Origin: Pseudomonas viridiflava
GTDB taxonomy: Bacteria; Pseudomonadota; Gammaproteobacteria; Pseudomonadales; Pseudomonadaceae
Reading direction: 5' to 3'
Assembly: GCF_900589395.1 (NCBI RefSeq)
Contig: NZ_UUIS01000009.1
Location: forward strand, 1-64,000
DNA length: 64,000 nucleotides
The position numbers and the translations under genes are program-made. The notes beneath the pieces are model-generated. The model searched no databases, was not told the origin of the DNA, and saw only the letters and a program-made list of their open reading frames with translations. Shown one piece after another: positions 1 to 64,000 of the stretch (the stretch's first letter is position 1; every line of letters starts with the position of its first letter).

Positions 1-293
1 CCTCCCACAGTCCGGTGCCAGGCCCGAAATTCAGGGTCACATCAATCCTGTGGGAGGCGGCTTGCCGACGATGAGGCCAGCAAGACCCATACACCTGCTG
101 CGCCAGTCCCATAGCCATCGCCAGCAAGCCGCCTCCCGCAGTCCGGTGCCAGGCCCGAAATTCAGGGTCACATCAATCCTGTGGGAGGCCCGAAATTCAG
201 GGTCACATCAATCCTGTGGGAGGCGGCTTGCCGGCGATGAGGCCAGCAAGACCCATACACCTGCTGCGCCAGTCCCATAGCCATCGCCGGCAG
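1..293. repeat. REPIN doublets and tandem repeat upstream of miaE
   Basis: This stretch has no gene. It starts with the tail of a repeat arm (1-10). A complete REP doublet follows at 48-141, with arms GTGGGAGGCGGCTTGCCGAC / catcgccagcaagccgcctc in inverted orientation around a spacer, which is the layout of a REPIN. A second doublet at 214-293 has lost the end of its right arm. A 35-bp unit starting CCCGAAATTCAGGGTCACAT lies at 23-57 and again as an immediate tandem pair at 154-188 and 189-223. Related arms recur near 38.1 kb. Confidence 0.8.
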
Positions 294-412
294 CGCTTGT
301 GTCCCGCTGTTGAGTGTCAGGCGCAAAAACGGGTGAAAACCGGCTTGGCTGGTCGGCATCAGCCCTGCGCGGCAGGCGTGAGTTTTGTGTCGCGAGCGGC
401 GCACGCGGCTCG

Positions 413-418
413 TATAAT
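413..418 (+). promoter_or_regulatory. Probable -10 element for miaE
   Basis: A consensus TATAAT lies 33 bases before the miaE start codon. No good -35 sits at 17 bp; TTGTGT at 385-390 is too far, so only the -10 is supported. Confidence 0.45.
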
Positions 419-450
419 GCGCCGCTTTGCCCAGCCGTCCTCGTGAGCCT

Positions 451-1062
451 ATGTACCCGATCCCTGAAATCGAAGCCTTCCTGCTGTGCCGCACCCCCGA
501 TGCCTGGGTGCAGGCGGCGCTGCGCAACCTGGATATTTTGCTGATCGACCACGCCAACAACGAGAAAAAAGCGGCCGGCGCGGCGTTCCAGTTCATGTTC
601 CAGTACAACGACAAGTTCGACCTGCAGGCCAAGATGTCGCGCCTGGCCCGTGAAGAGTTGCGCCACTTCGAGCAGGTCATCAGCCTGATCCGCAAGCGCC
701 AGATCCCCATGGCCAATATCAGCTCGGCGCGCTACGCCGGGGCCTTGCGCAAACATGTGCGTAACCACAACCCGTACCGGCTGACCGATGCGCTGATCGT
801 CGGTGCCATCGTCGAGGCGCGTTCGTGCGAGCGTTTCGCCGCCCTGGTGCCGCACCTGGATGAAGAGTTGTCGAAGTTCTACGCCAGCCTGCTCAAGTCC
901 GAGTCCCGGCATTTCCAGGACTACCTCAAGCTGGCCTATGCCTATGGCGAAAAGGCTGACGTCGACGCCAAGATCGAAGAGATCCGCCTGGCCGAGCGCG
1001 AACTGATCGAAAGCCCCGATGAAGATTTTCGCTTCCACAGCGGCGTGCCGATCGCGGCGTAA
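451..1062 (+). CDS. miaE: tRNA-(2-methylthio-N6-isopentenyl-A37) hydroxylase MiaE
   Basis: Diiron, O2-dependent enzyme that hydroxylates the isopentenyl group of ms2i6A at position 37 of tRNAs reading U-starting codons. The 203-residue product opens MYPIPEIEAFL and has ferritin-like helices with ExxH-type iron-ligand motifs (EELRHF near residue 68; SESRHF near 150). I chose the ATG at 451, where the recognisable MiaE N-terminus begins; a TTG at 427 would only add eight unrelated residues. The gene is monocistronic, with a -10 element upstream and an intrinsic terminator just after the stop. Length is normal for the family. Confidence 0.93.
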   Translation: MYPIPEIEAFLLCRTPDAWVQAALRNLDILLIDHANNEKKAAGAAFQFMFQYNDKFDLQAKMSRLAREELRHFEQVISLIRKRQIPMANISSARYAGALRKHVRNHNPYRLTDALIVGAIVEARSCERFAALVPHLDEELSKFYASLLKSESRHFQDYLKLAYAYGEKADVDAKIEEIRLAERELIESPDEDFRFHSGVPIAA

Positions 1063-1083
1063 TCGACATGGGCTGCACCCTCG

Positions 1084-1115
1084 AAAACGACCGGCTCGCC
1101 ACCGGTCGTTTTTTT
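1084..1115 (+). terminator. Intrinsic terminator of miaE
   Basis: An 11-bp perfect stem (AAAACGACCGG / CCGGTCGTTTT), a 7-nt loop and a T run. It lies 21 bases after the miaE stop. Confidence 0.9.
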
Positions 1116-1147
1116 ATGGGTAATTAATAAGCAAGCTAACGAAGGCT

Positions 1148-1175
1148 TTGACATTGGCTGCCCAGGCAGTAATAT
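1148..1175 (+). promoter_or_regulatory. Sigma-70 promoter of the marR-emrAB unit
   Basis: TTGACA at 1148-1153, a 16-bp spacer and TAATAT at 1170-1175, a near-consensus promoter. It decides the marR start: the TTG at 1148 that would give a longer protein is the -35 box itself, so translation must begin downstream of about 1182. Confidence 0.8.
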
Positions 1176-1213
1176 TTTGCAACAACTGCCTAAGCAGCTT
1201 TTCTGGTGAATCC

Positions 1214-1711
1214 TTGAAACATTTTTCGGCGGACAACTTCGACTCCAGCCTGATCGGCCTGCTGGTGGGGCGCACCAATGCCCTCAAGGACCGCATGCTG
1301 GACAAATACCTGGAGCCACACGACCTGACCTTCGCCCAGTTCAAGGTGCTGATCGTCATTGCCCAGTTCTCGTCTGACACCCCGGTCGAGCTGTGCCGGC
1401 ACCTGTCGCTGGACAGCGGTTCGATGACGCGCATGCTCGATCGCCTGGAACACAAGGGGCTGGTGGGGCGCAGCCGTTCGGCCGCCGATCGGCGCCAGGT
1501 CAAGGTGGTGCTGACCGCAAAGGGCCAGGCCATCGCCGACCTGCTGCCCAGCATCGGCGCCGATGCCATGAACGACACCTTTGCGGCGCTGGACGAGGAA
1601 GAGGTCGCCACCCTGCGGCGCATCCTGACCAAGGTGCTGGTGGCCGCCGATGATCACCTCACCCTGACGCGCCTGAGTTTCACGTCCGCCGGTGCCCATG
1701 AAAAGCCGTGA
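1214..1711 (+). CDS. MarR-family transcriptional regulator of the efflux operon
   Basis: Winged-helix MarR protein of 165 residues. The DNA-binding region reads ELCRHLSLDSGSMTRMLDRL, followed by a wing around RSRSAADRRQVKV. Start: TTG at 1214 (product MKHFSADNFDSSLI...), preceded by GGTGA; earlier TTGs lie inside the promoter. It is co-oriented with, and 93 bp ahead of, an EmrA/EmrB pair. Such regulators usually repress their own efflux operon and are released by phenolic or lipophilic ligands, so an EmrR-like role is inferred from family and context. The ligand cannot be told from sequence. Confidence 0.85.
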   Translation: MKHFSADNFDSSLIGLLVGRTNALKDRMLDKYLEPHDLTFAQFKVLIVIAQFSSDTPVELCRHLSLDSGSMTRMLDRLEHKGLVGRSRSAADRRQVKVVLTAKGQAIADLLPSIGADAMNDTFAALDEEEVATLRRILTKVLVAADDHLTLTRLSFTSAGAHEKP

Positions 1712-1804
1712 GGCGAATCGCCACGTCACAGGCCTGGCAGCGGCTTTGCCGGTGATGCCCGGCTCCCAGGTTTCAATCGTTTTGCAGACTACAAGGTAAT
1801 CGCC

Positions 1805-3010
1805 ATGGCCACTGATGCTCCTGATTCTTCATCCGCCGCCCCCGCCAGGGAACAGGGCTCCGGCAAACGCAAGGTGCTGCTGCTCGGCCTGTTGCTGCTG
1901 GTGATTGCCGGCGGCCTGGGCTTCTGGGCCTGGCATGAACTGTATGGCCGCTGGGGCGAAAGCACCGACGATGCCTACGTCAGCGGCAACGTGGTGGAAA
2001 TCACCCCGCTGACCACCGGCACGGTGATCAGCATTGGCGCCGATGATGGCGACCTGGTGCGTGAAGGCCAAGTGCTGCTCAGGTTCGACCCCAGCGATGC
2101 CGCTGTCGGCCTGCAAAGTGCCGAGGCCAACCTGGGCAAGGTGGTGCGCCAGGTGCGCGGCCTGTACAGCAATGTCGACGGCATGAAAGCGCAACTGGCA
2201 GCCCAGCGCGCAGCAGTGCAAAAAGCCCAGGACAATTACACCCGGCGGCGCAACCTGGCCGCCAGCGGGGCAATCTCGCAGGAAGAACTGTCGCATGCCA
2301 AGGACGACCTGGTCAGCGCGCAAAGCGCCCTGAGCAATGTCCAGCAGCAACTGGCCAGCAGCGTGGCGCTGGTGGACGACACACAGGTTTCCTCGCACCC
2401 CGACGTCAAGGCTGCCGCCGCGCAACTGCGCCAGGCCTGGCTGGCCAATGCCCGCACCACACTGGTGGCGCCGGTGACCGGCTACGTGGCCAAGCGCAAT
2501 GTGCAACTGGGCCAGCGTGTGCAGCCGGGCGTTGCGACCATGGCCGTGATTCCGCTGGACCAGCTGTGGATCGATGCCAATTTCAAGGAAACCCAACTGG
2601 GCAAGATGCGCATCGGCCAGCCGGTCGAAGTGCACGCCGACCTGTACGGCAGCGACGTGACCTACCACGGCACCATCGACAGCTTGGGCGCCGGCACCGG
2701 CAGTGCCTTCGCTCTGCTGCCGGCGCAGAACGCCACCGGCAACTGGATCAAGATCGTCCAGCGCGTGCCGGTGCGTATTCACATCAACCGCGACGAACTG
2801 ACCGATCACCCGTTGCGCATTGGCCTGTCGACCACCGTGGAGGTCGACCTGCATGACCAGAGCGGCCCGGTACTGGCCCAGCAGCCCCCCAGGCAGGCGA
2901 GCTTCAGCACCTCGGTGTACGACGAGCAATTGCTCGAGGCTGATGCACGGATCGCACGCCTGATCCATGAAAACAGCGCCGCCGGCAGCAAGGCCACTGT
3001 GCAGCGCTGA
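1805..3010 (+). CDS. emrA: EmrA-like membrane fusion protein (HlyD family)
   Basis: Periplasmic adaptor of a tripartite efflux system, 401 residues. A short cytoplasmic N-terminus is followed by one membrane anchor (about residues 23-43, LLLGLLLLVIAGG). A biotinyl/lipoyl-like half follows (DDAYVSGNVVEITPLTTGTV), then a coiled-coil hairpin (about 95-200), the second lipoyl half (APVTGYVAKRNVQLGQ) and a beta-barrel. The hairpin should reach an outer-membrane TolC-type channel, which is not encoded here. It lies between the MarR regulator and emrB. The exact symbol is by family resemblance. Confidence 0.9.
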   Translation: MATDAPDSSSAAPAREQGSGKRKVLLLGLLLLVIAGGLGFWAWHELYGRWGESTDDAYVSGNVVEITPLTTGTVISIGADDGDLVREGQVLLRFDPSDAAVGLQSAEANLGKVVRQVRGLYSNVDGMKAQLAAQRAAVQKAQDNYTRRRNLAASGAISQEELSHAKDDLVSAQSALSNVQQQLASSVALVDDTQVSSHPDVKAAAAQLRQAWLANARTTLVAPVTGYVAKRNVQLGQRVQPGVATMAVIPLDQLWIDANFKETQLGKMRIGQPVEVHADLYGSDVTYHGTIDSLGAGTGSAFALLPAQNATGNWIKIVQRVPVRIHINRDELTDHPLRIGLSTTVEVDLHDQSGPVLAQQPPRQASFSTSVYDEQLLEADARIARLIHENSAAGSKATVQR

Positions 3011-3085
3011 CCGGCCTGCTGTTCTGCCCGGGCGTCGACACGGTTCGTGTGCCCGGGCGTCTTTTCTTGTTTCCAGGGATTTGCG

Positions 3086-4624
3086 ATGAGTCAGAACGCG
3101 CCCGCTTCATTCACGCCGCCCAGCCTGCTGATGTGCACCATCGGCCTGTCACTGGCGACCTTCATGCAGGTGCTCGACACCACCATCGCCAACGTGGCGC
3201 TGCCGACCATTTCCGGCAACCTGGGGGTCAGTTCCGAGCAGGGCACTTGGGTGATCACCTCGTTCGCCGTCAGCAACGCCATCGCCTTGCCCCTGACCGG
3301 CTGGCTGAGCCGGCGTTTCGGTGAGGTCAAGCTGTTCCTGTGGGCCACGCTGCTGTTCGTACTGGCCTCGTTCCTGTGCGGCATTTCCCAGTCGATGCCC
3401 GAACTGGTGGGTTTTCGGGTGCTGCAAGGCGTGGTCGCCGGCCCCCTGTACCCGATGAGCCAGACCCTGCTGATCGCCATCTATCCACCGGCCAAACGGG
3501 GGATGGCGCTGGCGTTGCTGGCCATGGTCACGGTGGTGGCGCCGATTGCCGGTCCCATCCTGGGCGGCTGGATCACCGACAGCTACAGCTGGCCGTGGAT
3601 CTTCTTCATCAATATCCCCATCGGCCTGTTCGCCGCTTTCGTGGTCAAGACCCAGATGGCCAAGCGGCCGGTCAACACCAGCCGCCAGCCGATGGACTAC
3701 ATCGGCCTGGTGACCCTGATCATCGGCGTGGGCGCCTTGCAAGTGGTGCTCGACAAGGGCAATGACATGGACTGGTTCGAGTCGGGCTTCATTGTCACGG
3801 GCACGTTGATCTCGGTGGTGGCGCTGGCGGTGTTCGTGATCTGGGAGATGACCGATCGCCACCCCATCGTCAACCTGCGCCTGTTCGCCTATCGCAACTT
3901 TCGCGTGGGCACGCTTGTGCTGGTATGCGGCTATTCGGGGTTCTTCGGCATCAACCTGATCCTGCCGCAATGGTTGCAGACGCAGATGGGCTACACCGCA
4001 ACCTGGGCGGGGCTGGCGGTGGCGCCGATCGGGATCCTGCCGGTATTGATGTCGCCGTTCGTGGGCAAGTACGCGCACCGCTTCGACCTGCGCCTGCTGG
4101 CGGGCCTGGCGTTTCTGGCCATGGGCTTGTCGTGCTTCATGCGCGCCGGGTTCACCAATGAAGTGGACTTTACCCACATCGCGCTGGTGCAGATGTTCAT
4201 GGGCATTGGTGTGGCGCTGTTCTTCATGCCGACCCTGACCATTCTGTTGTCAGACCTGCCGCCGCACCAGATCGCCGATGGCTCGGGCCTGGCAACCTTC
4301 CTGCGTACCCTGGGCGGCAGTTTTGCCGCGTCGCTGACCACCTGGATCTGGATCCGCCGTGCCGACCAGCACCATGCTTACCTGAGCGAACACATCAGCA
4401 CGTATGACCCGGTGACCCGCCAGACCCTCGACACCCTGGGTGGCGCGGGCCCGCAGGCGTATGCGCGGCTTGAGCAGATCCTCAACAGCCAGGCCTACAT
4501 GATGTCGACGGTGGATTATTTCTACATGCTGGCCTGGTGTTTCATGGGGTTGATCCTGCTGGTGTGGCTGGCCAGGCCCCCGTTCGCGGCCAAGGCCGGA
4601 CCGGCGGCGGGGGGAGGGCATTGA
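3086..4624 (+). CDS. emrB: EmrB-like multidrug efflux transporter (MFS, DHA2)
   Basis: Proton-driven inner-membrane exporter of 512 residues with the 14-TM pattern of the DHA2 family. It carries the motif LDTTIANVALPTI near residue 30, typical of EmrB/QacA drug:H+ antiporters, and GWLSRRFGEVKLF of motif A. Start ATG at 3086 gives MSQNAPASFTPP; the 75-bp gap after emrA carries no promoter I can see, so the two are probably co-transcribed. Together with EmrA it should export hydrophobic or aromatic compounds. Its place beside aromatic catabolic genes is suggestive only. Confidence 0.92.
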   Translation: MSQNAPASFTPPSLLMCTIGLSLATFMQVLDTTIANVALPTISGNLGVSSEQGTWVITSFAVSNAIALPLTGWLSRRFGEVKLFLWATLLFVLASFLCGISQSMPELVGFRVLQGVVAGPLYPMSQTLLIAIYPPAKRGMALALLAMVTVVAPIAGPILGGWITDSYSWPWIFFINIPIGLFAAFVVKTQMAKRPVNTSRQPMDYIGLVTLIIGVGALQVVLDKGNDMDWFESGFIVTGTLISVVALAVFVIWEMTDRHPIVNLRLFAYRNFRVGTLVLVCGYSGFFGINLILPQWLQTQMGYTATWAGLAVAPIGILPVLMSPFVGKYAHRFDLRLLAGLAFLAMGLSCFMRAGFTNEVDFTHIALVQMFMGIGVALFFMPTLTILLSDLPPHQIADGSGLATFLRTLGGSFAASLTTWIWIRRADQHHAYLSEHISTYDPVTRQTLDTLGGAGPQAYARLEQILNSQAYMMSTVDYFYMLAWCFMGLILLVWLARPPFAAKAGPAAGGGH

Positions 4625-5077
4625 GGGGGCATGGGTGTTTAAAGATTTTGTGGTGATCTGTGAGATAGATTCCGACCCTCTCCGGGTCGGGTCACTTTGG
4701 TTACGCCCAAAGTAACCAAAGCCATTGCGCCTGGTTCCGGCCCCTTCGGGGTCCCCTCCTTCCGGCGTCGCTCCGGGGGGCGCCACTTATGGGCCGTCCC
4801 TGGCCTTTTCCCCCTGCGCAACGCCTCCATTCGGCTTGCACAAGTCGCGATTTGTGTCGCCTGTACTATCGCGCATGAAAAGCAAAGCAAGCGCTTTTGC
4901 TTCTGCCTGCTCTTGCTCTTCTACGCAAATATCACAGACAACACCGTTCGCGACCTAGGCGCGGCCCGATGGAGTGGCGCCGAAAGGAACCCGGCCCGGA
5001 AAGGGGCGTAATCTTTCTAAAAGACCACCGCAGAAAGCCCGAGCAACCCAGACCTCAAAAAAACCATCAACCCCGTC
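4625..5077. repeat. Gene-free convergent region with two hairpins
   Basis: The 450 bp between convergent emrB and hpaI hold no convincing gene. Two inverted repeats are visible: CCGACCC/GGGTCGG (4672-4690) and CTTTGGTTAC / GTAACCAAAG (4695-4721, 10-bp perfect arms, 7-nt loop). The second could act as a transcription barrier from either side. The part from about 4850 to 5060 is noticeably less GC-rich than the flanks. Confidence 0.6.
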
Positions 5078-5878
5078 TTAATAAACCCCGCCACCACTGG
5101 TCGGTGCCGGCGCGTCCTTGAAGGCGCCGGCCAGGGTCTGCAGGCCGCGCATCAGCACCGTGGTATCAACGCCAACCGCCACGAACCGGGCCCCCAGTTC
5201 GATGTAGCGCCGCGCCAGGTTCTGGTCGGCGCTGAGAATGCCCGCCGCTTTGCCGGCCTTGCCGATCCGCACGATGGCGTCCTCGATGGCCGCCTGCACA
5301 TCAGGGTGGCCAGGGTTGCCACGGTGCCCCATGGCTGCGCTCAGGTCGGCAGGTCCGATGAACACACCGTCCACGCCGTCTACCGCCAGAATCGCATCCA
5401 GATTGGCCAGCCCCTGCAGGTTCTCGATCTGCACCAACAGGCACATCTGCTCGTCGGCCTTGTCGAGATAACCCGGGATAGTGTTCCAGCGCGACGCTCG
5501 CGCCAGCGCGCTGCCCACGCCGCGGATGCCGCTGGGCGGGTAGTGGATGGCGCGCACCAGCTCACGGGCCTGGTCTGCGCTTTCGACCATCGGTACCAGC
5601 AGCGTCTGCGCGCCGATGTCCAGAATCTGCTTGATCAAGGCGGTGTCGCCGATCACCGGGCGGATGACGGCCTGGCTCGGGTAGGGCGCCACGCTCTGCA
5701 ACTGGCCCAGCAGGCCGCGCAGGTCGTTGGGGGCGTGCTCGCCGTCGATCAGCAGCCAGTCGAAACCGGCATTGGCCGCCAGCTCCGCACAATACGGATC
5801 GGCCAGGCCCAGCCACAGACCAATCTGCGCCGGGCCGGTTTGCAGGCGTTGCTTGAAGGTGTTGATAGGCATATCCAT
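5078..5878 (-). CDS. hpaI: 4-hydroxy-2-oxoheptane-1,7-dioate aldolase HpaI
   Basis: Class II metal-dependent aldolase that splits 4-hydroxy-2-oxo-heptane-1,7-dioate into pyruvate and succinic semialdehyde, the last step of homoprotocatechuate degradation. Product 266 residues, the usual length. Visible features: catalytic His48 (IDGEHAPND), Arg73 (VIRPV), metal ligands Glu152 (QIENLQG) and Asp178 (GPADLS). Start ATG at 5878, just downstream of AAGGAG. It is the last gene of the leftward hpa operon, separated from hpaH by a 148-bp gap filled by a REPIN, which may lower its expression relative to the upstream genes. Confidence 0.94.
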
Positions 5879-5902
5879 GTTCAGCTCCTTGGGTGCGCAC
5901 CC

Positions 5903-6015
5903 CGGTAGGAGCGCGCTCTGCCCGCGACCGAGTGCGCAGCGCTCGCAAAAATCTGCGAAACGCTGAAAGTTTACGACTGCTACGCAGCCGGTCGCGGGCA
6001 AGCGCGCTCCTACCG
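5903..6015. repeat. REPIN (GGAGCGCGCTTGCCCGCGACC family) between hpaH and hpaI
   Basis: Inverted arms of 26-27 bp (CGGTAGGAGCGCGCT... and its complement ending at 6015, with one extra base in the left arm) enclose a spacer shared with copies at 9631-9773 and 18494-18606. Confidence 0.8.
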
Positions 6016-6026
6016 ATCGAGGGGGG

Positions 6027-6830
6027 TCAGACAAACCGGCAGGCGATGCTGCCGAGCTGGTCGTAGTCGACGTGGAAGGTGTCGCCGGGGTTGGCCGCCA
6101 CCGGACGGGTAAACGAACCGCCCAGGATGATCTGGCCCGCCTCCAGGGTCACGTCATACGGCGCCAGCTTGTTGGCCAGCCACGCCACGCCCTTGGCCGG
6201 GTGGTTGAGCACCGCCGCCGAGACGCCCGATTCTTCGATCACACCATTGCGGTACAGCACCGCCGGCACCCGGCGCAGGTCGATGTCGTTGGGCCGCACC
6301 GGCCGGCCACCCATGACCACGCCGGCATTGGCGGCGTTGTCCGAGATGGTGTCGAACACCTTGCGCGTCACTTTGCTCTGCGGGTCGACCTGCTGGATGC
6401 GCGCATCAATGATTTCCAGCGCCGGGATGACCCATTCGGTGGCATCGAGCACGTCGAACACAGTCACGTTCGGGCCCTTGAGCGGCTTGCCGAGGATGAA
6501 CGCCAGCTCCACTTCCACGCGCGGCACGATAAAGCGGTTGAAGGGAATGTCGGTGCCTTCGTCGAAGAACATGTCGTCGAGCAGCGCGCCGTAGTCAGGC
6601 TCGGTGATGTTGGAAGACACCTGCATGGCCCGCGAGGTCAGGCCGATCTTGTGGCCGACCAGCTTGCGTCCGTCCTGGATCTTGCGCTGCACCCAGGCGC
6701 GCTGGATGGCGTAGGCGTCTTCGATGGTGATGTCCGGGTATTGCAGCGAGAACTGGCTGACCTGTTCGCGGGAGCGTTCAGCCTGGTCGAGCCGCTCGGC
6801 GGCTTGCTGGATGAGGTGTTTATCGAGCAT
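6027..6830 (-). CDS. hpaH: 2-oxo-hept-3-ene-1,7-dioate hydratase HpaH
   Basis: Hydratase of the fumarylacetoacetase/MhpD fold that adds water to 2-oxohept-3-ene-1,7-dioate to give the HpaI substrate; Mg2+-dependent in the family. 267 residues beginning [14 protein letters not shown], with [12 protein letters not shown] near 60 and the acidic metal-site segment [13 protein letters not shown] near 102. It begins 12 bp after hpaX, so the two are translationally close. Length matches known HpaH. Confidence 0.94.
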
Positions 6831-6842
6831 CGGAAACGGTCC

Positions 6843-8153
6843 TTATTGTGGGTTGACGATGGCGGCAGGGGTGCGCAGCACCAGCAGGCCGCCCAGGGCG
6901 ATCAGCAGGGCCAGCACATAAAGGGCCAGGCTGGCGCTGTGGGTGGTATCGCGCATCCAGCCGATCAGGTAGGGCGCGAGAAACGAAGCGATGCTGCCGA
7001 ACGAACTGATCAGGCCGATACCGGCCGCTTGCGTGCGGCTCGACAGGAACGCCGGCGGCAATTGCCAGAACATCGGCAAGGCCGCGCTGGCGCCCATGCC
7101 GGCCACGATCAGCCCCGCCAGCACCGGCAGCGTGCTGCCGGGGGCGATGCCGGCGCTGGCAATGCCGACGGCGCACATCAACAGTGGTACGCACAGGTGC
7201 CAGCGGCGTTCGCGATGCCGGTCCGAAGAGCGCCCGCACGCCAGCATGAAGAACACGCCGGCCAGGTACGGCACGGCACTGAGCCAGCCGACCAGGCTGT
7301 CGCGGGCGATACCAGCGCCGTGAATCAGGGTCGGCATCCAGAACGCCAGGGTGTTGACCGCCAGCATCACCGCAAAGTAGATCGCCACCAGCAGCCAGAC
7401 ATGCCCGTCACGCACAATGCCGGCGAACGAGGTGATGGTCTTGCGGTGTTCTTCGGCGTTCAACTCGTCGCCCAGGCGCTGCTTCTGCTCGCTGTTCAGC
7501 CAGTTCACCTGGTCGAAGCGCTCGGGCAAGACGCGCCAGACCAGCAGGCCGAGCAGCACCACCGGTGAGCCTTCGAGCAGGAACATCCATTGCCAGCCGC
7601 GCAGGCCGCCGGCGTTGTTGAGGGTTTCCAGGATCATCCCGGACAACGGCCCGCCGATCACCCCGGCCATGGGCACGGCAATGGCGAACAGCGCGGTGAT
7701 CTGTGCCCGGCGCCGTGCCGGGTACCAGCGGTTGAGGTACACCAGGATGCCGGGGAAGAACCCCGCTTCGGCCACCCCGAGCAGAAAGCGCAGGGTGTAG
7801 AAGCCGCTGGCGGTCTCGACCAGTAACATGCCGGTGGACATCACGCCCCAGACCACCATCAGCGTGGCGATCCAGCGCCGTGGGCCGACGCGGTCCAGGG
7901 CCAGGTTGCTGGGCACGCCGAACAGCGCATAGGCAACGAAGAACAAACCGGCGCCCAGGCCGTACACGGTGTCGCTGAACTGCAGGTCGGCGCTCATCTG
8001 CATCTTGGCAAAGCCGATGTTGATGCGGTCCAGGTGCGCGAACAGGTAACACACCAGCAACAGCGGCATCAGCCGCCAGGTCACGGTGCGGTGGGTCGAA
8101 TCGCTGACGGCGTGAGACACGCCGGGGGTCGAGGCGGAGTGAACAGTGCTCAT
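6843..8153 (-). CDS. hpaX: 4-hydroxyphenylacetate/homoprotocatechuate-type MFS permease HpaX
   Basis: Twelve-TM transporter (436 residues) of the anion:cation symporter family. It carries the family block LDRINIGFAKMQM (about 43-55) and GVAEAGFFPGILVYLNRWYP in the middle of the N-terminal half. It lies inside the hpa operon between hpaF and hpaH, so uptake of 4-hydroxyphenylacetate or its dihydroxy derivative is the likely role. A close paralogue lies at 14672-15979, and substrate division between the two is not known from sequence. The start ATG has only a weak ribosome site. Confidence 0.88.
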   Translation of the reverse strand: MSTVHSASTPGVSHAVSDSTHRTVTWRLMPLLLVCYLFAHLDRINIGFAKMQMSADLQFSDTVYGLGAGLFFVAYALFGVPSNLALDRVGPRRWIATLMVVWGVMSTGMLLVETASGFYTLRFLLGVAEAGFFPGILVYLNRWYPARRRAQITALFAIAVPMAGVIGGPLSGMILETLNNAGGLRGWQWMFLLEGSPVVLLGLLVWRVLPERFDQVNWLNSEQKQRLGDELNAEEHRKTITSFAGIVRDGHVWLLVAIYFAVMLAVNTLAFWMPTLIHGAGIARDSLVGWLSAVPYLAGVFFMLACGRSSDRHRERRWHLCVPLLMCAVGIASAGIAPGSTLPVLAGLIVAGMGASAALPMFWQLPPAFLSSRTQAAGIGLISSFGSIASFLAPYLIGWMRDTTHSASLALYVLALLIALGGLLVLRTPAAIVNPQ

Positions 8154-8200
8154 GGTCTTGTACTTTTTATGGGTGAAACAGCACAGGGAAAAACGCAGGT

Positions 8201-8611
8201 TCAGAGCGGCTTGTTGAACAGCGGATGCAGGCTGCTGTGCTTGCCGTCATAGACCTGGCCGACGCTTTCGTCGATCTGCAAGGTGATGCCCACCGGACGT
8301 TGCTGCACGACCGGGTCCAGGTGCTGGTGCAACACGGCCAGCAGGTTGTCGCCGACGGTCTTGTGCACCGCCGCGCTGCGGCCTGCGGCCATGCGCAGGT
8401 TGGCGTAGATGAACCCGTAGTCGCCCTTGCCGTCGGCCACCGCACTGTGGGCGGCAGGGTAGGCCAGCACCCGGGTGCCGCCGGTGGGGAACACCGCCTT
8501 GCCGCTTTCATCGCGCTGTTCGAGCATGGTGTCGGCCAGGGCGCGGCACAGGCCGCTAATATCAGCGTCGCGTTCCAGGTCCTGGGTGTAGAGCAATACC
8601 AGATGCGGCAT
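8201..8611 (-). CDS. hpaF: 5-carboxymethyl-2-hydroxymuconate delta-isomerase HpaF
   Basis: Small tautomerase-superfamily enzyme that isomerises 5-carboxymethyl-2-hydroxymuconate to 5-oxopent-3-ene-1,2,5-tricarboxylate, the substrate of HpaG. 136 residues starting MPHLVLLYTQDLE. The Pro directly after the initiator Met becomes the N-terminal catalytic base in this family. It sits between hpaD and hpaX (57-bp and 47-bp gaps). Length is close to the roughly 126-residue enterobacterial enzyme. Confidence 0.92.
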   Translation of the reverse strand: MPHLVLLYTQDLERDADISGLCRALADTMLEQRDESGKAVFPTGGTRVLAYPAAHSAVADGKGDYGFIYANLRMAAGRSAAVHKTVGDNLLAVLHQHLDPVVQQRPVGITLQIDESVGQVYDGKHSSLHPLFNKPL

Positions 8612-8668
8612 GGGGTGTTCTCCGTGATGGGGGGCTTGGGACGCGCATCATGCGCGAGACCTTGCGTA

Positions 8669-9592
8669 TTACAACCGGCTGGTGGACACCACCGCAGCCG
8701 GGTTGGCGGCCTGTGCCGTCGGAATGGCCGAACCGTCCTGCGGCGTGACCGGGAACAGGGCGTTGATCTGCCCGGTGCCCGAGGAGCCGAAGTAAGGCGT
8801 CAGCACCTCGACGTTGCCGTCGTAGTTCGACCAGCCCAGCGCGCCCAGCAGCATGGCGGTGTCGTGCATGAAGCCTTCGCCATGCCCCTTGGACGCGTAC
8901 TCGGGCAGCATGCCGCAGAACTCCGGCCACTCGGCGTTCTCCCACATCTTCACCACGCGGTGGTCGAGGGTTTCCAGGAACGGGCTCCAGACCCTGGTCG
9001 AGAAATCCGGTGCCTGGCCGTTCTGGGCAAAGCGGTGGGTCAGCGAGCCGCTGGCCAGGAACGCCACCGTGCCGTCGTAATGATCTTCAACAGCCTTGCG
9101 CATCGCCCAGCCCAGGCGGGCGCTGTCGTTGAGGTAATGCGAAGTGCACAGCGCCGAGACCGAGATCACCTTGAAGTGCTGGTCCTGGTTCATGTAGCGC
9201 ATCGGCACCAGGGTGCCGTATTCAGGCCCCAGCGTTGTGGCGTGGTGGGCCATGGTCTCGACATTGAAGCGGTTGCATTCTTCGGCCAGCAGCAGGCCCA
9301 GTTCCTTGTTGCCAGGGAACTCGTATTCCATGTTGCTGATGAAATGCGGCAGTTCGTTGCTGGTGTACACGCCTTTGTAGTGCGGGCCGCACAGCACGTG
9401 GTAGTTGGCATTGACCAGCCAGTGGGTGTCGAACACCACGATGGTGTCCACGCCCAGTTCGCGGCAGCGCCGGCTGATCTCGTAATGACCGTCGATGGCC
9501 GCCTGGCGAAAGCCCTGGCGAGGGCCGGGCAGTTCGGACAGGTACATCGACGGCACGTGGGTGATCTTGGCAGCGAGAGCAAGTTTGCCCAT
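8669..9592 (-). CDS. hpaD: 3,4-dihydroxyphenylacetate 2,3-dioxygenase HpaD
   Basis: Fe(II)-dependent class III (LigB-type) extradiol dioxygenase that opens the homoprotocatechuate ring to 5-carboxymethyl-2-hydroxymuconate semialdehyde. 307 residues. Candidate metal and acid/base histidines lie in AAKITHVPSMYLSE (N-terminus), VVFDTHWLVNANYHV, MAHHATTLGPEYG and SGSLTHRF. I chose the ATG at 9592 (MGKLALAAK) because GGAG precedes it at good distance; the longer reading frame upstream is REPIN sequence. A 204-bp REPIN-filled gap separates it from hpaE. Confidence 0.93.
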   Translation of the reverse strand: MGKLALAAKITHVPSMYLSELPGPRQGFRQAAIDGHYEISRRCRELGVDTIVVFDTHWLVNANYHVLCGPHYKGVYTSNELPHFISNMEYEFPGNKELGLLLAEECNRFNVETMAHHATTLGPEYGTLVPMRYMNQDQHFKVISVSALCTSHYLNDSARLGWAMRKAVEDHYDGTVAFLASGSLTHRFAQNGQAPDFSTRVWSPFLETLDHRVVKMWENAEWPEFCGMLPEYASKGHGEGFMHDTAMLLGALGWSNYDGNVEVLTPYFGSSGTGQINALFPVTPQDGSAIPTAQAANPAAVVSTSRL

Positions 9593-9630
9593 GATGATCT
9601 CCAGATTGTTCTTATTGACGCCGCCCCCTG

Positions 9631-9773
9631 TGTAGGAGCGCGCTTGCCCGCGACCGAGTGCGCTAGCGCTCGCAAAATTTCGGAAACGCTGAGAATTTAC
9701 GGCTGTAAATCTACGAAACGCTGAAAATTTACGACTGCTGACGCAGCCGGTCGCGGGCAAGCGCGCTCCTACA
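9631..9773. repeat. REPIN between hpaE and hpaD, with internal duplication
   Basis: 25-bp perfect inverted arms (9631-9655, TGTAGGAGCGCGCTTGCC...; 9749-9773). The spacer is longer than in the two sister copies because the segment around gaaacgctgaaaatttacg is present twice (about 9690-9736). Confidence 0.85.
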
Positions 9774-9796
9774 GGATCGGCAGGGCAGGCGGCCGT

Positions 9797-11257
9797 TCAG
9801 ACCCCCCAGCGCGGGATGTGGTGGCTGCCCATGGATATACACACGTTCTTGATCTCGGCAAACACCTCGAAGCTGTACTGACCGCCTTCGCGGCCGGTGC
9901 CCGAGCCTTTCACGCCGCCGAACGGCTGGCGCAGGTCACGTACGTTCTGGCTGTTGATGAACACCATGCCCGCTTCGATGCCGTAGGCCAGGCGATGCGC
10001 CTTGCCGATGTCCTGGGTCCAGATGTAGGAGGCCAGGCCGTACTCGGTGTCGTTGGCCAGTTGCAGGGCTTCGGCTTCGTCCTTGAACGGAATCAGGCAG
10101 ACCACCGGGCCAAAGATTTCTTCCTGGGCGATGCGCATCTTGTTGTTCACGTCGGCGAACACGGTGGGCTGGATGAACTGCCCGCGTGCCAGGTGCGCCG
10201 GCAGGTTCGCCGGACGCTCCAGGCCGCCAGCCAGCAAGGTGGCGCCTTCTTCCAGGCCGATTTTGATGTAGCCGGTGACCTTGTCGTAGTGGGTCTGGGT
10301 GATCATCGAGCCGACCTGGGTCTTCGGGTCGCTTGGATCGCCGACGATCAGGCGCTTGGCGCGGGCGGCGAATTCGGCGACGAATTGCGGGTACACGCTT
10401 TCCTGGATGAAGATCCGGCTGCCGGCGGTGCAGCGTTCACCGTTGAGCGAGAAGATGGTGAACAGGGCCGCGTCCAGCGCACGCTCCAGATCGGCATCTT
10501 CGAAAATCAGCACCGGCGATTTGCCGCCCAGTTCCATCGAGTACTTCTTGAGGCCCGCGGTCTGCATGATTTTCTTGCCGGTCGCAGTGCCGCCGGTGAA
10601 CGAAATCGCCCGCACGTCCGGGTGGCGAACCAGCGCGTCGCCGGCGGTGGCGCCGTAGCCCTGGATCACGTTGAGCACGCCGTTGGGAATGCCGGCTTCG
10701 ACGGCCAGGCGACCCAGTTCGTTGGCGGTCAGCGGCGACAGCTCGGACATTTTCAGCACCGCCGTGTTACCCAGCGCCAGGCACGGCGCGGTCTTCCAGG
10801 TGGCGGTCATGAACGGCACGTTCCACGGCGACACCAGGCCACACACCCCCACTGGCTGGTACAGGGTGTAGTTGAGCATCTGGTCATCGACCGGGTAGCT
10901 GTGGCCGTCCATGCGCGTGCAGACTTCGGCGAAGAAATCAAAGTTGTGCGAGGCGCGCGGAATCAGCACGTTTTTGGTCTGGTGGATCGGCAGGCCGGTG
11001 TCCATCGTCTCCAGCTCGGCCAGCTTCGGCACGTTCTGGTCGATCAGTTCGCCGAGCTTGCGCATCAGGCGGGCGCGTTCCTTGGCCGGGGTGTTGGCCC
11101 ATTTCGGGAACGCTTCCTTGGCCGCGGCCACGGCCTGGGCAACTTCTTCGGCACCGCCGCTGGCGACCTCGCCGATGGCCTCGCCGGTGGCCGGGTTGTA
11201 GTTGACGAACACGTCTTTGCTTTCGACCTCACGGCCGTTGATCCAGTGCTTGATCAT
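9797..11257 (-). CDS. hpaE: 5-carboxymethyl-2-hydroxymuconate semialdehyde dehydrogenase HpaE
   Basis: NAD-dependent aldehyde dehydrogenase oxidising the ring-cleavage semialdehyde to 5-carboxymethyl-2-hydroxymuconate. 486 residues. NAD-fold motif FTGGTATGKK (220-229), general base Glu242 in MELGGKSP and nucleophile Cys276 in NGERCTAGS are all present. Start ATG at 11257 (MIKHWINGREV) follows AAGAGGCG. Only 4 bp separate it from hpaG2, so those two genes are coupled. Confidence 0.94.
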   Translation of the reverse strand: MIKHWINGREVESKDVFVNYNPATGEAIGEVASGGAEEVAQAVAAAKEAFPKWANTPAKERARLMRKLGELIDQNVPKLAELETMDTGLPIHQTKNVLIPRASHNFDFFAEVCTRMDGHSYPVDDQMLNYTLYQPVGVCGLVSPWNVPFMTATWKTAPCLALGNTAVLKMSELSPLTANELGRLAVEAGIPNGVLNVIQGYGATAGDALVRHPDVRAISFTGGTATGKKIMQTAGLKKYSMELGGKSPVLIFEDADLERALDAALFTIFSLNGERCTAGSRIFIQESVYPQFVAEFAARAKRLIVGDPSDPKTQVGSMITQTHYDKVTGYIKIGLEEGATLLAGGLERPANLPAHLARGQFIQPTVFADVNNKMRIAQEEIFGPVVCLIPFKDEAEALQLANDTEYGLASYIWTQDIGKAHRLAYGIEAGMVFINSQNVRDLRQPFGGVKGSGTGREGGQYSFEVFAEIKNVCISMGSHHIPRWGV

Positions 11258-11261
11258 GGGT

Positions 11262-12041
11262 TCACGCCTCTTGTTGTTGGGTTGGCAAGGCGAAGAACTC
11301 GGCTTCGCTGACAATACGGTTGACCAGGCGACCCACGCCTTCGACTTCCACGATCACTTCATCGCCCGGCACCACATCGGCCAGGCCTTCAGGCGTGCCG
11401 GTGGCGATCATGTCGCCTGGTTGCAGGGTCATGAAACCGGACAGGTATTCGATCAGGTAAGGGATGTCGAAAATCATGTCCTTGGTGCTGCCTTCCTGTT
11501 TCAACTCACCGTTGATCCAGGTGCGCAACTTGAGGTCGGATACATCCGGCACATCGGCGACATCGACGATGAACGGGCCGACCGGGGTCGTGGCGTCGCG
11601 GTTTTTCACTCGCAGGTTGGGGCGGTAGTAGTTTTCCAGGTAGTCACGGATCGCGTAGTCGTTGCACACCGTGTAGCCGGCCAGGTACTCCAGCGCGTCT
11701 TCGCGCTTGACGTTGCGCGCCGGCTTGCCGATCACGGCCACCAGTTCGCACTCGTAGTGCATGTACTTGACGTTGTCCGGGCGCCAGGTGACCTGGTTGT
11801 GGCCGGTGTAGGTGCCCGGCGACTTGACGAAGGCCAAGGGCTCGGTGGGCGGGGCGAAGGCCAGCTCGGCGGCATGGTCGGCGTAGTTGAGCCCCAGGGC
11901 GAACATGCTGCCGGTGGCCGGGGGCAGCCACTGCACCTGGTCTTCGGCGATCAGACGACCGTCGGCCAGGCGCACGCTGTTGCCGGCTTCGACCGTAACG
12001 GCCTGCACCTGACCCTCGAAACGGATACGGGCGTGTTTCAT
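11262..12041 (-). CDS. hpaG2: HpaG C-terminal-type subunit (decarboxylase/isomerase, FAH family)
   Basis: Fumarylacetoacetate-hydrolase-fold protein (259 residues) matching one half of the two-domain HpaG/HpcE, which decarboxylates 5-oxopent-3-ene-1,2,5-tricarboxylate and isomerises the product. It contains LGLNYADHAAE, FVKSPGTYTGHNQ and MIATGTPEGLADV of the family. The enterobacterial enzyme is a single fused chain; here the halves are separate genes joined by an ATGA overlap (12038-12041) with hpaG1. Start ATG at 12041. Confidence 0.9.
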   Translation of the reverse strand: MKHARIRFEGQVQAVTVEAGNSVRLADGRLIAEDQVQWLPPATGSMFALGLNYADHAAELAFAPPTEPLAFVKSPGTYTGHNQVTWRPDNVKYMHYECELVAVIGKPARNVKREDALEYLAGYTVCNDYAIRDYLENYYRPNLRVKNRDATTPVGPFIVDVADVPDVSDLKLRTWINGELKQEGSTKDMIFDIPYLIEYLSGFMTLQPGDMIATGTPEGLADVVPGDEVIVEVEGVGRLVNRIVSEAEFFALPTQQQEA

Positions 12042-12709
12042 GGGCGCAGCTCCTCGGCAATGATGGTGTTGCTCAGGCGGCCGCAACCGGTGATCTCGAC
12101 GCTGACACGGTCGCCGGGCTGCACATCCACGCGGCCCTCAGGGGTGCCGGTGATCAGCACGTCGCCTTCGTGCAGGGTCATGAATTCGCTGATCTCGGCG
12201 ATCAATTGCGCCACGTTGCGCACCCAGTTGGCCGTGGTGTTTTCCTGGCGCAGTTCATCGTTGACGAACAGCTTGAGGGTCAACTGGCCGGCGTCGGCGA
12301 TCTGGCCGACCGGCACCAGTTCCGGACCCAGGGCACAGAAGCCGTCGCGGCACTTGGCCTTGACCGCCGGGCGGTAGTAGCTGTCTTCGGGCAGGCTGAA
12401 TTCGTTGACGATCACGTAGCCGGCTACATGCGCCAGGGCATCGGCCTCGCTGACCCGGCTGGCGCGCTTGCCGATCACCACGCCCAGAGCAGGGCCCGGT
12501 TGCAAGCGCTCGACACCCGCCGGGTAGACCACTGCACCCTCATGGCTGTTGCGGGTGTTGGGGGTCTTGATGAACAGCACCGGCTTGACCGGCGGCTTCT
12601 GGTAGGGCGCTTGCTCGAATTCGGCGAGGCGTTGGCCCAGCAACCCCTGGTAGTTCAGCGCTACGCCGAACAGGGTGCCGTTGGCAACGTCGTGCAGGGC
12701 ACGGCTCAT
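12038..12709 (-). CDS. hpaG1: HpaG N-terminal-type subunit (FAH family), first gene of the hpa operon
   Basis: 223-residue FAH-fold protein corresponding to the other half of HpaG. It has FGVALNYQGLLG at the N-terminus, VLFIKTPNTRN and LITGTPEGRVDV near the C-terminus. Start ATG at 12709, with GGAG 8 bases upstream. It is the promoter-proximal gene of the leftward operon; the divergent hpaA activator begins 187 bp away and the intervening DNA carries a repeated GTTAA motif that is a likely control site. It probably forms a hetero-assembly with HpaG2. Confidence 0.9.
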   Translation of the reverse strand: MSRALHDVANGTLFGVALNYQGLLGQRLAEFEQAPYQKPPVKPVLFIKTPNTRNSHEGAVVYPAGVERLQPGPALGVVIGKRASRVSEADALAHVAGYVIVNEFSLPEDSYYRPAVKAKCRDGFCALGPELVPVGQIADAGQLTLKLFVNDELRQENTTANWVRNVAQLIAEISEFMTLHEGDVLITGTPEGRVDVQPGDRVSVEITGCGRLSNTIIAEELRP

Positions 12710-12758
12710 GCTTTTCTCCTGGCGGTGACCAGGCAGCGGCTGCCGGGTCAGTGATTTT

Positions 12759-12793
12759 GTTAATGTGTTAACTTTATAAGTTAAGATGTTAAC
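12759..12793. promoter_or_regulatory. Paired GTTAA-N3-GTTAAC operator between hpaG1 and hpaA
   Basis: Two 14-bp sites GTTAATGTGTTAAC (12759-12772) and GTTAAGATGTTAAC (12780-12793) share GTTAANNNGTTAAC. Their starts are 21 bp apart, two helical turns. They lie between the divergent hpaG1 and hpaA genes and flank an AT-rich TTATAAAG segment (minus strand). HpaR or HpaA is the expected binder; which one is inference. Confidence 0.6.
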
Positions 12794-12896
12794 GATCGTC
12801 AAGTGCGAACCATCGCTCCACTGTTCGGCGCCGCAAAAAAGGCGGAGCATGGACGCCGGCTCGCCAGAACGCCGACAACAAAAAGAGAACGCTCTG

Positions 12897-13799
12897 ATGA
12901 ATGATCGACAGCCGATCCCTAACATCAACATTGGCCAGGTTTATGACCAGCGCTACAGCGATGCCGAGGTGCACTACGACAAGCTCGGCAACCTGGCCGG
13001 GTTTTTCGGGCGCAATATGCCAGTGCACCGCCACGACCGTTTTTTCCAGGTGCATTACGTCAACAGCGGCACCGTGCGGGTGTACCTGGACGACCAGCAG
13101 TACGTCGAGTCCGGGCCGATGTTCTTTCTCACGCCGCCGACCATTCCCCACTCGTTCGTCACCGAGCCGGACAGCGATGGCCACGTGCTGACCGTGCGCC
13201 AGCAACTGGTCTGGGCACTGATCGAGGCCGACCCGACGCTGGCGCCCGGCCCGCAGTTGCCGGCGGCTTGTGTCGCGCTGTCGCGCCTGGGGCCGGAATT
13301 TGCCGGCGAGATCCGCCGCCTGGCCTTTCTGTTCGAAGAGCTGCGCGAGGAAATCAACGGTCAGCGCGCCGGGCGCGGTACAGCGCTGGACAGCCTGACG
13401 CAGTTGATCATGACCAGCCTGCTCAGGCTCTGCGCGCGCTCGTTGCAGGCGCGCCCGGCGCGGCACGAGGACCTGCAGATATTTCACCGTTTCAATGAGC
13501 TGATCGAGGCCCATTACCTGCAGCACTGGGCGCTGTCGCGCTATGCCAGCGGCATTGGCGTGACCGAGGCGCGGCTCAACGATGTCTGCCGGCGCATCGC
13601 CGACCTGCCGTCCAAGCGCCTGATCCTGGAGCGCCTGATGCAGGAGGCCCGACGCCTGTTGTTGTTCACCGGGCTGTCGGCCAACGAGATCTGCTACCGC
13701 CTGGGCTTCAAGGACCCGGCGTATTTCAGTCGCTTCTTTCATCGTTATGCGGGCGTGACGCCGGGGGAGTATCGCCAGCGGCAACCCGGTTTGCGGTAA
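12897..13799 (+). CDS. hpaA: AraC-family activator of the hpa operon
   Basis: 300-residue regulator with an N-terminal cupin effector domain (MPVHRHDRFFQVHYV, about 40-55) and a C-terminal double helix-turn-helix. The last helix block reads ICYRLGFKDPAYFSRFFHR, typical AraC/XylS. In E. coli W the homologue activates the hydroxylase genes with 4-hydroxyphenylacetate as effector. Here it is divergent from hpaG1, 187 bp apart, so it may activate the catabolic operon. Start ATG at 12897 follows AAAGAGA; upstream in-frame codons overlap the putative operator. Confidence 0.88.
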   Translation: MNDRQPIPNINIGQVYDQRYSDAEVHYDKLGNLAGFFGRNMPVHRHDRFFQVHYVNSGTVRVYLDDQQYVESGPMFFLTPPTIPHSFVTEPDSDGHVLTVRQQLVWALIEADPTLAPGPQLPAACVALSRLGPEFAGEIRRLAFLFEELREEINGQRAGRGTALDSLTQLIMTSLLRLCARSLQARPARHEDLQIFHRFNELIEAHYLQHWALSRYASGIGVTEARLNDVCRRIADLPSKRLILERLMQEARRLLLFTGLSANEICYRLGFKDPAYFSRFFHRYAGVTPGEYRQRQPGLR

Positions 13800-13823
13800 A
13801 GCGGGCATGATGAATGGCCGGAT

Positions 13824-13846
13824 AAAAAAAGCCGCGCAAGCGCGGC
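13824..13846 (-). terminator. Leftward intrinsic terminator downstream of hpaA
   Basis: Perfect stem GCCGCGC-AA-GCGCGGC (13831-13846) next to seven A on the plus strand (13824-13830). Read leftward, it is a GC stem followed by seven T. No leftward gene precedes it, so it may end a small RNA from the 13850-14010 region or block antisense transcription into hpaA. Confidence 0.65.
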
Positions 13847-14005
13847 CGAAGTAATGAGAATGTTGCCGTTGCCCGAGGCTTGGCCGTCTGTTCCAGGCAT
13901 CAGGTTTGCTCCCGACCATGATGGGCATCGGCAGCGATGCCGGAAATGGCTTTTCGGCAGAACCGATTGCACTTTTCGCGGGGTGTGCAAAGACCGAACT
14001 GTTCG

Positions 14006-14035
14006 TTTACTTGTTAATTACGTGTCGGCTATAGT
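14006..14035 (+). promoter_or_regulatory. Probable promoter of hpaR
   Basis: TTTACT (14006-14011), an 18-bp spacer and TATAGT (14030-14035). The spacer contains a single GTTAA half-motif like those at the hpaG1/hpaA operator, which would fit autoregulation. Confidence 0.5.
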
Positions 14036-14073
14036 CTCAGCCCATTGTTTGACTATCCGAACCGCGAACGCTC

Positions 14074-14496
14074 ATGCCGACCCCCAGACCTTCCCTGACC
14101 CTGACCCTGCTGCAGGCCCGTGAGGCCGCGATGGCCTTTTTTCGTCCATCGCTCAACGAGCACGGCCTGACCGAACAACAATGGCGGGTCATTCGTATCC
14201 TGCGCCAGCAGGGCGAGATGGAAAGCCATCAACTGGCCGACCAGGCCTGCATCCTCAAGCCAAGCATGACCGGCGTGCTGGCACGCCTGGAGCGTGATGG
14301 CATCGTGCGGCGCTGGAAACCGGCCCATGACCAGCGGCGCATGCTGGTCGGCCTGACCGAACAGGGCCAGCAGTGCTTCGTGTCGATGAGCGAGGACATG
14401 GAGCGTAACTACCAGCGCATCCAGGCGCAGTTCGGCGAAGAAAAGATGCAGCAACTGCTCGCGCTGCTGCGTGACCTCAAGCGCATCGAGCCCTGA
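14074..14496 (+). CDS. hpaR: MarR-family repressor HpaR of homoprotocatechuate degradation
   Basis: 140-residue winged-helix repressor. The segment LTLTLLQAREAAMAFFRP at the N-terminus and the recognition region LADQACILKPSMTGVLARL are characteristic of HpaR. In E. coli HpaR represses the meta-cleavage operon until 4-hydroxyphenylacetate or related acids bind. It lies 274 bp beyond hpaA on the same strand and 175 bp before an MFS transporter. The start ATG has only a weak upstream purine tract, but the N-terminus aligns well with the family. Confidence 0.92.
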   Translation: MPTPRPSLTLTLLQAREAAMAFFRPSLNEHGLTEQQWRVIRILRQQGEMESHQLADQACILKPSMTGVLARLERDGIVRRWKPAHDQRRMLVGLTEQGQQCFVSMSEDMERNYQRIQAQFGEEKMQQLLALLRDLKRIEP

Positions 14497-14671
14497 TCCG
14501 ACAGCCGCCCGGCCAGGACTGACAGGCGGGGGCGGCTTGTCATTGTGCAAACACACAGCAAAACCCCGCCGCTGTGGTGCAAACCTCCAAAGCGTTTTGA
14601 CGGATGCCCTTTTATGATCGGCTGGCTGCCCCCGCAAGCGTCATAAAAACAACAAGCTTTGAGGAATCCTC

Positions 14672-15979
14672 ATGTCCGACTCGCCCACTCGCGAGGCTCA
14701 AGACGTGCAAGGCAACCAGGTCTATCGCCTGATCACCCTGCGTCTGATCCCCTTTATCTTCATTTGCTACCTGTTCAACTACCTGGACCGGGTCAACGTC
14801 GGCTTTGCCAAGTTGCAGATGCTCGATGCCCTGAACTTCAGCGAAACCGTGTACGGCCTGGGTGCCGGGATCTTTTTCATCGGCTATGTCTTGTGCGGCC
14901 TGCCCAGCAACCTGGCGCTCAACCGCTTCGGGCCGCGGCGCTGGATCGGCCTGATGATGATCACCTGGGGCACTTTTTCCACCTGCCTGCTGTTCGTCAC
15001 GACGCCTGTGGAGTTCTATGTCCTGCGCTTTCTGACCGGCATGGCCGAAGCCGGCTTCTTCCCCGGCATCGTGCTGTACCTCTCGCGCTGGTACCCCAAC
15101 CAGCGCCGTGGCCGGATCATGGCCTTGTTCATGTGCGCCATTCCGGTCTCCGGGCTGCTGGGCGGACCGTTCTCCGGCTGGATTCTCAACCACTTTGCCT
15201 TGGGGCAGGGCGGCCTGCAGGGCTGGCAGTGGATGTTCCTGATCCAGGGTCTGCCGACCGTGGCGCTGGGCGTGCTGGCCTTCAAGCTGCTGTGCGACAA
15301 GATTGAAGACGCTGCCTGGCTGACGCCCGAGCAACGCCAGCGGGTCAGGCTTGAGGTGGCCAACGATGAACTCAATCGCCCCGTACAGGCCGCTTCATCG
15401 GTCGCCAGCGTACTGACCATGCCGGTCATCTGGGTCTTGGGTTTCATTTATTTCTGTATTCAGAGTGGCGTGTACGCGATCAACTTCTGGCTGCCCTCGA
15501 TCATCAAGAACCTGGGCTTCAACGATGCGCTGGTGATTGGCTGGATCAGTGCCATTCCGTACCTGCTGGCCGGGGTGTTCATGCTGTGGGTGGGGCGTTC
15601 GGCCGACTTGCGCAACGAGCGCCGCTGGCACTTGGTGATACCGATGCTGATGGGCGCTGCCGGGCTGATCATCGCGGCCAACTTCGCGGCTGTGCCGGTC
15701 ATTGCCATCGCCGGACTGTGCATCGCCACCATGGGCGCACTGACCAGCCTGCCGATGTTCTGGCCACTGCCGACCGCGCTGTTGAGTGCCAGCGTCGCCG
15801 CCGGCGGCCTGGCCCTGATCAACTCCATCGGCCAGATGGCCGGCTTTCTCAGCCCGTACCTGGTGGGCTGGATCAAGGACCAGACCGGCTCGACCACCGT
15901 GGCGCTGTATTCGCTGGCGGCGCTGACCATCGTCGGCAGCCTGATCGCCCTGCGCCTGAGCCGTCAGTCGACTGCGTAA
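14672..15979 (+). CDS. MFS transporter, aromatic-acid/HpaX-like
   Basis: 435-residue, 12-TM transporter of the anion:cation symporter family, clearly paralogous to HpaX in this window: both have LDRhNhGFAKhQM, ETVYGLGAGhFF-type and AEAGFFPGI blocks at the same places. RBS GAGGA before the ATG at 14672. It sits between hpaR and pobA, so either a hydroxyphenylacetate or a 4-hydroxybenzoate substrate would fit; sequence alone does not decide. It ends convergently with pobA, with a strong palindrome between them. Confidence 0.85.
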   Translation: MSDSPTREAQDVQGNQVYRLITLRLIPFIFICYLFNYLDRVNVGFAKLQMLDALNFSETVYGLGAGIFFIGYVLCGLPSNLALNRFGPRRWIGLMMITWGTFSTCLLFVTTPVEFYVLRFLTGMAEAGFFPGIVLYLSRWYPNQRRGRIMALFMCAIPVSGLLGGPFSGWILNHFALGQGGLQGWQWMFLIQGLPTVALGVLAFKLLCDKIEDAAWLTPEQRQRVRLEVANDELNRPVQAASSVASVLTMPVIWVLGFIYFCIQSGVYAINFWLPSIIKNLGFNDALVIGWISAIPYLLAGVFMLWVGRSADLRNERRWHLVIPMLMGAAGLIIAANFAAVPVIAIAGLCIATMGALTSLPMFWPLPTALLSASVAAGGLALINSIGQMAGFLSPYLVGWIKDQTGSTTVALYSLAALTIVGSLIALRLSRQSTA

Positions 15980-16023
15980 CGCGCCGCCGCCGAAGCAGCG
16001 CTTATCGACCCCAACGTATGATC

Positions 16024-16073
16024 AGGAGCGACCAACGGTCGCGAAGGCCTATTCGCGACCGTTGGTCGCTCCT
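16024..16073. terminator. 22-bp perfect palindrome between convergent MFS gene and pobA
   Basis: Arms AGGAGCGACCAACGGTCGCG... (16024-16045) and their exact complement (16052-16073), with a 6-nt loop ggccta. It has no T tract, so it may act as a bidirectional barrier or be a REP-like element. It resembles the local REPIN arm only at its GGAGCG end. Confidence 0.6.
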
Positions 16074-16131
16074 ACGGACGGGTGTTTGCGGCACGCCAAG
16101 GCGGCGAGTGATCTCCTGCGATGCGGCGCCA

Positions 16132-18356
<2,225 letters not shown>

Positions 18357-18650
18357 CACGGTGCTGAAGTGCCTTTCCCTCAAAAACTAAATTACTGATT
18401 TTATTGGATATTAAATTCACATCTGTAGTAGATGATCCTGTGTCACTGGCACAGCGCCAAGGCGGCACGCTTTCGCGCAGCAAACACTGGACCCGGTAGG
18501 AGCCCGCTTGCCGGCGACCGAGTGCGTAGCGCTCGCAGAAATCTGTGAAACGCTGCAATTTTACGACTGCTACGCAGCCGGTCGCGGGCAGAGCGCGCTC
18601 CTACCGGGGGCCATGTTTGCTGTGCGACAGCGCTTCGCCTTGGGCCTGTG
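18357..18650. repeat. Intergenic region with a third REPIN (18494-18606)
   Basis: Between pobR and ppnN, convergent. The REPIN has arms CGGTAGGAGCCCGCTTGCCG... and the complement ending ctaccg at 18606, with the same spacer as the copies at 5903 and 9631. The first 130 bp are AT-rich, with no gene or clear terminator. Confidence 0.75.
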
Positions 18651-20024
18651 TCAGCTTACGACCTGATAGCAGGGCACGTACTCGGCACCGCCGGGGAGTT
18701 TCATGCGGTGTTGCTCGACGAAGGCCTGCAGCAGTTTGTCCAGCGGCTGCATGATCGCCGGGTCGCCGTGAATCTGGTACGGGCCGTGTTCTTCGATCAG
18801 GCGGATGCCCTTGTCCTTGACGTTGCCGGCCACGATGCCGGAGAACGCACGGCGCAGGTTGGCGGCCAGTTCGTGGGGCGGCAGTGCATGGCTGAGCTTG
18901 AGCCGGGCCATGTTCTCGTGGGTTGGATCGAACGGGTGCTGGAAGCTTTCGTCGATCTTGAGCAGCCAGTTGAAGTGGAAGGCGTCGTTGCGCTCGCGGC
19001 GGAACTGCTTGACCGCCTTGAGGCCCTGGGCCATCTGCCGCGCCACCTCCGACGGGTTGTCGATGATGATCTGGTAGTGACGGCGGGCATCCTCGCCCAG
19101 GGTCGCCTGCACGAAGGCATCCAGCTGGCGCAGGTAGGGCTCGGTGCTTTTCGGGCCGGTGAGGATGACCGGGAAGGGCAGGTCCTGGTTGGCCGGGTGC
19201 ATGAGGATGCCCAGCAGGTACAGGAACTCTTCGGCCGTGCCGGCGCCGCCGGGGAAGATGATGATGCCGTGGCCAACGCGCACGAAGGCCTCGAGGCGCT
19301 TTTCGATGTCCGGCAGGATCACCAGTTCGTTGACAATCGGGTTCGGTGCCTCGGCGGCGATGATGCCTGGCTCGGTCAGGCCCAGGTAGCGGCCGCCGTG
19401 GATGCGCTGCTTGGCATGGGCAATGGTGGCGCCCTTCATCGGGCCCTTCATTACGCCAGGACCGCAACCGGTGCAGATGTCCAGGCTGCGCAGGCCCAGT
19501 TCGTGGCCGACCTTCTTGGTGTACTTGTACTCTTCGGTATTGATCGAATGGCCGCCCCAGCACACCACCAGCCTGGGCTCCACGCCCGGGCGCAAGGTGC
19601 GCGCGTTGCGCAGCAGGTGGAACACGTAGTCGGTGATGCCCTGGGAAGTACTCAGGTCGATGCGCTGGCTGTCCAGTTCGCTTTCGGTGTAGACGATGTC
19701 GCGCAGGGCGCTGAACAGCATTTCGCGGGTGCTGGCGATCATTTCGCCATCGACGAAGGCGTCAGCCGGAGCATTGAGCAGCTCCAGGCGCACGCCACGG
19801 TCCTGCTGGTGGATACGCACTTCGAAGCTCTCGTAGGCTTCCAGGATGGTCTTGGCGTTGTCGACATGGGCGCCGGTATTGAGAATGGCCAGGGCGCACT
19901 GGCGAAACAGGGTATAGACACTGCCGGAACCGGCGGCGCTCAGTTGCTGCACTTCACGCTGGGACAGTGTTTCAAGGCTGCCCTTGGGGCTGACCGAGGC
20001 ATTAATCACGTTTCTTGGGATCAT
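18651..20024 (-). CDS. ppnN: Pyrimidine/purine nucleotide 5'-monophosphate nucleosidase PpnN (LOG family)
   Basis: Cytosolic enzyme cleaving nucleoside monophosphates to base and ribose 5-phosphate; the E. coli homologue (YgdH) is activated by (p)ppGpp. 457 residues. The LOG-family nucleotide/active-site motif PGGAGTAEE is at 258-266, and CTGCGPGVMKGPMKG at about 184-198. Start: ATG at 20024 (MIPRNVINASVSPKG) matches the family N-terminus; an ATG 12 bases earlier is possible. It stands alone, with a 342-bp divergent region towards the SH3 gene. Confidence 0.92.
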   Translation of the reverse strand: MIPRNVINASVSPKGSLETLSQREVQQLSAAGSGSVYTLFRQCALAILNTGAHVDNAKTILEAYESFEVRIHQQDRGVRLELLNAPADAFVDGEMIASTREMLFSALRDIVYTESELDSQRIDLSTSQGITDYVFHLLRNARTLRPGVEPRLVVCWGGHSINTEEYKYTKKVGHELGLRSLDICTGCGPGVMKGPMKGATIAHAKQRIHGGRYLGLTEPGIIAAEAPNPIVNELVILPDIEKRLEAFVRVGHGIIIFPGGAGTAEEFLYLLGILMHPANQDLPFPVILTGPKSTEPYLRQLDAFVQATLGEDARRHYQIIIDNPSEVARQMAQGLKAVKQFRRERNDAFHFNWLLKIDESFQHPFDPTHENMARLKLSHALPPHELAANLRRAFSGIVAGNVKDKGIRLIEEHGPYQIHGDPAIMQPLDKLLQAFVEQHRMKLPGGAEYVPCYQVVS

Positions 20025-20366
20025 TCTATTTTCCATTAGATCGATGCCGTGCAGAGGGCTCGGGGGCCTGGCATCAGGATGGTGAACATCGATGATGCTC
20101 ACGCCTGGCCGGTATTCTTGCTGGCAGCCGGACAGGAAAGCAAACCAAACCATGCGCGAGGACCGATGGCGGGCCGTTACCCTGTCCGATACAGCCAATA
20201 ATGAACCTGAGCCGTTTTGCAGGGTCTGTAGGCTGATGGATTCGCGCCTGCTCTGCAGACCCCGCTTCTAGTGGCACTTGCAGGTCACGGCCCGCCACCT
20301 GATGCCCATCGTGCGCCGGCCCGTTCATCGCGGCCTTTGTTTTATCCAGCCAAGACAGTTATTGCC
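20025..20366. other. Divergent intergenic region, ppnN / SH3 gene
   Basis: 342 bp that should hold both promoters. I see no consensus pair, no repeat and no convincing small gene. Confidence 0.5.
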
Positions 20367-21047
20367 ATGCCTCGTCATTTTTCCGCACTGCGGGCTCCAG
20401 CTTCCGGCCTGTTCTCTCTCGCGACCACGCGCCGCACCCTCAAGCGCGGGCTGTTGATCGGCCTGCTTGGCCTGTTGGCGCCCCAGGCGCTGCAAGCGGC
20501 CGGCAACGACCGCTGGATCAGCGACAGCCTCAATACCTACGTGCGCAGCGGCCCGACCGACGGGCACCGGATCGTCGGCACGCTCAAGTCCGGCCAGAAA
20601 GTCGAACTGCTCGAAAGCCAGGGTGAATACAGCCGGATCCGCGGCGAGGGCGGCAGCACTGTCTGGATTCTCAGCAGTGACTTGCAGGCCGAGCCTGGCC
20701 AGTCCGAGCGCTTGCCGCAACTGACCGGGCAGGTCGCCCAACTGACCGATCAGTTGGCCAAGATCGACGACACCTGGAAGGTTCGTGTACAGGGCATGCA
20801 GGAAACCCTGGATACGCGCAAGGCGCTGGTCGACGAACTGGAGACGCGCAACAAGGACCTCAATGAGCAATTGAGCCAGGCGCAGTCACAACTGCGTGAT
20901 GCCCAGGCGCGCCTGGGCAATGAAAACCAGCAGGCCCTGATGGGCTACATGGTCTACGGCGCCAGTATTGCCGGCGCCGGCTTGCTGGTCGGCCTGATCC
21001 TGCCTTCGTTGACCCGACGCCGCAAACGCAACGATGGCTGGTCATAA
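20367..21047 (+). CDS. TIGR04211-type SH3 domain envelope protein
   Basis: 226 residues: basic N-terminus with a hydrophobic signal segment (about 27-43, LLIGLLGLLAPQALQA). A bacterial SH3 domain follows at about 48-110 (LNTYVRSGPTDGHRIVGTLK; VWILSSDLQ), then a coiled coil at about 115-190, one C-terminal membrane span (about 194-215) and an Arg/Lys-rich tail. This is the architecture of YgiM-like proteins, a family of unclear function in the periplasm/inner membrane. Start ATG at 20367 precedes MPRHFSALRA. Confidence 0.82.
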   Translation: MPRHFSALRAPASGLFSLATTRRTLKRGLLIGLLGLLAPQALQAAGNDRWISDSLNTYVRSGPTDGHRIVGTLKSGQKVELLESQGEYSRIRGEGGSTVWILSSDLQAEPGQSERLPQLTGQVAQLTDQLAKIDDTWKVRVQGMQETLDTRKALVDELETRNKDLNEQLSQAQSQLRDAQARLGNENQQALMGYMVYGASIAGAGLLVGLILPSLTRRRKRNDGWS

Positions 21048-21322
21048 CGCCGTCCCTTTCGCCCTTTGACAGGGTGACCCGGGTCTCTTTTTCAACCGCT
21101 GCGCAGACGCAATGTCTCGCGCAGCGAGATCTGGTTCTATAGTTTCCCCACCTTTGGTCGAAAACCTTCAGGAACATGCAAGCCTGCAGGTTCGACAGGG
21201 TGTGTGGAAAACTGTTTGATGGCACGTTGCCGTTAGCTATCATCTGCGCCCTTGCAACCGACCGAACGTCTGAGCCCAGGCAGTCGAGCACGGCTCTGCA
21301 CTCTTGAATAACAGGATTCTGG
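21048..21322. other. Intergenic region before the response regulator
   Basis: 275 bp with a TATAGT at about 21136 and no other clear signal. I could not assign a full promoter. Confidence 0.4.
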
Positions 21323-22927
21323 ATGCTGGCGTACAACCAAAAAAGCTTTCTGATCGTTGACGACTTTTCCGACTTCCGCAGTTCGGTCAGGTCCATGCTG
21401 CGTGAACTGGGCGTCAAGGAAGTGGATACCGCCGACACCGGCGAGCAGGCCCTGCGCCAGTGCTCGCAAAAACGCTACGACTTCGTCTTGCATGACTTCA
21501 ACCTGGGCGACGGCCGCAAGAATGGCCAGCAGGTGCTTGAAGACCTGATGACCGAGCGCCTGCTCAGCCACGAAAGCGTGTTCATCATGGTGACCGCTGA
21601 AAACAGCCAGGCCATGGTCATGAGCGCGCTGGAGTGGGAGCCCGACGGCTACCTGACCAAGCCGTTCAACCGCGCCGGCCTGTCGCAGCGCCTGGAAAAA
21701 CTGGTGCAGCGCAAGACCCTGCTCAAGCCCATCTTCCAGGCCCTGGACCGTCAGAAGCCGATCGAGGTGCTGACTGCCTGCACCCAACTGATCCAGAAGG
21801 ACCCACGCCTGGCGCCTTTATGCCTGCGCTACAAGGCCACGGCCTTGCGTGACCTGAACCAGTTCGAGCCTTTGCACAAGCTGCTGACCTCGATCATCGA
21901 GGACCGGCCGACGCCCTGGGCGTTCGGCATGCTTGGCAGCCTGCTGCTCAAGCGGGGCAAGACCAGCGAGGCGCTGGCGGTCTATGAACAGGCCACCAAA
22001 GCCTTCCCGATGTTTCCGGCGCTGTTCGATGGCCTGGCCGACGTGCTGATCGCACGTGGCGATGCCAAGCGCGCACAGAGCGTGCTTGAAACCGCGGTGC
22101 GTCTGTCGCCTCTGGCCGTACGCCGCCAGACACTGCTGGGCAAGCTGGCGCTGGACAACAACGACTTCGACAGCGCCTCCAAGGCCTATCGCCAGGCCGT
22201 CAGCCAGGGCCGTCATTCGCGCTTCAAGGACCCGGAAACCAATCTGGGCCTGGCCCAGGCCTTGATCAGCCGCAGCGGCGACATGGGCCTGGATGCCCGT
22301 ACCCGCGTGGAAATCAACCAGGCCCTGGGCGAGGTCGCCAAGGAAAACGCCAGCGACGAGGGCCTGCAAGTGCGTGCCCGACTGATGAAGGCCACCAGCC
22401 TGCAACAGTCAGACCCCGAGACGGCCGGCAAACTGACCGAGCAGGCAGTGGGGCGGCTGGACAAGATGAGCCAGTTTCTCAGCGCCCCGGCGGCCCTGAC
22501 CGTGGCCACCCAACTGGGGCAACTGGGCCAGGCCGCCGCCAGTGCCGGCGTGCTCAAGAGCACGGCAGAAATCTACGGTGACGACCCGCAAGTCATGAAA
22601 AACCTGGCGCGCCTGACCGATGACCCCGAGATCCTGGGCGCCAACAAGGCGGCTGTCGACCTCAATATCCAGGGTGTGCGCTGCTACAAGGCAGGCCAGC
22701 TGGGTGAAGCCCAGGCCTTGTTCCGCCAGGCCCTGGCGTTGCAGCCCAAGAACATCAGCATTGCCTTGAACCTGGCGCAGTCGTTGCTGCACCCCGGACA
22801 GAACCTTGGACCGCAAGCGAACCAGGAATGCCGGGCCTGCCTGACCATGGTCGGCAAGATGCCCGACACTGATCCGCGTTTCGATCGTTATCAGAAACTC
22901 AAAGGAAGGGCATTCGGCGATGAGTGA
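21323..22927 (+). CDS. Response regulator with C-terminal TPR-like repeats
   Basis: 534 residues. The receiver domain (1-125) has acidic pocket Asp13/Asp14, phospho-acceptor Asp58 (LHDFNLGDG), Thr91 and Lys113 (LTKPF), all intact. The rest is helical and contains tetratricopeptide-type repeats (for example EALAVYEQATKAFP and EAQALFRQALALQP near the end), so the output is protein-protein interaction, not DNA binding. It overlaps the following kinase gene by 8 bp, so the two form a cognate pair. The biological input is unknown; the flagellar cluster begins 5 kb further on. Confidence 0.85.
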   Translation: MLAYNQKSFLIVDDFSDFRSSVRSMLRELGVKEVDTADTGEQALRQCSQKRYDFVLHDFNLGDGRKNGQQVLEDLMTERLLSHESVFIMVTAENSQAMVMSALEWEPDGYLTKPFNRAGLSQRLEKLVQRKTLLKPIFQALDRQKPIEVLTACTQLIQKDPRLAPLCLRYKATALRDLNQFEPLHKLLTSIIEDRPTPWAFGMLGSLLLKRGKTSEALAVYEQATKAFPMFPALFDGLADVLIARGDAKRAQSVLETAVRLSPLAVRRQTLLGKLALDNNDFDSASKAYRQAVSQGRHSRFKDPETNLGLAQALISRSGDMGLDARTRVEINQALGEVAKENASDEGLQVRARLMKATSLQQSDPETAGKLTEQAVGRLDKMSQFLSAPAALTVATQLGQLGQAAASAGVLKSTAEIYGDDPQVMKNLARLTDDPEILGANKAAVDLNIQGVRCYKAGQLGEAQALFRQALALQPKNISIALNLAQSLLHPGQNLGPQANQECRACLTMVGKMPDTDPRFDRYQKLKGRAFGDE

Positions 22928-23612
22928 TAAAGAGCAGGGCCTGGATTTTTCCATGGTGATCGCCTCCACCGTGCACGACATGAAGAACTCGCTGGCGACC
23001 CTGACCCGGGCGCACAGCGAGTGGCAGGCGCAGTTGCCGGCCCAGCAGCGCCACACCCCCGAGCATGGCGTGATCGAATACGAATTCGCCAACCTCAATG
23101 GCATGCTGGTGCAACTGCTGGGGCTGTACAAACTGGGCGTCAACCAGTTACCCCTGCGTCCCGACTACCACGAACTCGATGATTTCATCGAGGCGCAACT
23201 GGCCCACCATCAGGAAGTGTTCGAAAGCCGCGGCATCCGTGCCAGTACCGAGATCGACGACCTGATCCCGCTGGGCTTCTTCGACCGCGAACTGATCGGC
23301 TCGGTGGTCAGCAATATCCTGGTCAATGCCATCCGCTTCGCCCGCCAGGCGATTGCCGTCGAGATTGGCGAGCAGGATGGCCAGCTGTGCATCACCATCA
23401 ACGACGACGGCCCGGGTTATCCCGCGCACATGATCGAAAACCAGACCGACTACGTGCAGGGCATCAATGCCTTGAGCGGCAGCACCGGCCTGGGCCTGTA
23501 CTTTGCCTCCCACATTGCCCGGCTGCACCAGCGCAATGGCGTAGAAGGGCGCATCGAAATCGCCAATGGCGGTGGGTTGGGCGGCGGGCGGTTCAGTATT
23601 TTCCTGCCTTGA
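22920..23612 (+). CDS. Soluble minimal histidine kinase
   Basis: 230 residues with no membrane segment and no sensor domain. H box with His19 (STVHDMKNSL), N box Asn132/Asn136 (SNILVNAIRFA), G1 (DDGPGYP, about 162) and G2 (GSTGLGLYFA, 187-196) are all present, so it is a complete but minimal DHp-ATPase kinase. Start ATG at 22920 inside the end of the TPR response regulator gene indicates translational coupling. A signal must come from a partner protein, perhaps via the TPR part of the regulator. Confidence 0.85.
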   Translation: MSDKEQGLDFSMVIASTVHDMKNSLATLTRAHSEWQAQLPAQQRHTPEHGVIEYEFANLNGMLVQLLGLYKLGVNQLPLRPDYHELDDFIEAQLAHHQEVFESRGIRASTEIDDLIPLGFFDRELIGSVVSNILVNAIRFARQAIAVEIGEQDGQLCITINDDGPGYPAHMIENQTDYVQGINALSGSTGLGLYFASHIARLHQRNGVEGRIEIANGGGLGGGRFSIFLP

Positions 23613-23706
23613 TTGCGACACTGTCCTGTACCGCTGCCTGACGGACTCTACAGTTTTAGCGAAGTCGGCCGATCACCAGAGGTGAGCGACCAACAGGAGG
23701 AACGGC

Positions 23707-24573
23707 ATGAATCTACTCATCAATCAGGTCCGGAAAAAACCTGACTTTCGTCACGCGATCTACGCAGGCGATATTTTTCTTGATACGGACCTGAAGATGG
23801 CCGAAGCCTTGTGCGCCTTTGCCAGGGACAGCATCACCCTTGCCTTCGATGGTGAAACCGATCACCAGGCGTTGCACACCAAGATGTCGGTCGAGACATT
23901 CGTCACTCATGTACAGCGCTTGAAAGCACAGTTCACCAATTGCCAGCCGGTCAAGGACATGATTCGCCAGTTCATACTGGAGATCGGCCTGGATCCGGCC
24001 GACTACCTGTTCGATGTACCCAGAATCCGGGTTGTGCCCAACTACGATTACTTGCATGCCGGGGTCAGTTACGCCTACAAGCCGCATCGCGACACCTGGT
24101 ACGGCAGCCCGGAATGCCAGATCAACACCTGGATGCCGGTCTACAGCATCGAGCCTGAGCAGACCATGATGATCAACCCGGCCTATTTTGCCGTGCCGGT
24201 AAAGAATTCGTCGGCCGACTGGAGCCTGGCCCATTGGATCAATGTCCAGCGTCCTCTGGCCACTGCCAATGTCACTGAAGAAGTCCGTGTGCACCCGGTG
24301 CCGCTTGAAGCGTTGTCCACTGCCTCGCAATTGCGCGTGGCAGGCAACTCTGGCGATATGTTGCTGTTCTCCTCCGCGCACCTGCACGGCACGGTGGCCA
24401 ACCACACCGACAAGACACGCTTCAGTGTGGATTTCAGATTGATCCATATCGCTGACCTGTCGGCCGGGCGTGGCGCTGCCAATGTGGACAATCGTGTGCA
24501 GGAAGCCGAAGCCGGTCTTTCCCAATTCTTTTATGCCAGCGATTTTTCGCAATTCAAAGGAATCAACTCATGA
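23707..24573 (+). CDS. Putative Fe(II)/2-oxoglutarate-type dioxygenase
   Basis: 288-residue soluble protein with no family I can name firmly. A possible HxD metal motif is seen at His127-Arg-Asp129 (YKPHRDTWYG), and a distal His225/His227 with Arg238 or Arg244 (HLHGTVANHT..RFSVDFR), the spacing expected for phytanoyl-CoA-hydroxylase-like double-stranded beta-helix enzymes. RBS CAGGAGG before the ATG. It overlaps the next gene, a TylF-type methyltransferase, by ATGA, which suggests hydroxylation and then O-methylation of a shared substrate. Substrate unknown. Confidence 0.6.
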   Translation: MNLLINQVRKKPDFRHAIYAGDIFLDTDLKMAEALCAFARDSITLAFDGETDHQALHTKMSVETFVTHVQRLKAQFTNCQPVKDMIRQFILEIGLDPADYLFDVPRIRVVPNYDYLHAGVSYAYKPHRDTWYGSPECQINTWMPVYSIEPEQTMMINPAYFAVPVKNSSADWSLAHWINVQRPLATANVTEEVRVHPVPLEALSTASQLRVAGNSGDMLLFSSAHLHGTVANHTDKTRFSVDFRLIHIADLSAGRGAANVDNRVQEAEAGLSQFFYASDFSQFKGINS

Positions 24574-25292
24574 CCAAACGTCGCCTGACCGAAGCTGAAG
24601 TCCAATACAACGAAAAGCGCGCCAGTGTTCTCAAGCGCGTTGACTCGCAGTATGTAGCCGATGCGCCGTTTGTGTTTGCCAACCGTATTACCGTGAGCGC
24701 TGCTCTGTCACGCATGGAACTGTTCAAGATGATCCACGACGTGCCCGGCGCGATCATCGAATGCGGGGTCTACAAGGGCAACTCGTTGATGCTTTACATG
24801 CATTTGTCGATGATCCTTGAGCCGTACGCCATCAACCGCTCGATCATCGGGTTCGATACGTTTTCCGGATTCGCCAGCATCGATGCACAGGAAGACCCCA
24901 AAGACATTAACGAGAGCATGTTTTCCGACACCGACGAGTCGCTGATCCAGGACATGATTGACGCCAACGATCTGGTGCGTCCAGTCAATCGGATCCCGCG
25001 TTGCGAAATCATCAAGGGCGACATCATGGAGACGGTGCCTGCATTTCCGAAGACTCGCCCTGACCTGGTGGTGGCGATGCTGATTCTCGATACCGACCTG
25101 TACTCGTCTACCAAAGTGGCACTGGAAACCTTCCTGCCTTACATGCCCAAGGGCGCCATCGTTGTGCTTGATGAAGTCGCCTACCGCAACTTCCCGGGTG
25201 AAACCACTGCGCTGCGTGAAGTGCTTGATCTGAACAAGGTCGAGCTCAAGCGTTTACCGTTCGACTCCAGTGTCGGTTATTTCCGCGTCTGA
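24570..25292 (+). CDS. TylF/MycF-family O-methyltransferase
   Basis: 240-residue SAM-dependent methyltransferase of the macrocin-O-methyltransferase family. SAM motif ECGVYKGNS (64-72), FDTFSGF (95-101), and metal-binding Asp-rich loops ILDTDLYSSTK and VLDEVAYRNFPGET (about 172-208). Members typically methylate sugar hydroxyls using Mg2+. It starts within the stop of the dioxygenase-like gene (ATGA overlap). Its substrate could be a surface sugar; the flagellin glycosylation island lies 22 kb away, but a link is only a hypothesis. Confidence 0.85.
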   Translation: MTKRRLTEAEVQYNEKRASVLKRVDSQYVADAPFVFANRITVSAALSRMELFKMIHDVPGAIIECGVYKGNSLMLYMHLSMILEPYAINRSIIGFDTFSGFASIDAQEDPKDINESMFSDTDESLIQDMIDANDLVRPVNRIPRCEIIKGDIMETVPAFPKTRPDLVVAMLILDTDLYSSTKVALETFLPYMPKGAIVVLDEVAYRNFPGETTALREVLDLNKVELKRLPFDSSVGYFRV

Positions 25293-25418
25293 CCCGCTGC
25301 TGGACACGTCCTGCTGTTGACCGTGCCCGATTTCATTGCAGTGCTTGAAATCCTCGATGCCCGCCGCCTATGGTGTAGGCCTTGCCGCCAGGCGGTTTGA
25401 GTGAACGAAGGATCGAAG

Positions 25419-26762
25419 ATGGCCTGCAATGAGCGCCCTGCCATGACCGAGTGGCTGGACGGGGTGAATGAAGTGGAGTGCGTGACGCCAGACCTCAATG
25501 GCGTGCCACGAGGCAAGGTGATGACCGCCGAGGGATTTCTGGCCGGGCGGCGTCTGCAGATGGCGCGCGGTGTGCTGTTGCAGTGCGTGATGGGTGGGTA
25601 TCCGGCGGCACGCTTCTATGGGAGCGACGACGGTGACCTGGCGCTGGTGGCCGATCCGCAGCAAGTGCATCGCCTGCCCTGGAGCGACACGCCGCGGGCA
25701 CTGGCCATCTGCGCGGCCGACGAGATCGATGGCCAGCCGTGCAGCCTGTCGACCCGCGCGCAGCTCAAAGCCGTAGTGGCGCGCTATGCCGAACGTGGCC
25801 TGGCGCCGGTCGTGGCGACCGAGCTGGAATTCTATGTCTTTGCCCATAACCCCGACCCTGGGCAGCCGTTTGTGCCGCCCACCGGCCTGGATGGGCGTCG
25901 CGAGCAGGGCTTTTCCGCCTTCAGTGTCAGTTCCAATAACGGCTTGCGGCCCTTCTTTGCCGAGGTGCGCGCCTGCATGAGCGCGCTGGGCCTGCCCGTC
26001 GACACGGTAATGCACGAGATGGGCGTCAGCCAGTTCGAGATCAACCTGCTGCATGGCGACCCCTTGTTGCTGGCCGACCAGACGTTCCTGTTCAAGCACC
26101 TGCTCAAGGAAGTGGGGCTCAAGCACGGGCTGACCGTGGTGTGCATGGCCAAGCCGCTGGCGCACGCGGCCGGCAGTTCGATGCACATTCACCAGAGCGT
26201 GGTCGACCGCAGCTCAGGGCGCAACGTGTTCAACGATACCAACGACCAGCCGACCGCTGCGTTCCGGCACTTCATTGGCGGCCAGCAGGCTTGCCTGGCG
26301 GATTTCACCGCCTTGTTCGCGCCGAATGTGAACGCCTACCAGCGGCTGTTCCACCCCTATGCCTCGCCCAACAATGCCTGCTGGTCGCATGACAACCGCG
26401 CCGCCGGCCTGCGCATACCGGCCAGTGCGCCCGAGGCGCGGCGGGTCGAGAATCGCTTGCCGGGCGCGGATGCCAATCCCTACCTGGCCATTGCCGCCAG
26501 CCTGGCCGCGGGCCTCTATGGGATTGAGCATGCATTGGAGCCGACACCGGCCATGCAGGGCGAAATAGAGGTGCCTGAAAGCCTGGCCTTGCCCGACACC
26601 CTGCAATCGGCCCTGCGGCGCTTGGGGCGCAGTGCGCGGGCACGGGAACTGTTCGGCCCGTCGTTCATCGAAGGCTTCATCGCCAGCAAGACCCTGGAGC
26701 TGACCAGCTTTCTGGACGAGATCACGCCTTGGGAGCGACGGGTGCTGGGCAGCCAGATCTGA
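25419..26762 (+). CDS. Glutamine-synthetase-family enzyme (gamma-glutamylpolyamine synthetase type)
   Basis: 447 residues with GS motifs: QFEINLLHGDP (glutamate/ATP site), AGSSMHIHQSV (GxxxHxHxS ATP motif), FAPNVNAYQR, and the C-terminal EVRxR-like ARRVENRLPG. The Tyr-adenylylation region of GlnA is absent, and the sequence resembles PuuA/SpuI-type enzymes that gamma-glutamylate amines such as polyamines or ethanolamine. Start ATG at 25419 has AAGGA 7 bases upstream; a GTG at 25401 is less likely. An MFS transporter follows 77 bp later, perhaps importing the amine. Confidence 0.85.
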   Translation: MACNERPAMTEWLDGVNEVECVTPDLNGVPRGKVMTAEGFLAGRRLQMARGVLLQCVMGGYPAARFYGSDDGDLALVADPQQVHRLPWSDTPRALAICAADEIDGQPCSLSTRAQLKAVVARYAERGLAPVVATELEFYVFAHNPDPGQPFVPPTGLDGRREQGFSAFSVSSNNGLRPFFAEVRACMSALGLPVDTVMHEMGVSQFEINLLHGDPLLLADQTFLFKHLLKEVGLKHGLTVVCMAKPLAHAAGSSMHIHQSVVDRSSGRNVFNDTNDQPTAAFRHFIGGQQACLADFTALFAPNVNAYQRLFHPYASPNNACWSHDNRAAGLRIPASAPEARRVENRLPGADANPYLAIAASLAAGLYGIEHALEPTPAMQGEIEVPESLALPDTLQSALRRLGRSARARELFGPSFIEGFIASKTLELTSFLDEITPWERRVLGSQI

Positions 26763-26839
26763 TTGTGAATCCTGCCGGTTGGCAGGACCCCGGATGTTCG
26801 AACACGCCCTGAGGGCGACTCTTTATTGTCGGGAATACC

Positions 26840-28264
26840 ATGCGCCAAATCTGGAAGTCTTTTCGAGCGCTTTACTTCGCCTCACTCATGATGCTGATCG
26901 GTTCAGGTCTGCTGAGCACCTACCTGGCCTTGCGCCTGGCGGCCGATCAGGTCGACAGCCTGTGGGTGGGTGCGCTGATGGCGGCCAACTATTTCGGCCT
27001 GGTGCTGGGTGGCAAGATCGGTCACCGCCTGATCGGACGGGTAGGGCATATCCGCGCCTACGCCACCTGCGCAGGCATTGTGGGGGCGGCGGTGCTCGGA
27101 CACGGCATGACCGACTGGCTGCCGGCCTGGCTGGGGCTGCGGATGATTGTAGGCCTGGGCATGATGTGCCAGTACATGGTCATCGAAAGCTGGCTCAACG
27201 AGCAGGCCAACGTCAGCCAGCGCGGCATGGTCTTCAGTGGCTACATGATCGCCTCCTACCTGGGGCTGGTGCTCGGCCAGCTGATTCTGGTCGTGCACCC
27301 GCAATTGGGGCCTGAACTGCTGATGCTGGTCGCGATGTGCTTTGCGCTGTGCCTGGTGCCGGTGGCCATGACCCGCAGCATCCACCCCGCACCCATGCAC
27401 CCGGCGCCACTGGCGCCGCTGTTCTTCATCAAGCGTGTCCCGCAGTCGCTGACCACGGTGCTGGGCGCGGGCCTGGGGCTGGGCGCGTTCTACGGCCTGG
27501 CGCCGGTGTATGCGGCCAGCCATGGCTTGTCTACCGAGCAGGTAGGTTTGTTCATGGGCTGCTGCATCATGGCCGGTTTTGTCGTGCAATGGCCGCTGGG
27601 GTTGTTGTCGGACCGTTATGACCGTTCCCAACTGATGCGCGTCTTTGCCGGCCTGTTATGCCTGGCCAGCCTGCCGCTGATCGTGCTCAACGGGGTGCCG
27701 GCAGAGGTGTTGTTCATCATTGGTTTTATCGCTTCCTTGATGCAGTTCAGTCTTTATCCGCTGGCGGTGGCCTTTGCCAACGACCATGTCGAGGCCGAAA
27801 ACCGCGTGTCGCTGACCGCGATGCTGCTGATGACCTATGGCATCGGGGCCAGCATCGGGCCGCTCCTGGCTGGCGTGCTGATGCAGGCGTTCGGCGGCAA
27901 TATGCTGTACGCATTTATCTGCATCACCGCCGGTATTCTGGTGGTACTGATCCGGCCCAAGGCAGTCACGCGTCTGCACGAGGTCGAGAACGCTCCGCTG
28001 CAACACGTGGCCATGCCTGACAGCATGGCCAGCTCACCGTTGGTGGTCGCGCTTGACCCGCGGGTTGACGAGCAGGTGGTGCATGACCAGATGCAGGCCA
28101 CGGCCGAGCCCGTGCCTGAGCCCGTGCCTGAGCCGCAGCCAGAATGGGCACCGGAGCCGGTGTCGCAGGCAGAGGCGGCTGTCGGCCCTGGCCACAGGCA
28201 GGACGCGGAAAAAGAGAGGCGAGAGGAAGAAGAACTGGACAAGCCCTACGGCGGATGCCCGTAG
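26840..28264 (+). CDS. MFS transporter with acidic Pro/Glu-rich C-terminal tail
   Basis: 474 residues. The first ~390 form a 12-TM MFS protein of the YcaD-like type (MMLIGSGLLSTYLALRL at the N-terminus; IVFHIG-like helices). After the last span, about 80 cytoplasmic residues include PEPVPEPVPEPQPEWAPEP and end in a charged KERREEEELDKP segment. The tail is low-complexity and probably a recent extension by repeat slippage. It is co-oriented with the GS-family gene. Substrate unknown. Confidence 0.8.
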   Translation: MRQIWKSFRALYFASLMMLIGSGLLSTYLALRLAADQVDSLWVGALMAANYFGLVLGGKIGHRLIGRVGHIRAYATCAGIVGAAVLGHGMTDWLPAWLGLRMIVGLGMMCQYMVIESWLNEQANVSQRGMVFSGYMIASYLGLVLGQLILVVHPQLGPELLMLVAMCFALCLVPVAMTRSIHPAPMHPAPLAPLFFIKRVPQSLTTVLGAGLGLGAFYGLAPVYAASHGLSTEQVGLFMGCCIMAGFVVQWPLGLLSDRYDRSQLMRVFAGLLCLASLPLIVLNGVPAEVLFIIGFIASLMQFSLYPLAVAFANDHVEAENRVSLTAMLLMTYGIGASIGPLLAGVLMQAFGGNMLYAFICITAGILVVLIRPKAVTRLHEVENAPLQHVAMPDSMASSPLVVALDPRVDEQVVHDQMQATAEPVPEPVPEPQPEWAPEPVSQAEAAVGPGHRQDAEKERREEEELDKPYGGCP

Positions 28265-28311
28265 GACGCAACCCAGGCCGCTCCGTGTCATGCACGGTGC
28301 GGCCTTGCCGG

Positions 28312-29058
28312 TCAGAAATCGTCGTCCTTGTCGAAGCGACGTGCTTCGCGCTGCAGCTGGTAGACAAAGCGTTCGACCTGGCGCTGGACCAGGCCACTGA
28401 CGTTGTGGAAGCGCACGCCGGCAAAGGTGGTGTTGAAGCGCTCTTCGAAATGCAGGTAGCGCAGTTCGACAGCCGAGGTCAGGGCGCCGAACGGCAGCTT
28501 GGCGACGAAGCGGTCATACACCTGGCCCAATTGCACGCGTTCGGAGATGTCACCGTCGAAGCGCAACTTGCAGCCAGTGGCGGAGATGTCCAGCAGTTTG
28601 CCCTTGATCGGGAACTTGAGCTTCTCACCGTCCAGATCAATGTCCACCAGCTGTGACAGCTTGAGGGCCGCGCGGAATGCATTGCGCCGCTGGTGGTAAA
28701 CGACCTCGGGTGGCATGGGACTGCTGTAGAGGCGCTGGCCCCCGGACTCGATGATGTTCACAGGGGCGTTACATTCCCAGGCAATGCGTACGCCATCGTG
28801 AAAGCCTTCGACACGGAAGGGTTCGCCATTGCTCAGGAAGCGCTCGCCGTCACGCGGGATCATCTCGTCCAGCTCGATGAGATTGCTGTCGCGGTCGACC
28901 TTGACCAGATAGCTCTGGAAGCGCTGGGAGCGTTCATGGAAGGTGAGGATCAAAGGATCGTGGTTTTCCATGAGCAACCGCAGGTTGGCGGCAATTTCCA
29001 AAGGCGTATTGAGCACCTTAGGGGGTTGCGGAGCATCATCCGCGGCTAAGCCATTCAC
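28312..29058 (-). CDS. ycgR: Flagellar brake protein YcgR (PilZ, c-di-GMP receptor)
   Basis: 248 residues: an N-terminal YcgR domain (about 15-115) and a C-terminal PilZ domain. The c-di-GMP motif RRNAFR (about 124-129) and DISATG (about 157-162) are complete. When c-di-GMP is high, YcgR binds the flagellar motor/stator and slows swimming. Start is GTG at 29058 with GGAG upstream. It is the last gene of the leftward flgM-flgN-ycgR group, 82 bp after flgN. Confidence 0.92.
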
Positions 29059-29140
29059 TTTTTGATATCTCCAGGCAAAATACTACGCCAACGCATTGAT
29101 GGGCATTCTGCCATCATGTGGGGCGGCTTGAAACAGCAAG

Positions 29141-29608
29141 TTAGGCCTGGCTGAGAGGGCGTGGCTTGGCTCTACCGGCTGTCGAGCCCCGGCTGTCGTA
29201 CAGCGAGGGTGTCTCGCCGCCGTTCAGAATGCGCAATTGATGAGCCGTTGTCATCTGCTGGAGCTGAATCAACTTGCCGTTCTGTTCGTTGAGTGCCTGG
29301 CATTCGGCTATGAGGGTCGCCAGTTCGTCACCGGCCTCGAGCAATTGCTCGCCTACCGAAGACTGGCCTGCAAGTGTCTCAAGGCCCTGGCGATTGGTCG
29401 GCAGGCCCAGGCTGGCCAGCACCTGGCTGCGCCGGCGGCCATGCTGTTCAAGCTGGATGACCAGCGCCTGCTTCTGCGCCAGGATCCGCTCCATCTCGCC
29501 CATGTCCCGACCGTGCAGCACCAGCGACTCGCTCTGCAACAGCTCGAGCAGTTGGCGGGTCGGGACCATGTCATCAGTAATCATCTGCAGCAAAGTAGTG
29601 TCTTGCAT
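29141..29608 (-). CDS. flgN: FlgN export chaperone for hook-filament junction proteins
   Basis: 155-residue helical protein in the position of flgN, directly after flgM (44-bp gap). Long amphipathic helices (LLELLQSESLVLHGRDMGEM; LIQLEQ-type heptads) are typical of FlgN, which delivers FlgK and FlgL to the export gate. Those clients are encoded at 43617-47253. The C-terminal 25 residues (SLYDSRGSTAGRAKPRP) are disordered and would be the client/export-binding tail. Confidence 0.9.
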   Translation of the reverse strand: MQDTTLLQMITDDMVPTRQLLELLQSESLVLHGRDMGEMERILAQKQALVIQLEQHGRRRSQVLASLGLPTNRQGLETLAGQSSVGEQLLEAGDELATLIAECQALNEQNGKLIQLQQMTTAHQLRILNGGETPSLYDSRGSTAGRAKPRPLSQA

Positions 29609-29652
29609 CGCATGCTCTGGTTTTCAAGCGTCCAGAAAGTCCCGCGCGAGAC

Positions 29653-29961
29653 TTACCGCGCGGCTTCGAAGCCGAGCAGCTTGCTGGCTACACGGTTGCT
29701 GTCCACCACATAACTGCCGTCTGCGATCGCCTGCTTGAGCTCGGCCACGCGGGCGCTGTTGACGGTCGGCAGATCAGCCAGTTTGTCGGTGATCTTCTGC
29801 AACTGTTGAGCCTCACTGCTCAGGTGTACGGATTCGCCGGCATTCTTCACGTTGGCCGCCGTTGGCAGACTCTCGGTCTTGCCGGTTTCCTTGGCGCCGC
29901 TGGTGCGTGAAGTGCTGCCTACGGACTGTGAGTTACTAAGTCGACTGAAATCGATGGGCAT
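29653..29961 (-). CDS. flgM: Anti-sigma-28 factor FlgM
   Basis: 102-residue negative regulator that holds FliA (sigma-28) until the hook-basal body is complete and is then exported. The N-terminal half is Ser/Thr-rich and disordered; the C-terminal half ([33 protein letters not shown]) is the sigma-binding helical region. Start ATG at 29961 ([11 protein letters not shown]) is conserved in Pseudomonas. A clear sigma-28 promoter sits upstream, so FlgM is part of a negative feedback loop. flgN and ycgR follow on the same strand. Confidence 0.95.
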
Positions 29962-29998
29962 GATTGAAAACCTCTGGGTGTTTTGGACGCTTGCCTTG

Positions 29999-30025
29999 TT
30001 TTCGGCCACCCACTGAAAAACTTTA
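29999..30025 (-). promoter_or_regulatory. Sigma-28 (FliA) promoter of flgM
   Basis: On the minus strand: TAAAGTTT, 11 bp, GCCGAAAA, against the consensus TAAAGTTT-N11-GCCGATAA. The -35 matches exactly and the -10 in 7 of 8 positions. It lies 38 bp ahead of the flgM start. Confidence 0.88.
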
Positions 30026-30132
30026 GGCGCAATGCAATAAAGCCTGGGCAACAGGCATTGCACGCCCGGACATGCGGTGCAGTCTAGGAAAAACCGGCGT
30101 CGCACACCAGCCTCAATCGATATCAATCGCGT

Positions 30133-30891
30133 TCACATCGCCACTTCCACCTGCCCGGGCCCTGTGATGTTTGCCTTTATCACCCGCTTGGAGTTGAGGT
30201 TGCGCACCCGTATCTGTTCATTCAAGCCACCATCGGACAGTGCTTCACCCGGCATGCGCACGGCCAGGCTGGCGCTGCGCGCGATGATCACCACCTGATC
30301 GCCCTTGCGGATCATGGCGGGCTGTTCGAGAAAGGTGGGCGACAGCACCTGATCGACGACCGCTGGTCGGATAAGCTTCTGGCCGACAGCCAGGTCCAGT
30401 GATGGCAAAAAGCCAAGCCCCAGCGTGCCCACATCCCGCTCGCGCAGGGCGATGTCCTGCTCGCTCAGCACGGTGTCGCGTTTGAGCGGTCGGGTTGCAA
30501 TAACCACGGTGCGATACAACTGTACCTGCGCTGGCACATAGACCGTCCAGGGTGATGAGCCTTCACAGCGCACCCGCACCGTGACCCGGCCTACCGGGCG
30601 CTGGCTTTCCAGCGTCGCTGTCAAATCCTTGTCGCAGTGCGCCAGGCGCATCCGCGGGTCCAGTTGCCGCACCTGAATCTCGTGACGGCCCTCGATCTGG
30701 CTGCTCGCCAAATACTCTTGCACGGTGTACTCAAGAAACCCCTCGGTGACGCCGATAAGCTGTTCGGGCCGGGTGAAATTCTCGGCCCGGCCTGGATTTG
30801 CAATGCACATCAGGCAGAGCACGGCGATTGCGCCCAGCCAATGGCGGGTTTCTAATGCGGCGTGTCGAAAAATTGTCGTCTTGTCATTCAT
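30133..30891 (-). CDS. flgA: Flagellar P-ring assembly chaperone FlgA
   Basis: 252-residue periplasmic protein assisting P-ring (FlgI) assembly. Signal peptide at about 1-36 (LGAIAVLCLMCIANPGRA), then SAF-like beta-clip domains: PLKRDTVLSEQDIALRERDV and a C-terminal RVRNLNSKRVIKANITGPG. The ATG at 30891 lacks a Shine-Dalgarno and lies only about 5 nt from the start predicted by the sigma-54 site upstream, so the transcript would be almost leaderless. It is divergent from cheV. Confidence 0.9.
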   Translation of the reverse strand: MNDKTTIFRHAALETRHWLGAIAVLCLMCIANPGRAENFTRPEQLIGVTEGFLEYTVQEYLASSQIEGRHEIQVRQLDPRMRLAHCDKDLTATLESQRPVGRVTVRVRCEGSSPWTVYVPAQVQLYRTVVIATRPLKRDTVLSEQDIALRERDVGTLGLGFLPSLDLAVGQKLIRPAVVDQVLSPTFLEQPAMIRKGDQVVIIARSASLAVRMPGEALSDGGLNEQIRVRNLNSKRVIKANITGPGQVEVAM

Positions 30892-30902
30892 GACGTATAA
30901 AA

Positions 30903-30919
30903 AGCAAAGCTCGTGCCGC
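30903..30919 (-). promoter_or_regulatory. Sigma-54 promoter of flgA
   Basis: Minus strand CGGCACG-AGCT-TTGCT, matching TGGCACG-N4-TTGCW except for the first base; GG and GC are 10 bp apart. The predicted +1 is about 30896. Confidence 0.7.
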
Positions 30920-30970
30920 TTGCCAGTCTTGGCAGGTGGTGAACGATGGTTGAGGTAAGGGGGGCAGGGC

Positions 30971-31903
30971 ATGGCAGGTGTAATGGATTCGGTAAACCAG
31001 CGCACGCAGCTGGTTGGTCAGAATCGCCTTGAGCTGTTGCTGTTTCGTCTGCAAGGCAAACAGCTCTATGGGATCAACGTTTTCAAGGTCAAAGAAGTAC
31101 TGCAATGCCCCAAACTCACCATCATGCCCAAGTCGAGCAAGATCGTGCGTGGCGTTGCCAGTATCCGTGGCGGCACGATCCCGATCCTGGACCTGGCCAT
31201 GGCCACCGGTTCCGCCGGGATGATCTCGCTGGAAAACACCTTCGTGATCATCACCGAGTACAACACCAAGGTGCAGGGTTTCCTGGTGCATTCGGTCGAA
31301 CGCATCGTGAACATGAACTGGGAAGAGATCCATCCGCCACCCAAGGGCACCGGTCGCGATCACTACCTGACCGCCGTGACCCGTGTTGACAATCAATTGG
31401 TCGAGATCATCGACGTCGAGAAAATCCTGGCCGAGGTGGCGCCGATCGCCGAGGCGGTCTCGGCCGGCGTGATCGACGAAGAAACCCATCACAAGGCCGT
31501 CTCGCTGCGGGTATTGACGGTCGATGATTCGTCGGTGGCGCGCAAGCAGGTCAGCCGTTGCCTGGAAACGGTCGGCGTCGAAGTGGTCGCGCTCAACGAT
31601 GGTCGCCAGGCCCTGGATTACCTGCTGGCCTTGATCGCCGAGGGCAAAAAACCCGAAGAAGAATTCCTGATGATGATCTCCGACATTGAAATGCCGGAGA
31701 TGGATGGCTATACCTTGACAGCAGCCATACGCAACGACCCACGCATGAACAAGCTGCACATCACCTTGCACACCTCCCTATCGGGGGTGTTCAACCAGGC
31801 GATGGTCAAGAAAGTAGGCGCCGATGATTTCCTGGCGAAATTCCGTCCCGATGATCTGGCAGCTCGCGTCGTGTCACGCATCAAGGCGGCAGACCACACG
31901 TGA
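30971..31903 (+). CDS. cheV: Chemotaxis protein CheV (CheW-receiver fusion)
   Basis: 310 residues: CheW-like adaptor domain (about 20-160) and receiver domain (about 175-305) with phospho-Asp in SDIEMPEMDGY, upstream acidic pair VDDSS and Lys in FLAKF. It links receptors to CheA and is thought to adjust signalling through phosphorylation. Start ATG at 30971 after AAGGGGGG. It begins 79 bp from divergent flgA; cheR follows on the same strand after an 84-bp gap. Confidence 0.94.
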   Translation: MAGVMDSVNQRTQLVGQNRLELLLFRLQGKQLYGINVFKVKEVLQCPKLTIMPKSSKIVRGVASIRGGTIPILDLAMATGSAGMISLENTFVIITEYNTKVQGFLVHSVERIVNMNWEEIHPPPKGTGRDHYLTAVTRVDNQLVEIIDVEKILAEVAPIAEAVSAGVIDEETHHKAVSLRVLTVDDSSVARKQVSRCLETVGVEVVALNDGRQALDYLLALIAEGKKPEEEFLMMISDIEMPEMDGYTLTAAIRNDPRMNKLHITLHTSLSGVFNQAMVKKVGADDFLAKFRPDDLAARVVSRIKAADHT

Positions 31904-31987
31904 GTGTGGTGAGTCACAGTCGGTTGCGAATCTCCACACCAGGGGTCTTGCACCCTGGTCGTTCACCTGATTTAAGAGGCGGTACCT

Positions 31988-32815
31988 TTGTCTACGGGTA
32001 ATTTGGATTTTGAACAGTTCCGGGTCTTTCTGGAAAAAGCCTGTGGCATCCTGCTAGGTGAAAACAAGCAGTATCTGGTGTCCAGCCGCCTCAACAAGTT
32101 GATGGAGCAGCAGGGCATCAAGAGCTTGGGCGAGCTGGTGCAGCGGATGCAGTCCCAACCCCGCAGCGGCTTGCGTGAGCAGGTGGTCGATGCGATGACC
32201 ACCAACGAGACTCTGTGGTTTCGCGATACCTATCCTTTCGAGGTGCTCAAGAACAAGGTGCTTCCAGAGCAGATCAAGGCCAGTCCCGGCCAGCGCCTGC
32301 GTATCTGGTCGGCCGCCTGTTCGTCCGGCCAGGAGCCGTATTCGTTGTCGATGTCGATCGACGAGTTCGAGCGCAGCAACCCCGGCCAGCTCAAGAGCGG
32401 TGTGCAGATCGTGGCCACCGACCTTTCGAGCCTGATGCTCAATAACTGCAAGAGCGGCGAATACGACAGCCTGGCCATTGGTCGCGGCCTGTCGCCGGAG
32501 CGCCTGCAGCGGTACTTCGACACCAAGGCGCCAGGTCGCTGGGCCGTCAAGGCGCCGATCAAGAGCCGCGTCGAATTCCGTTCGTTCAACCTGCTCGACA
32601 GCTATGCCAGCCTGGGCAAGTTCGACATCGTGTTTTGCCGCAACGTGCTGATCTACTTTTCCGCCGAGGTCAAGAAAGACATCCTGTTGCGCATTCACAG
32701 CGTGCTCAAGCCCGGTGGCTACCTGTTCCTCGGAGCGTCCGAGGCCCTCAACGGATTGCCCGACCACTACCAGATGGTCCAATGCAGCCCGGGCATCATC
32801 TACAAGGCCAAGTAA
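31988..32815 (+). CDS. cheR: Chemoreceptor glutamate methyltransferase CheR
   Basis: 275-residue SAM-dependent enzyme methylating receptor glutamates for adaptation. N-terminal helical domain (FEQFRVFLEKACGILLGENK), then SAM motif RIWSAACSSGQEPYSL (about 104-119) and DIVFCRNVLIYFS (about 215). Start is TTG at 31988 (product MSTGNLDFEQF) with AGAGG 9 bases before it. Co-oriented with cheV upstream and the flgB operon downstream; a GC hairpin and a sigma-54 promoter separate it from flgB. Confidence 0.94.
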   Translation: MSTGNLDFEQFRVFLEKACGILLGENKQYLVSSRLNKLMEQQGIKSLGELVQRMQSQPRSGLREQVVDAMTTNETLWFRDTYPFEVLKNKVLPEQIKASPGQRLRIWSAACSSGQEPYSLSMSIDEFERSNPGQLKSGVQIVATDLSSLMLNNCKSGEYDSLAIGRGLSPERLQRYFDTKAPGRWAVKAPIKSRVEFRSFNLLDSYASLGKFDIVFCRNVLIYFSAEVKKDILLRIHSVLKPGGYLFLGASEALNGLPDHYQMVQCSPGIIYKAK

Positions 32816-32825
32816 CCAGGCTTTC

Positions 32826-32853
32826 GCCGCTGCGGGCTGTGCCACGCAGCGGC
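32826..32853 (+). terminator. Hairpin after cheR
   Basis: A 9-bp stem GCCGCTGCG / CGCAGCGGC with a 10-nt loop, 11 bases after the cheR stop. There is no T tract, so termination would be weak or Rho-assisted. Confidence 0.45.
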
Positions 32854-32958
32854 AACTTCTCTGCCAGTCCCTGGCAAAAAAACGACACTCTCCTTGCCGT
32901 CACCGCTCCCCCTGCGGTAATCCCTTGCCGCTTTTCTGGCAGGCCTGCCGCCTGCAGG

Positions 32959-32974
32959 TGGCAAAACCCTTGCA
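32959..32974 (+). promoter_or_regulatory. Sigma-54 promoter of flgBCDE
   Basis: TGGCAAA-ACCC-TTGCA, GG and GC 10 bp apart. Predicted +1 near 32985, giving a leader of about 71 nt before flgB. Fits FleQ/FleR-RpoN control of this operon in Pseudomonas. Confidence 0.8.
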
Positions 32975-33055
32975 AACATTGCGTTCGGCAACATGGCATG
33001 ACGATTGCTTTGTCTGTGATACGTACATCAGGTCAACCGGTAAAGGTTTCCCGAC

Positions 33056-33466
33056 ATGAGCATCAACTTCGATAAAGCGCTGGGTATCCACGAAAAAGCC
33101 CTTAACTTTCGCGCCCAGCGGGCCGAGGTGTTGGCCAACAACATTTCCAACGCCGACACGCCAGGCTACAAGGCGCGTGACCTGGACTTCTCTGCGGTCC
33201 TGGCTGCCGAGACCGAGAAGGCCGGCAAGGGCCAGTTCGCGATGAACACCACCAACGGTCGTCATATCGAGGCTCAGGGCAGTGGCGGCGCCACCGAGGG
33301 CGTGTTGCTGTATCGCACCCCGTCGGCTCCATCGCTGGACCAGAACACCGTCGACTCGCAAGTGGAGCAGGCCAGCTACACCCAGAATTCCATGTCGTTC
33401 CAGGCCAGCTTCACGCTGCTCAACAGTAAGTTCAAAGGGCTGGTATCGGCCCTGCGCGGAGAGTGA
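33056..33466 (+). CDS. flgB: Proximal rod protein FlgB
   Basis: 136-residue rod subunit exported through the flagellar gate. N-terminal rod motif RAEVLANNISNADTPGYKARD (ANNxxNxxTPGYK) is intact, and the C-terminal helix SMSFQASFTLLNSKFKGL follows. First gene of flgBCDE, with only 3 bp to flgC; start ATG at 33056. Confidence 0.96.
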   Translation: MSINFDKALGIHEKALNFRAQRAEVLANNISNADTPGYKARDLDFSAVLAAETEKAGKGQFAMNTTNGRHIEAQGSGGATEGVLLYRTPSAPSLDQNTVDSQVEQASYTQNSMSFQASFTLLNSKFKGLVSALRGE

Positions 33467-33469
33467 TTC

Positions 33470-33913
33470 ATGTCGCTATCGAATGTCTTCAACATTGCCG
33501 GCAGCGCCATGAGTGCCCAGACCACGCGTCTGAACACCACTGCCAGTAACATCGCCAACGCTGAAACCGTGTCGTCGAGCATGGACCAGACCTACCGCGC
33601 CCGTCACCCGGTGTTCGCCACCGTGCTTGAAGGCCAGCAATCGATCGGTGGCGGTTCGCTGTTCCAGGACCAGGGCCAGGCCGGGCAGGGCGTTCAGGTC
33701 TCGGGCATCATCGAGGACGCTTCCAACCTCGAGGCCCGCTACGAGCCCAATCATCCTTCCGCCGACGGCAACGGGTATGTGTATTACCCCAACGTCAATG
33801 TCGTGGAAGAAATGGCCGACATGATCTCCGCCAGTCGTTCGTTCCAGACCAACGTCGAGATCATGAACACCGCCAAAACCATGATGCAGAAGGTACTGAC
33901 CCTGGGTCAGTAA
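33470..33913 (+). CDS. flgC: Proximal rod protein FlgC
   Basis: 147-residue rod subunit stacked on FlgB. It has the N-terminal signature TTASNIANAETVSSSM and the C-terminal NVNVVEEMADMISASRSFQT helix used for rod packing. RBS GGAG precedes the ATG at 33470. 14 bp to flgD. Confidence 0.96.
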   Translation: MSLSNVFNIAGSAMSAQTTRLNTTASNIANAETVSSSMDQTYRARHPVFATVLEGQQSIGGGSLFQDQGQAGQGVQVSGIIEDASNLEARYEPNHPSADGNGYVYYPNVNVVEEMADMISASRSFQTNVEIMNTAKTMMQKVLTLGQ

Positions 33914-33927
33914 TGAGGGATTGAGCC

Positions 33928-34611
33928 ATGGCTGTTGAAAACGATGTATCGGCGAAATTCATCAACTCGCTGCAGAACCCGACCAAGACCAAGACCAACG
34001 ACGGCACCAGTGCCCTGGGCAAGGATGCGTTCCTGCAACTGCTGGTGACCCAGATGAAGAACCAGAACCCTCTGGATCCTCAGGACAACACCCAGTTCGT
34101 GGCCCAGCTGGCGCAATTCAGCAGCCTGGAAAGCATGCAGAACCTGACCGGCACGGTTGACTCCATCGCCACGATCTACAAGTCGTCGCAAGCCTTGCAG
34201 GCCTCTTCGCTGGTCGGGCGCTCCGTGATCGTCGAGGCTAGCAGCGTGCACGTCGACGCCGGCAAGGGCCTGACAGGTTCAGTCGTCGTCCCGGCCACCA
34301 CCACCAGCACCACCCTCAGCGTCTACGATGCCAACGGCACCCTGGCCGACACGGTGGACCTGGGCGCCTTGCCGGTTGGCAACCAGAGCTTCACCTGGGA
34401 CGGCATCAAGGATGACGGCAGCGCAGCACCGGCTGGCAACTACACCTTCAAGGTCAACGGCTCGATCAATGGCGAGGGCACCGCGCTCAGCACCTACCTG
34501 CCGGCGACGGTCAACAGCGTGACAACAGCCACCACTGGCGGCGACATGACCCTTAACCTGGCCGGCGGCAGCAGCATCGCCCTGTCCAAAGTTCAGACCA
34601 TCGGATTGTAA
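33928..34611 (+). CDS. flgD: Hook cap protein FlgD
   Basis: 227-residue scaffolding cap needed to polymerise FlgE on the rod. The N-terminal KDAFLQLLVTQMKNQNPLDP motif is characteristic, followed by TQFVAQLAQFSSLESM; the C-terminal part holds a Tudor-like plus FnIII-like beta region (WDGIKDDGSAAPAGNYTFKV). Co-transcribed between flgC and flgE. Confidence 0.96.
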   Translation: MAVENDVSAKFINSLQNPTKTKTNDGTSALGKDAFLQLLVTQMKNQNPLDPQDNTQFVAQLAQFSSLESMQNLTGTVDSIATIYKSSQALQASSLVGRSVIVEASSVHVDAGKGLTGSVVVPATTTSTTLSVYDANGTLADTVDLGALPVGNQSFTWDGIKDDGSAAPAGNYTFKVNGSINGEGTALSTYLPATVNSVTTATTGGDMTLNLAGGSSIALSKVQTIGL

Positions 34612-34639
34612 GAGCCGGACAGACGGCGAGGAGTTGTAA

Positions 34640-35965
34640 ATGTCTTTCAATATCGGCCTGAGTGGTCTCTTTGCGGCCAACAAGCATCTTGACGTCACCG
34701 GCAACAACATTGCCAACGTCGCCACCACCGGCTTCAAGTCGTCGCGCGTCGAGTTCCGCGACCAGTATGCCCAGTCGATCGGTGCCACCACCGGCGGTGC
34801 GGACGTTGGCAGCGGCGTCGCCCTGGGTGATATCTCGCAACGGTTTACCCAAGGCAACCTGACCACCGGCACCGGCAACAGCCTGGACATGGCCATCAAT
34901 GGCAGCGGTTTCTTCATGCTGGGCAACAACGGCGAGCGGATGTACACCCGCGCCGGGGCGTTCCATACCGACCGTGACGGTTTCATCGTCAACAGCGAAG
35001 GCATGAACCTCAAGGGCTACAACGTGAACGCCAGCGGCGCTGTCAATGTCGGCACCCTGAGCGACCTGCGCATCGACACATCCAATATCGCACCGGCGAC
35101 CACCTCGCAGATCACCAATGCCGCGAACCTTAACTCCACGTCCACCACGCCGACGTTGACGACGTTCGATGCGGCCGACACCAAGTCGTACAACTACAAG
35201 TACGACACCCCGATCTATGACACCCAGGGCAATGAGCACAAGCTCGAGAACTACTTCGTCAAGACCGGCGTCAATACCTGGTCGATGCACAGCCTGATCG
35301 ATGGCCGCAGCATTGCCGACCCGACGACCACGACGTCCACTGAAACCCAGCTGACCTTCGACTCCGGCGGCAACCTGATCCTCTCGGGCACCGGCGCGCC
35401 GGTCTCCTCGGGCGCCGTGACGGTCAATGCCGACGGCACCCTGCAGGTCAATGGCTGGGTGCCTGGCGCGCAGACCGGCAGTGGCGCCACCGCCGCCTGG
35501 GCCGCCAATGGCGCGGCGAGCTCCACCACCGGCATCAAGCTGGACATGACTGGCGTCAAGCAGACCGCCGCCGCCTCCGGCCCGATCAGCCAGAGCCAGA
35601 ATGGCTATGCCACCGGCCAGGTCAGTTCCTTGAGCGTCGATGACAACGGCAGCATGTTCGCCACCTACACCAACGGCCAGTCGAAAGTCATCGGCCAGGT
35701 GTCGCTGACCACCTTCGCCAACGTGCAGGGCCTGGCATCGGCCGGTGGCACCAACTGGCGCGAGACCTACGCATCGGGCGTACCGGTCAGTGGCGCACCA
35801 CAGACCGGTACCCTGGGCACTGTCACCGGCCAGGCACTGGAAGAATCCAACGTCGACCTGACCGCGGAACTGGTTGAGCTGATCAAGGCGCAAAGCAACT
35901 ACCAGGCGAACGCCAAGACCATCTCCACCCAGAGCACCATCCTGCAGACCACCATCCAGATGTAA
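34640..35965 (+). CDS. flgE: Flagellar hook protein FlgE
   Basis: 441-residue hook subunit. N-terminal rod/hook signature NNIANVATTGFKSSR, a central D1-D2 variable part, and the C-terminal helix ESNVDLTAELVELIKAQSNY. RBS GAGGAG before the ATG at 34640. Last gene of the flgBCDE unit, followed by a strong terminator. A second, longer hook-like protein follows downstream. Confidence 0.95.
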   Translation: MSFNIGLSGLFAANKHLDVTGNNIANVATTGFKSSRVEFRDQYAQSIGATTGGADVGSGVALGDISQRFTQGNLTTGTGNSLDMAINGSGFFMLGNNGERMYTRAGAFHTDRDGFIVNSEGMNLKGYNVNASGAVNVGTLSDLRIDTSNIAPATTSQITNAANLNSTSTTPTLTTFDAADTKSYNYKYDTPIYDTQGNEHKLENYFVKTGVNTWSMHSLIDGRSIADPTTTTSTETQLTFDSGGNLILSGTGAPVSSGAVTVNADGTLQVNGWVPGAQTGSGATAAWAANGAASSTTGIKLDMTGVKQTAAASGPISQSQNGYATGQVSSLSVDDNGSMFATYTNGQSKVIGQVSLTTFANVQGLASAGGTNWRETYASGVPVSGAPQTGTLGTVTGQALEESNVDLTAELVELIKAQSNYQANAKTISTQSTILQTTIQM

Positions 35966-35985
35966 TGTCTGCGGTGTGAGTCTGG

Positions 35986-36014
35986 AAAAGCCCCTGCTTG
36001 CAGGGGCTTTTTTT
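35986..36014 (+). terminator. Intrinsic terminator of flgBCDE
   Basis: A 12-bp stem AAAAGCCCCTGC / GCAGGGGCTTTT with a tiny TT loop, ending in seven T. Confidence 0.92.
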
Positions 36015-36224
36015 ATGCCTGGCAATTGAATCTGTGACGCTGTCGTCAGCCTGAAAGCCTTGGGAAAGTTCCTGCTTTCAACTGTGGAAATTCCCACTTT
36101 CATCGGTGCGAGACTGAAATTCGCCTGTGTTCAGGCCGGTGCATGCGCAATGGATGCCGGTGCCTGGATGGCGAACCTTTTAGCCTCTCAGTGAAAGGCC
36201 GCGCCAGGCGGCTCAGGAGTTTCC

Positions 36225-38018
36225 ATGACATTCAATGTTGCCATGAGCGGGCTGCGCGCGGCCCACAAGCGCCTTGAAGTGGCGGGTAACAACATCGCCA
36301 ACGTCGGCACCGTCGGCTTCAAGTCTTCCCGGGCCGAGTTCGCGGCCTTGTATTCGGCGGCGCAATCGGGTGGCGGCCACAACACGGTGGGTGATGGTGT
36401 CCGCTTGGCCAATATCGCGCAAAACTTCAGCTCTGGCGTGGCCATGAGCAGCCAGGGCGCGCCACTGGACATGCGTATCCAGGGCAATGGTTTTTTCGTG
36501 GTCAGCGAACACGGCTCGCTGGCCTATACCCGTGCTGGTGCCTTCCACAAGGATGCCGAGGATTTCATCGTCGACAGTGATGGCAACCGCTTGCAGGGCT
36601 ATGGCGTCGACACTCGGGGCGCCCTGGTCAATGGCGTGCGCAGCGACCTGAAGATCGACACTTCGATCATGCAGCCCACGGCCAGCCGGGCGGTCAGCCA
36701 GGTGGTAAACCTGGGGGCCGGCATGCCTTCGCTGGCCGCGCTGCGCCCATTCGATGCCAATGACCCCGCCACCTATACCCGAGTGGTGACGCGTACGATC
36801 CAGGACCAGGGCGTGCCGGCAGTGCCCGAGCGGGTCGATGCCGGTGGCGTGGTCATTCGGCCGGGCCGCCCGGCGGTGCCACCGGCCGATCATGAATTCA
36901 AGCAGTACCTGGTCAAGACCGATGCCGATCGCTGGGATGTGTACGTCACGATCGACGGCCGCAGCCCGCTGGACCCGGCAGCCAGCACGCCGCTGCAATG
37001 GGCGGTGCGCCGGCACAGCGATGGCAGCACGGTGCTGGCCGGCGGTAACCGGCAGGTCAGCAAAACCTCGGACACCGAGTTTGCACTCAGCGGCTGGAAG
37101 CCGGCCGTTCAGGTCAATGGACAATGGGCGGCGAGCCCGGCCGGTAATGGCGGTACAGTGGCCTTGCCACTGCTCGATGGGGCGTCGAGCCTGATCGATG
37201 AGGCCGATCCGCTCATGGCGCGCCCGTTGCCGCCCTTTCGTCCAGGCGATGTCGGGGTCTACAGCAAGATGTTCTCCAGTGCCATCCATGATTCGCTGGG
37301 CAATGTCCACGACCTGCGGCAGTACTTCGTCAAGGACGGCACCAACAGCTGGAAAATGCACGTGCTGGTCAACGACCGCAACCCGGTCGACCCGCAGAGT
37401 ACCGAGCCCATGACCGCCAGCCTGCTGTTCGACAGCGCCGGCCAGTTGAGCAGTGTGTCCGGCAGCCCGGGGCTGGAGCTTGATGGTGATGCGCTGGTGA
37501 TGCAGGGCTGGCTGCCGGCCTGGCAGCCGCGTCGCGGCGAGGCGCTGTGGGCCCCCAATGGGGCTGTCGCGCACCCGGACGGCCTGCGGATCCAGATTGA
37601 TCGCCTGACTCAGCACAATGCCGACACCGCGCGCAGTTCGGTGCACGTCGATGGTCATGCGCCCGGTACCTTGTCCGGCATCAGTGTAGGGCGTGATGGG
37701 GTGTTGCAGGCTTCGTTCAGCAATGGCCTGTACCGGCCCATCGGCCAGGTCATGCTGGCACGGTTCAGCAATGAGCAAGGATTGCTGCCGCAGAGCGAAA
37801 CCCGCTGGCGCCAGACCCATGCGTCGGGCATTGCCGATTATCAGGTGCCGGGGCAGGGCGGGGTGGGCAGCCTTGTGTCCAGTTCGCTGGAGGCCTCGAA
37901 CGTCGACCTGACGGCCGAGCTGGTCGAACTGGTGCAGGCGCAGACGGCCTTTCAAGGCAACTCCAAGGTGATTTCGACTGAAACCAATCTGCTGCAGACC
38001 TTGATCCAGTCCACGTAG
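36225..38018 (+). CDS. Second FlgE-type hook protein (longer paralogue)
   Basis: 597 residues. The ends are hook-like: NNIANVGTVGFKSSRAEF at the N-terminus and EASNVDLTAELVELVQAQTAF at the C-terminus, close to the real FlgE. The middle is about 155 residues longer and includes FLVDANS-free repeats of the hook D2 type (two YLVKTD/YFVKDGTNSWKMHV-like blocks), suggesting an internal duplication. RBS GGAG before the ATG. It lies after the flgE terminator, so it has its own expression. It could replace or decorate the hook; the role is unknown. Confidence 0.82.
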   Translation: MTFNVAMSGLRAAHKRLEVAGNNIANVGTVGFKSSRAEFAALYSAAQSGGGHNTVGDGVRLANIAQNFSSGVAMSSQGAPLDMRIQGNGFFVVSEHGSLAYTRAGAFHKDAEDFIVDSDGNRLQGYGVDTRGALVNGVRSDLKIDTSIMQPTASRAVSQVVNLGAGMPSLAALRPFDANDPATYTRVVTRTIQDQGVPAVPERVDAGGVVIRPGRPAVPPADHEFKQYLVKTDADRWDVYVTIDGRSPLDPAASTPLQWAVRRHSDGSTVLAGGNRQVSKTSDTEFALSGWKPAVQVNGQWAASPAGNGGTVALPLLDGASSLIDEADPLMARPLPPFRPGDVGVYSKMFSSAIHDSLGNVHDLRQYFVKDGTNSWKMHVLVNDRNPVDPQSTEPMTASLLFDSAGQLSSVSGSPGLELDGDALVMQGWLPAWQPRRGEALWAPNGAVAHPDGLRIQIDRLTQHNADTARSSVHVDGHAPGTLSGISVGRDGVLQASFSNGLYRPIGQVMLARFSNEQGLLPQSETRWRQTHASGIADYQVPGQGGVGSLVSSSLEASNVDLTAELVELVQAQTAFQGNSKVISTETNLLQTLIQST

Positions 38019-38344
38019 AAGCGAGCGGTGGGCGATCCGCTTTGGTCGTAATACCGTTGACCTGGGGCTCGACAAAGCCTGTGGGAGGCGGCTTGCCGGC
38101 GATGGCTACGGAGCAGGCGCAGCAGATAGATCGGCCTTGCTGGCCTCATCGTCGGATCGCCGCCCGCAGCAAGCCGCCTTCCACAGGATTGATATTGTCC
38201 TGGAATTCGGGCCTGGCACCGGGCTGTGGGAGGCAGCTTGCTGGCGATTGCTGACTGGCAGGCGCCGGATGTGCACTGCTCATACTGGCCGTGTCGCGGG
38301 CAGAGCGTCCTCCCACAAGGTGCCGAGCCCCGGAGGCGCTTGGG
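38019..38344. repeat. REPIN region between the second hook gene and flgF
   Basis: A REP doublet at 38078-38187 (left arm CCTGTGGGAGGCGGCTTGCC..., right arm ending ccacagg). A further left-arm copy lies at 38224-38248, and a degenerate right arm near 38295-38320 (ctcccacaag). Same family as the repeats at 1-293. No gene on either strand is convincing here. Confidence 0.7.
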
Positions 38345-38548
38345 TCAGATCGAGCAGTCGGACTTCACGTAAAAGCCGTTCAGGCGCGTCCAGCCGTGCC
38401 CCGGGCTGGTCTGGGCGCAGATCACCCGGTCGACGCCTTGCCATTTGTAATAGCGGGCAGGGGCTGCGTGGGCGAGGGCGGCGCAGCTGAGCAGGCTGGC
38501 GGCCAGCAGGCCGGTGATGCCGTGGCGCCAGCCACAAAGGCGTTGCAT
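38345..38548 (-). CDS. Small secreted protein, function unknown
   Basis: 67 residues, opposite in direction to the flagellar genes. Start ATG at 38548 follows GGAG. A signal peptide is evident (MQRLCGWRHGITGLLAASLL... cleaving near AHA-AP, about residue 27). The ~40-residue mature part has two Cys (VICAQTS, KSDCSI) that could pair. The upstream sequence TGCTTCAGCATTCTGAG contains no clear promoter. I do not recognise the family. Confidence 0.6.
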   Translation of the reverse strand: MQRLCGWRHGITGLLAASLLSCAALAHAAPARYYKWQGVDRVICAQTSPGHGWTRLNGFYVKSDCSI

Positions 38549-38757
38549 GCGATTCTCCAGGAGGCAAACCTCAGAATGCTGAAGCATTGGCCACTACGAT
38601 AAGCGCACCCTGGCCATTCGCCAAGCGCCGGCCATGAAGTTTTTTTGGCGCCCGGCGGCAGTTCGTCGCCGCCTTGCCGCCTCCCCTGTGGCGGGCTGTC
38701 TCGGCAGGGGGCCTGTCATTGCTGGCCATTGGCAACTTTGTAGGGGTTTTGGAAAAC

Positions 38758-38773
38758 TGGTCCGAAAATTGCT
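38758..38773 (+). promoter_or_regulatory. Sigma-54 promoter of flgFGHIJKL
   Basis: TGGTCCG-AAAA-TTGCT, GG and GC 10 bp apart. Predicted +1 near 38784, 44 nt before the flgF GTG. Confidence 0.72.
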
Positions 38774-38827
38774 CAGGCATTGCCAGAACAGCTACAGGCG
38801 GCAAACGTCTGTCAGAGGAGGAAGACT

Positions 38828-39565
38828 GTGGACAAGTTGCTTTACGTGGCCATGACCGGTGCTTCGGAAAACGCCGTTGCGCAAAAGGCGCGTGCCAACA
38901 ACCTGGCAAACGTATCGACCAATGGCTTTCTGCGCGATTTCGAGCAGGCCCGGTCGATGCCGGTGTTTGGCGAGGCGCTGCCGTCGCGGGCGTACGCCTT
39001 GACCGAACGTCCCGGCACTGACTTTTCCAGCGGCACTTTGATCGAGACCGGGCGCGACCTGGACATCTCGGTCAATGGCGACGGCTGGATTGCCGTGCAG
39101 ACCGCTGACGGCGGCGAAGCCTACACCCGCACCTCGGGCATGAACATCGACGCCCTGGGCATCCTGCGCGACGGCAGCGGTTTGCCGGTCATGGGCAACG
39201 GCGGTCCGATTGCCGTGCCGCCCCAGCAGCAGATCGAGATCGGCTCCGACGGCACCATCAGTGTCCGCGCCCTGGGTGAAAGCCCGCAGGTGATGGCGCA
39301 GATCGACCGCATCAAGCTGGTCAATCCGGACCTGTCGACCATGGAAAAAGGCCCTGATGGCCTGATCCATACCAAAAGCGGCCAGGCCGCGCCTGTGGAT
39401 GCCAACGTACGGGTCGAGTCCGGTTTCCTGCAGGCGAGCAACGTCAATGCGGTCGAGGAAATGACCTCGATCCTGGCCTTGTCCCGGCAGTTCGAATTGC
39501 ACGTAAAAATGATGAAGACAGCAGAAGAAGACGATGCGGCAATGGCTCGCGTCTTGCAGATCTGA
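38828..39565 (+). CDS. flgF: Proximal rod protein FlgF
   Basis: 245-residue rod subunit starting at GTG 38828 (MDKLLYVAMTGASENA), preceded by GAGGAGG. Rod signature [15 protein letters not shown] and C-terminal NVNAVEEMTSILALSRQFELH are present. First gene of a seven-gene operon flgFGHIJKL with a sigma-54 promoter. Confidence 0.95.
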   Translation: MDKLLYVAMTGASENAVAQKARANNLANVSTNGFLRDFEQARSMPVFGEALPSRAYALTERPGTDFSSGTLIETGRDLDISVNGDGWIAVQTADGGEAYTRTSGMNIDALGILRDGSGLPVMGNGGPIAVPPQQQIEIGSDGTISVRALGESPQVMAQIDRIKLVNPDLSTMEKGPDGLIHTKSGQAAPVDANVRVESGFLQASNVNAVEEMTSILALSRQFELHVKMMKTAEEDDAAMARVLQI

Positions 39566-39614
39566 TACCCATTGACAGCCTGCGCCGACAAACCGGCGCT
39601 TGAGGAGAAACCCC

Positions 39615-40403
39615 ATGCTTCCTGCTCTCTACGTCGCCAAGACCGGTCTGGCCGCCCAGGACACCAACCTGACGACCATCTCCAACAACCTGGCCAACGT
39701 TTCGACCACCGGTTTCAAACGCGACCGTGCCGAGTTCCAGGACTTGCTGTACCAGATCAAGCGTCAGCCAGGTGCCCAGTCGACCCAGGACAGCGAGCTG
39801 CCCTCGGGCCTGCAACTGGGTACCGGTGTGCGCATCGTCGGCACCCAGAAAAGCTTCGTGGCCGGCAGCTTGCAGACCACCGAGAACCCACTGGACCTGG
39901 CCGTCAACGGTCGCGGCTTCTTTCAGGTCATGCAGCCTGACGGCACCATCGCCTACACCCGCGACGGCACCTTTCACCTGGACAGCACCGGCCAGATCGT
40001 GACCTCCAACGGTTTTGCCCTGGAGCCTGCGGTGGTCGTGCCACAGAACGCCCAGACCTTCACCGTGGGCCAGGACGGCACGGTCACCGTGACCCTGGCC
40101 GGCGCCACCGCCACCCCACAGGTGATCGGCAACATCCAGACCACCGATTTCATCAACCCGGCCGGCCTGCAGGCCATGGGCGGCAACCTGTTCCTGGAAA
40201 CCGCTTCCAGCGGCGCACCGCAAGTCGGCCAGCCAGGCCTGAACGGTCTGGGTCCGGTACTGCAGAACACCCTGGAGAACTCCAACGTCAGCACGGTCGA
40301 GGAACTGGTCAACATGATCACCACCCAGCGTGCCTACGAGATGAACTCCAAGGTGATTTCCAGCGCCGACCAGATGATGCAGAACCTGGTGCAAACCCTT
40401 TAA
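39615..40403 (+). CDS. flgG: Distal rod protein FlgG
   Basis: 262-residue distal rod subunit that builds the outer rod before the hook. Signature [20 protein letters not shown] and C-terminal [20 protein letters not shown] intact. RBS GAGGAG before ATG 39615. 71 bp to flgH. Confidence 0.97.
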
Positions 40404-40474
40404 GCCCTGATGGATCAGCTCAATCCGACACGGCGTCTGTCCGGCGCCTGCTACACCGCGAGGTTTCAAGAGTC

Positions 40475-41188
40475 ATGAAACGCTTCTCTGTTTCGCGTTT
40501 TCCAGTGCTGATCGCTCCGCTGTGCGCCGCTGCCTTGTTGACCGGCTGCGTGGCCCCGGCGGCCAAGCCCGATGACCCTTATTACGCTCCGGTGTTGCCG
40601 CGCACGCCGATGTCGGCGGCGGCCAACAATGGCGCCATCTACCAGGCTGGTTTCGAGCAGAACCTGTACGGTGACCGCAAGGCTTTCCGCGTAGGCGACA
40701 TCATCACCATCACCCTGTCCGAGCGCATGGCTGCCAGCAAGGCCGCCAGCTCCGACATGAACAAGAAAAGCAACACCAGCATCGGCCTGACCTCACTGTT
40801 CGGTTCCGGCCTGACCACCAATAACCCGATCGGCAGCAACGACCTGAGCCTCAATGCCGGCTACAGCGGCACCCGTGCCAACGAAGGGGACAGCCAGGCG
40901 GCGCAGAGCAACAGCCTGACAGGTTCGGTTACGGTCACCGTGGCGGATGTGTTGCCCAATGGCATCCTGTCGGTGCGTGGGGAAAAATGGATGACGCTCA
41001 ACACCGGCAATGAGCTGGTGCGCATTGCCGGGCTGATTCGTGCCGATGACATTGCCACCGACAACACCGTGTCCTCGACCCGGGTGGCGGACGCGCGCAT
41101 CACCTATTCAGGTACTGGGGCCTTTGCCGATACCAGCCAGCCAGGCTGGTTCGACCGGTTCTTCCTCAGCCCGTTGTTCCCTTTCTGA
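40475..41188 (+). CDS. flgH: L-ring lipoprotein FlgH
   Basis: 237-residue outer-membrane lipoprotein forming the L ring. Signal with lipobox LLTGC (Cys about 26); the mature part has conserved [19 protein letters not shown] and [19 protein letters not shown]. The ring closes around the rod. 13 bp to flgI. Confidence 0.96.
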
Positions 41189-41201
41189 TCGCGGGATAGC
41201 C

Positions 41202-42311
41202 ATGCGCACGCTCAATAAACTGATTACTGCCGTTCTCCTGGTTTGCGCGCCTCTGGCCGCCCAGGCCGAGCGCCTCAAAGACATCGCCAGCATCTCCGGC
41301 GTGCGGACCAACCAGTTGATCGGCTACGGCCTGGTGGTGGGCCTCAACGGCACCGGTGACCAGACCACGCAGACGCCGTTCACCCTGCAGACGTTCAACA
41401 ACATGCTGGCGCAGTTCGGCATCAAGGTGCCGGCCGGTTCCGGCACCGTGCAGCTCAAGAACGTCGCCGCCGTGGCCATTTATGCCGACCTGCCGCCGTT
41501 CGCCAAGCCCGGCCAGCAAGTGGACATTACCGTGTCGTCGATTGGTAACTCCAAGAGCCTGCGCGGCGGCAGCCTGCTGATGACCCCGCTCAAGGGGATC
41601 GACGGCAACGTCTATGCCGTGGCCCAAGGCAACCTGGTGGTCGGCGGCTTCGATGCTGAAGGCCGTGACGGTTCGAAGATCACTGTCAACGTTCCGTCGT
41701 CCGGCCGGATTCCCGGTGGCGCGACCGTCGAGCGTTCGGTGCCGAGTGGTTTCAACCAGGGCAACTCGCTGACCCTGAATCTCAATCGCTCCGACTTCAC
41801 CACCGCCAAGCGGGTGGTCGACAAGATCAACGACCTGCTCGGCCCGGGTGTCGCCCAGGCACTGGACGGTGGCTCGGTACGGGTCACTGCGCCGCTGGAC
41901 CCGGGTCAGCGCGTCGATTACCTGTCGATCCTGGAAAACCTGGAAATCGATCCGGGCCAGACCGCCGCCAAGGTGATCATCAACTCGCGTACCGGCACCA
42001 TCGTGATCGGTCAGAACGTCAAGGTTTCGCCGGCCGCCGTCACCCATGGCAGCCTGACCGTGACCATTACCGAAGACCCGATTGTCAGCCAGCCCGGCCC
42101 CTTGTCCGGCGGCCAGACGGCAGTGGTGCCACGCTCGCGTGTGAATGCGCAGCAGGAAATGAAACCGATGTTCAAGTTCGGCCCCGGCACCACGCTTGAC
42201 GAAATCGTGCGTGCGGTGAACCAGGTGGGCGCCGCTCCCGGCGACCTGATGGCCATTCTTGAAGCCCTGAAACAGGCCGGCGCCTTGCAGGCCGACCTGA
42301 TCGTGATCTGA
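41202..42311 (+). CDS. flgI: P-ring protein FlgI
   Basis: 369-residue periplasmic P-ring subunit with a signal peptide ([20 protein letters not shown], cleavage near AQA). [15 protein letters not shown] and [18 protein letters not shown] are FlgI signatures. Start ATG at 41202. Assembly depends on FlgA, encoded at 30133-30891. 10 bp to flgJ. Confidence 0.97.
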
Positions 42312-42321
42312 GGAGGCGTCC

Positions 42322-43605
42322 ATGGATATGCCCAAGAGCGCAGGGTCTGGTGTGGTTGATTCGGGTGCCTATACCGACGTCACCCGCCTGGCTTCGCTGA
42401 AGAACGGTGACAAGGACAGCCCGGAAAACCTCAGGAAGGTCGCCCGCGAGTTCGAGTCGTTGTTTGTCAGCCAGATGCTCAAGGCCATGCGCTCGGCCAA
42501 CGAAGTGCTGGCCAAGGACAATCCGATGAACACCGCGGCCACCCGCCAGTACCAGGACATGTATGACCAGCAACTGGCCGTGACCCTGTCGACCCGCGGC
42601 AACGGCATCGGCCTGCAAGACGTGCTGATGCGCCAATTGTCCAAGGACAAGGGCGTCAACCACACGCCGGCCGCCCAGCTCGACCCGGCCGCCAGCACCA
42701 AGGCCACCGACGCTGCCGACGACAAGGCTGCCCGTCCAGGGCTGGCCTCGGGTATCTACCAGCAGCCGCTGTGGGCCAGTCGTTCGACGTCGGCCCAGGC
42801 CGTGGCTGCCACCCAGGCGTCCGGCCAGGCGCGCAACGACATGGCCCTGCTCAATGCCCGGCGCCTGTCGCTGCCCGGCAAGCTCACTGATCGCCTGCTG
42901 GCCGGCATCGTGCCGTCGGCGACCACCGCCCAGGACCAGGCCAACCACCGTATCAACATGCCCGGCGCCACCGGCGCGGGTAATCACAAGGAGCTGGTGG
43001 CTCGCGGTAACGGCGACTGGACCCTGGACCCTAGCCTGGCAACGCCGGCCGTCGAGTCCACCCGCACCGTGGCCCAGCCGCCGCTGGCCCCGGCCAAGCG
43101 GGCCTTCAGCAACAACGACCAGTTCATCGAAACCATGCTGCCGCTGGCCAAGGAAGCCGCTGCGCGCATCGGCGTCGACCCGGTGATGCTGGTGGCCCAG
43201 GCCGCCCTGGAAACCGGCTGGGGCAAGTCGATCATGCGCCAGGGCGATGGCAGCAGCAGCCACAACCTGTTCGGCATCAAGGCCATGGGTAAATGGAAAG
43301 GGGCCGAGGCGCGCGCGATCACCAGCGAGTTCCGCGAGGGCAAGATGGTCAAGGAAACGGCAAACTTCCGTGCCTATGGCTCCTTTGCCGACAGCTTCCA
43401 CGACCTGGTCAGCCTGTTGCAGAACAACAGTCGCTATAAAGAAGTCATCAACTCGGCCGATAAACCGGAACAGTTTGTAAAAGAGCTGCAAAAGGCCGGG
43501 TATGCCACGGACCCGGACTACGCCAGCAAGATTACCCAGATTGCTAAGCAGATGAAGAGTTACCAGACCTACGCCGCCGTGACGGGCTCTTCCACGACTT
43601 TATAA
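42322..43605 (+). CDS. flgJ: Rod cap / peptidoglycan hydrolase FlgJ
   Basis: 427-residue bifunctional protein. N-terminal rod-scaffold domain (about 15-110; FESLFVSQMLKAMR), a long linker, and a C-terminal glucosaminidase (about 270-415) with putative catalytic Glu297 in ALETGWGKS. It opens the cell wall for rod growth. Length is somewhat larger than enterobacterial FlgJ (~313) because of the linker, as is usual in Pseudomonas. Confidence 0.94.
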   Translation: MDMPKSAGSGVVDSGAYTDVTRLASLKNGDKDSPENLRKVAREFESLFVSQMLKAMRSANEVLAKDNPMNTAATRQYQDMYDQQLAVTLSTRGNGIGLQDVLMRQLSKDKGVNHTPAAQLDPAASTKATDAADDKAARPGLASGIYQQPLWASRSTSAQAVAATQASGQARNDMALLNARRLSLPGKLTDRLLAGIVPSATTAQDQANHRINMPGATGAGNHKELVARGNGDWTLDPSLATPAVESTRTVAQPPLAPAKRAFSNNDQFIETMLPLAKEAAARIGVDPVMLVAQAALETGWGKSIMRQGDGSSSHNLFGIKAMGKWKGAEARAITSEFREGKMVKETANFRAYGSFADSFHDLVSLLQNNSRYKEVINSADKPEQFVKELQKAGYATDPDYASKITQIAKQMKSYQTYAAVTGSSTTL

Positions 43606-43616
43606 AGGCTTGAATC

Positions 43617-45650
43617 ATGTCGCTGATTTCTATTGGACTCTCAGGGCTGAATGCCAGTACTGCCGCGATCAACACCATCGGCAATAACACGGCCAACATC
43701 GACACTGACGGTTACTCGCGCCAGCAAGTGCGCACGACCGCGTCGGTGCAGATCAGTGCTGGCAATGGCGTCGGCTACATTGGTACCGGCACGACATTGC
43801 TGGATGTACGCCGCATCTACAACAGCTACCTTGAAACCCAATTGCATACCAGCACGGCGCTGACGGCCGATGCCGCTGCCTATTCCAGCCAGGCCAGCCG
43901 CACCGACACCTTGCTGTCCGACAGCACCACCGGTGTGACGGCGCAGCTGTCGTCGTTTTTCACCAAGCTGCAGACCCTGTCGGGCAACGCCACCCAGTCG
44001 GCCGAGCGCACTGCGTTCCTGACCCAGGCGTCTTCGCTGGCGGCGCGCATGAACTCCATTGCCGGCCAGTTGGGCACCCAGAACGAAAACCTCAACATCC
44101 AGCTCAGCAGCTACACCGACGGCGTCAACGAGTTGACGACCACCATTTCCAGCCTCAACAAGCAGATCGCCCAGGCCTCTGGCGGCAATATGTCGCCCAA
44201 CAGCCTGCTCGACTCGCGCAACGAAGCGGTGCGCAAGCTCAATGAGCTGGTGGGCGTCAAGGTCATCGAGAATGAAGGCGGCTATGACGTGTACACCGGC
44301 AGCGGCCAGTCACTGGTGGTGGGCGGCTCTTCGTTCAAGATGAGCGCGGTGCCCGGCGCCAACGATCCCTCCCAGTACACCGTGCAGGTGAGCTACGGCA
44401 ACAGTGCCACTGACGTGTCCAATGTGGTGACCGGTGGCGCCATCGGTGGCCTGCTGCGCTATCGCGCCGACGTGCTGCAACCGGCAGGCAACGAACTGGG
44501 CCGCATCGGCCTGGTGCTGGCCGACCAGGTCAATACCCAACTGGCCCAGGGCATCGACCTCAAGGGCAATTTCGGCAGCGCGCTGTTCAGCAACATCAAC
44601 TCGACCGCTGCGATTGGCCAGCGCAGCCTGGGCATGAACGGCAACAGCCCCGGCTCGGGCAACCTGAACGTCACCATCACCGACACTAAGGTGCTGGCGA
44701 CCAGCAACTACGAAGTCAAATTCACCAGCGACAACGCCTACACCGTGCGTCGCCTGCCCAACGGCGAGAGCGTGGGCACCGGCAACCTCACCGACAACCC
44801 GGCTCCCAGCTTCGAAGGGTTCTCCCTGTCGTTGCAGGGTGGCGGCATGGCCGCCGGCGACACCTTCAAGGTGACACCGACCCGTAACGGTGCCTCGGGC
44901 ATCTCGGTGATCATGACCGACCCGCAGGACATTGCCGCCGCCGCGCCCCTGACGGCCGCAGCCGGCGTCGGTAACAGCGGCACCGGCGGCTTTACCCAGC
45001 CGGTGCTGACCACGACCCCGAACATCTACAACGCCACCGAACTGAATAACCTGCAAACCGGCATCAAGGATGCCACGCCGATGCGCCTGGTCATGGGCGA
45101 CGTCAACGGCGGCGTGCAGGGCTACAGCCTGGTCAACGCCCAGGGCGTGGCCGTCAGGGATCCCAGTGGCAACGCCATCACCGGCACGGTGATCCAGGGC
45201 CAGACCAATACACTGAAATTCAACGTGGCGGCGGGTTCGAGCTCGTTCGGGTTCGAAATGAGCCTGTCGGGCACCTCCAACCCCAAGGATACCTTCAGCA
45301 TCAGCCTGACCGGCGCCGGCTCTTCGGACAACCGCAACGCGGCCGCGGTGATGGGCCTGCAGACCGAACGCACCGTGGGCGTGAGCAATGGCAGCGTCGG
45401 CGTGAGCATGACCCAGTCGTATGCCAGCATCGTCTCCAGCGTCGGCACTTATGCCAGCCAGGGCAAAAGCGATGTGACCGCCACTGAAGCTGTCCTGGCC
45501 CAGGCCAAGTCGGCACGTGACTCGGTGTCCGGCGTCTCGCTGGACGAAGAGGCCGCCAGCCTGATCAAGTACCAGCAGTACTACACGGCTTCGTCGCAAA
45601 TCATCAAGGCGGCGCAGACCATGTTCAGCACGCTGATCAACAGTCTTTAA
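43617..45650 (+). CDS. flgK: Hook-filament junction protein FlgK (HAP1)
   Basis: 677-residue junction protein. N-terminal helical GNNTANIDTDGYSRQQV signature and C-terminal QYYTASSQIIKAAQTMF. RBS AGG near ATG 43617. A client of FlgN. 13 bp to flgL. Confidence 0.96.
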   Translation: MSLISIGLSGLNASTAAINTIGNNTANIDTDGYSRQQVRTTASVQISAGNGVGYIGTGTTLLDVRRIYNSYLETQLHTSTALTADAAAYSSQASRTDTLLSDSTTGVTAQLSSFFTKLQTLSGNATQSAERTAFLTQASSLAARMNSIAGQLGTQNENLNIQLSSYTDGVNELTTTISSLNKQIAQASGGNMSPNSLLDSRNEAVRKLNELVGVKVIENEGGYDVYTGSGQSLVVGGSSFKMSAVPGANDPSQYTVQVSYGNSATDVSNVVTGGAIGGLLRYRADVLQPAGNELGRIGLVLADQVNTQLAQGIDLKGNFGSALFSNINSTAAIGQRSLGMNGNSPGSGNLNVTITDTKVLATSNYEVKFTSDNAYTVRRLPNGESVGTGNLTDNPAPSFEGFSLSLQGGGMAAGDTFKVTPTRNGASGISVIMTDPQDIAAAAPLTAAAGVGNSGTGGFTQPVLTTTPNIYNATELNNLQTGIKDATPMRLVMGDVNGGVQGYSLVNAQGVAVRDPSGNAITGTVIQGQTNTLKFNVAAGSSSFGFEMSLSGTSNPKDTFSISLTGAGSSDNRNAAAVMGLQTERTVGVSNGSVGVSMTQSYASIVSSVGTYASQGKSDVTATEAVLAQAKSARDSVSGVSLDEEAASLIKYQQYYTASSQIIKAAQTMFSTLINSL

Positions 45651-45663
45651 GGAGTCGTAGACC

Positions 45664-47253
45664 ATGCGCATTTCCACCGGCCAGATTTACGAGACCTCGG
45701 CAGCCAACTACCAGCGTAACTACGCCAAGTACGTCAAGACCGGCGAAGAAGTCAGCAGCGAGACCAAGCTCAACACCGCCAGCGACAACCCGGTGGGTGC
45801 CGCCCGTGTGCTGCAACTGGCCCAGCAGAACGCAATGCTTGAGCAGTACGCCAATAACATCACCACGATCAACAACAACACCGCCAACACCGAAACGGCG
45901 ATGGAAAGCATCACCGCGGCACTGCAGCGTGCCAGCGAACTGGTGATCAGCTCCGGTAACGGTGGCCAGACCGATTCCGACCGCCTGGCCAACTCGCAGG
46001 AACTGGTGCAGTTGCAAAGCCAGATCATGGGCCTGATGAACAGCCAGGACGCCAATGGCCGCTACCTGTTCTCGGGCTCTGATTCGGCGCAGCCGCCGTA
46101 CATCCGTAACTCCGACGGCACCTACAGCTATCAGGGCGACCAGAATGGCGTCTCGCTGGAAGTGGGTGACGGCCTGGTGCTCAACAGCATCACCACCGGG
46201 TGGGAAGCGTTCGAGCAAGCGGTCAACACCACGCGCACTTCGGCAACCCTGACCAATCCGGCTGTGGACGACGGCAAGGTCAACTTGTCCAGTGGCAGTG
46301 TCACCTCGACCAGCGCCTACAACGCCAGCTATGTCGCAGGGCAGCCCTACACGTTGTCGTTCGTGGACGGTCCGCAGATCCTGATCACTGACAATGCCGG
46401 CAAAGATGTGACGGCTGATGCCTCCACGGCCGGCAAGTTCGACTACACCAGCTCGGGGAGCCAGGTGTTCAACTTTCGTGGGGTCGACCTGACGCTGAAC
46501 GTCAACCTGTCAGCGGCTGAAAAGGCCAGTGCAGGGGCAGCTGAAACGGCTTTGCAGGACCGCACCTACCAGCTGGCGTCGACGCCCAGCAGCATCAGCC
46601 CGACCCGTAGCCCCGGTAATACGTCGGCAGCGACCATTACCCAGGCAGCCGTGGGCACCACAGCCGCCGAACAGGCGCTGTACAACAATGCGTTTCCCAG
46701 CGGCGGTGCCATTCTCAAATTCACCGACACCGGCTATGAGCTGTACGCCTCGCCGGTCAGCAACGGCAATCCACCGGTTGCCAAGGGTGATGGTTTTGGT
46801 CCGGTAATCAACGCTGCCGGTGCCCGCTTCACCGTCAGCGGCACGCCGCAGGAAGGTGACCAGTTCATCATCGAATCCAATACGCATCAGACCAAGAACA
46901 TTCTCAATACCCTGTCGGACATCATCACGGCATTGGATACCAAGGTGGATGGCAATGCAGTCGGTCTGCAAAAGCTCCAGGCTTCTCTCAACTCCGCGCT
47001 GGGTAACCTGGCCAGCGGCAGGGAGCAGTTGTCCACTGCCATTTCGGCCGGCGGTGCGCGGCAGAAGGCGGCCCTCGACCAGGGCGTGACCAACGACATG
47101 ATCAAGGGCAACAACGTCACCGAGTCGGAGACCTTTACAAAGTCTGATGGCGTAGAGGCGGCGACCCGCCTGACCCTGCAACAGAACATGCTGCAGGCCT
47201 CCCAGCAGGTGTTTCTCCAGGCTTCCAAGCTGAACCTGTTCAGCCAGATTTAA
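45664..47253 (+). CDS. flgL: Hook-filament junction protein FlgL (HAP3)
   Basis: 529-residue junction protein beginning MRISTGQIYETSAANYQRN. It ends in flagellin-like heptads (QNMLQASQQVFLQASKLNLF). Longer than the roughly 300-440 residues of many relatives because of an expanded central domain. RBS AAGGAG before ATG 45664. Last gene of the flgF operon; the glycosylation island begins 98 bp after. Confidence 0.94.
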   Translation: MRISTGQIYETSAANYQRNYAKYVKTGEEVSSETKLNTASDNPVGAARVLQLAQQNAMLEQYANNITTINNNTANTETAMESITAALQRASELVISSGNGGQTDSDRLANSQELVQLQSQIMGLMNSQDANGRYLFSGSDSAQPPYIRNSDGTYSYQGDQNGVSLEVGDGLVLNSITTGWEAFEQAVNTTRTSATLTNPAVDDGKVNLSSGSVTSTSAYNASYVAGQPYTLSFVDGPQILITDNAGKDVTADASTAGKFDYTSSGSQVFNFRGVDLTLNVNLSAAEKASAGAAETALQDRTYQLASTPSSISPTRSPGNTSAATITQAAVGTTAAEQALYNNAFPSGGAILKFTDTGYELYASPVSNGNPPVAKGDGFGPVINAAGARFTVSGTPQEGDQFIIESNTHQTKNILNTLSDIITALDTKVDGNAVGLQKLQASLNSALGNLASGREQLSTAISAGGARQKAALDQGVTNDMIKGNNVTESETFTKSDGVEAATRLTLQQNMLQASQQVFLQASKLNLFSQI

Positions 47254-47303
47254 ATTATTCAGGCAAGGCATCCGCCGAGCATCCGCCGTTTTCAGCGGCC
47301 ATG

Positions 47304-47329
47304 GGGAGTCATTCGCATGAATGACTCCC
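47304..47329 (+). other. Perfect hairpin between flgL and fgt1
   Basis: An 11-bp perfect stem GGGAGTCATTC / GAATGACTCCC with the loop GCAT. No T tract follows. It may protect the flgL 3' end or reduce read-through into fgt1, whose start lies 23 bases on. Confidence 0.6.
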
Positions 47330-47351
47330 GTGCCGCGCGCGAGTCCGCACT

Positions 47352-50300
47352 GTGAATAAAACGCCCCTCGTCAGCATTGTCATTCCTGCCTTCAACCCCC
47401 GGTTTTTCCAGGCTGCGCTGCAGAGCGCGCTGGACCAGACATGGCAGCACCTGGAAATCATCATTACTGACGATTGCCCGAGCGATGAGATCCGGCAGAT
47501 CGTCAATGGCATGACTGTTCCAGACAGACTATCGCTACGTTACCAGCGCAACCCGGCAAGGTTGGGGTTCGTGGCGAACCTGTCAGTTGCCGTGGCACAG
47601 GCACGGGGCGTGTTCATTAAAGTGCTGTGTGACGATGACAGATTGTTTGCGTCGTGCATCCATCAGCAAGTTCAAGCACTGATGGAGCATGACGATGTCA
47701 ACCTGGTGTTGTGCCAGCGTTTTCTCGTCGATGCCAACAGTTTCCTGCTGCCGGATCGCATGACCAATAGTTTGCTCAACACCATCGACACCCTGTTCAA
47801 GGGGGGTGACATGCTGGAGCTGCTTCATGCCTCGCCGCTCAATATCCTGGGTAACTTTTCGTCCGCGATGATGCGCACGGCAGATTTACACGCTTTCCTG
47901 CCGCTGCTTACGCAGGAGGGAGGAGGGTTCGTCGCACTGCTCGATTTCGCCTTGTTCATTTGCCTGTTGCGTCGCGGCAACATGGTGATGCTGCGTCAGA
48001 CATTGAGCGTCGAGCGCTTGCATCCCGAGCGTCTGAGCAAACAGACAGGGATCCAGAAGGCGGCCGATACTGAACGGCAGTGGTTGATTGAAATGCTTGG
48101 GGCCCGTACCGGGGAGGGCGCTCCGGCGATGGGCTGGGTTCGCGGCATTGACCTGTCGAGCATCGTTGCCAATCAACCCCATCAATGGCAAGAGATTCCA
48201 TTGCTGCGCGCATTCAGCAACATGCAAACCTTTTTGGAAGCCCGTGTAGGCAGCACCAGCGAAAGTTATGAAGAGTTCTATGCCGACTGGCTGAAATCGA
48301 AGCGCTTTTCGGCCACCCAGATACAGCTCATGCCCCAGACCATCGCAGCCTGGCAACGTCGACCACGGATGGTCGTAATCGTGACAGACCCCCACGATGA
48401 TGCGACTGGATTGAGTATTACCCTAGAGGCCCTTGACCAGCAGCTTTATCCGGCTCACCAGATTCTGGTATTAACAGCGCGTAAACCGGTAGCCCATGCC
48501 CACGCACAGTTCGTGCCGTTAGAGGCTGATGGAGTCGATCAACTTAATGAGGTGCTCAAGAGACTGACCGACAGTGAGTGGGTTTACCTCTTGCAGGCGG
48601 GTGACCACTTGTTTGAGTCGGCGTTGCTGGTGCTGGCCGAGCGCGTCGCCCATCTACCCGGTATCCAGTGTGTCTACAGCGACGAAAGTGCATTAGTTGA
48701 TCGGGTGTCGCAAGAGCCGGTTTTCAAGCCCGACTTCAATCTGGACCTGATGCGCAGCTACCCCTATGTCGGGCGTACCCTGGCGTTCTCTGTGCAAGCG
48801 GTATTGGCTTGCGGCGGTTTCGATGCGGCTCATGGCGAGCTGGCCCCTCAGGATGTGTTATGGAAACTGGTCGAAACCCAGGGTCCGCAAGTCATCGAGC
48901 ACATTGCCGAAATGCAGGTCGCCTCGACGCTCAGTTTCGGGCAATGGTTGTCGCTGCCCCATAGGGTTGAAGGCAACCGACGCTTGCTCAGTGCGCATCT
49001 GGACAGGATTGGTGTCAGCCATCGCCTACAGGCCGGTGACCTGCCGTTGATCAACCGCGTGGAGTATCTGGCCGATTCACAGCCATTGGTCAGCATCATC
49101 GTCGAGGCAAGTGGTCAATTGGTAGCCTTGCAGCGGTGTGTTGAAACTCTGCTCGAGAAGACGACCTACACACGCTATGAAATCCTGATGGTCAGTCATT
49201 CGACCCCCGAGCCGTCCATGGCGCAATGGCTTGAGGCTATGGGGCAGTTGGACACCAACCTGATCCGGGTCTTGAGTGTCCAGGCCGGTGCGCTGGACCA
49301 TGCGCAGCTGAAAAACCAAGCGGCGAGTCAGGCGCGCGGGGAGTACCTGCTGTTTCTCAGTTCTGATGCCCTGGTCATTACCGGTTCGTGGTTGGCTGAA
49401 TTGCTCAATCATGCGCGCCGACCTGAGGTTGGCGTGGTCGGTGGCCGGATTCTGAACATGCAAGGCGCCATCGTGCATGTCGGCCTGGTGCTGGGGCTGG
49501 GTGGGATAGCCGGCTCACCTTTCGCTGGCGATCAAGCCAGTGCACGGGGGTATATGCAGCGCCTGCAGGTCAATCAGAACTGGAGTGCGATCAGCGGCGA
49601 CTGCATGATGGTCAGCAAGGACGTCTTTGACAGTGTGGGGCAATTCAATACCGATGATTTTCCCTGCCACCTTCACGATGTCGATTTGTGCCTGCTTATT
49701 GCCCGGCAAGGCTATCTTCTGGTCGGGACGCCCTACTCAAGCATTGCCTTGGGCAAGCCTGGCGTGGCGGAGCCGGACCCACGCGCCCTCGCTCGGCAAC
49801 ACGCTGAAGAAAACCTGTTTCAACACCGTTGGGTCAAGGCCATGGCCAAAGACCCCGCTTATAATCCAAACCTCAGTCTGTCCAGTAGTTTCGGACTGCT
49901 CCCTGGTCTGAAAACGGGTTGGAGTCCTTTCTGCTCGCGCACGTTGCCTTCGATCCTGGCCCTGCCGATCAACAGTACGGCCGTGGGGCATTACCGCGTC
50001 TTGCAACCGCTGGCCGCACTTCAGGCTGCCGGACGGGTCATCGGCCAGAGCGTGTTCGATTCGCCCTCAATGATCAACATCGAACGGATCGCGCCCGATG
50101 TGATCGTTTTGCAGTGTCGTTATGCAAGCAATGCCCCTGATTACATTGCGTCGCTGAAAAAATACTCCAGTGCCCTGCGAATATTTGAGCTGGATGATTA
50201 TGTGGTCAAGGCACCTAAAAAGAACGTGCATACGCGCAACAAGGCTGCCGATATCGAAGAGGTGTTGCGCAAGAGCATCGGCTTGTGTGACCGGGTCGTT

Positions 50301-50930
50301 GTGTCGACCCCCGCACTGAAGCGTGCGCTTTCAGACATGCACCACGATATTCGCGTGGTACCCAACATGTTGGCGCCTCATCTATGGGGGCACCTTTCCA
50401 GCCGTCGGCGCAGTTCCAGTCGACCGCGTGTAGGGTGGGGCGGCGGGACCAGTCATACCGGCGATCTGGAGATTATTGCCGAGGTGGTCCGTGCATTGGC
50501 GCATGAGGTCGAGTGGGTATTTTTTGGCATGTGCCCGGAAGAGCTGCAACCGTATGTTCATGAGTTTCACAAGGTTGTGGACTTGCGCAGCTACCCGGCC
50601 AAACTGGCCAGCCTGAATCTTGACCTGGCCTTGGCACCGCTGGAATTTCATATTTTCAACGACTGCAAGAGCAACCTGCGCTTGCTGGAGTACGGTGCTT
50701 GTGGATACCCGGTCATTTGCACCGACACTGAGGCCTATCAGGGGTTCTTGCCGTGTACGCGTATCAAGACCAACAGCACCGAGGAGTGGATCGAGGCAAT
50801 CAGGTCTCATTTGGCCGATCCTGAAGCCAGTTACCGCATGGGCGATGAACTGCGTGAAGCCGTGCGGCAGAACTTCATGTTAACCGGCGACAACCTTAAA
50901 CATTGGGAGTGGGGATGGTTGCCGGATTGA
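47352..50930 (+). CDS. fgt1: Fgt1-like giant flagellin glycosyltransferase
   Basis: 1192 residues with several domains. An N-terminal GT2 domain (about 6-230; VSIVIPAFN, DDD metal motif at 94-96). A second, degenerate GT2-like region (about 335-560). A third GT2-like domain (about 575-850; RGEYLLFLSSDAL, GDCMMV, HDVDLCL). A C-terminal GT-B fold domain (about 870-1192; VGWGGGTSHTGDL, KSNLRLLEYGACGYPV). Start GTG 47352 has a weak RBS. Located between flgL and fliC exactly as flagellin glycosyltransferases fgt1/fgtA in other Pseudomonas. It should transfer sugar(s) to flagellin. Symbol assigned by location and size. Confidence 0.85.
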   Translation: MNKTPLVSIVIPAFNPRFFQAALQSALDQTWQHLEIIITDDCPSDEIRQIVNGMTVPDRLSLRYQRNPARLGFVANLSVAVAQARGVFIKVLCDDDRLFASCIHQQVQALMEHDDVNLVLCQRFLVDANSFLLPDRMTNSLLNTIDTLFKGGDMLELLHASPLNILGNFSSAMMRTADLHAFLPLLTQEGGGFVALLDFALFICLLRRGNMVMLRQTLSVERLHPERLSKQTGIQKAADTERQWLIEMLGARTGEGAPAMGWVRGIDLSSIVANQPHQWQEIPLLRAFSNMQTFLEARVGSTSESYEEFYADWLKSKRFSATQIQLMPQTIAAWQRRPRMVVIVTDPHDDATGLSITLEALDQQLYPAHQILVLTARKPVAHAHAQFVPLEADGVDQLNEVLKRLTDSEWVYLLQAGDHLFESALLVLAERVAHLPGIQCVYSDESALVDRVSQEPVFKPDFNLDLMRSYPYVGRTLAFSVQAVLACGGFDAAHGELAPQDVLWKLVETQGPQVIEHIAEMQVASTLSFGQWLSLPHRVEGNRRLLSAHLDRIGVSHRLQAGDLPLINRVEYLADSQPLVSIIVEASGQLVALQRCVETLLEKTTYTRYEILMVSHSTPEPSMAQWLEAMGQLDTNLIRVLSVQAGALDHAQLKNQAASQARGEYLLFLSSDALVITGSWLAELLNHARRPEVGVVGGRILNMQGAIVHVGLVLGLGGIAGSPFAGDQASARGYMQRLQVNQNWSAISGDCMMVSKDVFDSVGQFNTDDFPCHLHDVDLCLLIARQGYLLVGTPYSSIALGKPGVAEPDPRALARQHAEENLFQHRWVKAMAKDPAYNPNLSLSSSFGLLPGLKTGWSPFCSRTLPSILALPINSTAVGHYRVLQPLAALQAAGRVIGQSVFDSPSMINIERIAPDVIVLQCRYASNAPDYIASLKKYSSALRIFELDDYVVKAPKKNVHTRNKAADIEEVLRKSIGLCDRVVVSTPALKRALSDMHHDIRVVPNMLAPHLWGHLSSRRRSSSRPRVGWGGGTSHTGDLEIIAEVVRALAHEVEWVFFGMCPEELQPYVHEFHKVVDLRSYPAKLASLNLDLALAPLEFHIFNDCKSNLRLLEYGACGYPVICTDTEAYQGFLPCTRIKTNSTEEWIEAIRSHLADPEASYRMGDELREAVRQNFMLTGDNLKHWEWGWLPD

Positions 50931-51422
50931 TGGCGTATGAAAAAGCTGGGTCCTAATTGACCCGGCCTTTTGCCTGCCGACCTGTGATGATGTTGTCACT
51001 GTCCGCATCAAGACCTGCCAGGGTGCCTGCACCAGCTGTTCCATTGATAACTGCCTTTTTTCTTCCTTGAATTGCCATTAAACGTAAAAACATCAGGGCG
51101 ATGATCAGTTTCATGTCTTGACTCACCCTCGCTTCCACACTGTTCGGCGGTCGTTGCATAAACGTAAACAGCACCTTGAATGATAGGCCGCCCTGTGACG
51201 TCGATCTGTATGGCACAGGCGACAGGCGTGCCTGAACGAACCCATCACGCCGATCCTGGGAACTGGTCAAGCAATGCCATGCCCGGCAACGTCTTGGCGC
51301 ACTTCCTGCAAGCCCGTCCGGTATCGCCATGATTCCTTCATCGCCGCGGCATGAAGGACCTTGATGGCCGTCAATACACAGGCAGGCGGCATTAGACCGC
51401 CACGGTGGGGCAAGGGGAGCGC
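50931..51422. other. 492-bp gap between fgt1 and the sugar operon
   Basis: I see no confident gene. A minus-strand frame at 50953-51114 would encode a 53-residue peptide (MKLIIALMFLRLM...) with only a loose AGGG upstream; I do not call it. The region is less GC-rich than the neighbours and should hold the promoter of rfbF, which I could not pinpoint. A polypurine RBS AAGGGGAG precedes rfbF. Confidence 0.4.
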
Positions 51423-52196
51423 ATGAAGGCAGTCATTCTGGCCGGTGGGCTGGGCACACGTATCAGTGAAGAGTCGCACCTCAAGCCCAAGCCGATGATC
51501 GAGATCGGCGGCAAGCCAATTCTTTGGCACATCATGAAGCAGTACTCGGCCCACGGTATCCACGATTTCGTGATCTGCCTGGGGTACAAGGGCTACGCGA
51601 TCAAGGATTTCTTCGCCAACTATTTCCTGCACACGTCCGATGTGACGTTCGACATGCGTAAAAACCGCATGGACGTGCACCAGAACTACAGCGAACCCTG
51701 GAGCGTCACCCTGATCGACACCGGTGAAGAGACCATGACCGGTGGCCGCTTGAAGCGCGCCAGTGAATACCTCAAGCACGAGCAGGCGTTCTGCTTCACG
51801 TACGGCGATGGTGTGTCGGACCTGAACATTCGTGCGCTGATCGATTTCCATCACGCTCATGGCCACATGGCAACCGTCACGGCCGTGCAGCCGCCAGGAC
51901 GCTATGGCGCACTCAATTGCGATGGCGACAAGGTACTGGGCTTTACCGAGAAACCACCGGGTGATGGCGCCTGGATCAATGGCGGCTTCTTTGTGCTGTC
52001 GCCCAAGGTGTTGCCTTACATCGAGGGTGACGACATGCCCTGGGAGGCCGAGCCCTTGAACCGGCTGGCCAGTGAAGGCCAGTTACATGCCTTTCAGCAC
52101 ACCGGGTTCTGGCACCCGATGGACACCCTGCGTGACAAGAATTATCTGGAACAACTGTGGCTGAGCGGGGAGGCGCCGTGGAAGCAATGGGATTGA
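51423..52196 (+). CDS. rfbF: Glucose-1-phosphate cytidylyltransferase RfbF
   Basis: Makes CDP-glucose from glucose 1-phosphate and CTP, the entry step of CDP-deoxysugar pathways. 257 residues. Nucleotidyltransferase signature LAGGLGTR (6-13) followed by KPKPMIEIGGKP, and FTYGDGVSDLN for the metal. RBS AAGGGGAG before the ATG at 51423. It overlaps rfbG by 19 bp. The choice of CDP rather than dTDP or GDP is set by this gene and its partner. Confidence 0.94.
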   Translation: MKAVILAGGLGTRISEESHLKPKPMIEIGGKPILWHIMKQYSAHGIHDFVICLGYKGYAIKDFFANYFLHTSDVTFDMRKNRMDVHQNYSEPWSVTLIDTGEETMTGGRLKRASEYLKHEQAFCFTYGDGVSDLNIRALIDFHHAHGHMATVTAVQPPGRYGALNCDGDKVLGFTEKPPGDGAWINGGFFVLSPKVLPYIEGDDMPWEAEPLNRLASEGQLHAFQHTGFWHPMDTLRDKNYLEQLWLSGEAPWKQWD

Positions 52197-53260
52197 GTCC
52201 GGCTTTCTGGCAGGGCAAGCGTGTACTGATCACCGGCCATACTGGCTTCAAGGGCAGTTGGCTGAGCCTGTGGCTGCAAGGGCTGGGCGCCAGCGTGACC
52301 GGCTTTGCCCTGGACCCTGGCACCCGGCCTAGCCTGTTCGAACTGGCGCAAGCGGGCCAGGGCATCGATGATCGGCGTGGCGACTTGCGTGACCTGGGCG
52401 CATTGCTTGAGGTGATGGCCCAGGCCCGGCCCGAGATTGTCCTGCACCTGGCCGCGCAACCGCTGGTGCGTGAAGCCTACCGCGATCCGTTGGGCACTTA
52501 CTCCAGCAATGTCATGGGCACCTTGCATCTGCTTGAAGCCATCCGGCAGGTCGGCGGGGTCAAGGCATGCGTGCTGGTCACCACCGACAAGGTCTATGCC
52601 AATCAGGAATGGGCCTGGCCTTATCGCGAAAACGAAGCGCTGGGCGGGCACGACCCTTATAGCAGCAGCAAAGCATGCTGTGAGTTGCTGGCCCAGTCCT
52701 ATGCGGCTTCTTTCTTTACCGCCGACCGCTATCAGGAACACGGCCTGGCCCTGGCCACGGCGCGGGCCGGCAACGTGCTGGGCGGTGGTGACTTTGCTCC
52801 TGAACGGCTGATTCCTGATGTGCTGCGGGCCTGGTCGGCCAGCGAACCGGTCACCTTGCGCTACCCGCAAGCGGTCAGGCCCTGGCAGCATGCGCTGGAG
52901 CCACTGGCCGGCTACCTGTTGCTGGCGCACCGTTTGTATGAACACGGTCCGGCGTTTGCCGGTGCCTGGAACTTCGGCCCGGGCGAAGCTGACATGTGCA
53001 GCGTCGGTGAGGTGGTACGTCTGCTGGCCGAGCGCTGGCCGCAAGCCCCCGGCGTGCAGGTTGAGCCGGCCCAGTTGCATGAGGCCGGGCTGTTGCGCCT
53101 GGACAGCAGCCGCGCACGGCAATTGCTGGGCTGGCACCCGCGCTGGTCGCTGGTGCAATGCCTGGAGCACACATTGAATTGGCACCTGGCCTGGAAGGCC
53201 GGCGGCGATATGCGCCAGGTCACACTGGCCCAATTGAATCTGTTCAGGGGGCACCTGTGA
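52178..53260 (+). CDS. rfbG: CDP-glucose 4,6-dehydratase RfbG
   Basis: SDR-superfamily dehydratase turning CDP-glucose into CDP-4-keto-6-deoxyglucose. 360 residues. NAD-fold motif TGHTGFKGSWL near residue 18, TTDKVYANQ, and the catalytic YSSSK. Start: I prefer GTG at 52178 because GGGGAGG lies 5 bases before it; the ATG at 52187 is 14 bases away and a GTG at 52157 precedes that Shine-Dalgarno. It overlaps rfbF upstream by 19 bp and the epimerase gene downstream by 4 bp. Confidence 0.94.
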   Translation: MEAMGLSPAFWQGKRVLITGHTGFKGSWLSLWLQGLGASVTGFALDPGTRPSLFELAQAGQGIDDRRGDLRDLGALLEVMAQARPEIVLHLAAQPLVREAYRDPLGTYSSNVMGTLHLLEAIRQVGGVKACVLVTTDKVYANQEWAWPYRENEALGGHDPYSSSKACCELLAQSYAASFFTADRYQEHGLALATARAGNVLGGGDFAPERLIPDVLRAWSASEPVTLRYPQAVRPWQHALEPLAGYLLLAHRLYEHGPAFAGAWNFGPGEADMCSVGEVVRLLAERWPQAPGVQVEPAQLHEAGLLRLDSSRARQLLGWHPRWSLVQCLEHTLNWHLAWKAGGDMRQVTLAQLNLFRGHL

Positions 53261-53817
53261 GTGAGTTTGCGTTGCAGCCACTGTCGCTGGAGGGATTGTT
53301 CCTGGTTCAGCACAAACGCCACAGCGATGCGCGGGGGCACTTTTCCAGGCTGTTTTGCGAAGGCAGCCTGAGTGCCTTCGGCCAGGCGTTTCATATTCGC
53401 CAGATCAATCATTCCTGCACGTATGAGAGGGGCAGTGTTCGCGGCCTGCATTATCAGACCGCTGTGCAACCGGAAGCCAAGCTGATCAGTTGCCTGCGCG
53501 GGGAGGTGTTGGACGTCGCGGTTGACCTGCGCCCGGACTCACCGACCTTTCTGCGCTGGCATGCCCAGCCCCTCAAGGCAGGCGACGGCCAGGGTCTGTT
53601 GATTCCGGCCGGCTTTGCCCATGGATTCCAGGCCATGAGCGACGAGGCTGAACTGCTGTACCTGCACAGCGCCGATTACACGCCGGAACACGAAGGTGGT
53701 TTGTCGGTGCTGGACCCGAAGCTGGCTATCACCTGGCCGCTGGCTGTCAAGAATCTGTCGCCGCGTGACAGTGCGCACCCGCCGCTGGACGATGCTTTTG
53801 CTGGAGTTCGTGTATGA
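53257..53817 (+). CDS. RmlC-like (dTDP-/CDP-)4-dehydrodeoxyhexose 3,5-epimerase family protein
   Basis: 186-residue cupin of the RmlC family. Catalytic-type His65 (RGLHYQ), Tyr141 region (SADYTPEHEGG) and LDPKLAITWP at the end are conserved. It should epimerise the CDP-4-keto-6-deoxyhexose at C3 and/or C5. GTG start in a GTGA overlap with rfbG. Whether C3, C5 or both are inverted cannot be told from sequence. Confidence 0.82.
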   Translation: MSEFALQPLSLEGLFLVQHKRHSDARGHFSRLFCEGSLSAFGQAFHIRQINHSCTYERGSVRGLHYQTAVQPEAKLISCLRGEVLDVAVDLRPDSPTFLRWHAQPLKAGDGQGLLIPAGFAHGFQAMSDEAELLYLHSADYTPEHEGGLSVLDPKLAITWPLAVKNLSPRDSAHPPLDDAFAGVRV

Positions 53818-55040
53818 ACTGCCGAGGTTGCGGCACCCCTTTGAACCTGCCACTGATCGATCTGGGCACTTCGCCGCCTTCCAATGCGTATGTGCTGGCC
53901 GGGCAGCTGGAGCATGCCGAGCAATGGATACCGCTGAAAGTGCAGGTGTGTGAGCACTGTTGGCTGGTGCAGACGGATGACTACACCCGGGCTGACAGCC
54001 TGTTCGATGCCGACTATGCCTATTTCAGTTCGTTTTCCAGCACCTGGCTCGACCATGCACGGCGCTATGTCAGCAATATGGTCGAGCGTTTCGGCCTGAC
54101 GGCGGACAGCCGGGTGGTGGAGATTGCGGCCAATGACGGTTACCTGTTGCAGTATGTGGCCGAACGCGGCATTGCCTGTCTGGGGGTCGAGCCGACCCGC
54201 AGCACGGCCCAGGCTGCACGTGGCAAGGGGCTGGAGATCCGCGAGCTGTTTTTTGGGCGCCAGACCGCACAGATGCTGTGTGACGAGGGCTGGGCCGCCG
54301 ACCTGATGGCGGCCAACAATGTGTTGGCTCACGTGCCGGACATCAACGACTTCCTTAGCGGCTTTGCAACACTGCTCAAGCCGGAGGGTGTGGTGACCTT
54401 CGAGTTTCCGCACCTGCAGGCGCTGATGGCCGGTGCCCAGTTCGATACCCTGTACCACGAGCATTATTCCTATCTGTCACTGACGGCGGTCGATACGCTG
54501 TGCCAGCGTAACGGCCTGGCCATTTTCGATGTACAGCACCTGTCGACCCATGGCGGTTCTCTGCGTGTATTTGCCCGACGCAGCGATGGACTGCATCGCG
54601 CACCGCAACCTGCGGTGGAGCAACAGCTGAATGCCGAATTGCACGCAGGCATCAAGACCGCGGCGTTCTATGCGACGCTGGCGCCAGCCGCTGAGCGTAT
54701 CAAGCACCAGTTGCTGCGCTTCTTGTTGCAGGCCAAGGCCGATGGCAAGCGCGTAGCAGGGTATGGCGCTGCGGCCAAAGGCAATACCTTGCTCAACTAC
54801 GCCGGCATCAGGCCTGACTTGCTGGCGTGGGTGGCCGATGCCAGCCCGCACAAGCAGGGCAAGTTTTTACCGGGCAGTCGCATTCCGGTGGTGGCGCCTG
54901 AGCGCCTGCTGCAAGAGCAGCCCGATTACGTTCTGGTGCTGCCCTGGAACCTGCTCGATGAAGTGCGTCAGCAGTACCCGCAGGTACAGCAGTGGGGCGG
55001 GCGCTTTGTCATCGCCGTGCCTGAGTTGAGGCTGCTGTGA
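53814..55040 (+). CDS. Sugar C-methyltransferase (NovU/TylC3-type, zinc finger)
   Basis: 408 residues. N-terminal zinc site Cys3, Cys6, Cys46, Cys49. SAM domain motif VVEIAANDGY (101-110). Active-site block YHEHYSYL (214-221) typical of 4-ketosugar C-methyltransferases such as TcaB9/TylC3/NovU. C-terminal Rossmann-like domain with GYGAAAKGNTLLNYAG. These enzymes add a methyl at the carbon next to the 4-keto group (usually C3; C5 in NovU). It overlaps the epimerase and reductase genes by 4 bp each, so it works on the same CDP-4-keto intermediate. Confidence 0.9.
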   Translation: MNCRGCGTPLNLPLIDLGTSPPSNAYVLAGQLEHAEQWIPLKVQVCEHCWLVQTDDYTRADSLFDADYAYFSSFSSTWLDHARRYVSNMVERFGLTADSRVVEIAANDGYLLQYVAERGIACLGVEPTRSTAQAARGKGLEIRELFFGRQTAQMLCDEGWAADLMAANNVLAHVPDINDFLSGFATLLKPEGVVTFEFPHLQALMAGAQFDTLYHEHYSYLSLTAVDTLCQRNGLAIFDVQHLSTHGGSLRVFARRSDGLHRAPQPAVEQQLNAELHAGIKTAAFYATLAPAAERIKHQLLRFLLQAKADGKRVAGYGAAAKGNTLLNYAGIRPDLLAWVADASPHKQGKFLPGSRIPVVAPERLLQEQPDYVLVLPWNLLDEVRQQYPQVQQWGGRFVIAVPELRLL

Positions 55041-55903
55041 GCGTTGGGCATGTGCTGGTCACCGGCGCCAGCGGGTTTGTCGGGCGCCACCTGGTCCGGG
55101 CCTTGCTCGACAGCGGCCTCCGTGTACGCGCGGTGGCACGCCATCTTGAACACGCCCGTGCAATGCCCTGGTTCAGCGAGGTGGAATTTATCGCCGCCGA
55201 TGTGCATGCCGCTGACTTGGACGTGGCCGGCTTGACCGAAGGTATCGATGTCCTGGCGCACCTGGCCTGGCCAGGGCTTCCGGCGTATCAGGGACTGTTT
55301 CATTTCGAGCACAACCTGTTTGCCGATTACGCCTTTATCAAGGCTGTCGTGCAGGCGGGTGTCGATCAGGTGCTGATCACCGGCACGTGTTTTGAGTACG
55401 GCCTGCAAGAGGGTGAGTTGAGCGAAGCCACCGAGCCGAAACCTGCCAACCCCTATGGGCTGGCCAAACATTCGTTGCGTCTGTTTCTTGAGGCCCTGTG
55501 TCGCGAGCAGCCGTTTTCCTTGCAGTGGGCGCGCCTGTTTTACCTGCATGGCGAGGGACAAAACCCCAACAGCCTGATGGCCAGCCTGGAGCGGGCAATC
55601 GACAGCGGTGCTGCGCAGTTCGACATGTCGGCCGGCGAGCAACTGCGTGACTACCTGCCTGTAGAGCAGGCCGCGGCCTGTCTGGCGAGCATCATCCAGC
55701 GTCCCGCTTTCAGTGGGGTAATCAATTGCTGCAGTGGCCGGCCGGTGTCGGTGCGGGCATTGGTCGAGCGGCGGGTGCTCGAGCGCGGCTCGAACATTCG
55801 TCTCAACCTGGGCCACTACCCTTATTCAGTGCACGAGCCCCTGGCGTTCTGGGGCAGTGCACGACGTCTTGAACAGTTACTGGAGGCTGGGCATGAGCAA
55901 TGA
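55037..55903 (+). CDS. SDR-family reductase, probable CDP-4-ketohexose reductase
   Basis: 288 residues. NAD(P) motif VTGASGFVGRH (8-18), YxxxK in NPYGLAKHSLRL, and a Thr/Cys in LITGTCFEYG. Members in such operons reduce the 4-keto group to give the final deoxyhexose. GTG start overlaps the C-methyltransferase by 4 bp; its 3' end overlaps the next gene by 11 bp. An epimerase role is the alternative. Confidence 0.78.
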   Translation: MSVGHVLVTGASGFVGRHLVRALLDSGLRVRAVARHLEHARAMPWFSEVEFIAADVHAADLDVAGLTEGIDVLAHLAWPGLPAYQGLFHFEHNLFADYAFIKAVVQAGVDQVLITGTCFEYGLQEGELSEATEPKPANPYGLAKHSLRLFLEALCREQPFSLQWARLFYLHGEGQNPNSLMASLERAIDSGAAQFDMSAGEQLRDYLPVEQAAACLASIIQRPAFSGVINCCSGRPVSVRALVERRVLERGSNIRLNLGHYPYSVHEPLAFWGSARRLEQLLEAGHEQ

Positions 55904-56963
55904 GCTGTATCGGGCCGATGGCATGCCCGTTTTGCAGAATCGCACGTTTGCGGATGCCGCTTCGGCACGGGCATCGGTCAGTGCCGACGTGGTGCTGGTG
56001 CAGGATCCGCACAGTGGCTTGGTGTTCAATGCGGCATTCGACCCGCAAAAGCTCAGCTACGACAGTGACTATCAGAACGAACAGGCGCATTCAGGGCACT
56101 TCAAGGCCCACCTGGACGCGGTCGAGCAGATCATCGCGCGGCACTTTGGCGGTAAAACCCTGATCGAGGTAGGCTGCGGCAAGGGCTATTTTCTCGAACA
56201 GCTACGCAGCAAGGGCTTTGACATCGTCGGCATTGATCCGGCCTATGAGGGGGACAGTCCCCATGTGACCAAGGCGCCATTCACCCCTGAAAGCGGCTTG
56301 TCTGCACAGGCAGTGGTGCTGCGGCACGTGTTGGAGCATATCCCGGACCCAGTGGCGTTCTTGCACACGATTTCCCACGCCAATGGCGGCGGCCTGATCT
56401 ACATCGAAGTGCCTTGCCTGGACTGGATTCTGGCGCATCGAGCCTGGTTCGACGTGTTCTATGAGCATGTCAATTATTTCCGTCTTGAAGATTTCCAGCG
56501 CCTGTTCGGCACTGTGCAGGAGGCCGGGCATCTGTTTGGTGGACAGTACCTGTATGTGGTGGCGGACCTGGCCAGCTTGCGCACTCACTTGCCGGCACCC
56601 AAGACGCAGGTGCAAGTGCCTGCCGGTTTCCGGCACAGCATCGAGCAGGCCCTGAGCATTGCCAGAAACTCTCCTGGGCAGGCGCTGGCTATCTGGGGTG
56701 CGGCCTCCAAGGGCGTTATCTATTCATTGTTCCTGCAGCGCGCCGGGGTCACGGTCGACCAGATTGTTGACATCAATCCGGCCAAGCAAGGTCGTTATCT
56801 GCCCTTGAGCGGCCTGAAGGTGTCTTCGCCACAAGAGGCTATGCAGGCCTTGCCTGAGGGGGCGCATCTGTTTGTGATGAATTCCAACTACCTGGATGAA
56901 ATCAGGCGCATGACCGATGACCGCTATGTCTACCACGCGGTCGACGCTGCGACATTCCAATAA
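55893..56963 (+). CDS. Second Methyltransf_14-type SAM methyltransferase (no zinc finger)
   Basis: 356 residues. SAM motif IEVGCGKGYF (91-100) and RHVLEHIPDP; FYEHVNYF (189-196) matches the YHEHYSYL block of the C-methyltransferase next door, and the C-terminal domain has WGAASKGVIYSLF like GYGAAAKGNTLL there. It therefore shares the fold, but lacks the N-terminal Cys4 zinc site. It may methylate a second position, on carbon or oxygen. Start ATG 55893, coupled to the SDR gene by overlap. Confidence 0.78.
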   Translation: MSNELYRADGMPVLQNRTFADAASARASVSADVVLVQDPHSGLVFNAAFDPQKLSYDSDYQNEQAHSGHFKAHLDAVEQIIARHFGGKTLIEVGCGKGYFLEQLRSKGFDIVGIDPAYEGDSPHVTKAPFTPESGLSAQAVVLRHVLEHIPDPVAFLHTISHANGGGLIYIEVPCLDWILAHRAWFDVFYEHVNYFRLEDFQRLFGTVQEAGHLFGGQYLYVVADLASLRTHLPAPKTQVQVPAGFRHSIEQALSIARNSPGQALAIWGAASKGVIYSLFLQRAGVTVDQIVDINPAKQGRYLPLSGLKVSSPQEAMQALPEGAHLFVMNSNYLDEIRRMTDDRYVYHAVDAATFQ

Positions 56964-56981
56964 TTGCAATCGAGGTTGAAC

Positions 56982-57716
56982 ATGACCGGTACCCAGGCTC
57001 AAGAATTCGCAGCGCAAAATGAAGCCGACGTCCAGGCGCAAGGCGAGAACCCAAGACTGCGCGCCCTGGCAACTGATTTTTTCAATGAGTCGGCCAGGCA
57101 CAAATACAGCTACCACTTCTCGTGGATGGGTCGCCCCATCATCCAGCTGCCACAAGACATGGTGGCCATGCAGGAGATCATCTGGCAGTTCAAGCCCGAC
57201 CTGATCATTGAATGCGGCATTGCCCATGGCGGCTCGATCATTTACTACGCCTCGATCCTGGAGTTGCTGGGGCATGGCGAGGTCCTGGGCATCGATGTCG
57301 ATATTCGTCCCCATAACCGTGAGGCCATCGAAAGCCACCCGATGTTCAAGCGCATCTCGATGATCGAGGGTTCCAGCATCGATCCGGCCATTGCGGCTCG
57401 GGTCGCGGCGCTGGCGGCTGGCAAGAAAGTCATTGTGGTGCTTGATTCCAACCACACCCACGACCACGTGCTTGAAGAGCTGCGTCTGTATGCGCCGCTT
57501 GTCACGGTGGGCAGCTATTGCGTGGTGATGGACACGGTGGTCGAAGACATGCCGGCCGATGCCTTTCCTGATCGCCCGTGGGGGCCAGGTGACAACCCGA
57601 AAACAGCGGTGTGGCAATACCTCAAGGAAAGCAGCGACTTCGAGATCGACCGGCGCGTGGACAACAAGCTGCTGCTTTCGGTAGCGCCGGACGGCTATCT
57701 GTTGCGAGTCAAGTAA
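56982..57716 (+). CDS. CmcI-family protein (cephalosporin hydroxylase family)
   Basis: 244 residues of the CmcI/rhamnosyl-O-methyltransferase family: IIECGIAHGGSIIYYASIL (about 76-94) is the SAM motif, then LGIDVDIRPHN and VLDSNHTHDHVLEEL. Despite the family's 'hydroxylase' label, members have a methyltransferase fold and several act on deoxysugars. Start ATG at 56982 follows GAGG. 18 bp from the methyltransferase gene, so the same operon. A sugar O-methyltransferase is the best guess. Confidence 0.78.
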   Translation: MTGTQAQEFAAQNEADVQAQGENPRLRALATDFFNESARHKYSYHFSWMGRPIIQLPQDMVAMQEIIWQFKPDLIIECGIAHGGSIIYYASILELLGHGEVLGIDVDIRPHNREAIESHPMFKRISMIEGSSIDPAIAARVAALAAGKKVIVVLDSNHTHDHVLEELRLYAPLVTVGSYCVVMDTVVEDMPADAFPDRPWGPGDNPKTAVWQYLKESSDFEIDRRVDNKLLLSVAPDGYLLRVK

Positions 57717-57775
57717 ACACCACCAATTCGATGGCCAGGCCGCAGGGATGACCTGCTGGGTATGGGGAAGACAAG

Positions 57776-60709
57776 ATGCCGCTGCAAACCGTGGACACTG
57801 CCGTAACGCCCTTGAGTGAGCGCTTCACTCTGGTTGTGATCAGCCATAACCGTAATGCTTTCCTGCGCCGCACGATGGAGTACTACCGTCATTTTGCGGG
57901 CAAGCTGGTGGTGCTGGACTCCTCGAACGAAGCCGACACGGCGTTGGTCGAGGATTATCCGGGCATCGACTATCACCACTTGGGGCACTTGTCGTATTTC
58001 GGTTTGCAGGAAAAGCTGGCGTACGGTTCATCGATCGTCACCACGCCTTATATGGCGTTTGCGGCTGATGATGATTTCATCGTGCACGGCGCGCTGAGCC
58101 AAAGTGTCGACTTTCTGGATGCCAATCCCGATTACGGCATGTGCCATGGGTATGGTTTCATGTACCTGTGCCGCGCGACCGAGGTGCTGTATTACCGCCG
58201 TGATCTCAAGGTGCAGGAGGACTATGGCTCGGACAGTGCCGAGCAACGCGTAATGGCGTTCATGGGGCAGTACTTGCCACCCTTTTATGCGGTAACGCGC
58301 ACTGCACTGCTGCAGGACTGGCACCAGTCGATGCCGGCGGATACAAGCTTCGAATGGCAGGAAATTGGCCACTCGTTCTATTTGTTGGCCCGTGCCAAGG
58401 CGCGAATCCTCGATGTTCCCTATATCGTCCGAGAGATCAATTATGGGGGGTCTGATCACAATACCAATGTACTGACGGTGTTGACTTTCCAGGATCCGAA
58501 ATCTGTCGCTGAGCGCGATGCGTTTGCAGCGTTTCTGGCAGGTCTGCCGACCGGGCTTGCCGTTCTTGAAAAAGATCAGGCCAAACAGGTCGCACTGGAC
58601 AGTTTTGCAGCCATGGCCGACTGCCTTCTGAATAGTCGGTCGCTCAAGGCCACGAGAATGTTTCGCTCCGAATGGTCGGCTGTCTCGTTTGAGCCCGTGC
58701 GTGCATTCGATCCGCAGCAGTTTGTTGAAATGCCGTTCTACAACAAACCGCTGTTCGACCAGTTGACCTCGATCGAGTTTCTCCTGCATACACAGCCGGC
58801 TGGACGCCAGCAACTGATCGAACTCGAAGGCGTTCTGGTCAGGCAACAAGCGCTTCTGCGTCAATACGCAGATGACACCTTTGAAACTGTCAGGGGCAGG
58901 TTGTGGCAGGCGATGTGCGTTTACCTGTTTAATCCCGCTGTTGCTCAAGCCTTGGTGCGCAAGCTGCAGACTTCTACAAGTGATGATTTTGTGCTGGAGA
59001 GGGAGCAGGCCCAGGCATGGCAGCAGCGTCTGTCCACCGTAGACATGGCAGACCGTAAGGTGCTTCTGGATAGCACGCAATCAGGGCGTCTGATTGCATG
59101 GCTGGATGCCCGTGTGCCGGATGCTGCCCAAGTGGTTGCGGCCAACAAGTCGATCAAGCAGGGCGGTCAGCAATTCGAGATCCTGCTTCTGGATCTGGAC
59201 AACGATGCAGCGGCGCTGCAAGCCACTTTCGACAGTCTGCTGGCCAGTAACTTCAAAGCTTTTAAGGTGGTGGTGCTGACCGTAGGGGCGTTGCCAGCCG
59301 CTACGACGCGCAAGGATGTTGTGCATTTCGTCAAGGTTAATCCGGAGCGTTATGTAGAGCGCCTCAATGAGCTTGCCGGCGACTCGAAAGCGGACTGGCT
59401 GATGGTGGCGCGCGTCGGCGATGAATTTACCGCCAGTGGCTTGCTGCGCGCCGCCTTGGAGCTGCAGGGGGCTGAAGGCTGTCGGGCGGTGGCGATGGAT
59501 GAGGTTCATCGCCAGGAAGATGGTGCCCTGCGTGACGTCTTTCGCCCAGGCTTCAATCTGGACCTGTTGCTGGGGGCCCCTTTACTGATGTCACGGCACT
59601 GGCTGATCCATAAGAGCACGCTGCTGGAGGTCGGCGGGTTTGACCCCGAGTTTGATCAGGCGCTTGAGTTTGACCTGCTGCTACGCATCATTGAGCACGG
59701 AGGCATGGCAGGACTGGCGCACTTGGCCGAGCCTCTGCTTATCTGCACCGCACCGGTACCTGAAAAAAACGACCAGCACGCCCGTACCCTGGCTCGCCAT
59801 CTTGATATACGAGGCTATTCGGCGCAGGTGACTGCCTGCGATTCGGGGATCTTGCAGGTCGACTATCGGCATGCACAACGCCCGCTGGTCACCGTCCTGC
59901 TGCAAGGGCAGGACAACTTCGAGGCCTTGCAAGGGTGTCTGATCAGCGTCTTGCAACGCACCCGTTATCACCATCACGAGATCCTGATTGCTGACAATCA
60001 CAGCCAGGATGCCAGGCTGCACGAATGGTTCGAGCAATTGGAAGCGAAAGGCGATCGCATCAGGGTGTTGCGCCTTGAGCGGCGAGTAAGCCAGGCGGCG
60101 TTGCTTAACCAGGCCAGCCAGCAAGCAAATGGCGAGTACCTGTTATTCCTGGCGCCTGACGCCCAAGTGGTCACCGCCAACTGGATCGAGACCTTGTTGA
60201 ACCAGGCGCAGCGTCCGGAAGTGGGTGTGGTAGGCGCCAGGCTGGTCGACGAAAAAGGCACCTGTACCCAGGGTGGCCTGATTCTGGGGTTCGACCAGGG
60301 TATAGGCGCGGCCATGATCGGTGAGGGCAAGAATGCCAAGGGTTATATGCAGCGCCTGCAGTCTGAGCAAAACTGCACGGCGGTGTCCGGGACGTGCATG
60401 ATGGTGCGCAAGGAGCTGTTCGAGGCAGTGGGCGGATTTGATGACGCCGTGTTTGGTGAGCACCTGGCGGCGGTGGACGTGTGCCTGAAACTGGATGCTG
60501 CCGGCTATCTTACCGTCTGGACACCCCATGCCCAGATACTGCATGACGGCGTGCTGCCAGCCGCCGAGCGTGAAATCGAAGCGTTGCGTGATCGCTGGCC
60601 TGTACCTATGCAGCATGATCGCGCCTATAATCCCAACCATCTTCACGCTGGCAAGGCATTTGCGCTGGGCGCACCGCAGCCTGTTGAATGGGATGAATTG
60701 TTGGCCTGA
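57776..60709 (+). CDS. fgt2: Fgt2-like giant flagellin glycosyltransferase
   Basis: 977 residues. N-terminal TIGR00180-type glycosyltransferase domain (about 17-270; VVISHNRNAFLRRTMEYY, AADDDF). A helical middle (about 270-460), then a degenerate GT2 region (about 460-690; FRPGFNLDLLLGAP) and a GT2 domain (about 700-960; NGEYLLFLAPDAQV, SGTCMMV). The last two match the corresponding pair in Fgt1 in order and wording (YMQRLQ near both ends), so the two enzymes share a duplicated cassette. It should add a later sugar to the flagellin glycan. A terminator follows. Confidence 0.84.
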   Translation: MPLQTVDTAVTPLSERFTLVVISHNRNAFLRRTMEYYRHFAGKLVVLDSSNEADTALVEDYPGIDYHHLGHLSYFGLQEKLAYGSSIVTTPYMAFAADDDFIVHGALSQSVDFLDANPDYGMCHGYGFMYLCRATEVLYYRRDLKVQEDYGSDSAEQRVMAFMGQYLPPFYAVTRTALLQDWHQSMPADTSFEWQEIGHSFYLLARAKARILDVPYIVREINYGGSDHNTNVLTVLTFQDPKSVAERDAFAAFLAGLPTGLAVLEKDQAKQVALDSFAAMADCLLNSRSLKATRMFRSEWSAVSFEPVRAFDPQQFVEMPFYNKPLFDQLTSIEFLLHTQPAGRQQLIELEGVLVRQQALLRQYADDTFETVRGRLWQAMCVYLFNPAVAQALVRKLQTSTSDDFVLEREQAQAWQQRLSTVDMADRKVLLDSTQSGRLIAWLDARVPDAAQVVAANKSIKQGGQQFEILLLDLDNDAAALQATFDSLLASNFKAFKVVVLTVGALPAATTRKDVVHFVKVNPERYVERLNELAGDSKADWLMVARVGDEFTASGLLRAALELQGAEGCRAVAMDEVHRQEDGALRDVFRPGFNLDLLLGAPLLMSRHWLIHKSTLLEVGGFDPEFDQALEFDLLLRIIEHGGMAGLAHLAEPLLICTAPVPEKNDQHARTLARHLDIRGYSAQVTACDSGILQVDYRHAQRPLVTVLLQGQDNFEALQGCLISVLQRTRYHHHEILIADNHSQDARLHEWFEQLEAKGDRIRVLRLERRVSQAALLNQASQQANGEYLLFLAPDAQVVTANWIETLLNQAQRPEVGVVGARLVDEKGTCTQGGLILGFDQGIGAAMIGEGKNAKGYMQRLQSEQNCTAVSGTCMMVRKELFEAVGGFDDAVFGEHLAAVDVCLKLDAAGYLTVWTPHAQILHDGVLPAAEREIEALRDRWPVPMQHDRAYNPNHLHAGKAFALGAPQPVEWDELLA

Positions 60710-60729
60710 CGCAGCACGGTTGCACCAAG

Positions 60730-60761
60730 GCCACGAGCAACCAGGTTGTTCGTGGCTTTTT
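60730..60761 (+). terminator. Intrinsic terminator of the sugar operon/fgt2
   Basis: A 13-bp stem GCCACGAGCAACC / GGTTGTTCGTGGC (one G-U pair) followed by five T. Confidence 0.9.
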
Positions 60762-61013
60762 AGTTTGTGCATCGAGTGAAAAGTGTCTGTCGGGTACCGC
60801 AAGCGGAGATCAGGCGTGACCTTCAGCTTGCGGCAAGCATCTTCACTGTATTGTGTAAGGCAGGCCGGCCCCTGAAGTGAGAGTCGGCTCTGGCAAGCGC
60901 GCTCCTGAACGGAGCATGTGTACGTGCGCGCCGGGTTGTCGCAAGCCACCTTTTGAGTCACGCCTTTCGCGCATTGAAGGGCGTTGTTAACCGTTTACTA
61001 CTGGGAAGCCACG
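60762..61013. other. Leader region of the KAS III gene
   Basis: 252 bp with one REP arm remnant (GGCAAGCGCGCTCCT, 60893-60907) and no other clear signal. The promoter of the next gene was not identified. Confidence 0.4.
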
Positions 61014-61940
61014 ATGATTGGCATAAAAAGCATAGCGAGTTACGTGCCCACCGAAGGCGTGGATAACTACGCGCAAGGTGCCAGGTTCGACAAGGATGAG
61101 GAATTCATCCTGGGCAAGATCGGCTCGACCTTTCTGCCGCGCAAGGATGCCGCACAGGAAACCTCCGACCTGTGTGTTGAAGCCGTGAATAAGCTACTGG
61201 CCAATAACCCTCAGTTATCGCGTGACAGCATCGATGTGTTGATCGTCGTCACCCAGAATGGTGATGAAGAAGGCCTGCCGCACACGGCGGCCATCGTTCA
61301 GGACAAGCTGGGGCTGACCACCGCCGTGGCGGCCTTTGATATCTCGCTGGGTTGCTCGGGCTATGTATACGGCCTGTATGCGATCAAGGGCTTCATGGAG
61401 GCCACTGGCCTGAAGAACGGCATCCTGGTCACGGCGGATCCGTATTCCAAGATTGTCGACCCCGACGACCGCAACACCACCATGCTGTTTGGCGATGCCG
61501 CTACAGCAACCTGGATGGGTCAAGACGCCGCCTGGTTACTGGGCAAAGCCAAATTCGGCACTGACGGCTCGGGTGCGCCGCACCTTAAAGTCAGTAATGG
61601 CGTGTTCTATATGAACGGCCGCCAGGTGTTTAACTTTGCCCTGCTCAAGGTGCCGGCGCACTTGCATGAGCTGTTGGCCGAGTCGGACCTGACACCGGAT
61701 GACATCGATGCCTTCTGTATTCACCAGGGCAGTGCGGCCATCGTCGATGCCGTGGCTCGGCGCTTCGAGGACAAACCTGAAAAGTTCGTCAAGGACATGG
61801 TCGAGACCGGCAACACCGTGTCATCGAGCATTGCACTGCTGGTCGAGAAGCATGTACTCGGATCTTCATGGCAGCGCGTGGCGCTCAGTGGTTTTGGCGT
61901 AGGTTTGTCGTGGGGTTCTGCAATCATTTACCGCGCCTGA
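61014..61940 (+). CDS. Ketoacyl-ACP synthase III-type enzyme of the glycosylation island
   Basis: 308-residue thiolase-fold enzyme. Complete FabH-type triad Cys114 (SLGCSGYV), His237 (CIHQGS) and Asn267 (ETGNTVSS). Start ATG 61014 with GGGAAG. In P. syringae a KAS III homologue (orf3) lies beside fgt1/fgt2 in the flagellin glycosylation island, so this is likely its counterpart; it would make an acyl group for the glycan, such as a hydroxybutyryl-type side chain. Housekeeping fatty-acid synthesis is less likely from this location. A terminator follows. Confidence 0.85.
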   Translation: MIGIKSIASYVPTEGVDNYAQGARFDKDEEFILGKIGSTFLPRKDAAQETSDLCVEAVNKLLANNPQLSRDSIDVLIVVTQNGDEEGLPHTAAIVQDKLGLTTAVAAFDISLGCSGYVYGLYAIKGFMEATGLKNGILVTADPYSKIVDPDDRNTTMLFGDAATATWMGQDAAWLLGKAKFGTDGSGAPHLKVSNGVFYMNGRQVFNFALLKVPAHLHELLAESDLTPDDIDAFCIHQGSAAIVDAVARRFEDKPEKFVKDMVETGNTVSSSIALLVEKHVLGSSWQRVALSGFGVGLSWGSAIIYRA

Positions 61941-61958
61941 TCCCTGTCGATGCCCAAG

Positions 61959-61984
61959 ACGCCCGGACCTGATCCGGGCGTTTT
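61959..61984 (+). terminator. Intrinsic terminator after the KAS III gene
   Basis: A 9-bp stem ACGCCCGGA / TCCGGGCGT with a 5-nt loop, then TTTT. Confidence 0.85.
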
Positions 61985-62152
61985 CAATCAGGCCGACCAT
62001 TCGTCGCTGTGCAGTCATCATAATGTCGAGCGGTTCACGTTCAGCCATCCCGTACAGTCACCCTGACAGCCTTGGGTTCCTCGCTGAAGCTACGCTAACC
62101 TCTTGTTTTATCGGGGTTGGCACCGGGCCACTAAAAAAATTGAAAAAAAACC

Positions 62153-62179
62153 TCAAGCAACGTGCCATGCCGACGATAA
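62153..62179 (+). promoter_or_regulatory. Sigma-28 (FliA) promoter of fliC
   Basis: TCAAGCAA, 11 bp, GACGATAA. It matches the -35 TAAAG-N and -10 GCCGATAA of sigma-28 promoters at the expected spacing. It lies 79 bp before fliC, in an A-rich region. Confidence 0.85.
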
Positions 62180-62258
62180 CTATTACGAAGGTTCTCTAGG
62201 CACACCCGGCGCTTGCAGGGGCCGGAAGCCACAGCAAACAAACCACGAGGAATTCATC

Positions 62259-63110
62259 ATGGCTTTAACAGTAAACACCAACGTTGCCTCCCTGAACGTG
62301 CAAAAGAACCTGGGCCGTGCCTCTGACGCGCTGTCGACTTCCATGACCCGCCTGTCTTCCGGCCTGAAAATCAACAGCGCCAAAGACGACGCTGCCGGCC
62401 TGCAGATCGCAACCCGCATGACTTCGCAGATCCGTGGCCAGACCATGGCAATTAAGAACGCGAACGACGGTATCTCCATCGCCCAGACCGCTGAAGGCGC
62501 GATGCAGGAACAAACCAACATTCTGCAGCGTATGCGTGAACTGGCTGTTCAGTCCCGCAACGACAACAACAGTGAAGCTGACCGTGACGCCCTGAACAAA
62601 GAGTTCGCGGCCATGTCCGACGAGCTGACCCGTATCGCCGAAAGTACCAACCTGAACGGCAAGAACCTGCTGGACGGCTCGGCTGGCACCATGACCTTCC
62701 AGGTCGGTTCCAACTCCGGCACCAGCAACCAGATCACTCTGTCGCTGAGCGCTTCCTTTGTTGCTTCGTCGCTGGGTGTCAACTCCGACGCCATCGCGAT
62801 CACAGGTGCGGCCAGTTCGGACGCCCAGGCCAGCTTTGAAGCTGCCATCGGTGCAATCGACTCGGCTCTGGATACCATCAACGCCGCGCGTGCTGACCTC
62901 GGTGCTGCCCAAAACCGCCTGACCAGCACCATTTCCAACTTGCAGAACATCAACGAAAACGCCACCGCTGCACTGGGTCGCGTACAAGACACCGACTTCG
63001 CTGCTGAAACCGCGCAGTTGACCAAGCAGCAGACTCTGCAGCAGGCGTCGACTTCGGTTCTGGCCCAGGCCAACCAGCTGCCGTCCTCGGTTCTGAAACT
63101 GCTCCAGTAA
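62259..63110 (+). CDS. fliC: Flagellin FliC
   Basis: 283-residue filament subunit, one of the short flagellins with almost no D2/D3. Conserved N-terminal helices, including TRLSSGLKINSAKDDAAG (30-47) that forms the flg22 region recognised by plant FLS2. The C-terminal D0 helix ends SVLKLLQ. The centre (about 140-205) is Ser-rich: Ser141, 151, 153, 156, 162, 164, 166, 170, 171, 176, 186, 187, 192 and 202, candidate glycosylation sites for Fgt1/Fgt2. RBS GAGG before ATG 62259. Confidence 0.97.
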   Translation: MALTVNTNVASLNVQKNLGRASDALSTSMTRLSSGLKINSAKDDAAGLQIATRMTSQIRGQTMAIKNANDGISIAQTAEGAMQEQTNILQRMRELAVQSRNDNNSEADRDALNKEFAAMSDELTRIAESTNLNGKNLLDGSAGTMTFQVGSNSGTSNQITLSLSASFVASSLGVNSDAIAITGAASSDAQASFEAAIGAIDSALDTINAARADLGAAQNRLTSTISNLQNINENATAALGRVQDTDFAAETAQLTKQQTLQQASTSVLAQANQLPSSVLKLLQ

Positions 63111-63127
63111 TTCTGGCATGAGCTTTG

Positions 63128-63163
63128 GCGAGGGGGTGCGGGTGCGTACTCTCTCGCTTTTTT
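63128..63163 (+). terminator. Intrinsic terminator of fliC
   Basis: A 13-bp stem including three G-U pairs (starting GCGAGGGGG and ending CTCTCGC), a GGTG loop, and six T. Some read-through into flaG is possible. Confidence 0.75.
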
Positions 63164-63183
63164 ACTTTCAGAGGTGACAACAC

Positions 63184-63558
63184 ATGGATATGGGCATCAG
63201 GTTGAACGTGTCTTATCCGGTCGCCAAACCGGTAAGCGAAACTGGCGTAGTCGACAAGACCAAGTCGGCCGACCCGGTCGCACCTGTGCGTGTCGTCGAT
63301 GCCGCGCCGGAGGCCAAAGGCTCCGAGCAGCAAAGTGACAGCCAAGTGAAAGCGGCGGCCGCTGAAATCCAGGATTTCTTCCAGTCGGTCAAGCGAAATC
63401 TTGAGTTCTCGGTTGATGAGAGTTCTGGCAAAGTTGTGGTCAAAGTCATTGCGAGTGACTCAGGCGAGGTGGTTCGACAAATCCCTAACGAGGAAGTGTT
63501 GAAGTTGGCCGAAAGCTTGAGCGACGCAAGCAGTCTGTTGTTCAGTGCGAAAGCCTGA
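63184..63558 (+). CDS. flaG: Flagellar protein FlaG
   Basis: 124 residues. Disordered N-terminus, then the FlaG domain (about 60-122; VKRNLEFSVDESSGKVVVKV, RQIPNEEVLKLAESL). FlaG influences filament length in Pseudomonas and Campylobacter. RBS GAGGTGA before ATG 63184. Between fliC and fliD, the usual place. Confidence 0.92.
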   Translation: MDMGIRLNVSYPVAKPVSETGVVDKTKSADPVAPVRVVDAAPEAKGSEQQSDSQVKAAAAEIQDFFQSVKRNLEFSVDESSGKVVVKVIASDSGEVVRQIPNEEVLKLAESLSDASSLLFSAKA

Positions 63559-63640
63559 TCACAGACACCCCCCATGTTGCTGGTTTTAATGCGCTCCATA
63601 AAAGCCTTGGAACCGGCAGCATTCAAGCAAGGAGATACCG

Positions 63641-64000
63641 ATGGCAAGTCCAATCTCAACGTCGACCGGGATCGGCTCGGGTCTTAAAATCACCGAGATC
63701 GTGACAGCGCTGGTGGATGCCGACAAGGCGGCCAAGCAGAAGCAGATCACGACCAGCTCGTCTAAAAATACTGCCTCCCTGTCGGGTATCAGCCAGCTTA
63801 AATCGGCCCTCGCTGCGTTTGAGGCCACGCTGACCAACCTGGGCAGCACCACCAGCCCGGCCTTTCAAGGCTATATGGCTAGCTCATCCAATGAATCACT
63901 GGTCAAGGCAACCGCCGACAATACGGCTGTGGGTGGTATCTATTCCATTGAAGTAAATAAATTGGCGACTGCCTCCAAGGTGGCCACTGTCGCACTGGAT
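63641..64000 (+). CDS. fliD: Filament cap protein FliD (5' end only)
   Basis: 120 residues of the N-terminus, running off the window edge. MASPISTSTGIGSGLKITEIVTALV-type start with heptad helices (ITTSSSKNTASLSGISQLKSAL) is typical of FliD, the cap under which flagellin polymerises. RBS AAGGAG before ATG 63641. Family assignment also rests on the fliC-flaG-fliD order. Confidence 0.9.
   Translation, partial: MASPISTSTGIGSGLKITEIVTALVDADKAAKQKQITTSSSKNTASLSGISQLKSALAAFEATLTNLGSTTSPAFQGYMASSSNESLVKATADNTAVGGIYSIEVNKLATASKVATVALD

Follow-up and report, generated by a model that had tools for sequence, protein, structure and literature searches.

The window analysed here, a stretch of 64,000 nucleotides from Pseudomonas viridiflava (contig NZ_UUIS01000009.1), contains two adjacent anonymous genes coding for a putative oxygenase and a predicted methyltransferase (Table 1). 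The preliminary description had recognized them as a pair coupled by an ATGA overlap, and this holds for both reading frames, the overlap lying at positions 24570-24573. The pair is enclosed by a histidine kinase gene, here termed hk, and a gene for a glutamine-synthetase-like protein, here termed gs, and is preceded by a site resembling sigma-28/FliA-type promoters. The G+C contents of the two genes are 55.2% and 54.4%, in a window of 61.2%; the response-regulator gene two places upstream stands at 63.1% and the gs gene downstream at 65.6%. The low G+C content of the pair suggests that it was acquired. A second region relevant to the analysis, the flgL-fliC island, spans 47.3-60.7 kb and beyond, with the start of fliC at 62259.

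Table 1. Genes and sites of the window discussed in the text, numbered from its first nucleotide
Feature	Position	Strand	Properties
Putative sigma-28/FliA-type promoter TACAGTTT-N11-GCCGATCA	23649..23675	+	31 bp before ATG; 14/16 consensus positions
First gene of the pair, putative Fe(II)/2-oxoglutarate oxygenase	23707..24573	+	288 aa; H127-x-D129...H227, R238-x-S240
Second gene of the pair, predicted TylF/CalS11-type sugar O-methyltransferase	24570..25292	+	240 aa
Histidine kinase (hk), left edge of the pair's interval	22920..23612	+	Position compared with PMC3927599 and with genomes lacking the pair
Glutamine-synthetase-like protein (gs), right edge of the interval	25401..26762	+	Pfam Gln-synt_C
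Glucose-1-phosphate cytidylyltransferase (RfbF), flagellin island	51405..52196	+	TIGR02623, 457.7 bits, cut-off 300.25
CDP-glucose 4,6-dehydratase (RfbG), flagellin island	52157..53260	+	TIGR02622, 473.3 bits, cut-off 278.45
RmlC-like sugar 3,5-epimerase	53158..53817	+	Pfam dTDP_sugar_isom; TIGR01221 154.2, just under cut-off 155.75
Sugar 3-C-methyltransferase, flagellin island	53814..55040	+	Best solved relative 5t64, a sugar 3-C-methyltransferase, E 1.4e-75
NAD-dependent epimerase/reductase-type protein, flagellin island	55037..55903	+	Pfam Epimerase
CmcI/rhamnosyl O-methyltransferase-type protein, flagellin island	56964..57716	+	Pfam RMNT_CmcI, 314.1 bits; NF045824 below cut-off

The first protein had been credited with a possible HxD...H site, and an alignment bears this out, as H127, D129 and H227, together with R238 and S240, are invariant in all 17 aligned relatives. 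Of these residues, H127, D129, H227 and R238 would provide the metal triad and the 2-oxoglutarate arginine characteristic of PhyH-like oxygenases. When its profile was compared by hhalign with four PhyH-like proteins, one annotated as such and three assigned by eye, residues 116-247 were matched with a probability of 92.4 and an E-value of 5.1e-7, and the same four residues were matched. Its scores against the curated Pfam models fall below their cut-offs (PhyH, 18.6 versus 22 bits; 2OG-FeII_Oxy_5, 21.8 versus 27), and its best NCBIfam match, TIGR04324, a 2OG-Fe(II) oxygenase family of sporadic carbohydrate clusters, covers residues 214-247 and reaches 34.5 bits where 150 are required, and hence it is not a member of that family. 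A sequence search of the PDB gave no match; a profile search gave three hits, of which the best, a designed protein (E 0.12), and the next, the PhyH-type protein PtlH (PDB: 2rdn), are not significant, the match to PtlH being a weak one to the C-terminal motif (E 0.44) in a protein that shares the HxD...H...RxS arrangement. An AlphaFold2 model drawing on only 13 similar sequences (the window and 12 loci) reached a mean pLDDT of 41 and is too poor for the fold to be read, and a scan of viral_contigs for more diverse relatives returned none. Judged from its sequence, the first protein is probably an Fe(II)/2-oxoglutarate oxygenase. It forms a family with a group of relatives bearing an HRDTW motif, among which we found no characterized member. 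Relatives of this HRDTW family, 25-31% identical, also occur as stand-alone oxygenases with neither a methyltransferase nor a flagellar-type promoter (L080, L081, L082, L087, L091, L092, L093, L061 and L062), and in Aminobacter a stand-alone relative follows cydAB.

The second protein shows the TylF signature noted previously, with 52.2 bits against a Pfam cut-off of 23, and residues D174, D176, D201 and E202, which we take to be acidic metal-site residues binding the metal, are invariant in nine of nine sequences. Its closest solved relative is CalS11 (PDB: 3tos, 4gf5), a TDP-rhamnose 3'-O-methyltransferase, matched over residues 32-239 with an E-value of 8.8e-32. CalS11 belongs to an antibiotic pathway of an actinomycete, and we know of no paired dioxygenase or flagellar control for it. 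Other TylF relatives occur at 33-34% identity within the flagellin islands of two genomes (G128 and G159) and at about 40% identity in Azospirillum, in a cluster that also contains an amidotransferase gene and a PhyH gene, and in a Paenibacillus cluster with rfbF and rfbG. The protein is thus predicted to be a SAM-dependent sugar O-methyltransferase. A natural-product pathway, considered on account of CalS11, was rejected: no polyketide or peptide-synthase genes lie beside the pair in the ten loci whose ORFs were read by eye rather than by family search (L040, L041, L043, L044, L046, L047, L049, L051, L057 and L089). One of these (L041:955-8142, G077) has beside the pair a cluster of glycosyltransferase-, DegT-, WbqC-, methyltransferase-, PhyH-, second TylF- and acyltransferase-type genes, with families assigned by eye; the ORF sizes of another locus (L042, G214) match this sugar-type cluster, with the same TylF match.

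The proposed conservation of the pair as a two-gene unit was confirmed in a sample of 298 Pseudomonas genomes, one per species, in which both genes are found in 32, this genome included, and are adjacent by listed coordinates in each of them. In these 32 genomes the first gene is matched over nearly its full length at 65% identity or more (65-88% outside this genome), and the second, in the same 32, at 83% or more (83-98% outside this genome). In five sequence comparisons, with synonymous changes near saturation, dN/dS ranges from 0.045 to 0.21 in the first gene and from 0.009 to 0.13 in the second. Both genes are therefore under purifying selection, the methyltransferase being the more constrained. 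Together with the constant adjacency, these values put the pair beyond chance. The unit moves as a block and occupies five chromosomal sites, whose neighbouring genes were named by eye: the hk-gs interval in 2 genomes, a position beside lpdV in 6 (in one of which, G258, lpdV is visible only in a longer stretch), one between flgF and a phhR-like regulator in 8, one beside a phosphate-transporter (pit) or PACE-type gene in 15, and one beside fbp in 1. The hk-gs position is occupied in the window and in one other genome (L039, G149), with the remaining 30 genomes carrying the pair elsewhere; a decayed copy with stops also lies between hk and gs in G022 (L056:9474-10307). Upstream of this remnant a promoter-like element scoring 13/16 persists, and the genome has the sugar 3-C-methyltransferase discussed below. 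A single conserved neighbourhood can accordingly be rejected for the pair. None of the window's flagellar genes occurs within about 10 kb on either side of the pair in eight of the 16 pit/PACE and fbp loci, the other eight being seen over only about 1.5 kb. The neighbours of the pair alone therefore say little.

Upstream regions were scanned with TAAAGTTT-N11-GCCGATAA, which we take to be the sigma-28 consensus, with spacers of 10-12 allowed and spacers of 10 and 12 penalized by one point. The site of the pair is the joint second-best on the 86.5-kb contig, where scores of at least 14/16 are reached at only three sites, those of flgM, fliS and the pair. All 32 pair genomes, and with them all five chromosomal sites, have a sigma-28-type site with an 11-bp spacer ahead of the first gene. 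Across 42 loci (38 distinct, four duplicates) the best site invariably has a spacer of 11, scores 11-15/16 and lies 30-165 bp before the start, and two genomes with scores of 12 (G044 and G112) complete the set of 32. Dinucleotide shuffles of the same upstream stretches gave means of 8.5-9.4 and maxima of 10-12, so that a score of 11 can be reached by chance and is by itself not significant; the weight lies in the recurring core GCCGAY, the spacing and the position at five unrelated sites. Among the upstream regions of 339 other ORFs in 20 loci (19 with the pair and one with a remnant), 31 reach 11, 14 reach 12 and none 14. A stricter pattern, derived post hoc from the pair's own sites, matches 0 of 336 other upstream regions, the three further matches among the 339 being pair oxygenases. 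Relatives of the first gene with no methyltransferase in the fetched stretch score only 8-10/16 upstream in 11 of 11 cases. As a check of the consensus on late flagellar genes, flgM scores 15 (one place), fliS 13-14 in seven of seven places and fliC 11-12 in seven of seven, with the variant GACGATAA; fliD (six places) and flaG (five places) score only 8-10. In a review (PMC8036289), the class IV genes under FliA control include fliC, the che and mot genes and flgM/N, and in P. putida fliS and fliD are likewise said to require FliA. The promoter-like sites argue that the pair is almost certainly subject to flagellar regulation.

The position of the pair in this genome bears on the same question. 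In P. syringae pv. tabaci 6605, seven genes for the terminal flagellin sugar, a modified viosamine, are located between gs and hk, according to Yamamoto and others (PMC3927599). The preliminary description had stated that no biosynthetic cluster is near, and in doing so it overlooked that the locus is the position of this flagellin viosamine island. The window's hk-gs interval contains no vio genes and, apart from shadow ORFs, the pair alone. The viosamine island (vioA, M, T, S, B, R and acp) encodes VioM, a protein of 241 aa, about the size of the pair's methyltransferase, whose deletion strips the methyl group from the terminal flagellin sugar. The two systems differ in that viosamine is an amino sugar, whereas the proposed substrate of the pair is a C-methyl sugar, and in that the pair is preceded by a promoter-like site of its own and is also found at four further chromosomal sites.

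The variability of the interval was surveyed by searching the gs protein in 60 genomes lacking the pair; 40 matched at E 1e-150, 20 of the 40 stretches were fetched, and both edges were visible in 14. In 11 of these 14, hk and gs are directly adjacent; two have a vio-type island (L098 and L102), with gene sizes close to those given in PMC3927599, and one has another cassette (L096). In the other six stretches hk is not seen, and two of them (L108 and L109) have glycosyltransferase clusters beside gs. The vio-type islands (L098 and L102) contain nothing that tblastn matches to the window's methyltransferase at E 1e-8. In neither island does a sigma-28-like site score 12 or more, and therefore not every hk-gs cassette has such a promoter. 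The cassette of the remaining genome (L096:1613-3567, G056) combines a methyltransferase-TPR gene, preceded by a sigma-28-like site of 14/16, with a divergent family-2-type glycosyltransferase, the families being assigned by eye, and is a further candidate flagellin cassette. According to PMC3927599, the Group IV strains, B728a among them, carry two hypothetical genes in this interval, and their flagellin glycan is composed of HexNAc, a methylated deoxyhexose and a deoxyhexose.

A further connection to flagellin emerges from the phyletic pattern of the sugar 3-C-methyltransferase in the flgL-fliC island. This enzyme is found at 75% identity or more in 84 of the 298 genomes, six further matches at 53-54% being left out of the count. 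It is present in 31 of 32 pair genomes versus 53 of the 266 others (Fisher p 2e-18, uncorrected for phylogeny); the sole pair genome without it, G222, which is 73% complete, has no match at E 0.001. The pair is optional, since 53 genomes have the enzyme and lack the pair. In the seven other pair genomes read, out of 31, the flgL-fliC island contains the dehydratase, the 3-C-methyltransferase and the CmcI-type gene, with the cytidylyltransferase present in the ORF lists of the same seven islands; in two genomes lacking the pair, neither island has these genes. The CmcI-type gene was found in 78 of the 80 genomes tested among the 84 with the 3-C-methyltransferase. We also considered whether the pair tracks a second methyltransferase of the island (ORF 55734) and rejected this, since it is matched in 51 of 80 genomes and nine pair genomes have no match at the threshold used; the pair therefore does not depend on that enzyme. 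Of the 51 matches to the ORF at 55734-56963 of the window, 36 contain one or more stops and 14 start only at residues 48-52, and the beginning of the ORF as listed is therefore probably non-coding.

The reading that we consider likely is that the pair forms a late flagellar operon, which tailors a CDP-derived 3-C-methyl-6-deoxyhexose of the flagellin glycan by hydroxylation and O-methylation. The pair would then be a class-IV flagellar operon, transcribed by FliA (sigma-28), released on completion of the hook, at the time when flagellin is made. The flgL-fliC island would build the CDP-linked 3-C-methyl-6-deoxyhexose by means of RfbF, RfbG, the epimerase, the 3-C-methyltransferase and the reductase, and its glycosyltransferases would place this sugar in the flagellin O-glycan. 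The first protein would insert a hydroxyl on the C-methyl deoxyhexose, and the TylF-type protein would O-methylate a hydroxyl of that residue, the substrate being the nucleotide sugar or the glycan, resulting in a filament with an altered, probably more hydrophobic glycan. Hydroxylation with O-methylation fits the motifs of the two proteins; the dependence on FliA, the flagellin target, the identity of the sugar, the order of the reactions and the atoms modified are what we infer. Action on the flagellin glycan is highly probable, and the C-methyl sugar is the probable substrate.

Alternatively, the pair could act on the common rhamnose of the flagellin glycan rather than on a C-methyl sugar, with the co-occurrence reflecting common ancestry or glycosyltransferases used in common. 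CalS11, to which the second protein is closest among solved structures, is indeed a TDP-rhamnose 3'-O-methyltransferase, and PMC3927599 places rhamnose next to the protein in the flagellin of P. syringae pv. tabaci and reports a methylated deoxyhexose in B728a. Further, sequences in the methyltransferase tree cluster for the most part according to chromosomal site, and common descent may account for part of the co-occurrence. However, rhamnose should be the more widespread sugar, whereas nearly all of the pair genomes have a 3-C-methyltransferase that is restricted to 84 of the 298 genomes, and we regard rhamnose as an unlikely substrate.

Two other alternatives move the pair away from the flagellin glycan altogether. 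If it belonged to the flagellar regulon and acted on flagellin itself, on another late flagellar or chemotaxis protein or on a small molecule, with no glycan involved, the FliA-type promoter would be explained, and some stand-alone oxygenase relatives do lie beside genes with no evident sugar role, such as cydAB in Aminobacter. This is very unlikely given that the TylF relatives of the second protein are found in sugar clusters (G159, G128, Azospirillum and Paenibacillus). The preliminary description had left the choice between a surface polysaccharide and the flagellin sugar as targets. The former, comprising LPS or exopolysaccharide, would make the promoter matches fortuitous, and it is consistent with the occurrence of a TylF relative and a PhyH gene as neighbours in a cluster of polysaccharide type; against it stand the promoter-like site that each of the 32 genomes carries, at five chromosomal sites, the viosamine-island position and the co-occurrence with the flgL-fliC cassette, the 3-C-methyltransferase of which is present in 31 of 32 pair genomes. 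These observations favour the flagellin option and make the surface polysaccharide a very unlikely target.

The tailoring of a C-methylated flagellin sugar by the pair can be extended to a broader scenario, which we advance only tentatively as a possibility, namely that the pair is a portable, self-promoted two-enzyme module making an undescribed flagellin sugar and that the hk-gs interval is a hot spot for swapping alternative flagellin end-sugar cassettes. The occupants of this hot spot would be the viosamine genes, a methyltransferase with a glycosyltransferase, the present pair, or nothing. The flagellum is a surface met by hosts and phages, and if the scenario is true, cassette swapping at hk-gs alters the surface presented to plants, animals and phages bound to the flagellum. 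Virulence in P. syringae pv. tabaci required flagellin glycosylation (PMC3927599), and the O-methylation of a flagellin sugar by a cassette enzyme at the hk-gs locus is already known from VioM. What is new, as far as the open literature shows, is a pair of oxygenase and methyltransferase genes that is optional and mobile, carries a flagellar-type promoter of its own and is nearly confined to genomes with the CDP 3-C-methyl sugar cassette; we found no report of this pair in the open literature, a scope outside which most subscription papers fall. The analysis links an anonymous pair, present in 32 of 298 sampled Pseudomonas genomes, to a flagellin glycosylation pathway, and the proposed model predicts a mass change in flagellin glycopeptides. 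It also suggests that flagellin-tailoring genes located far from flagellar clusters are recognizable by a sigma-28 promoter rather than by their neighbours.

A further sigma-28-like element (13/16), at positions 21138-21164, lies upstream of the response-regulator and histidine kinase genes (21323-23612). Comparable sites precede this signalling pair in L096 and L102 (13 each) and in L098 (12), and the response-regulator/histidine-kinase pair may thus be flagellar-regulated as well.
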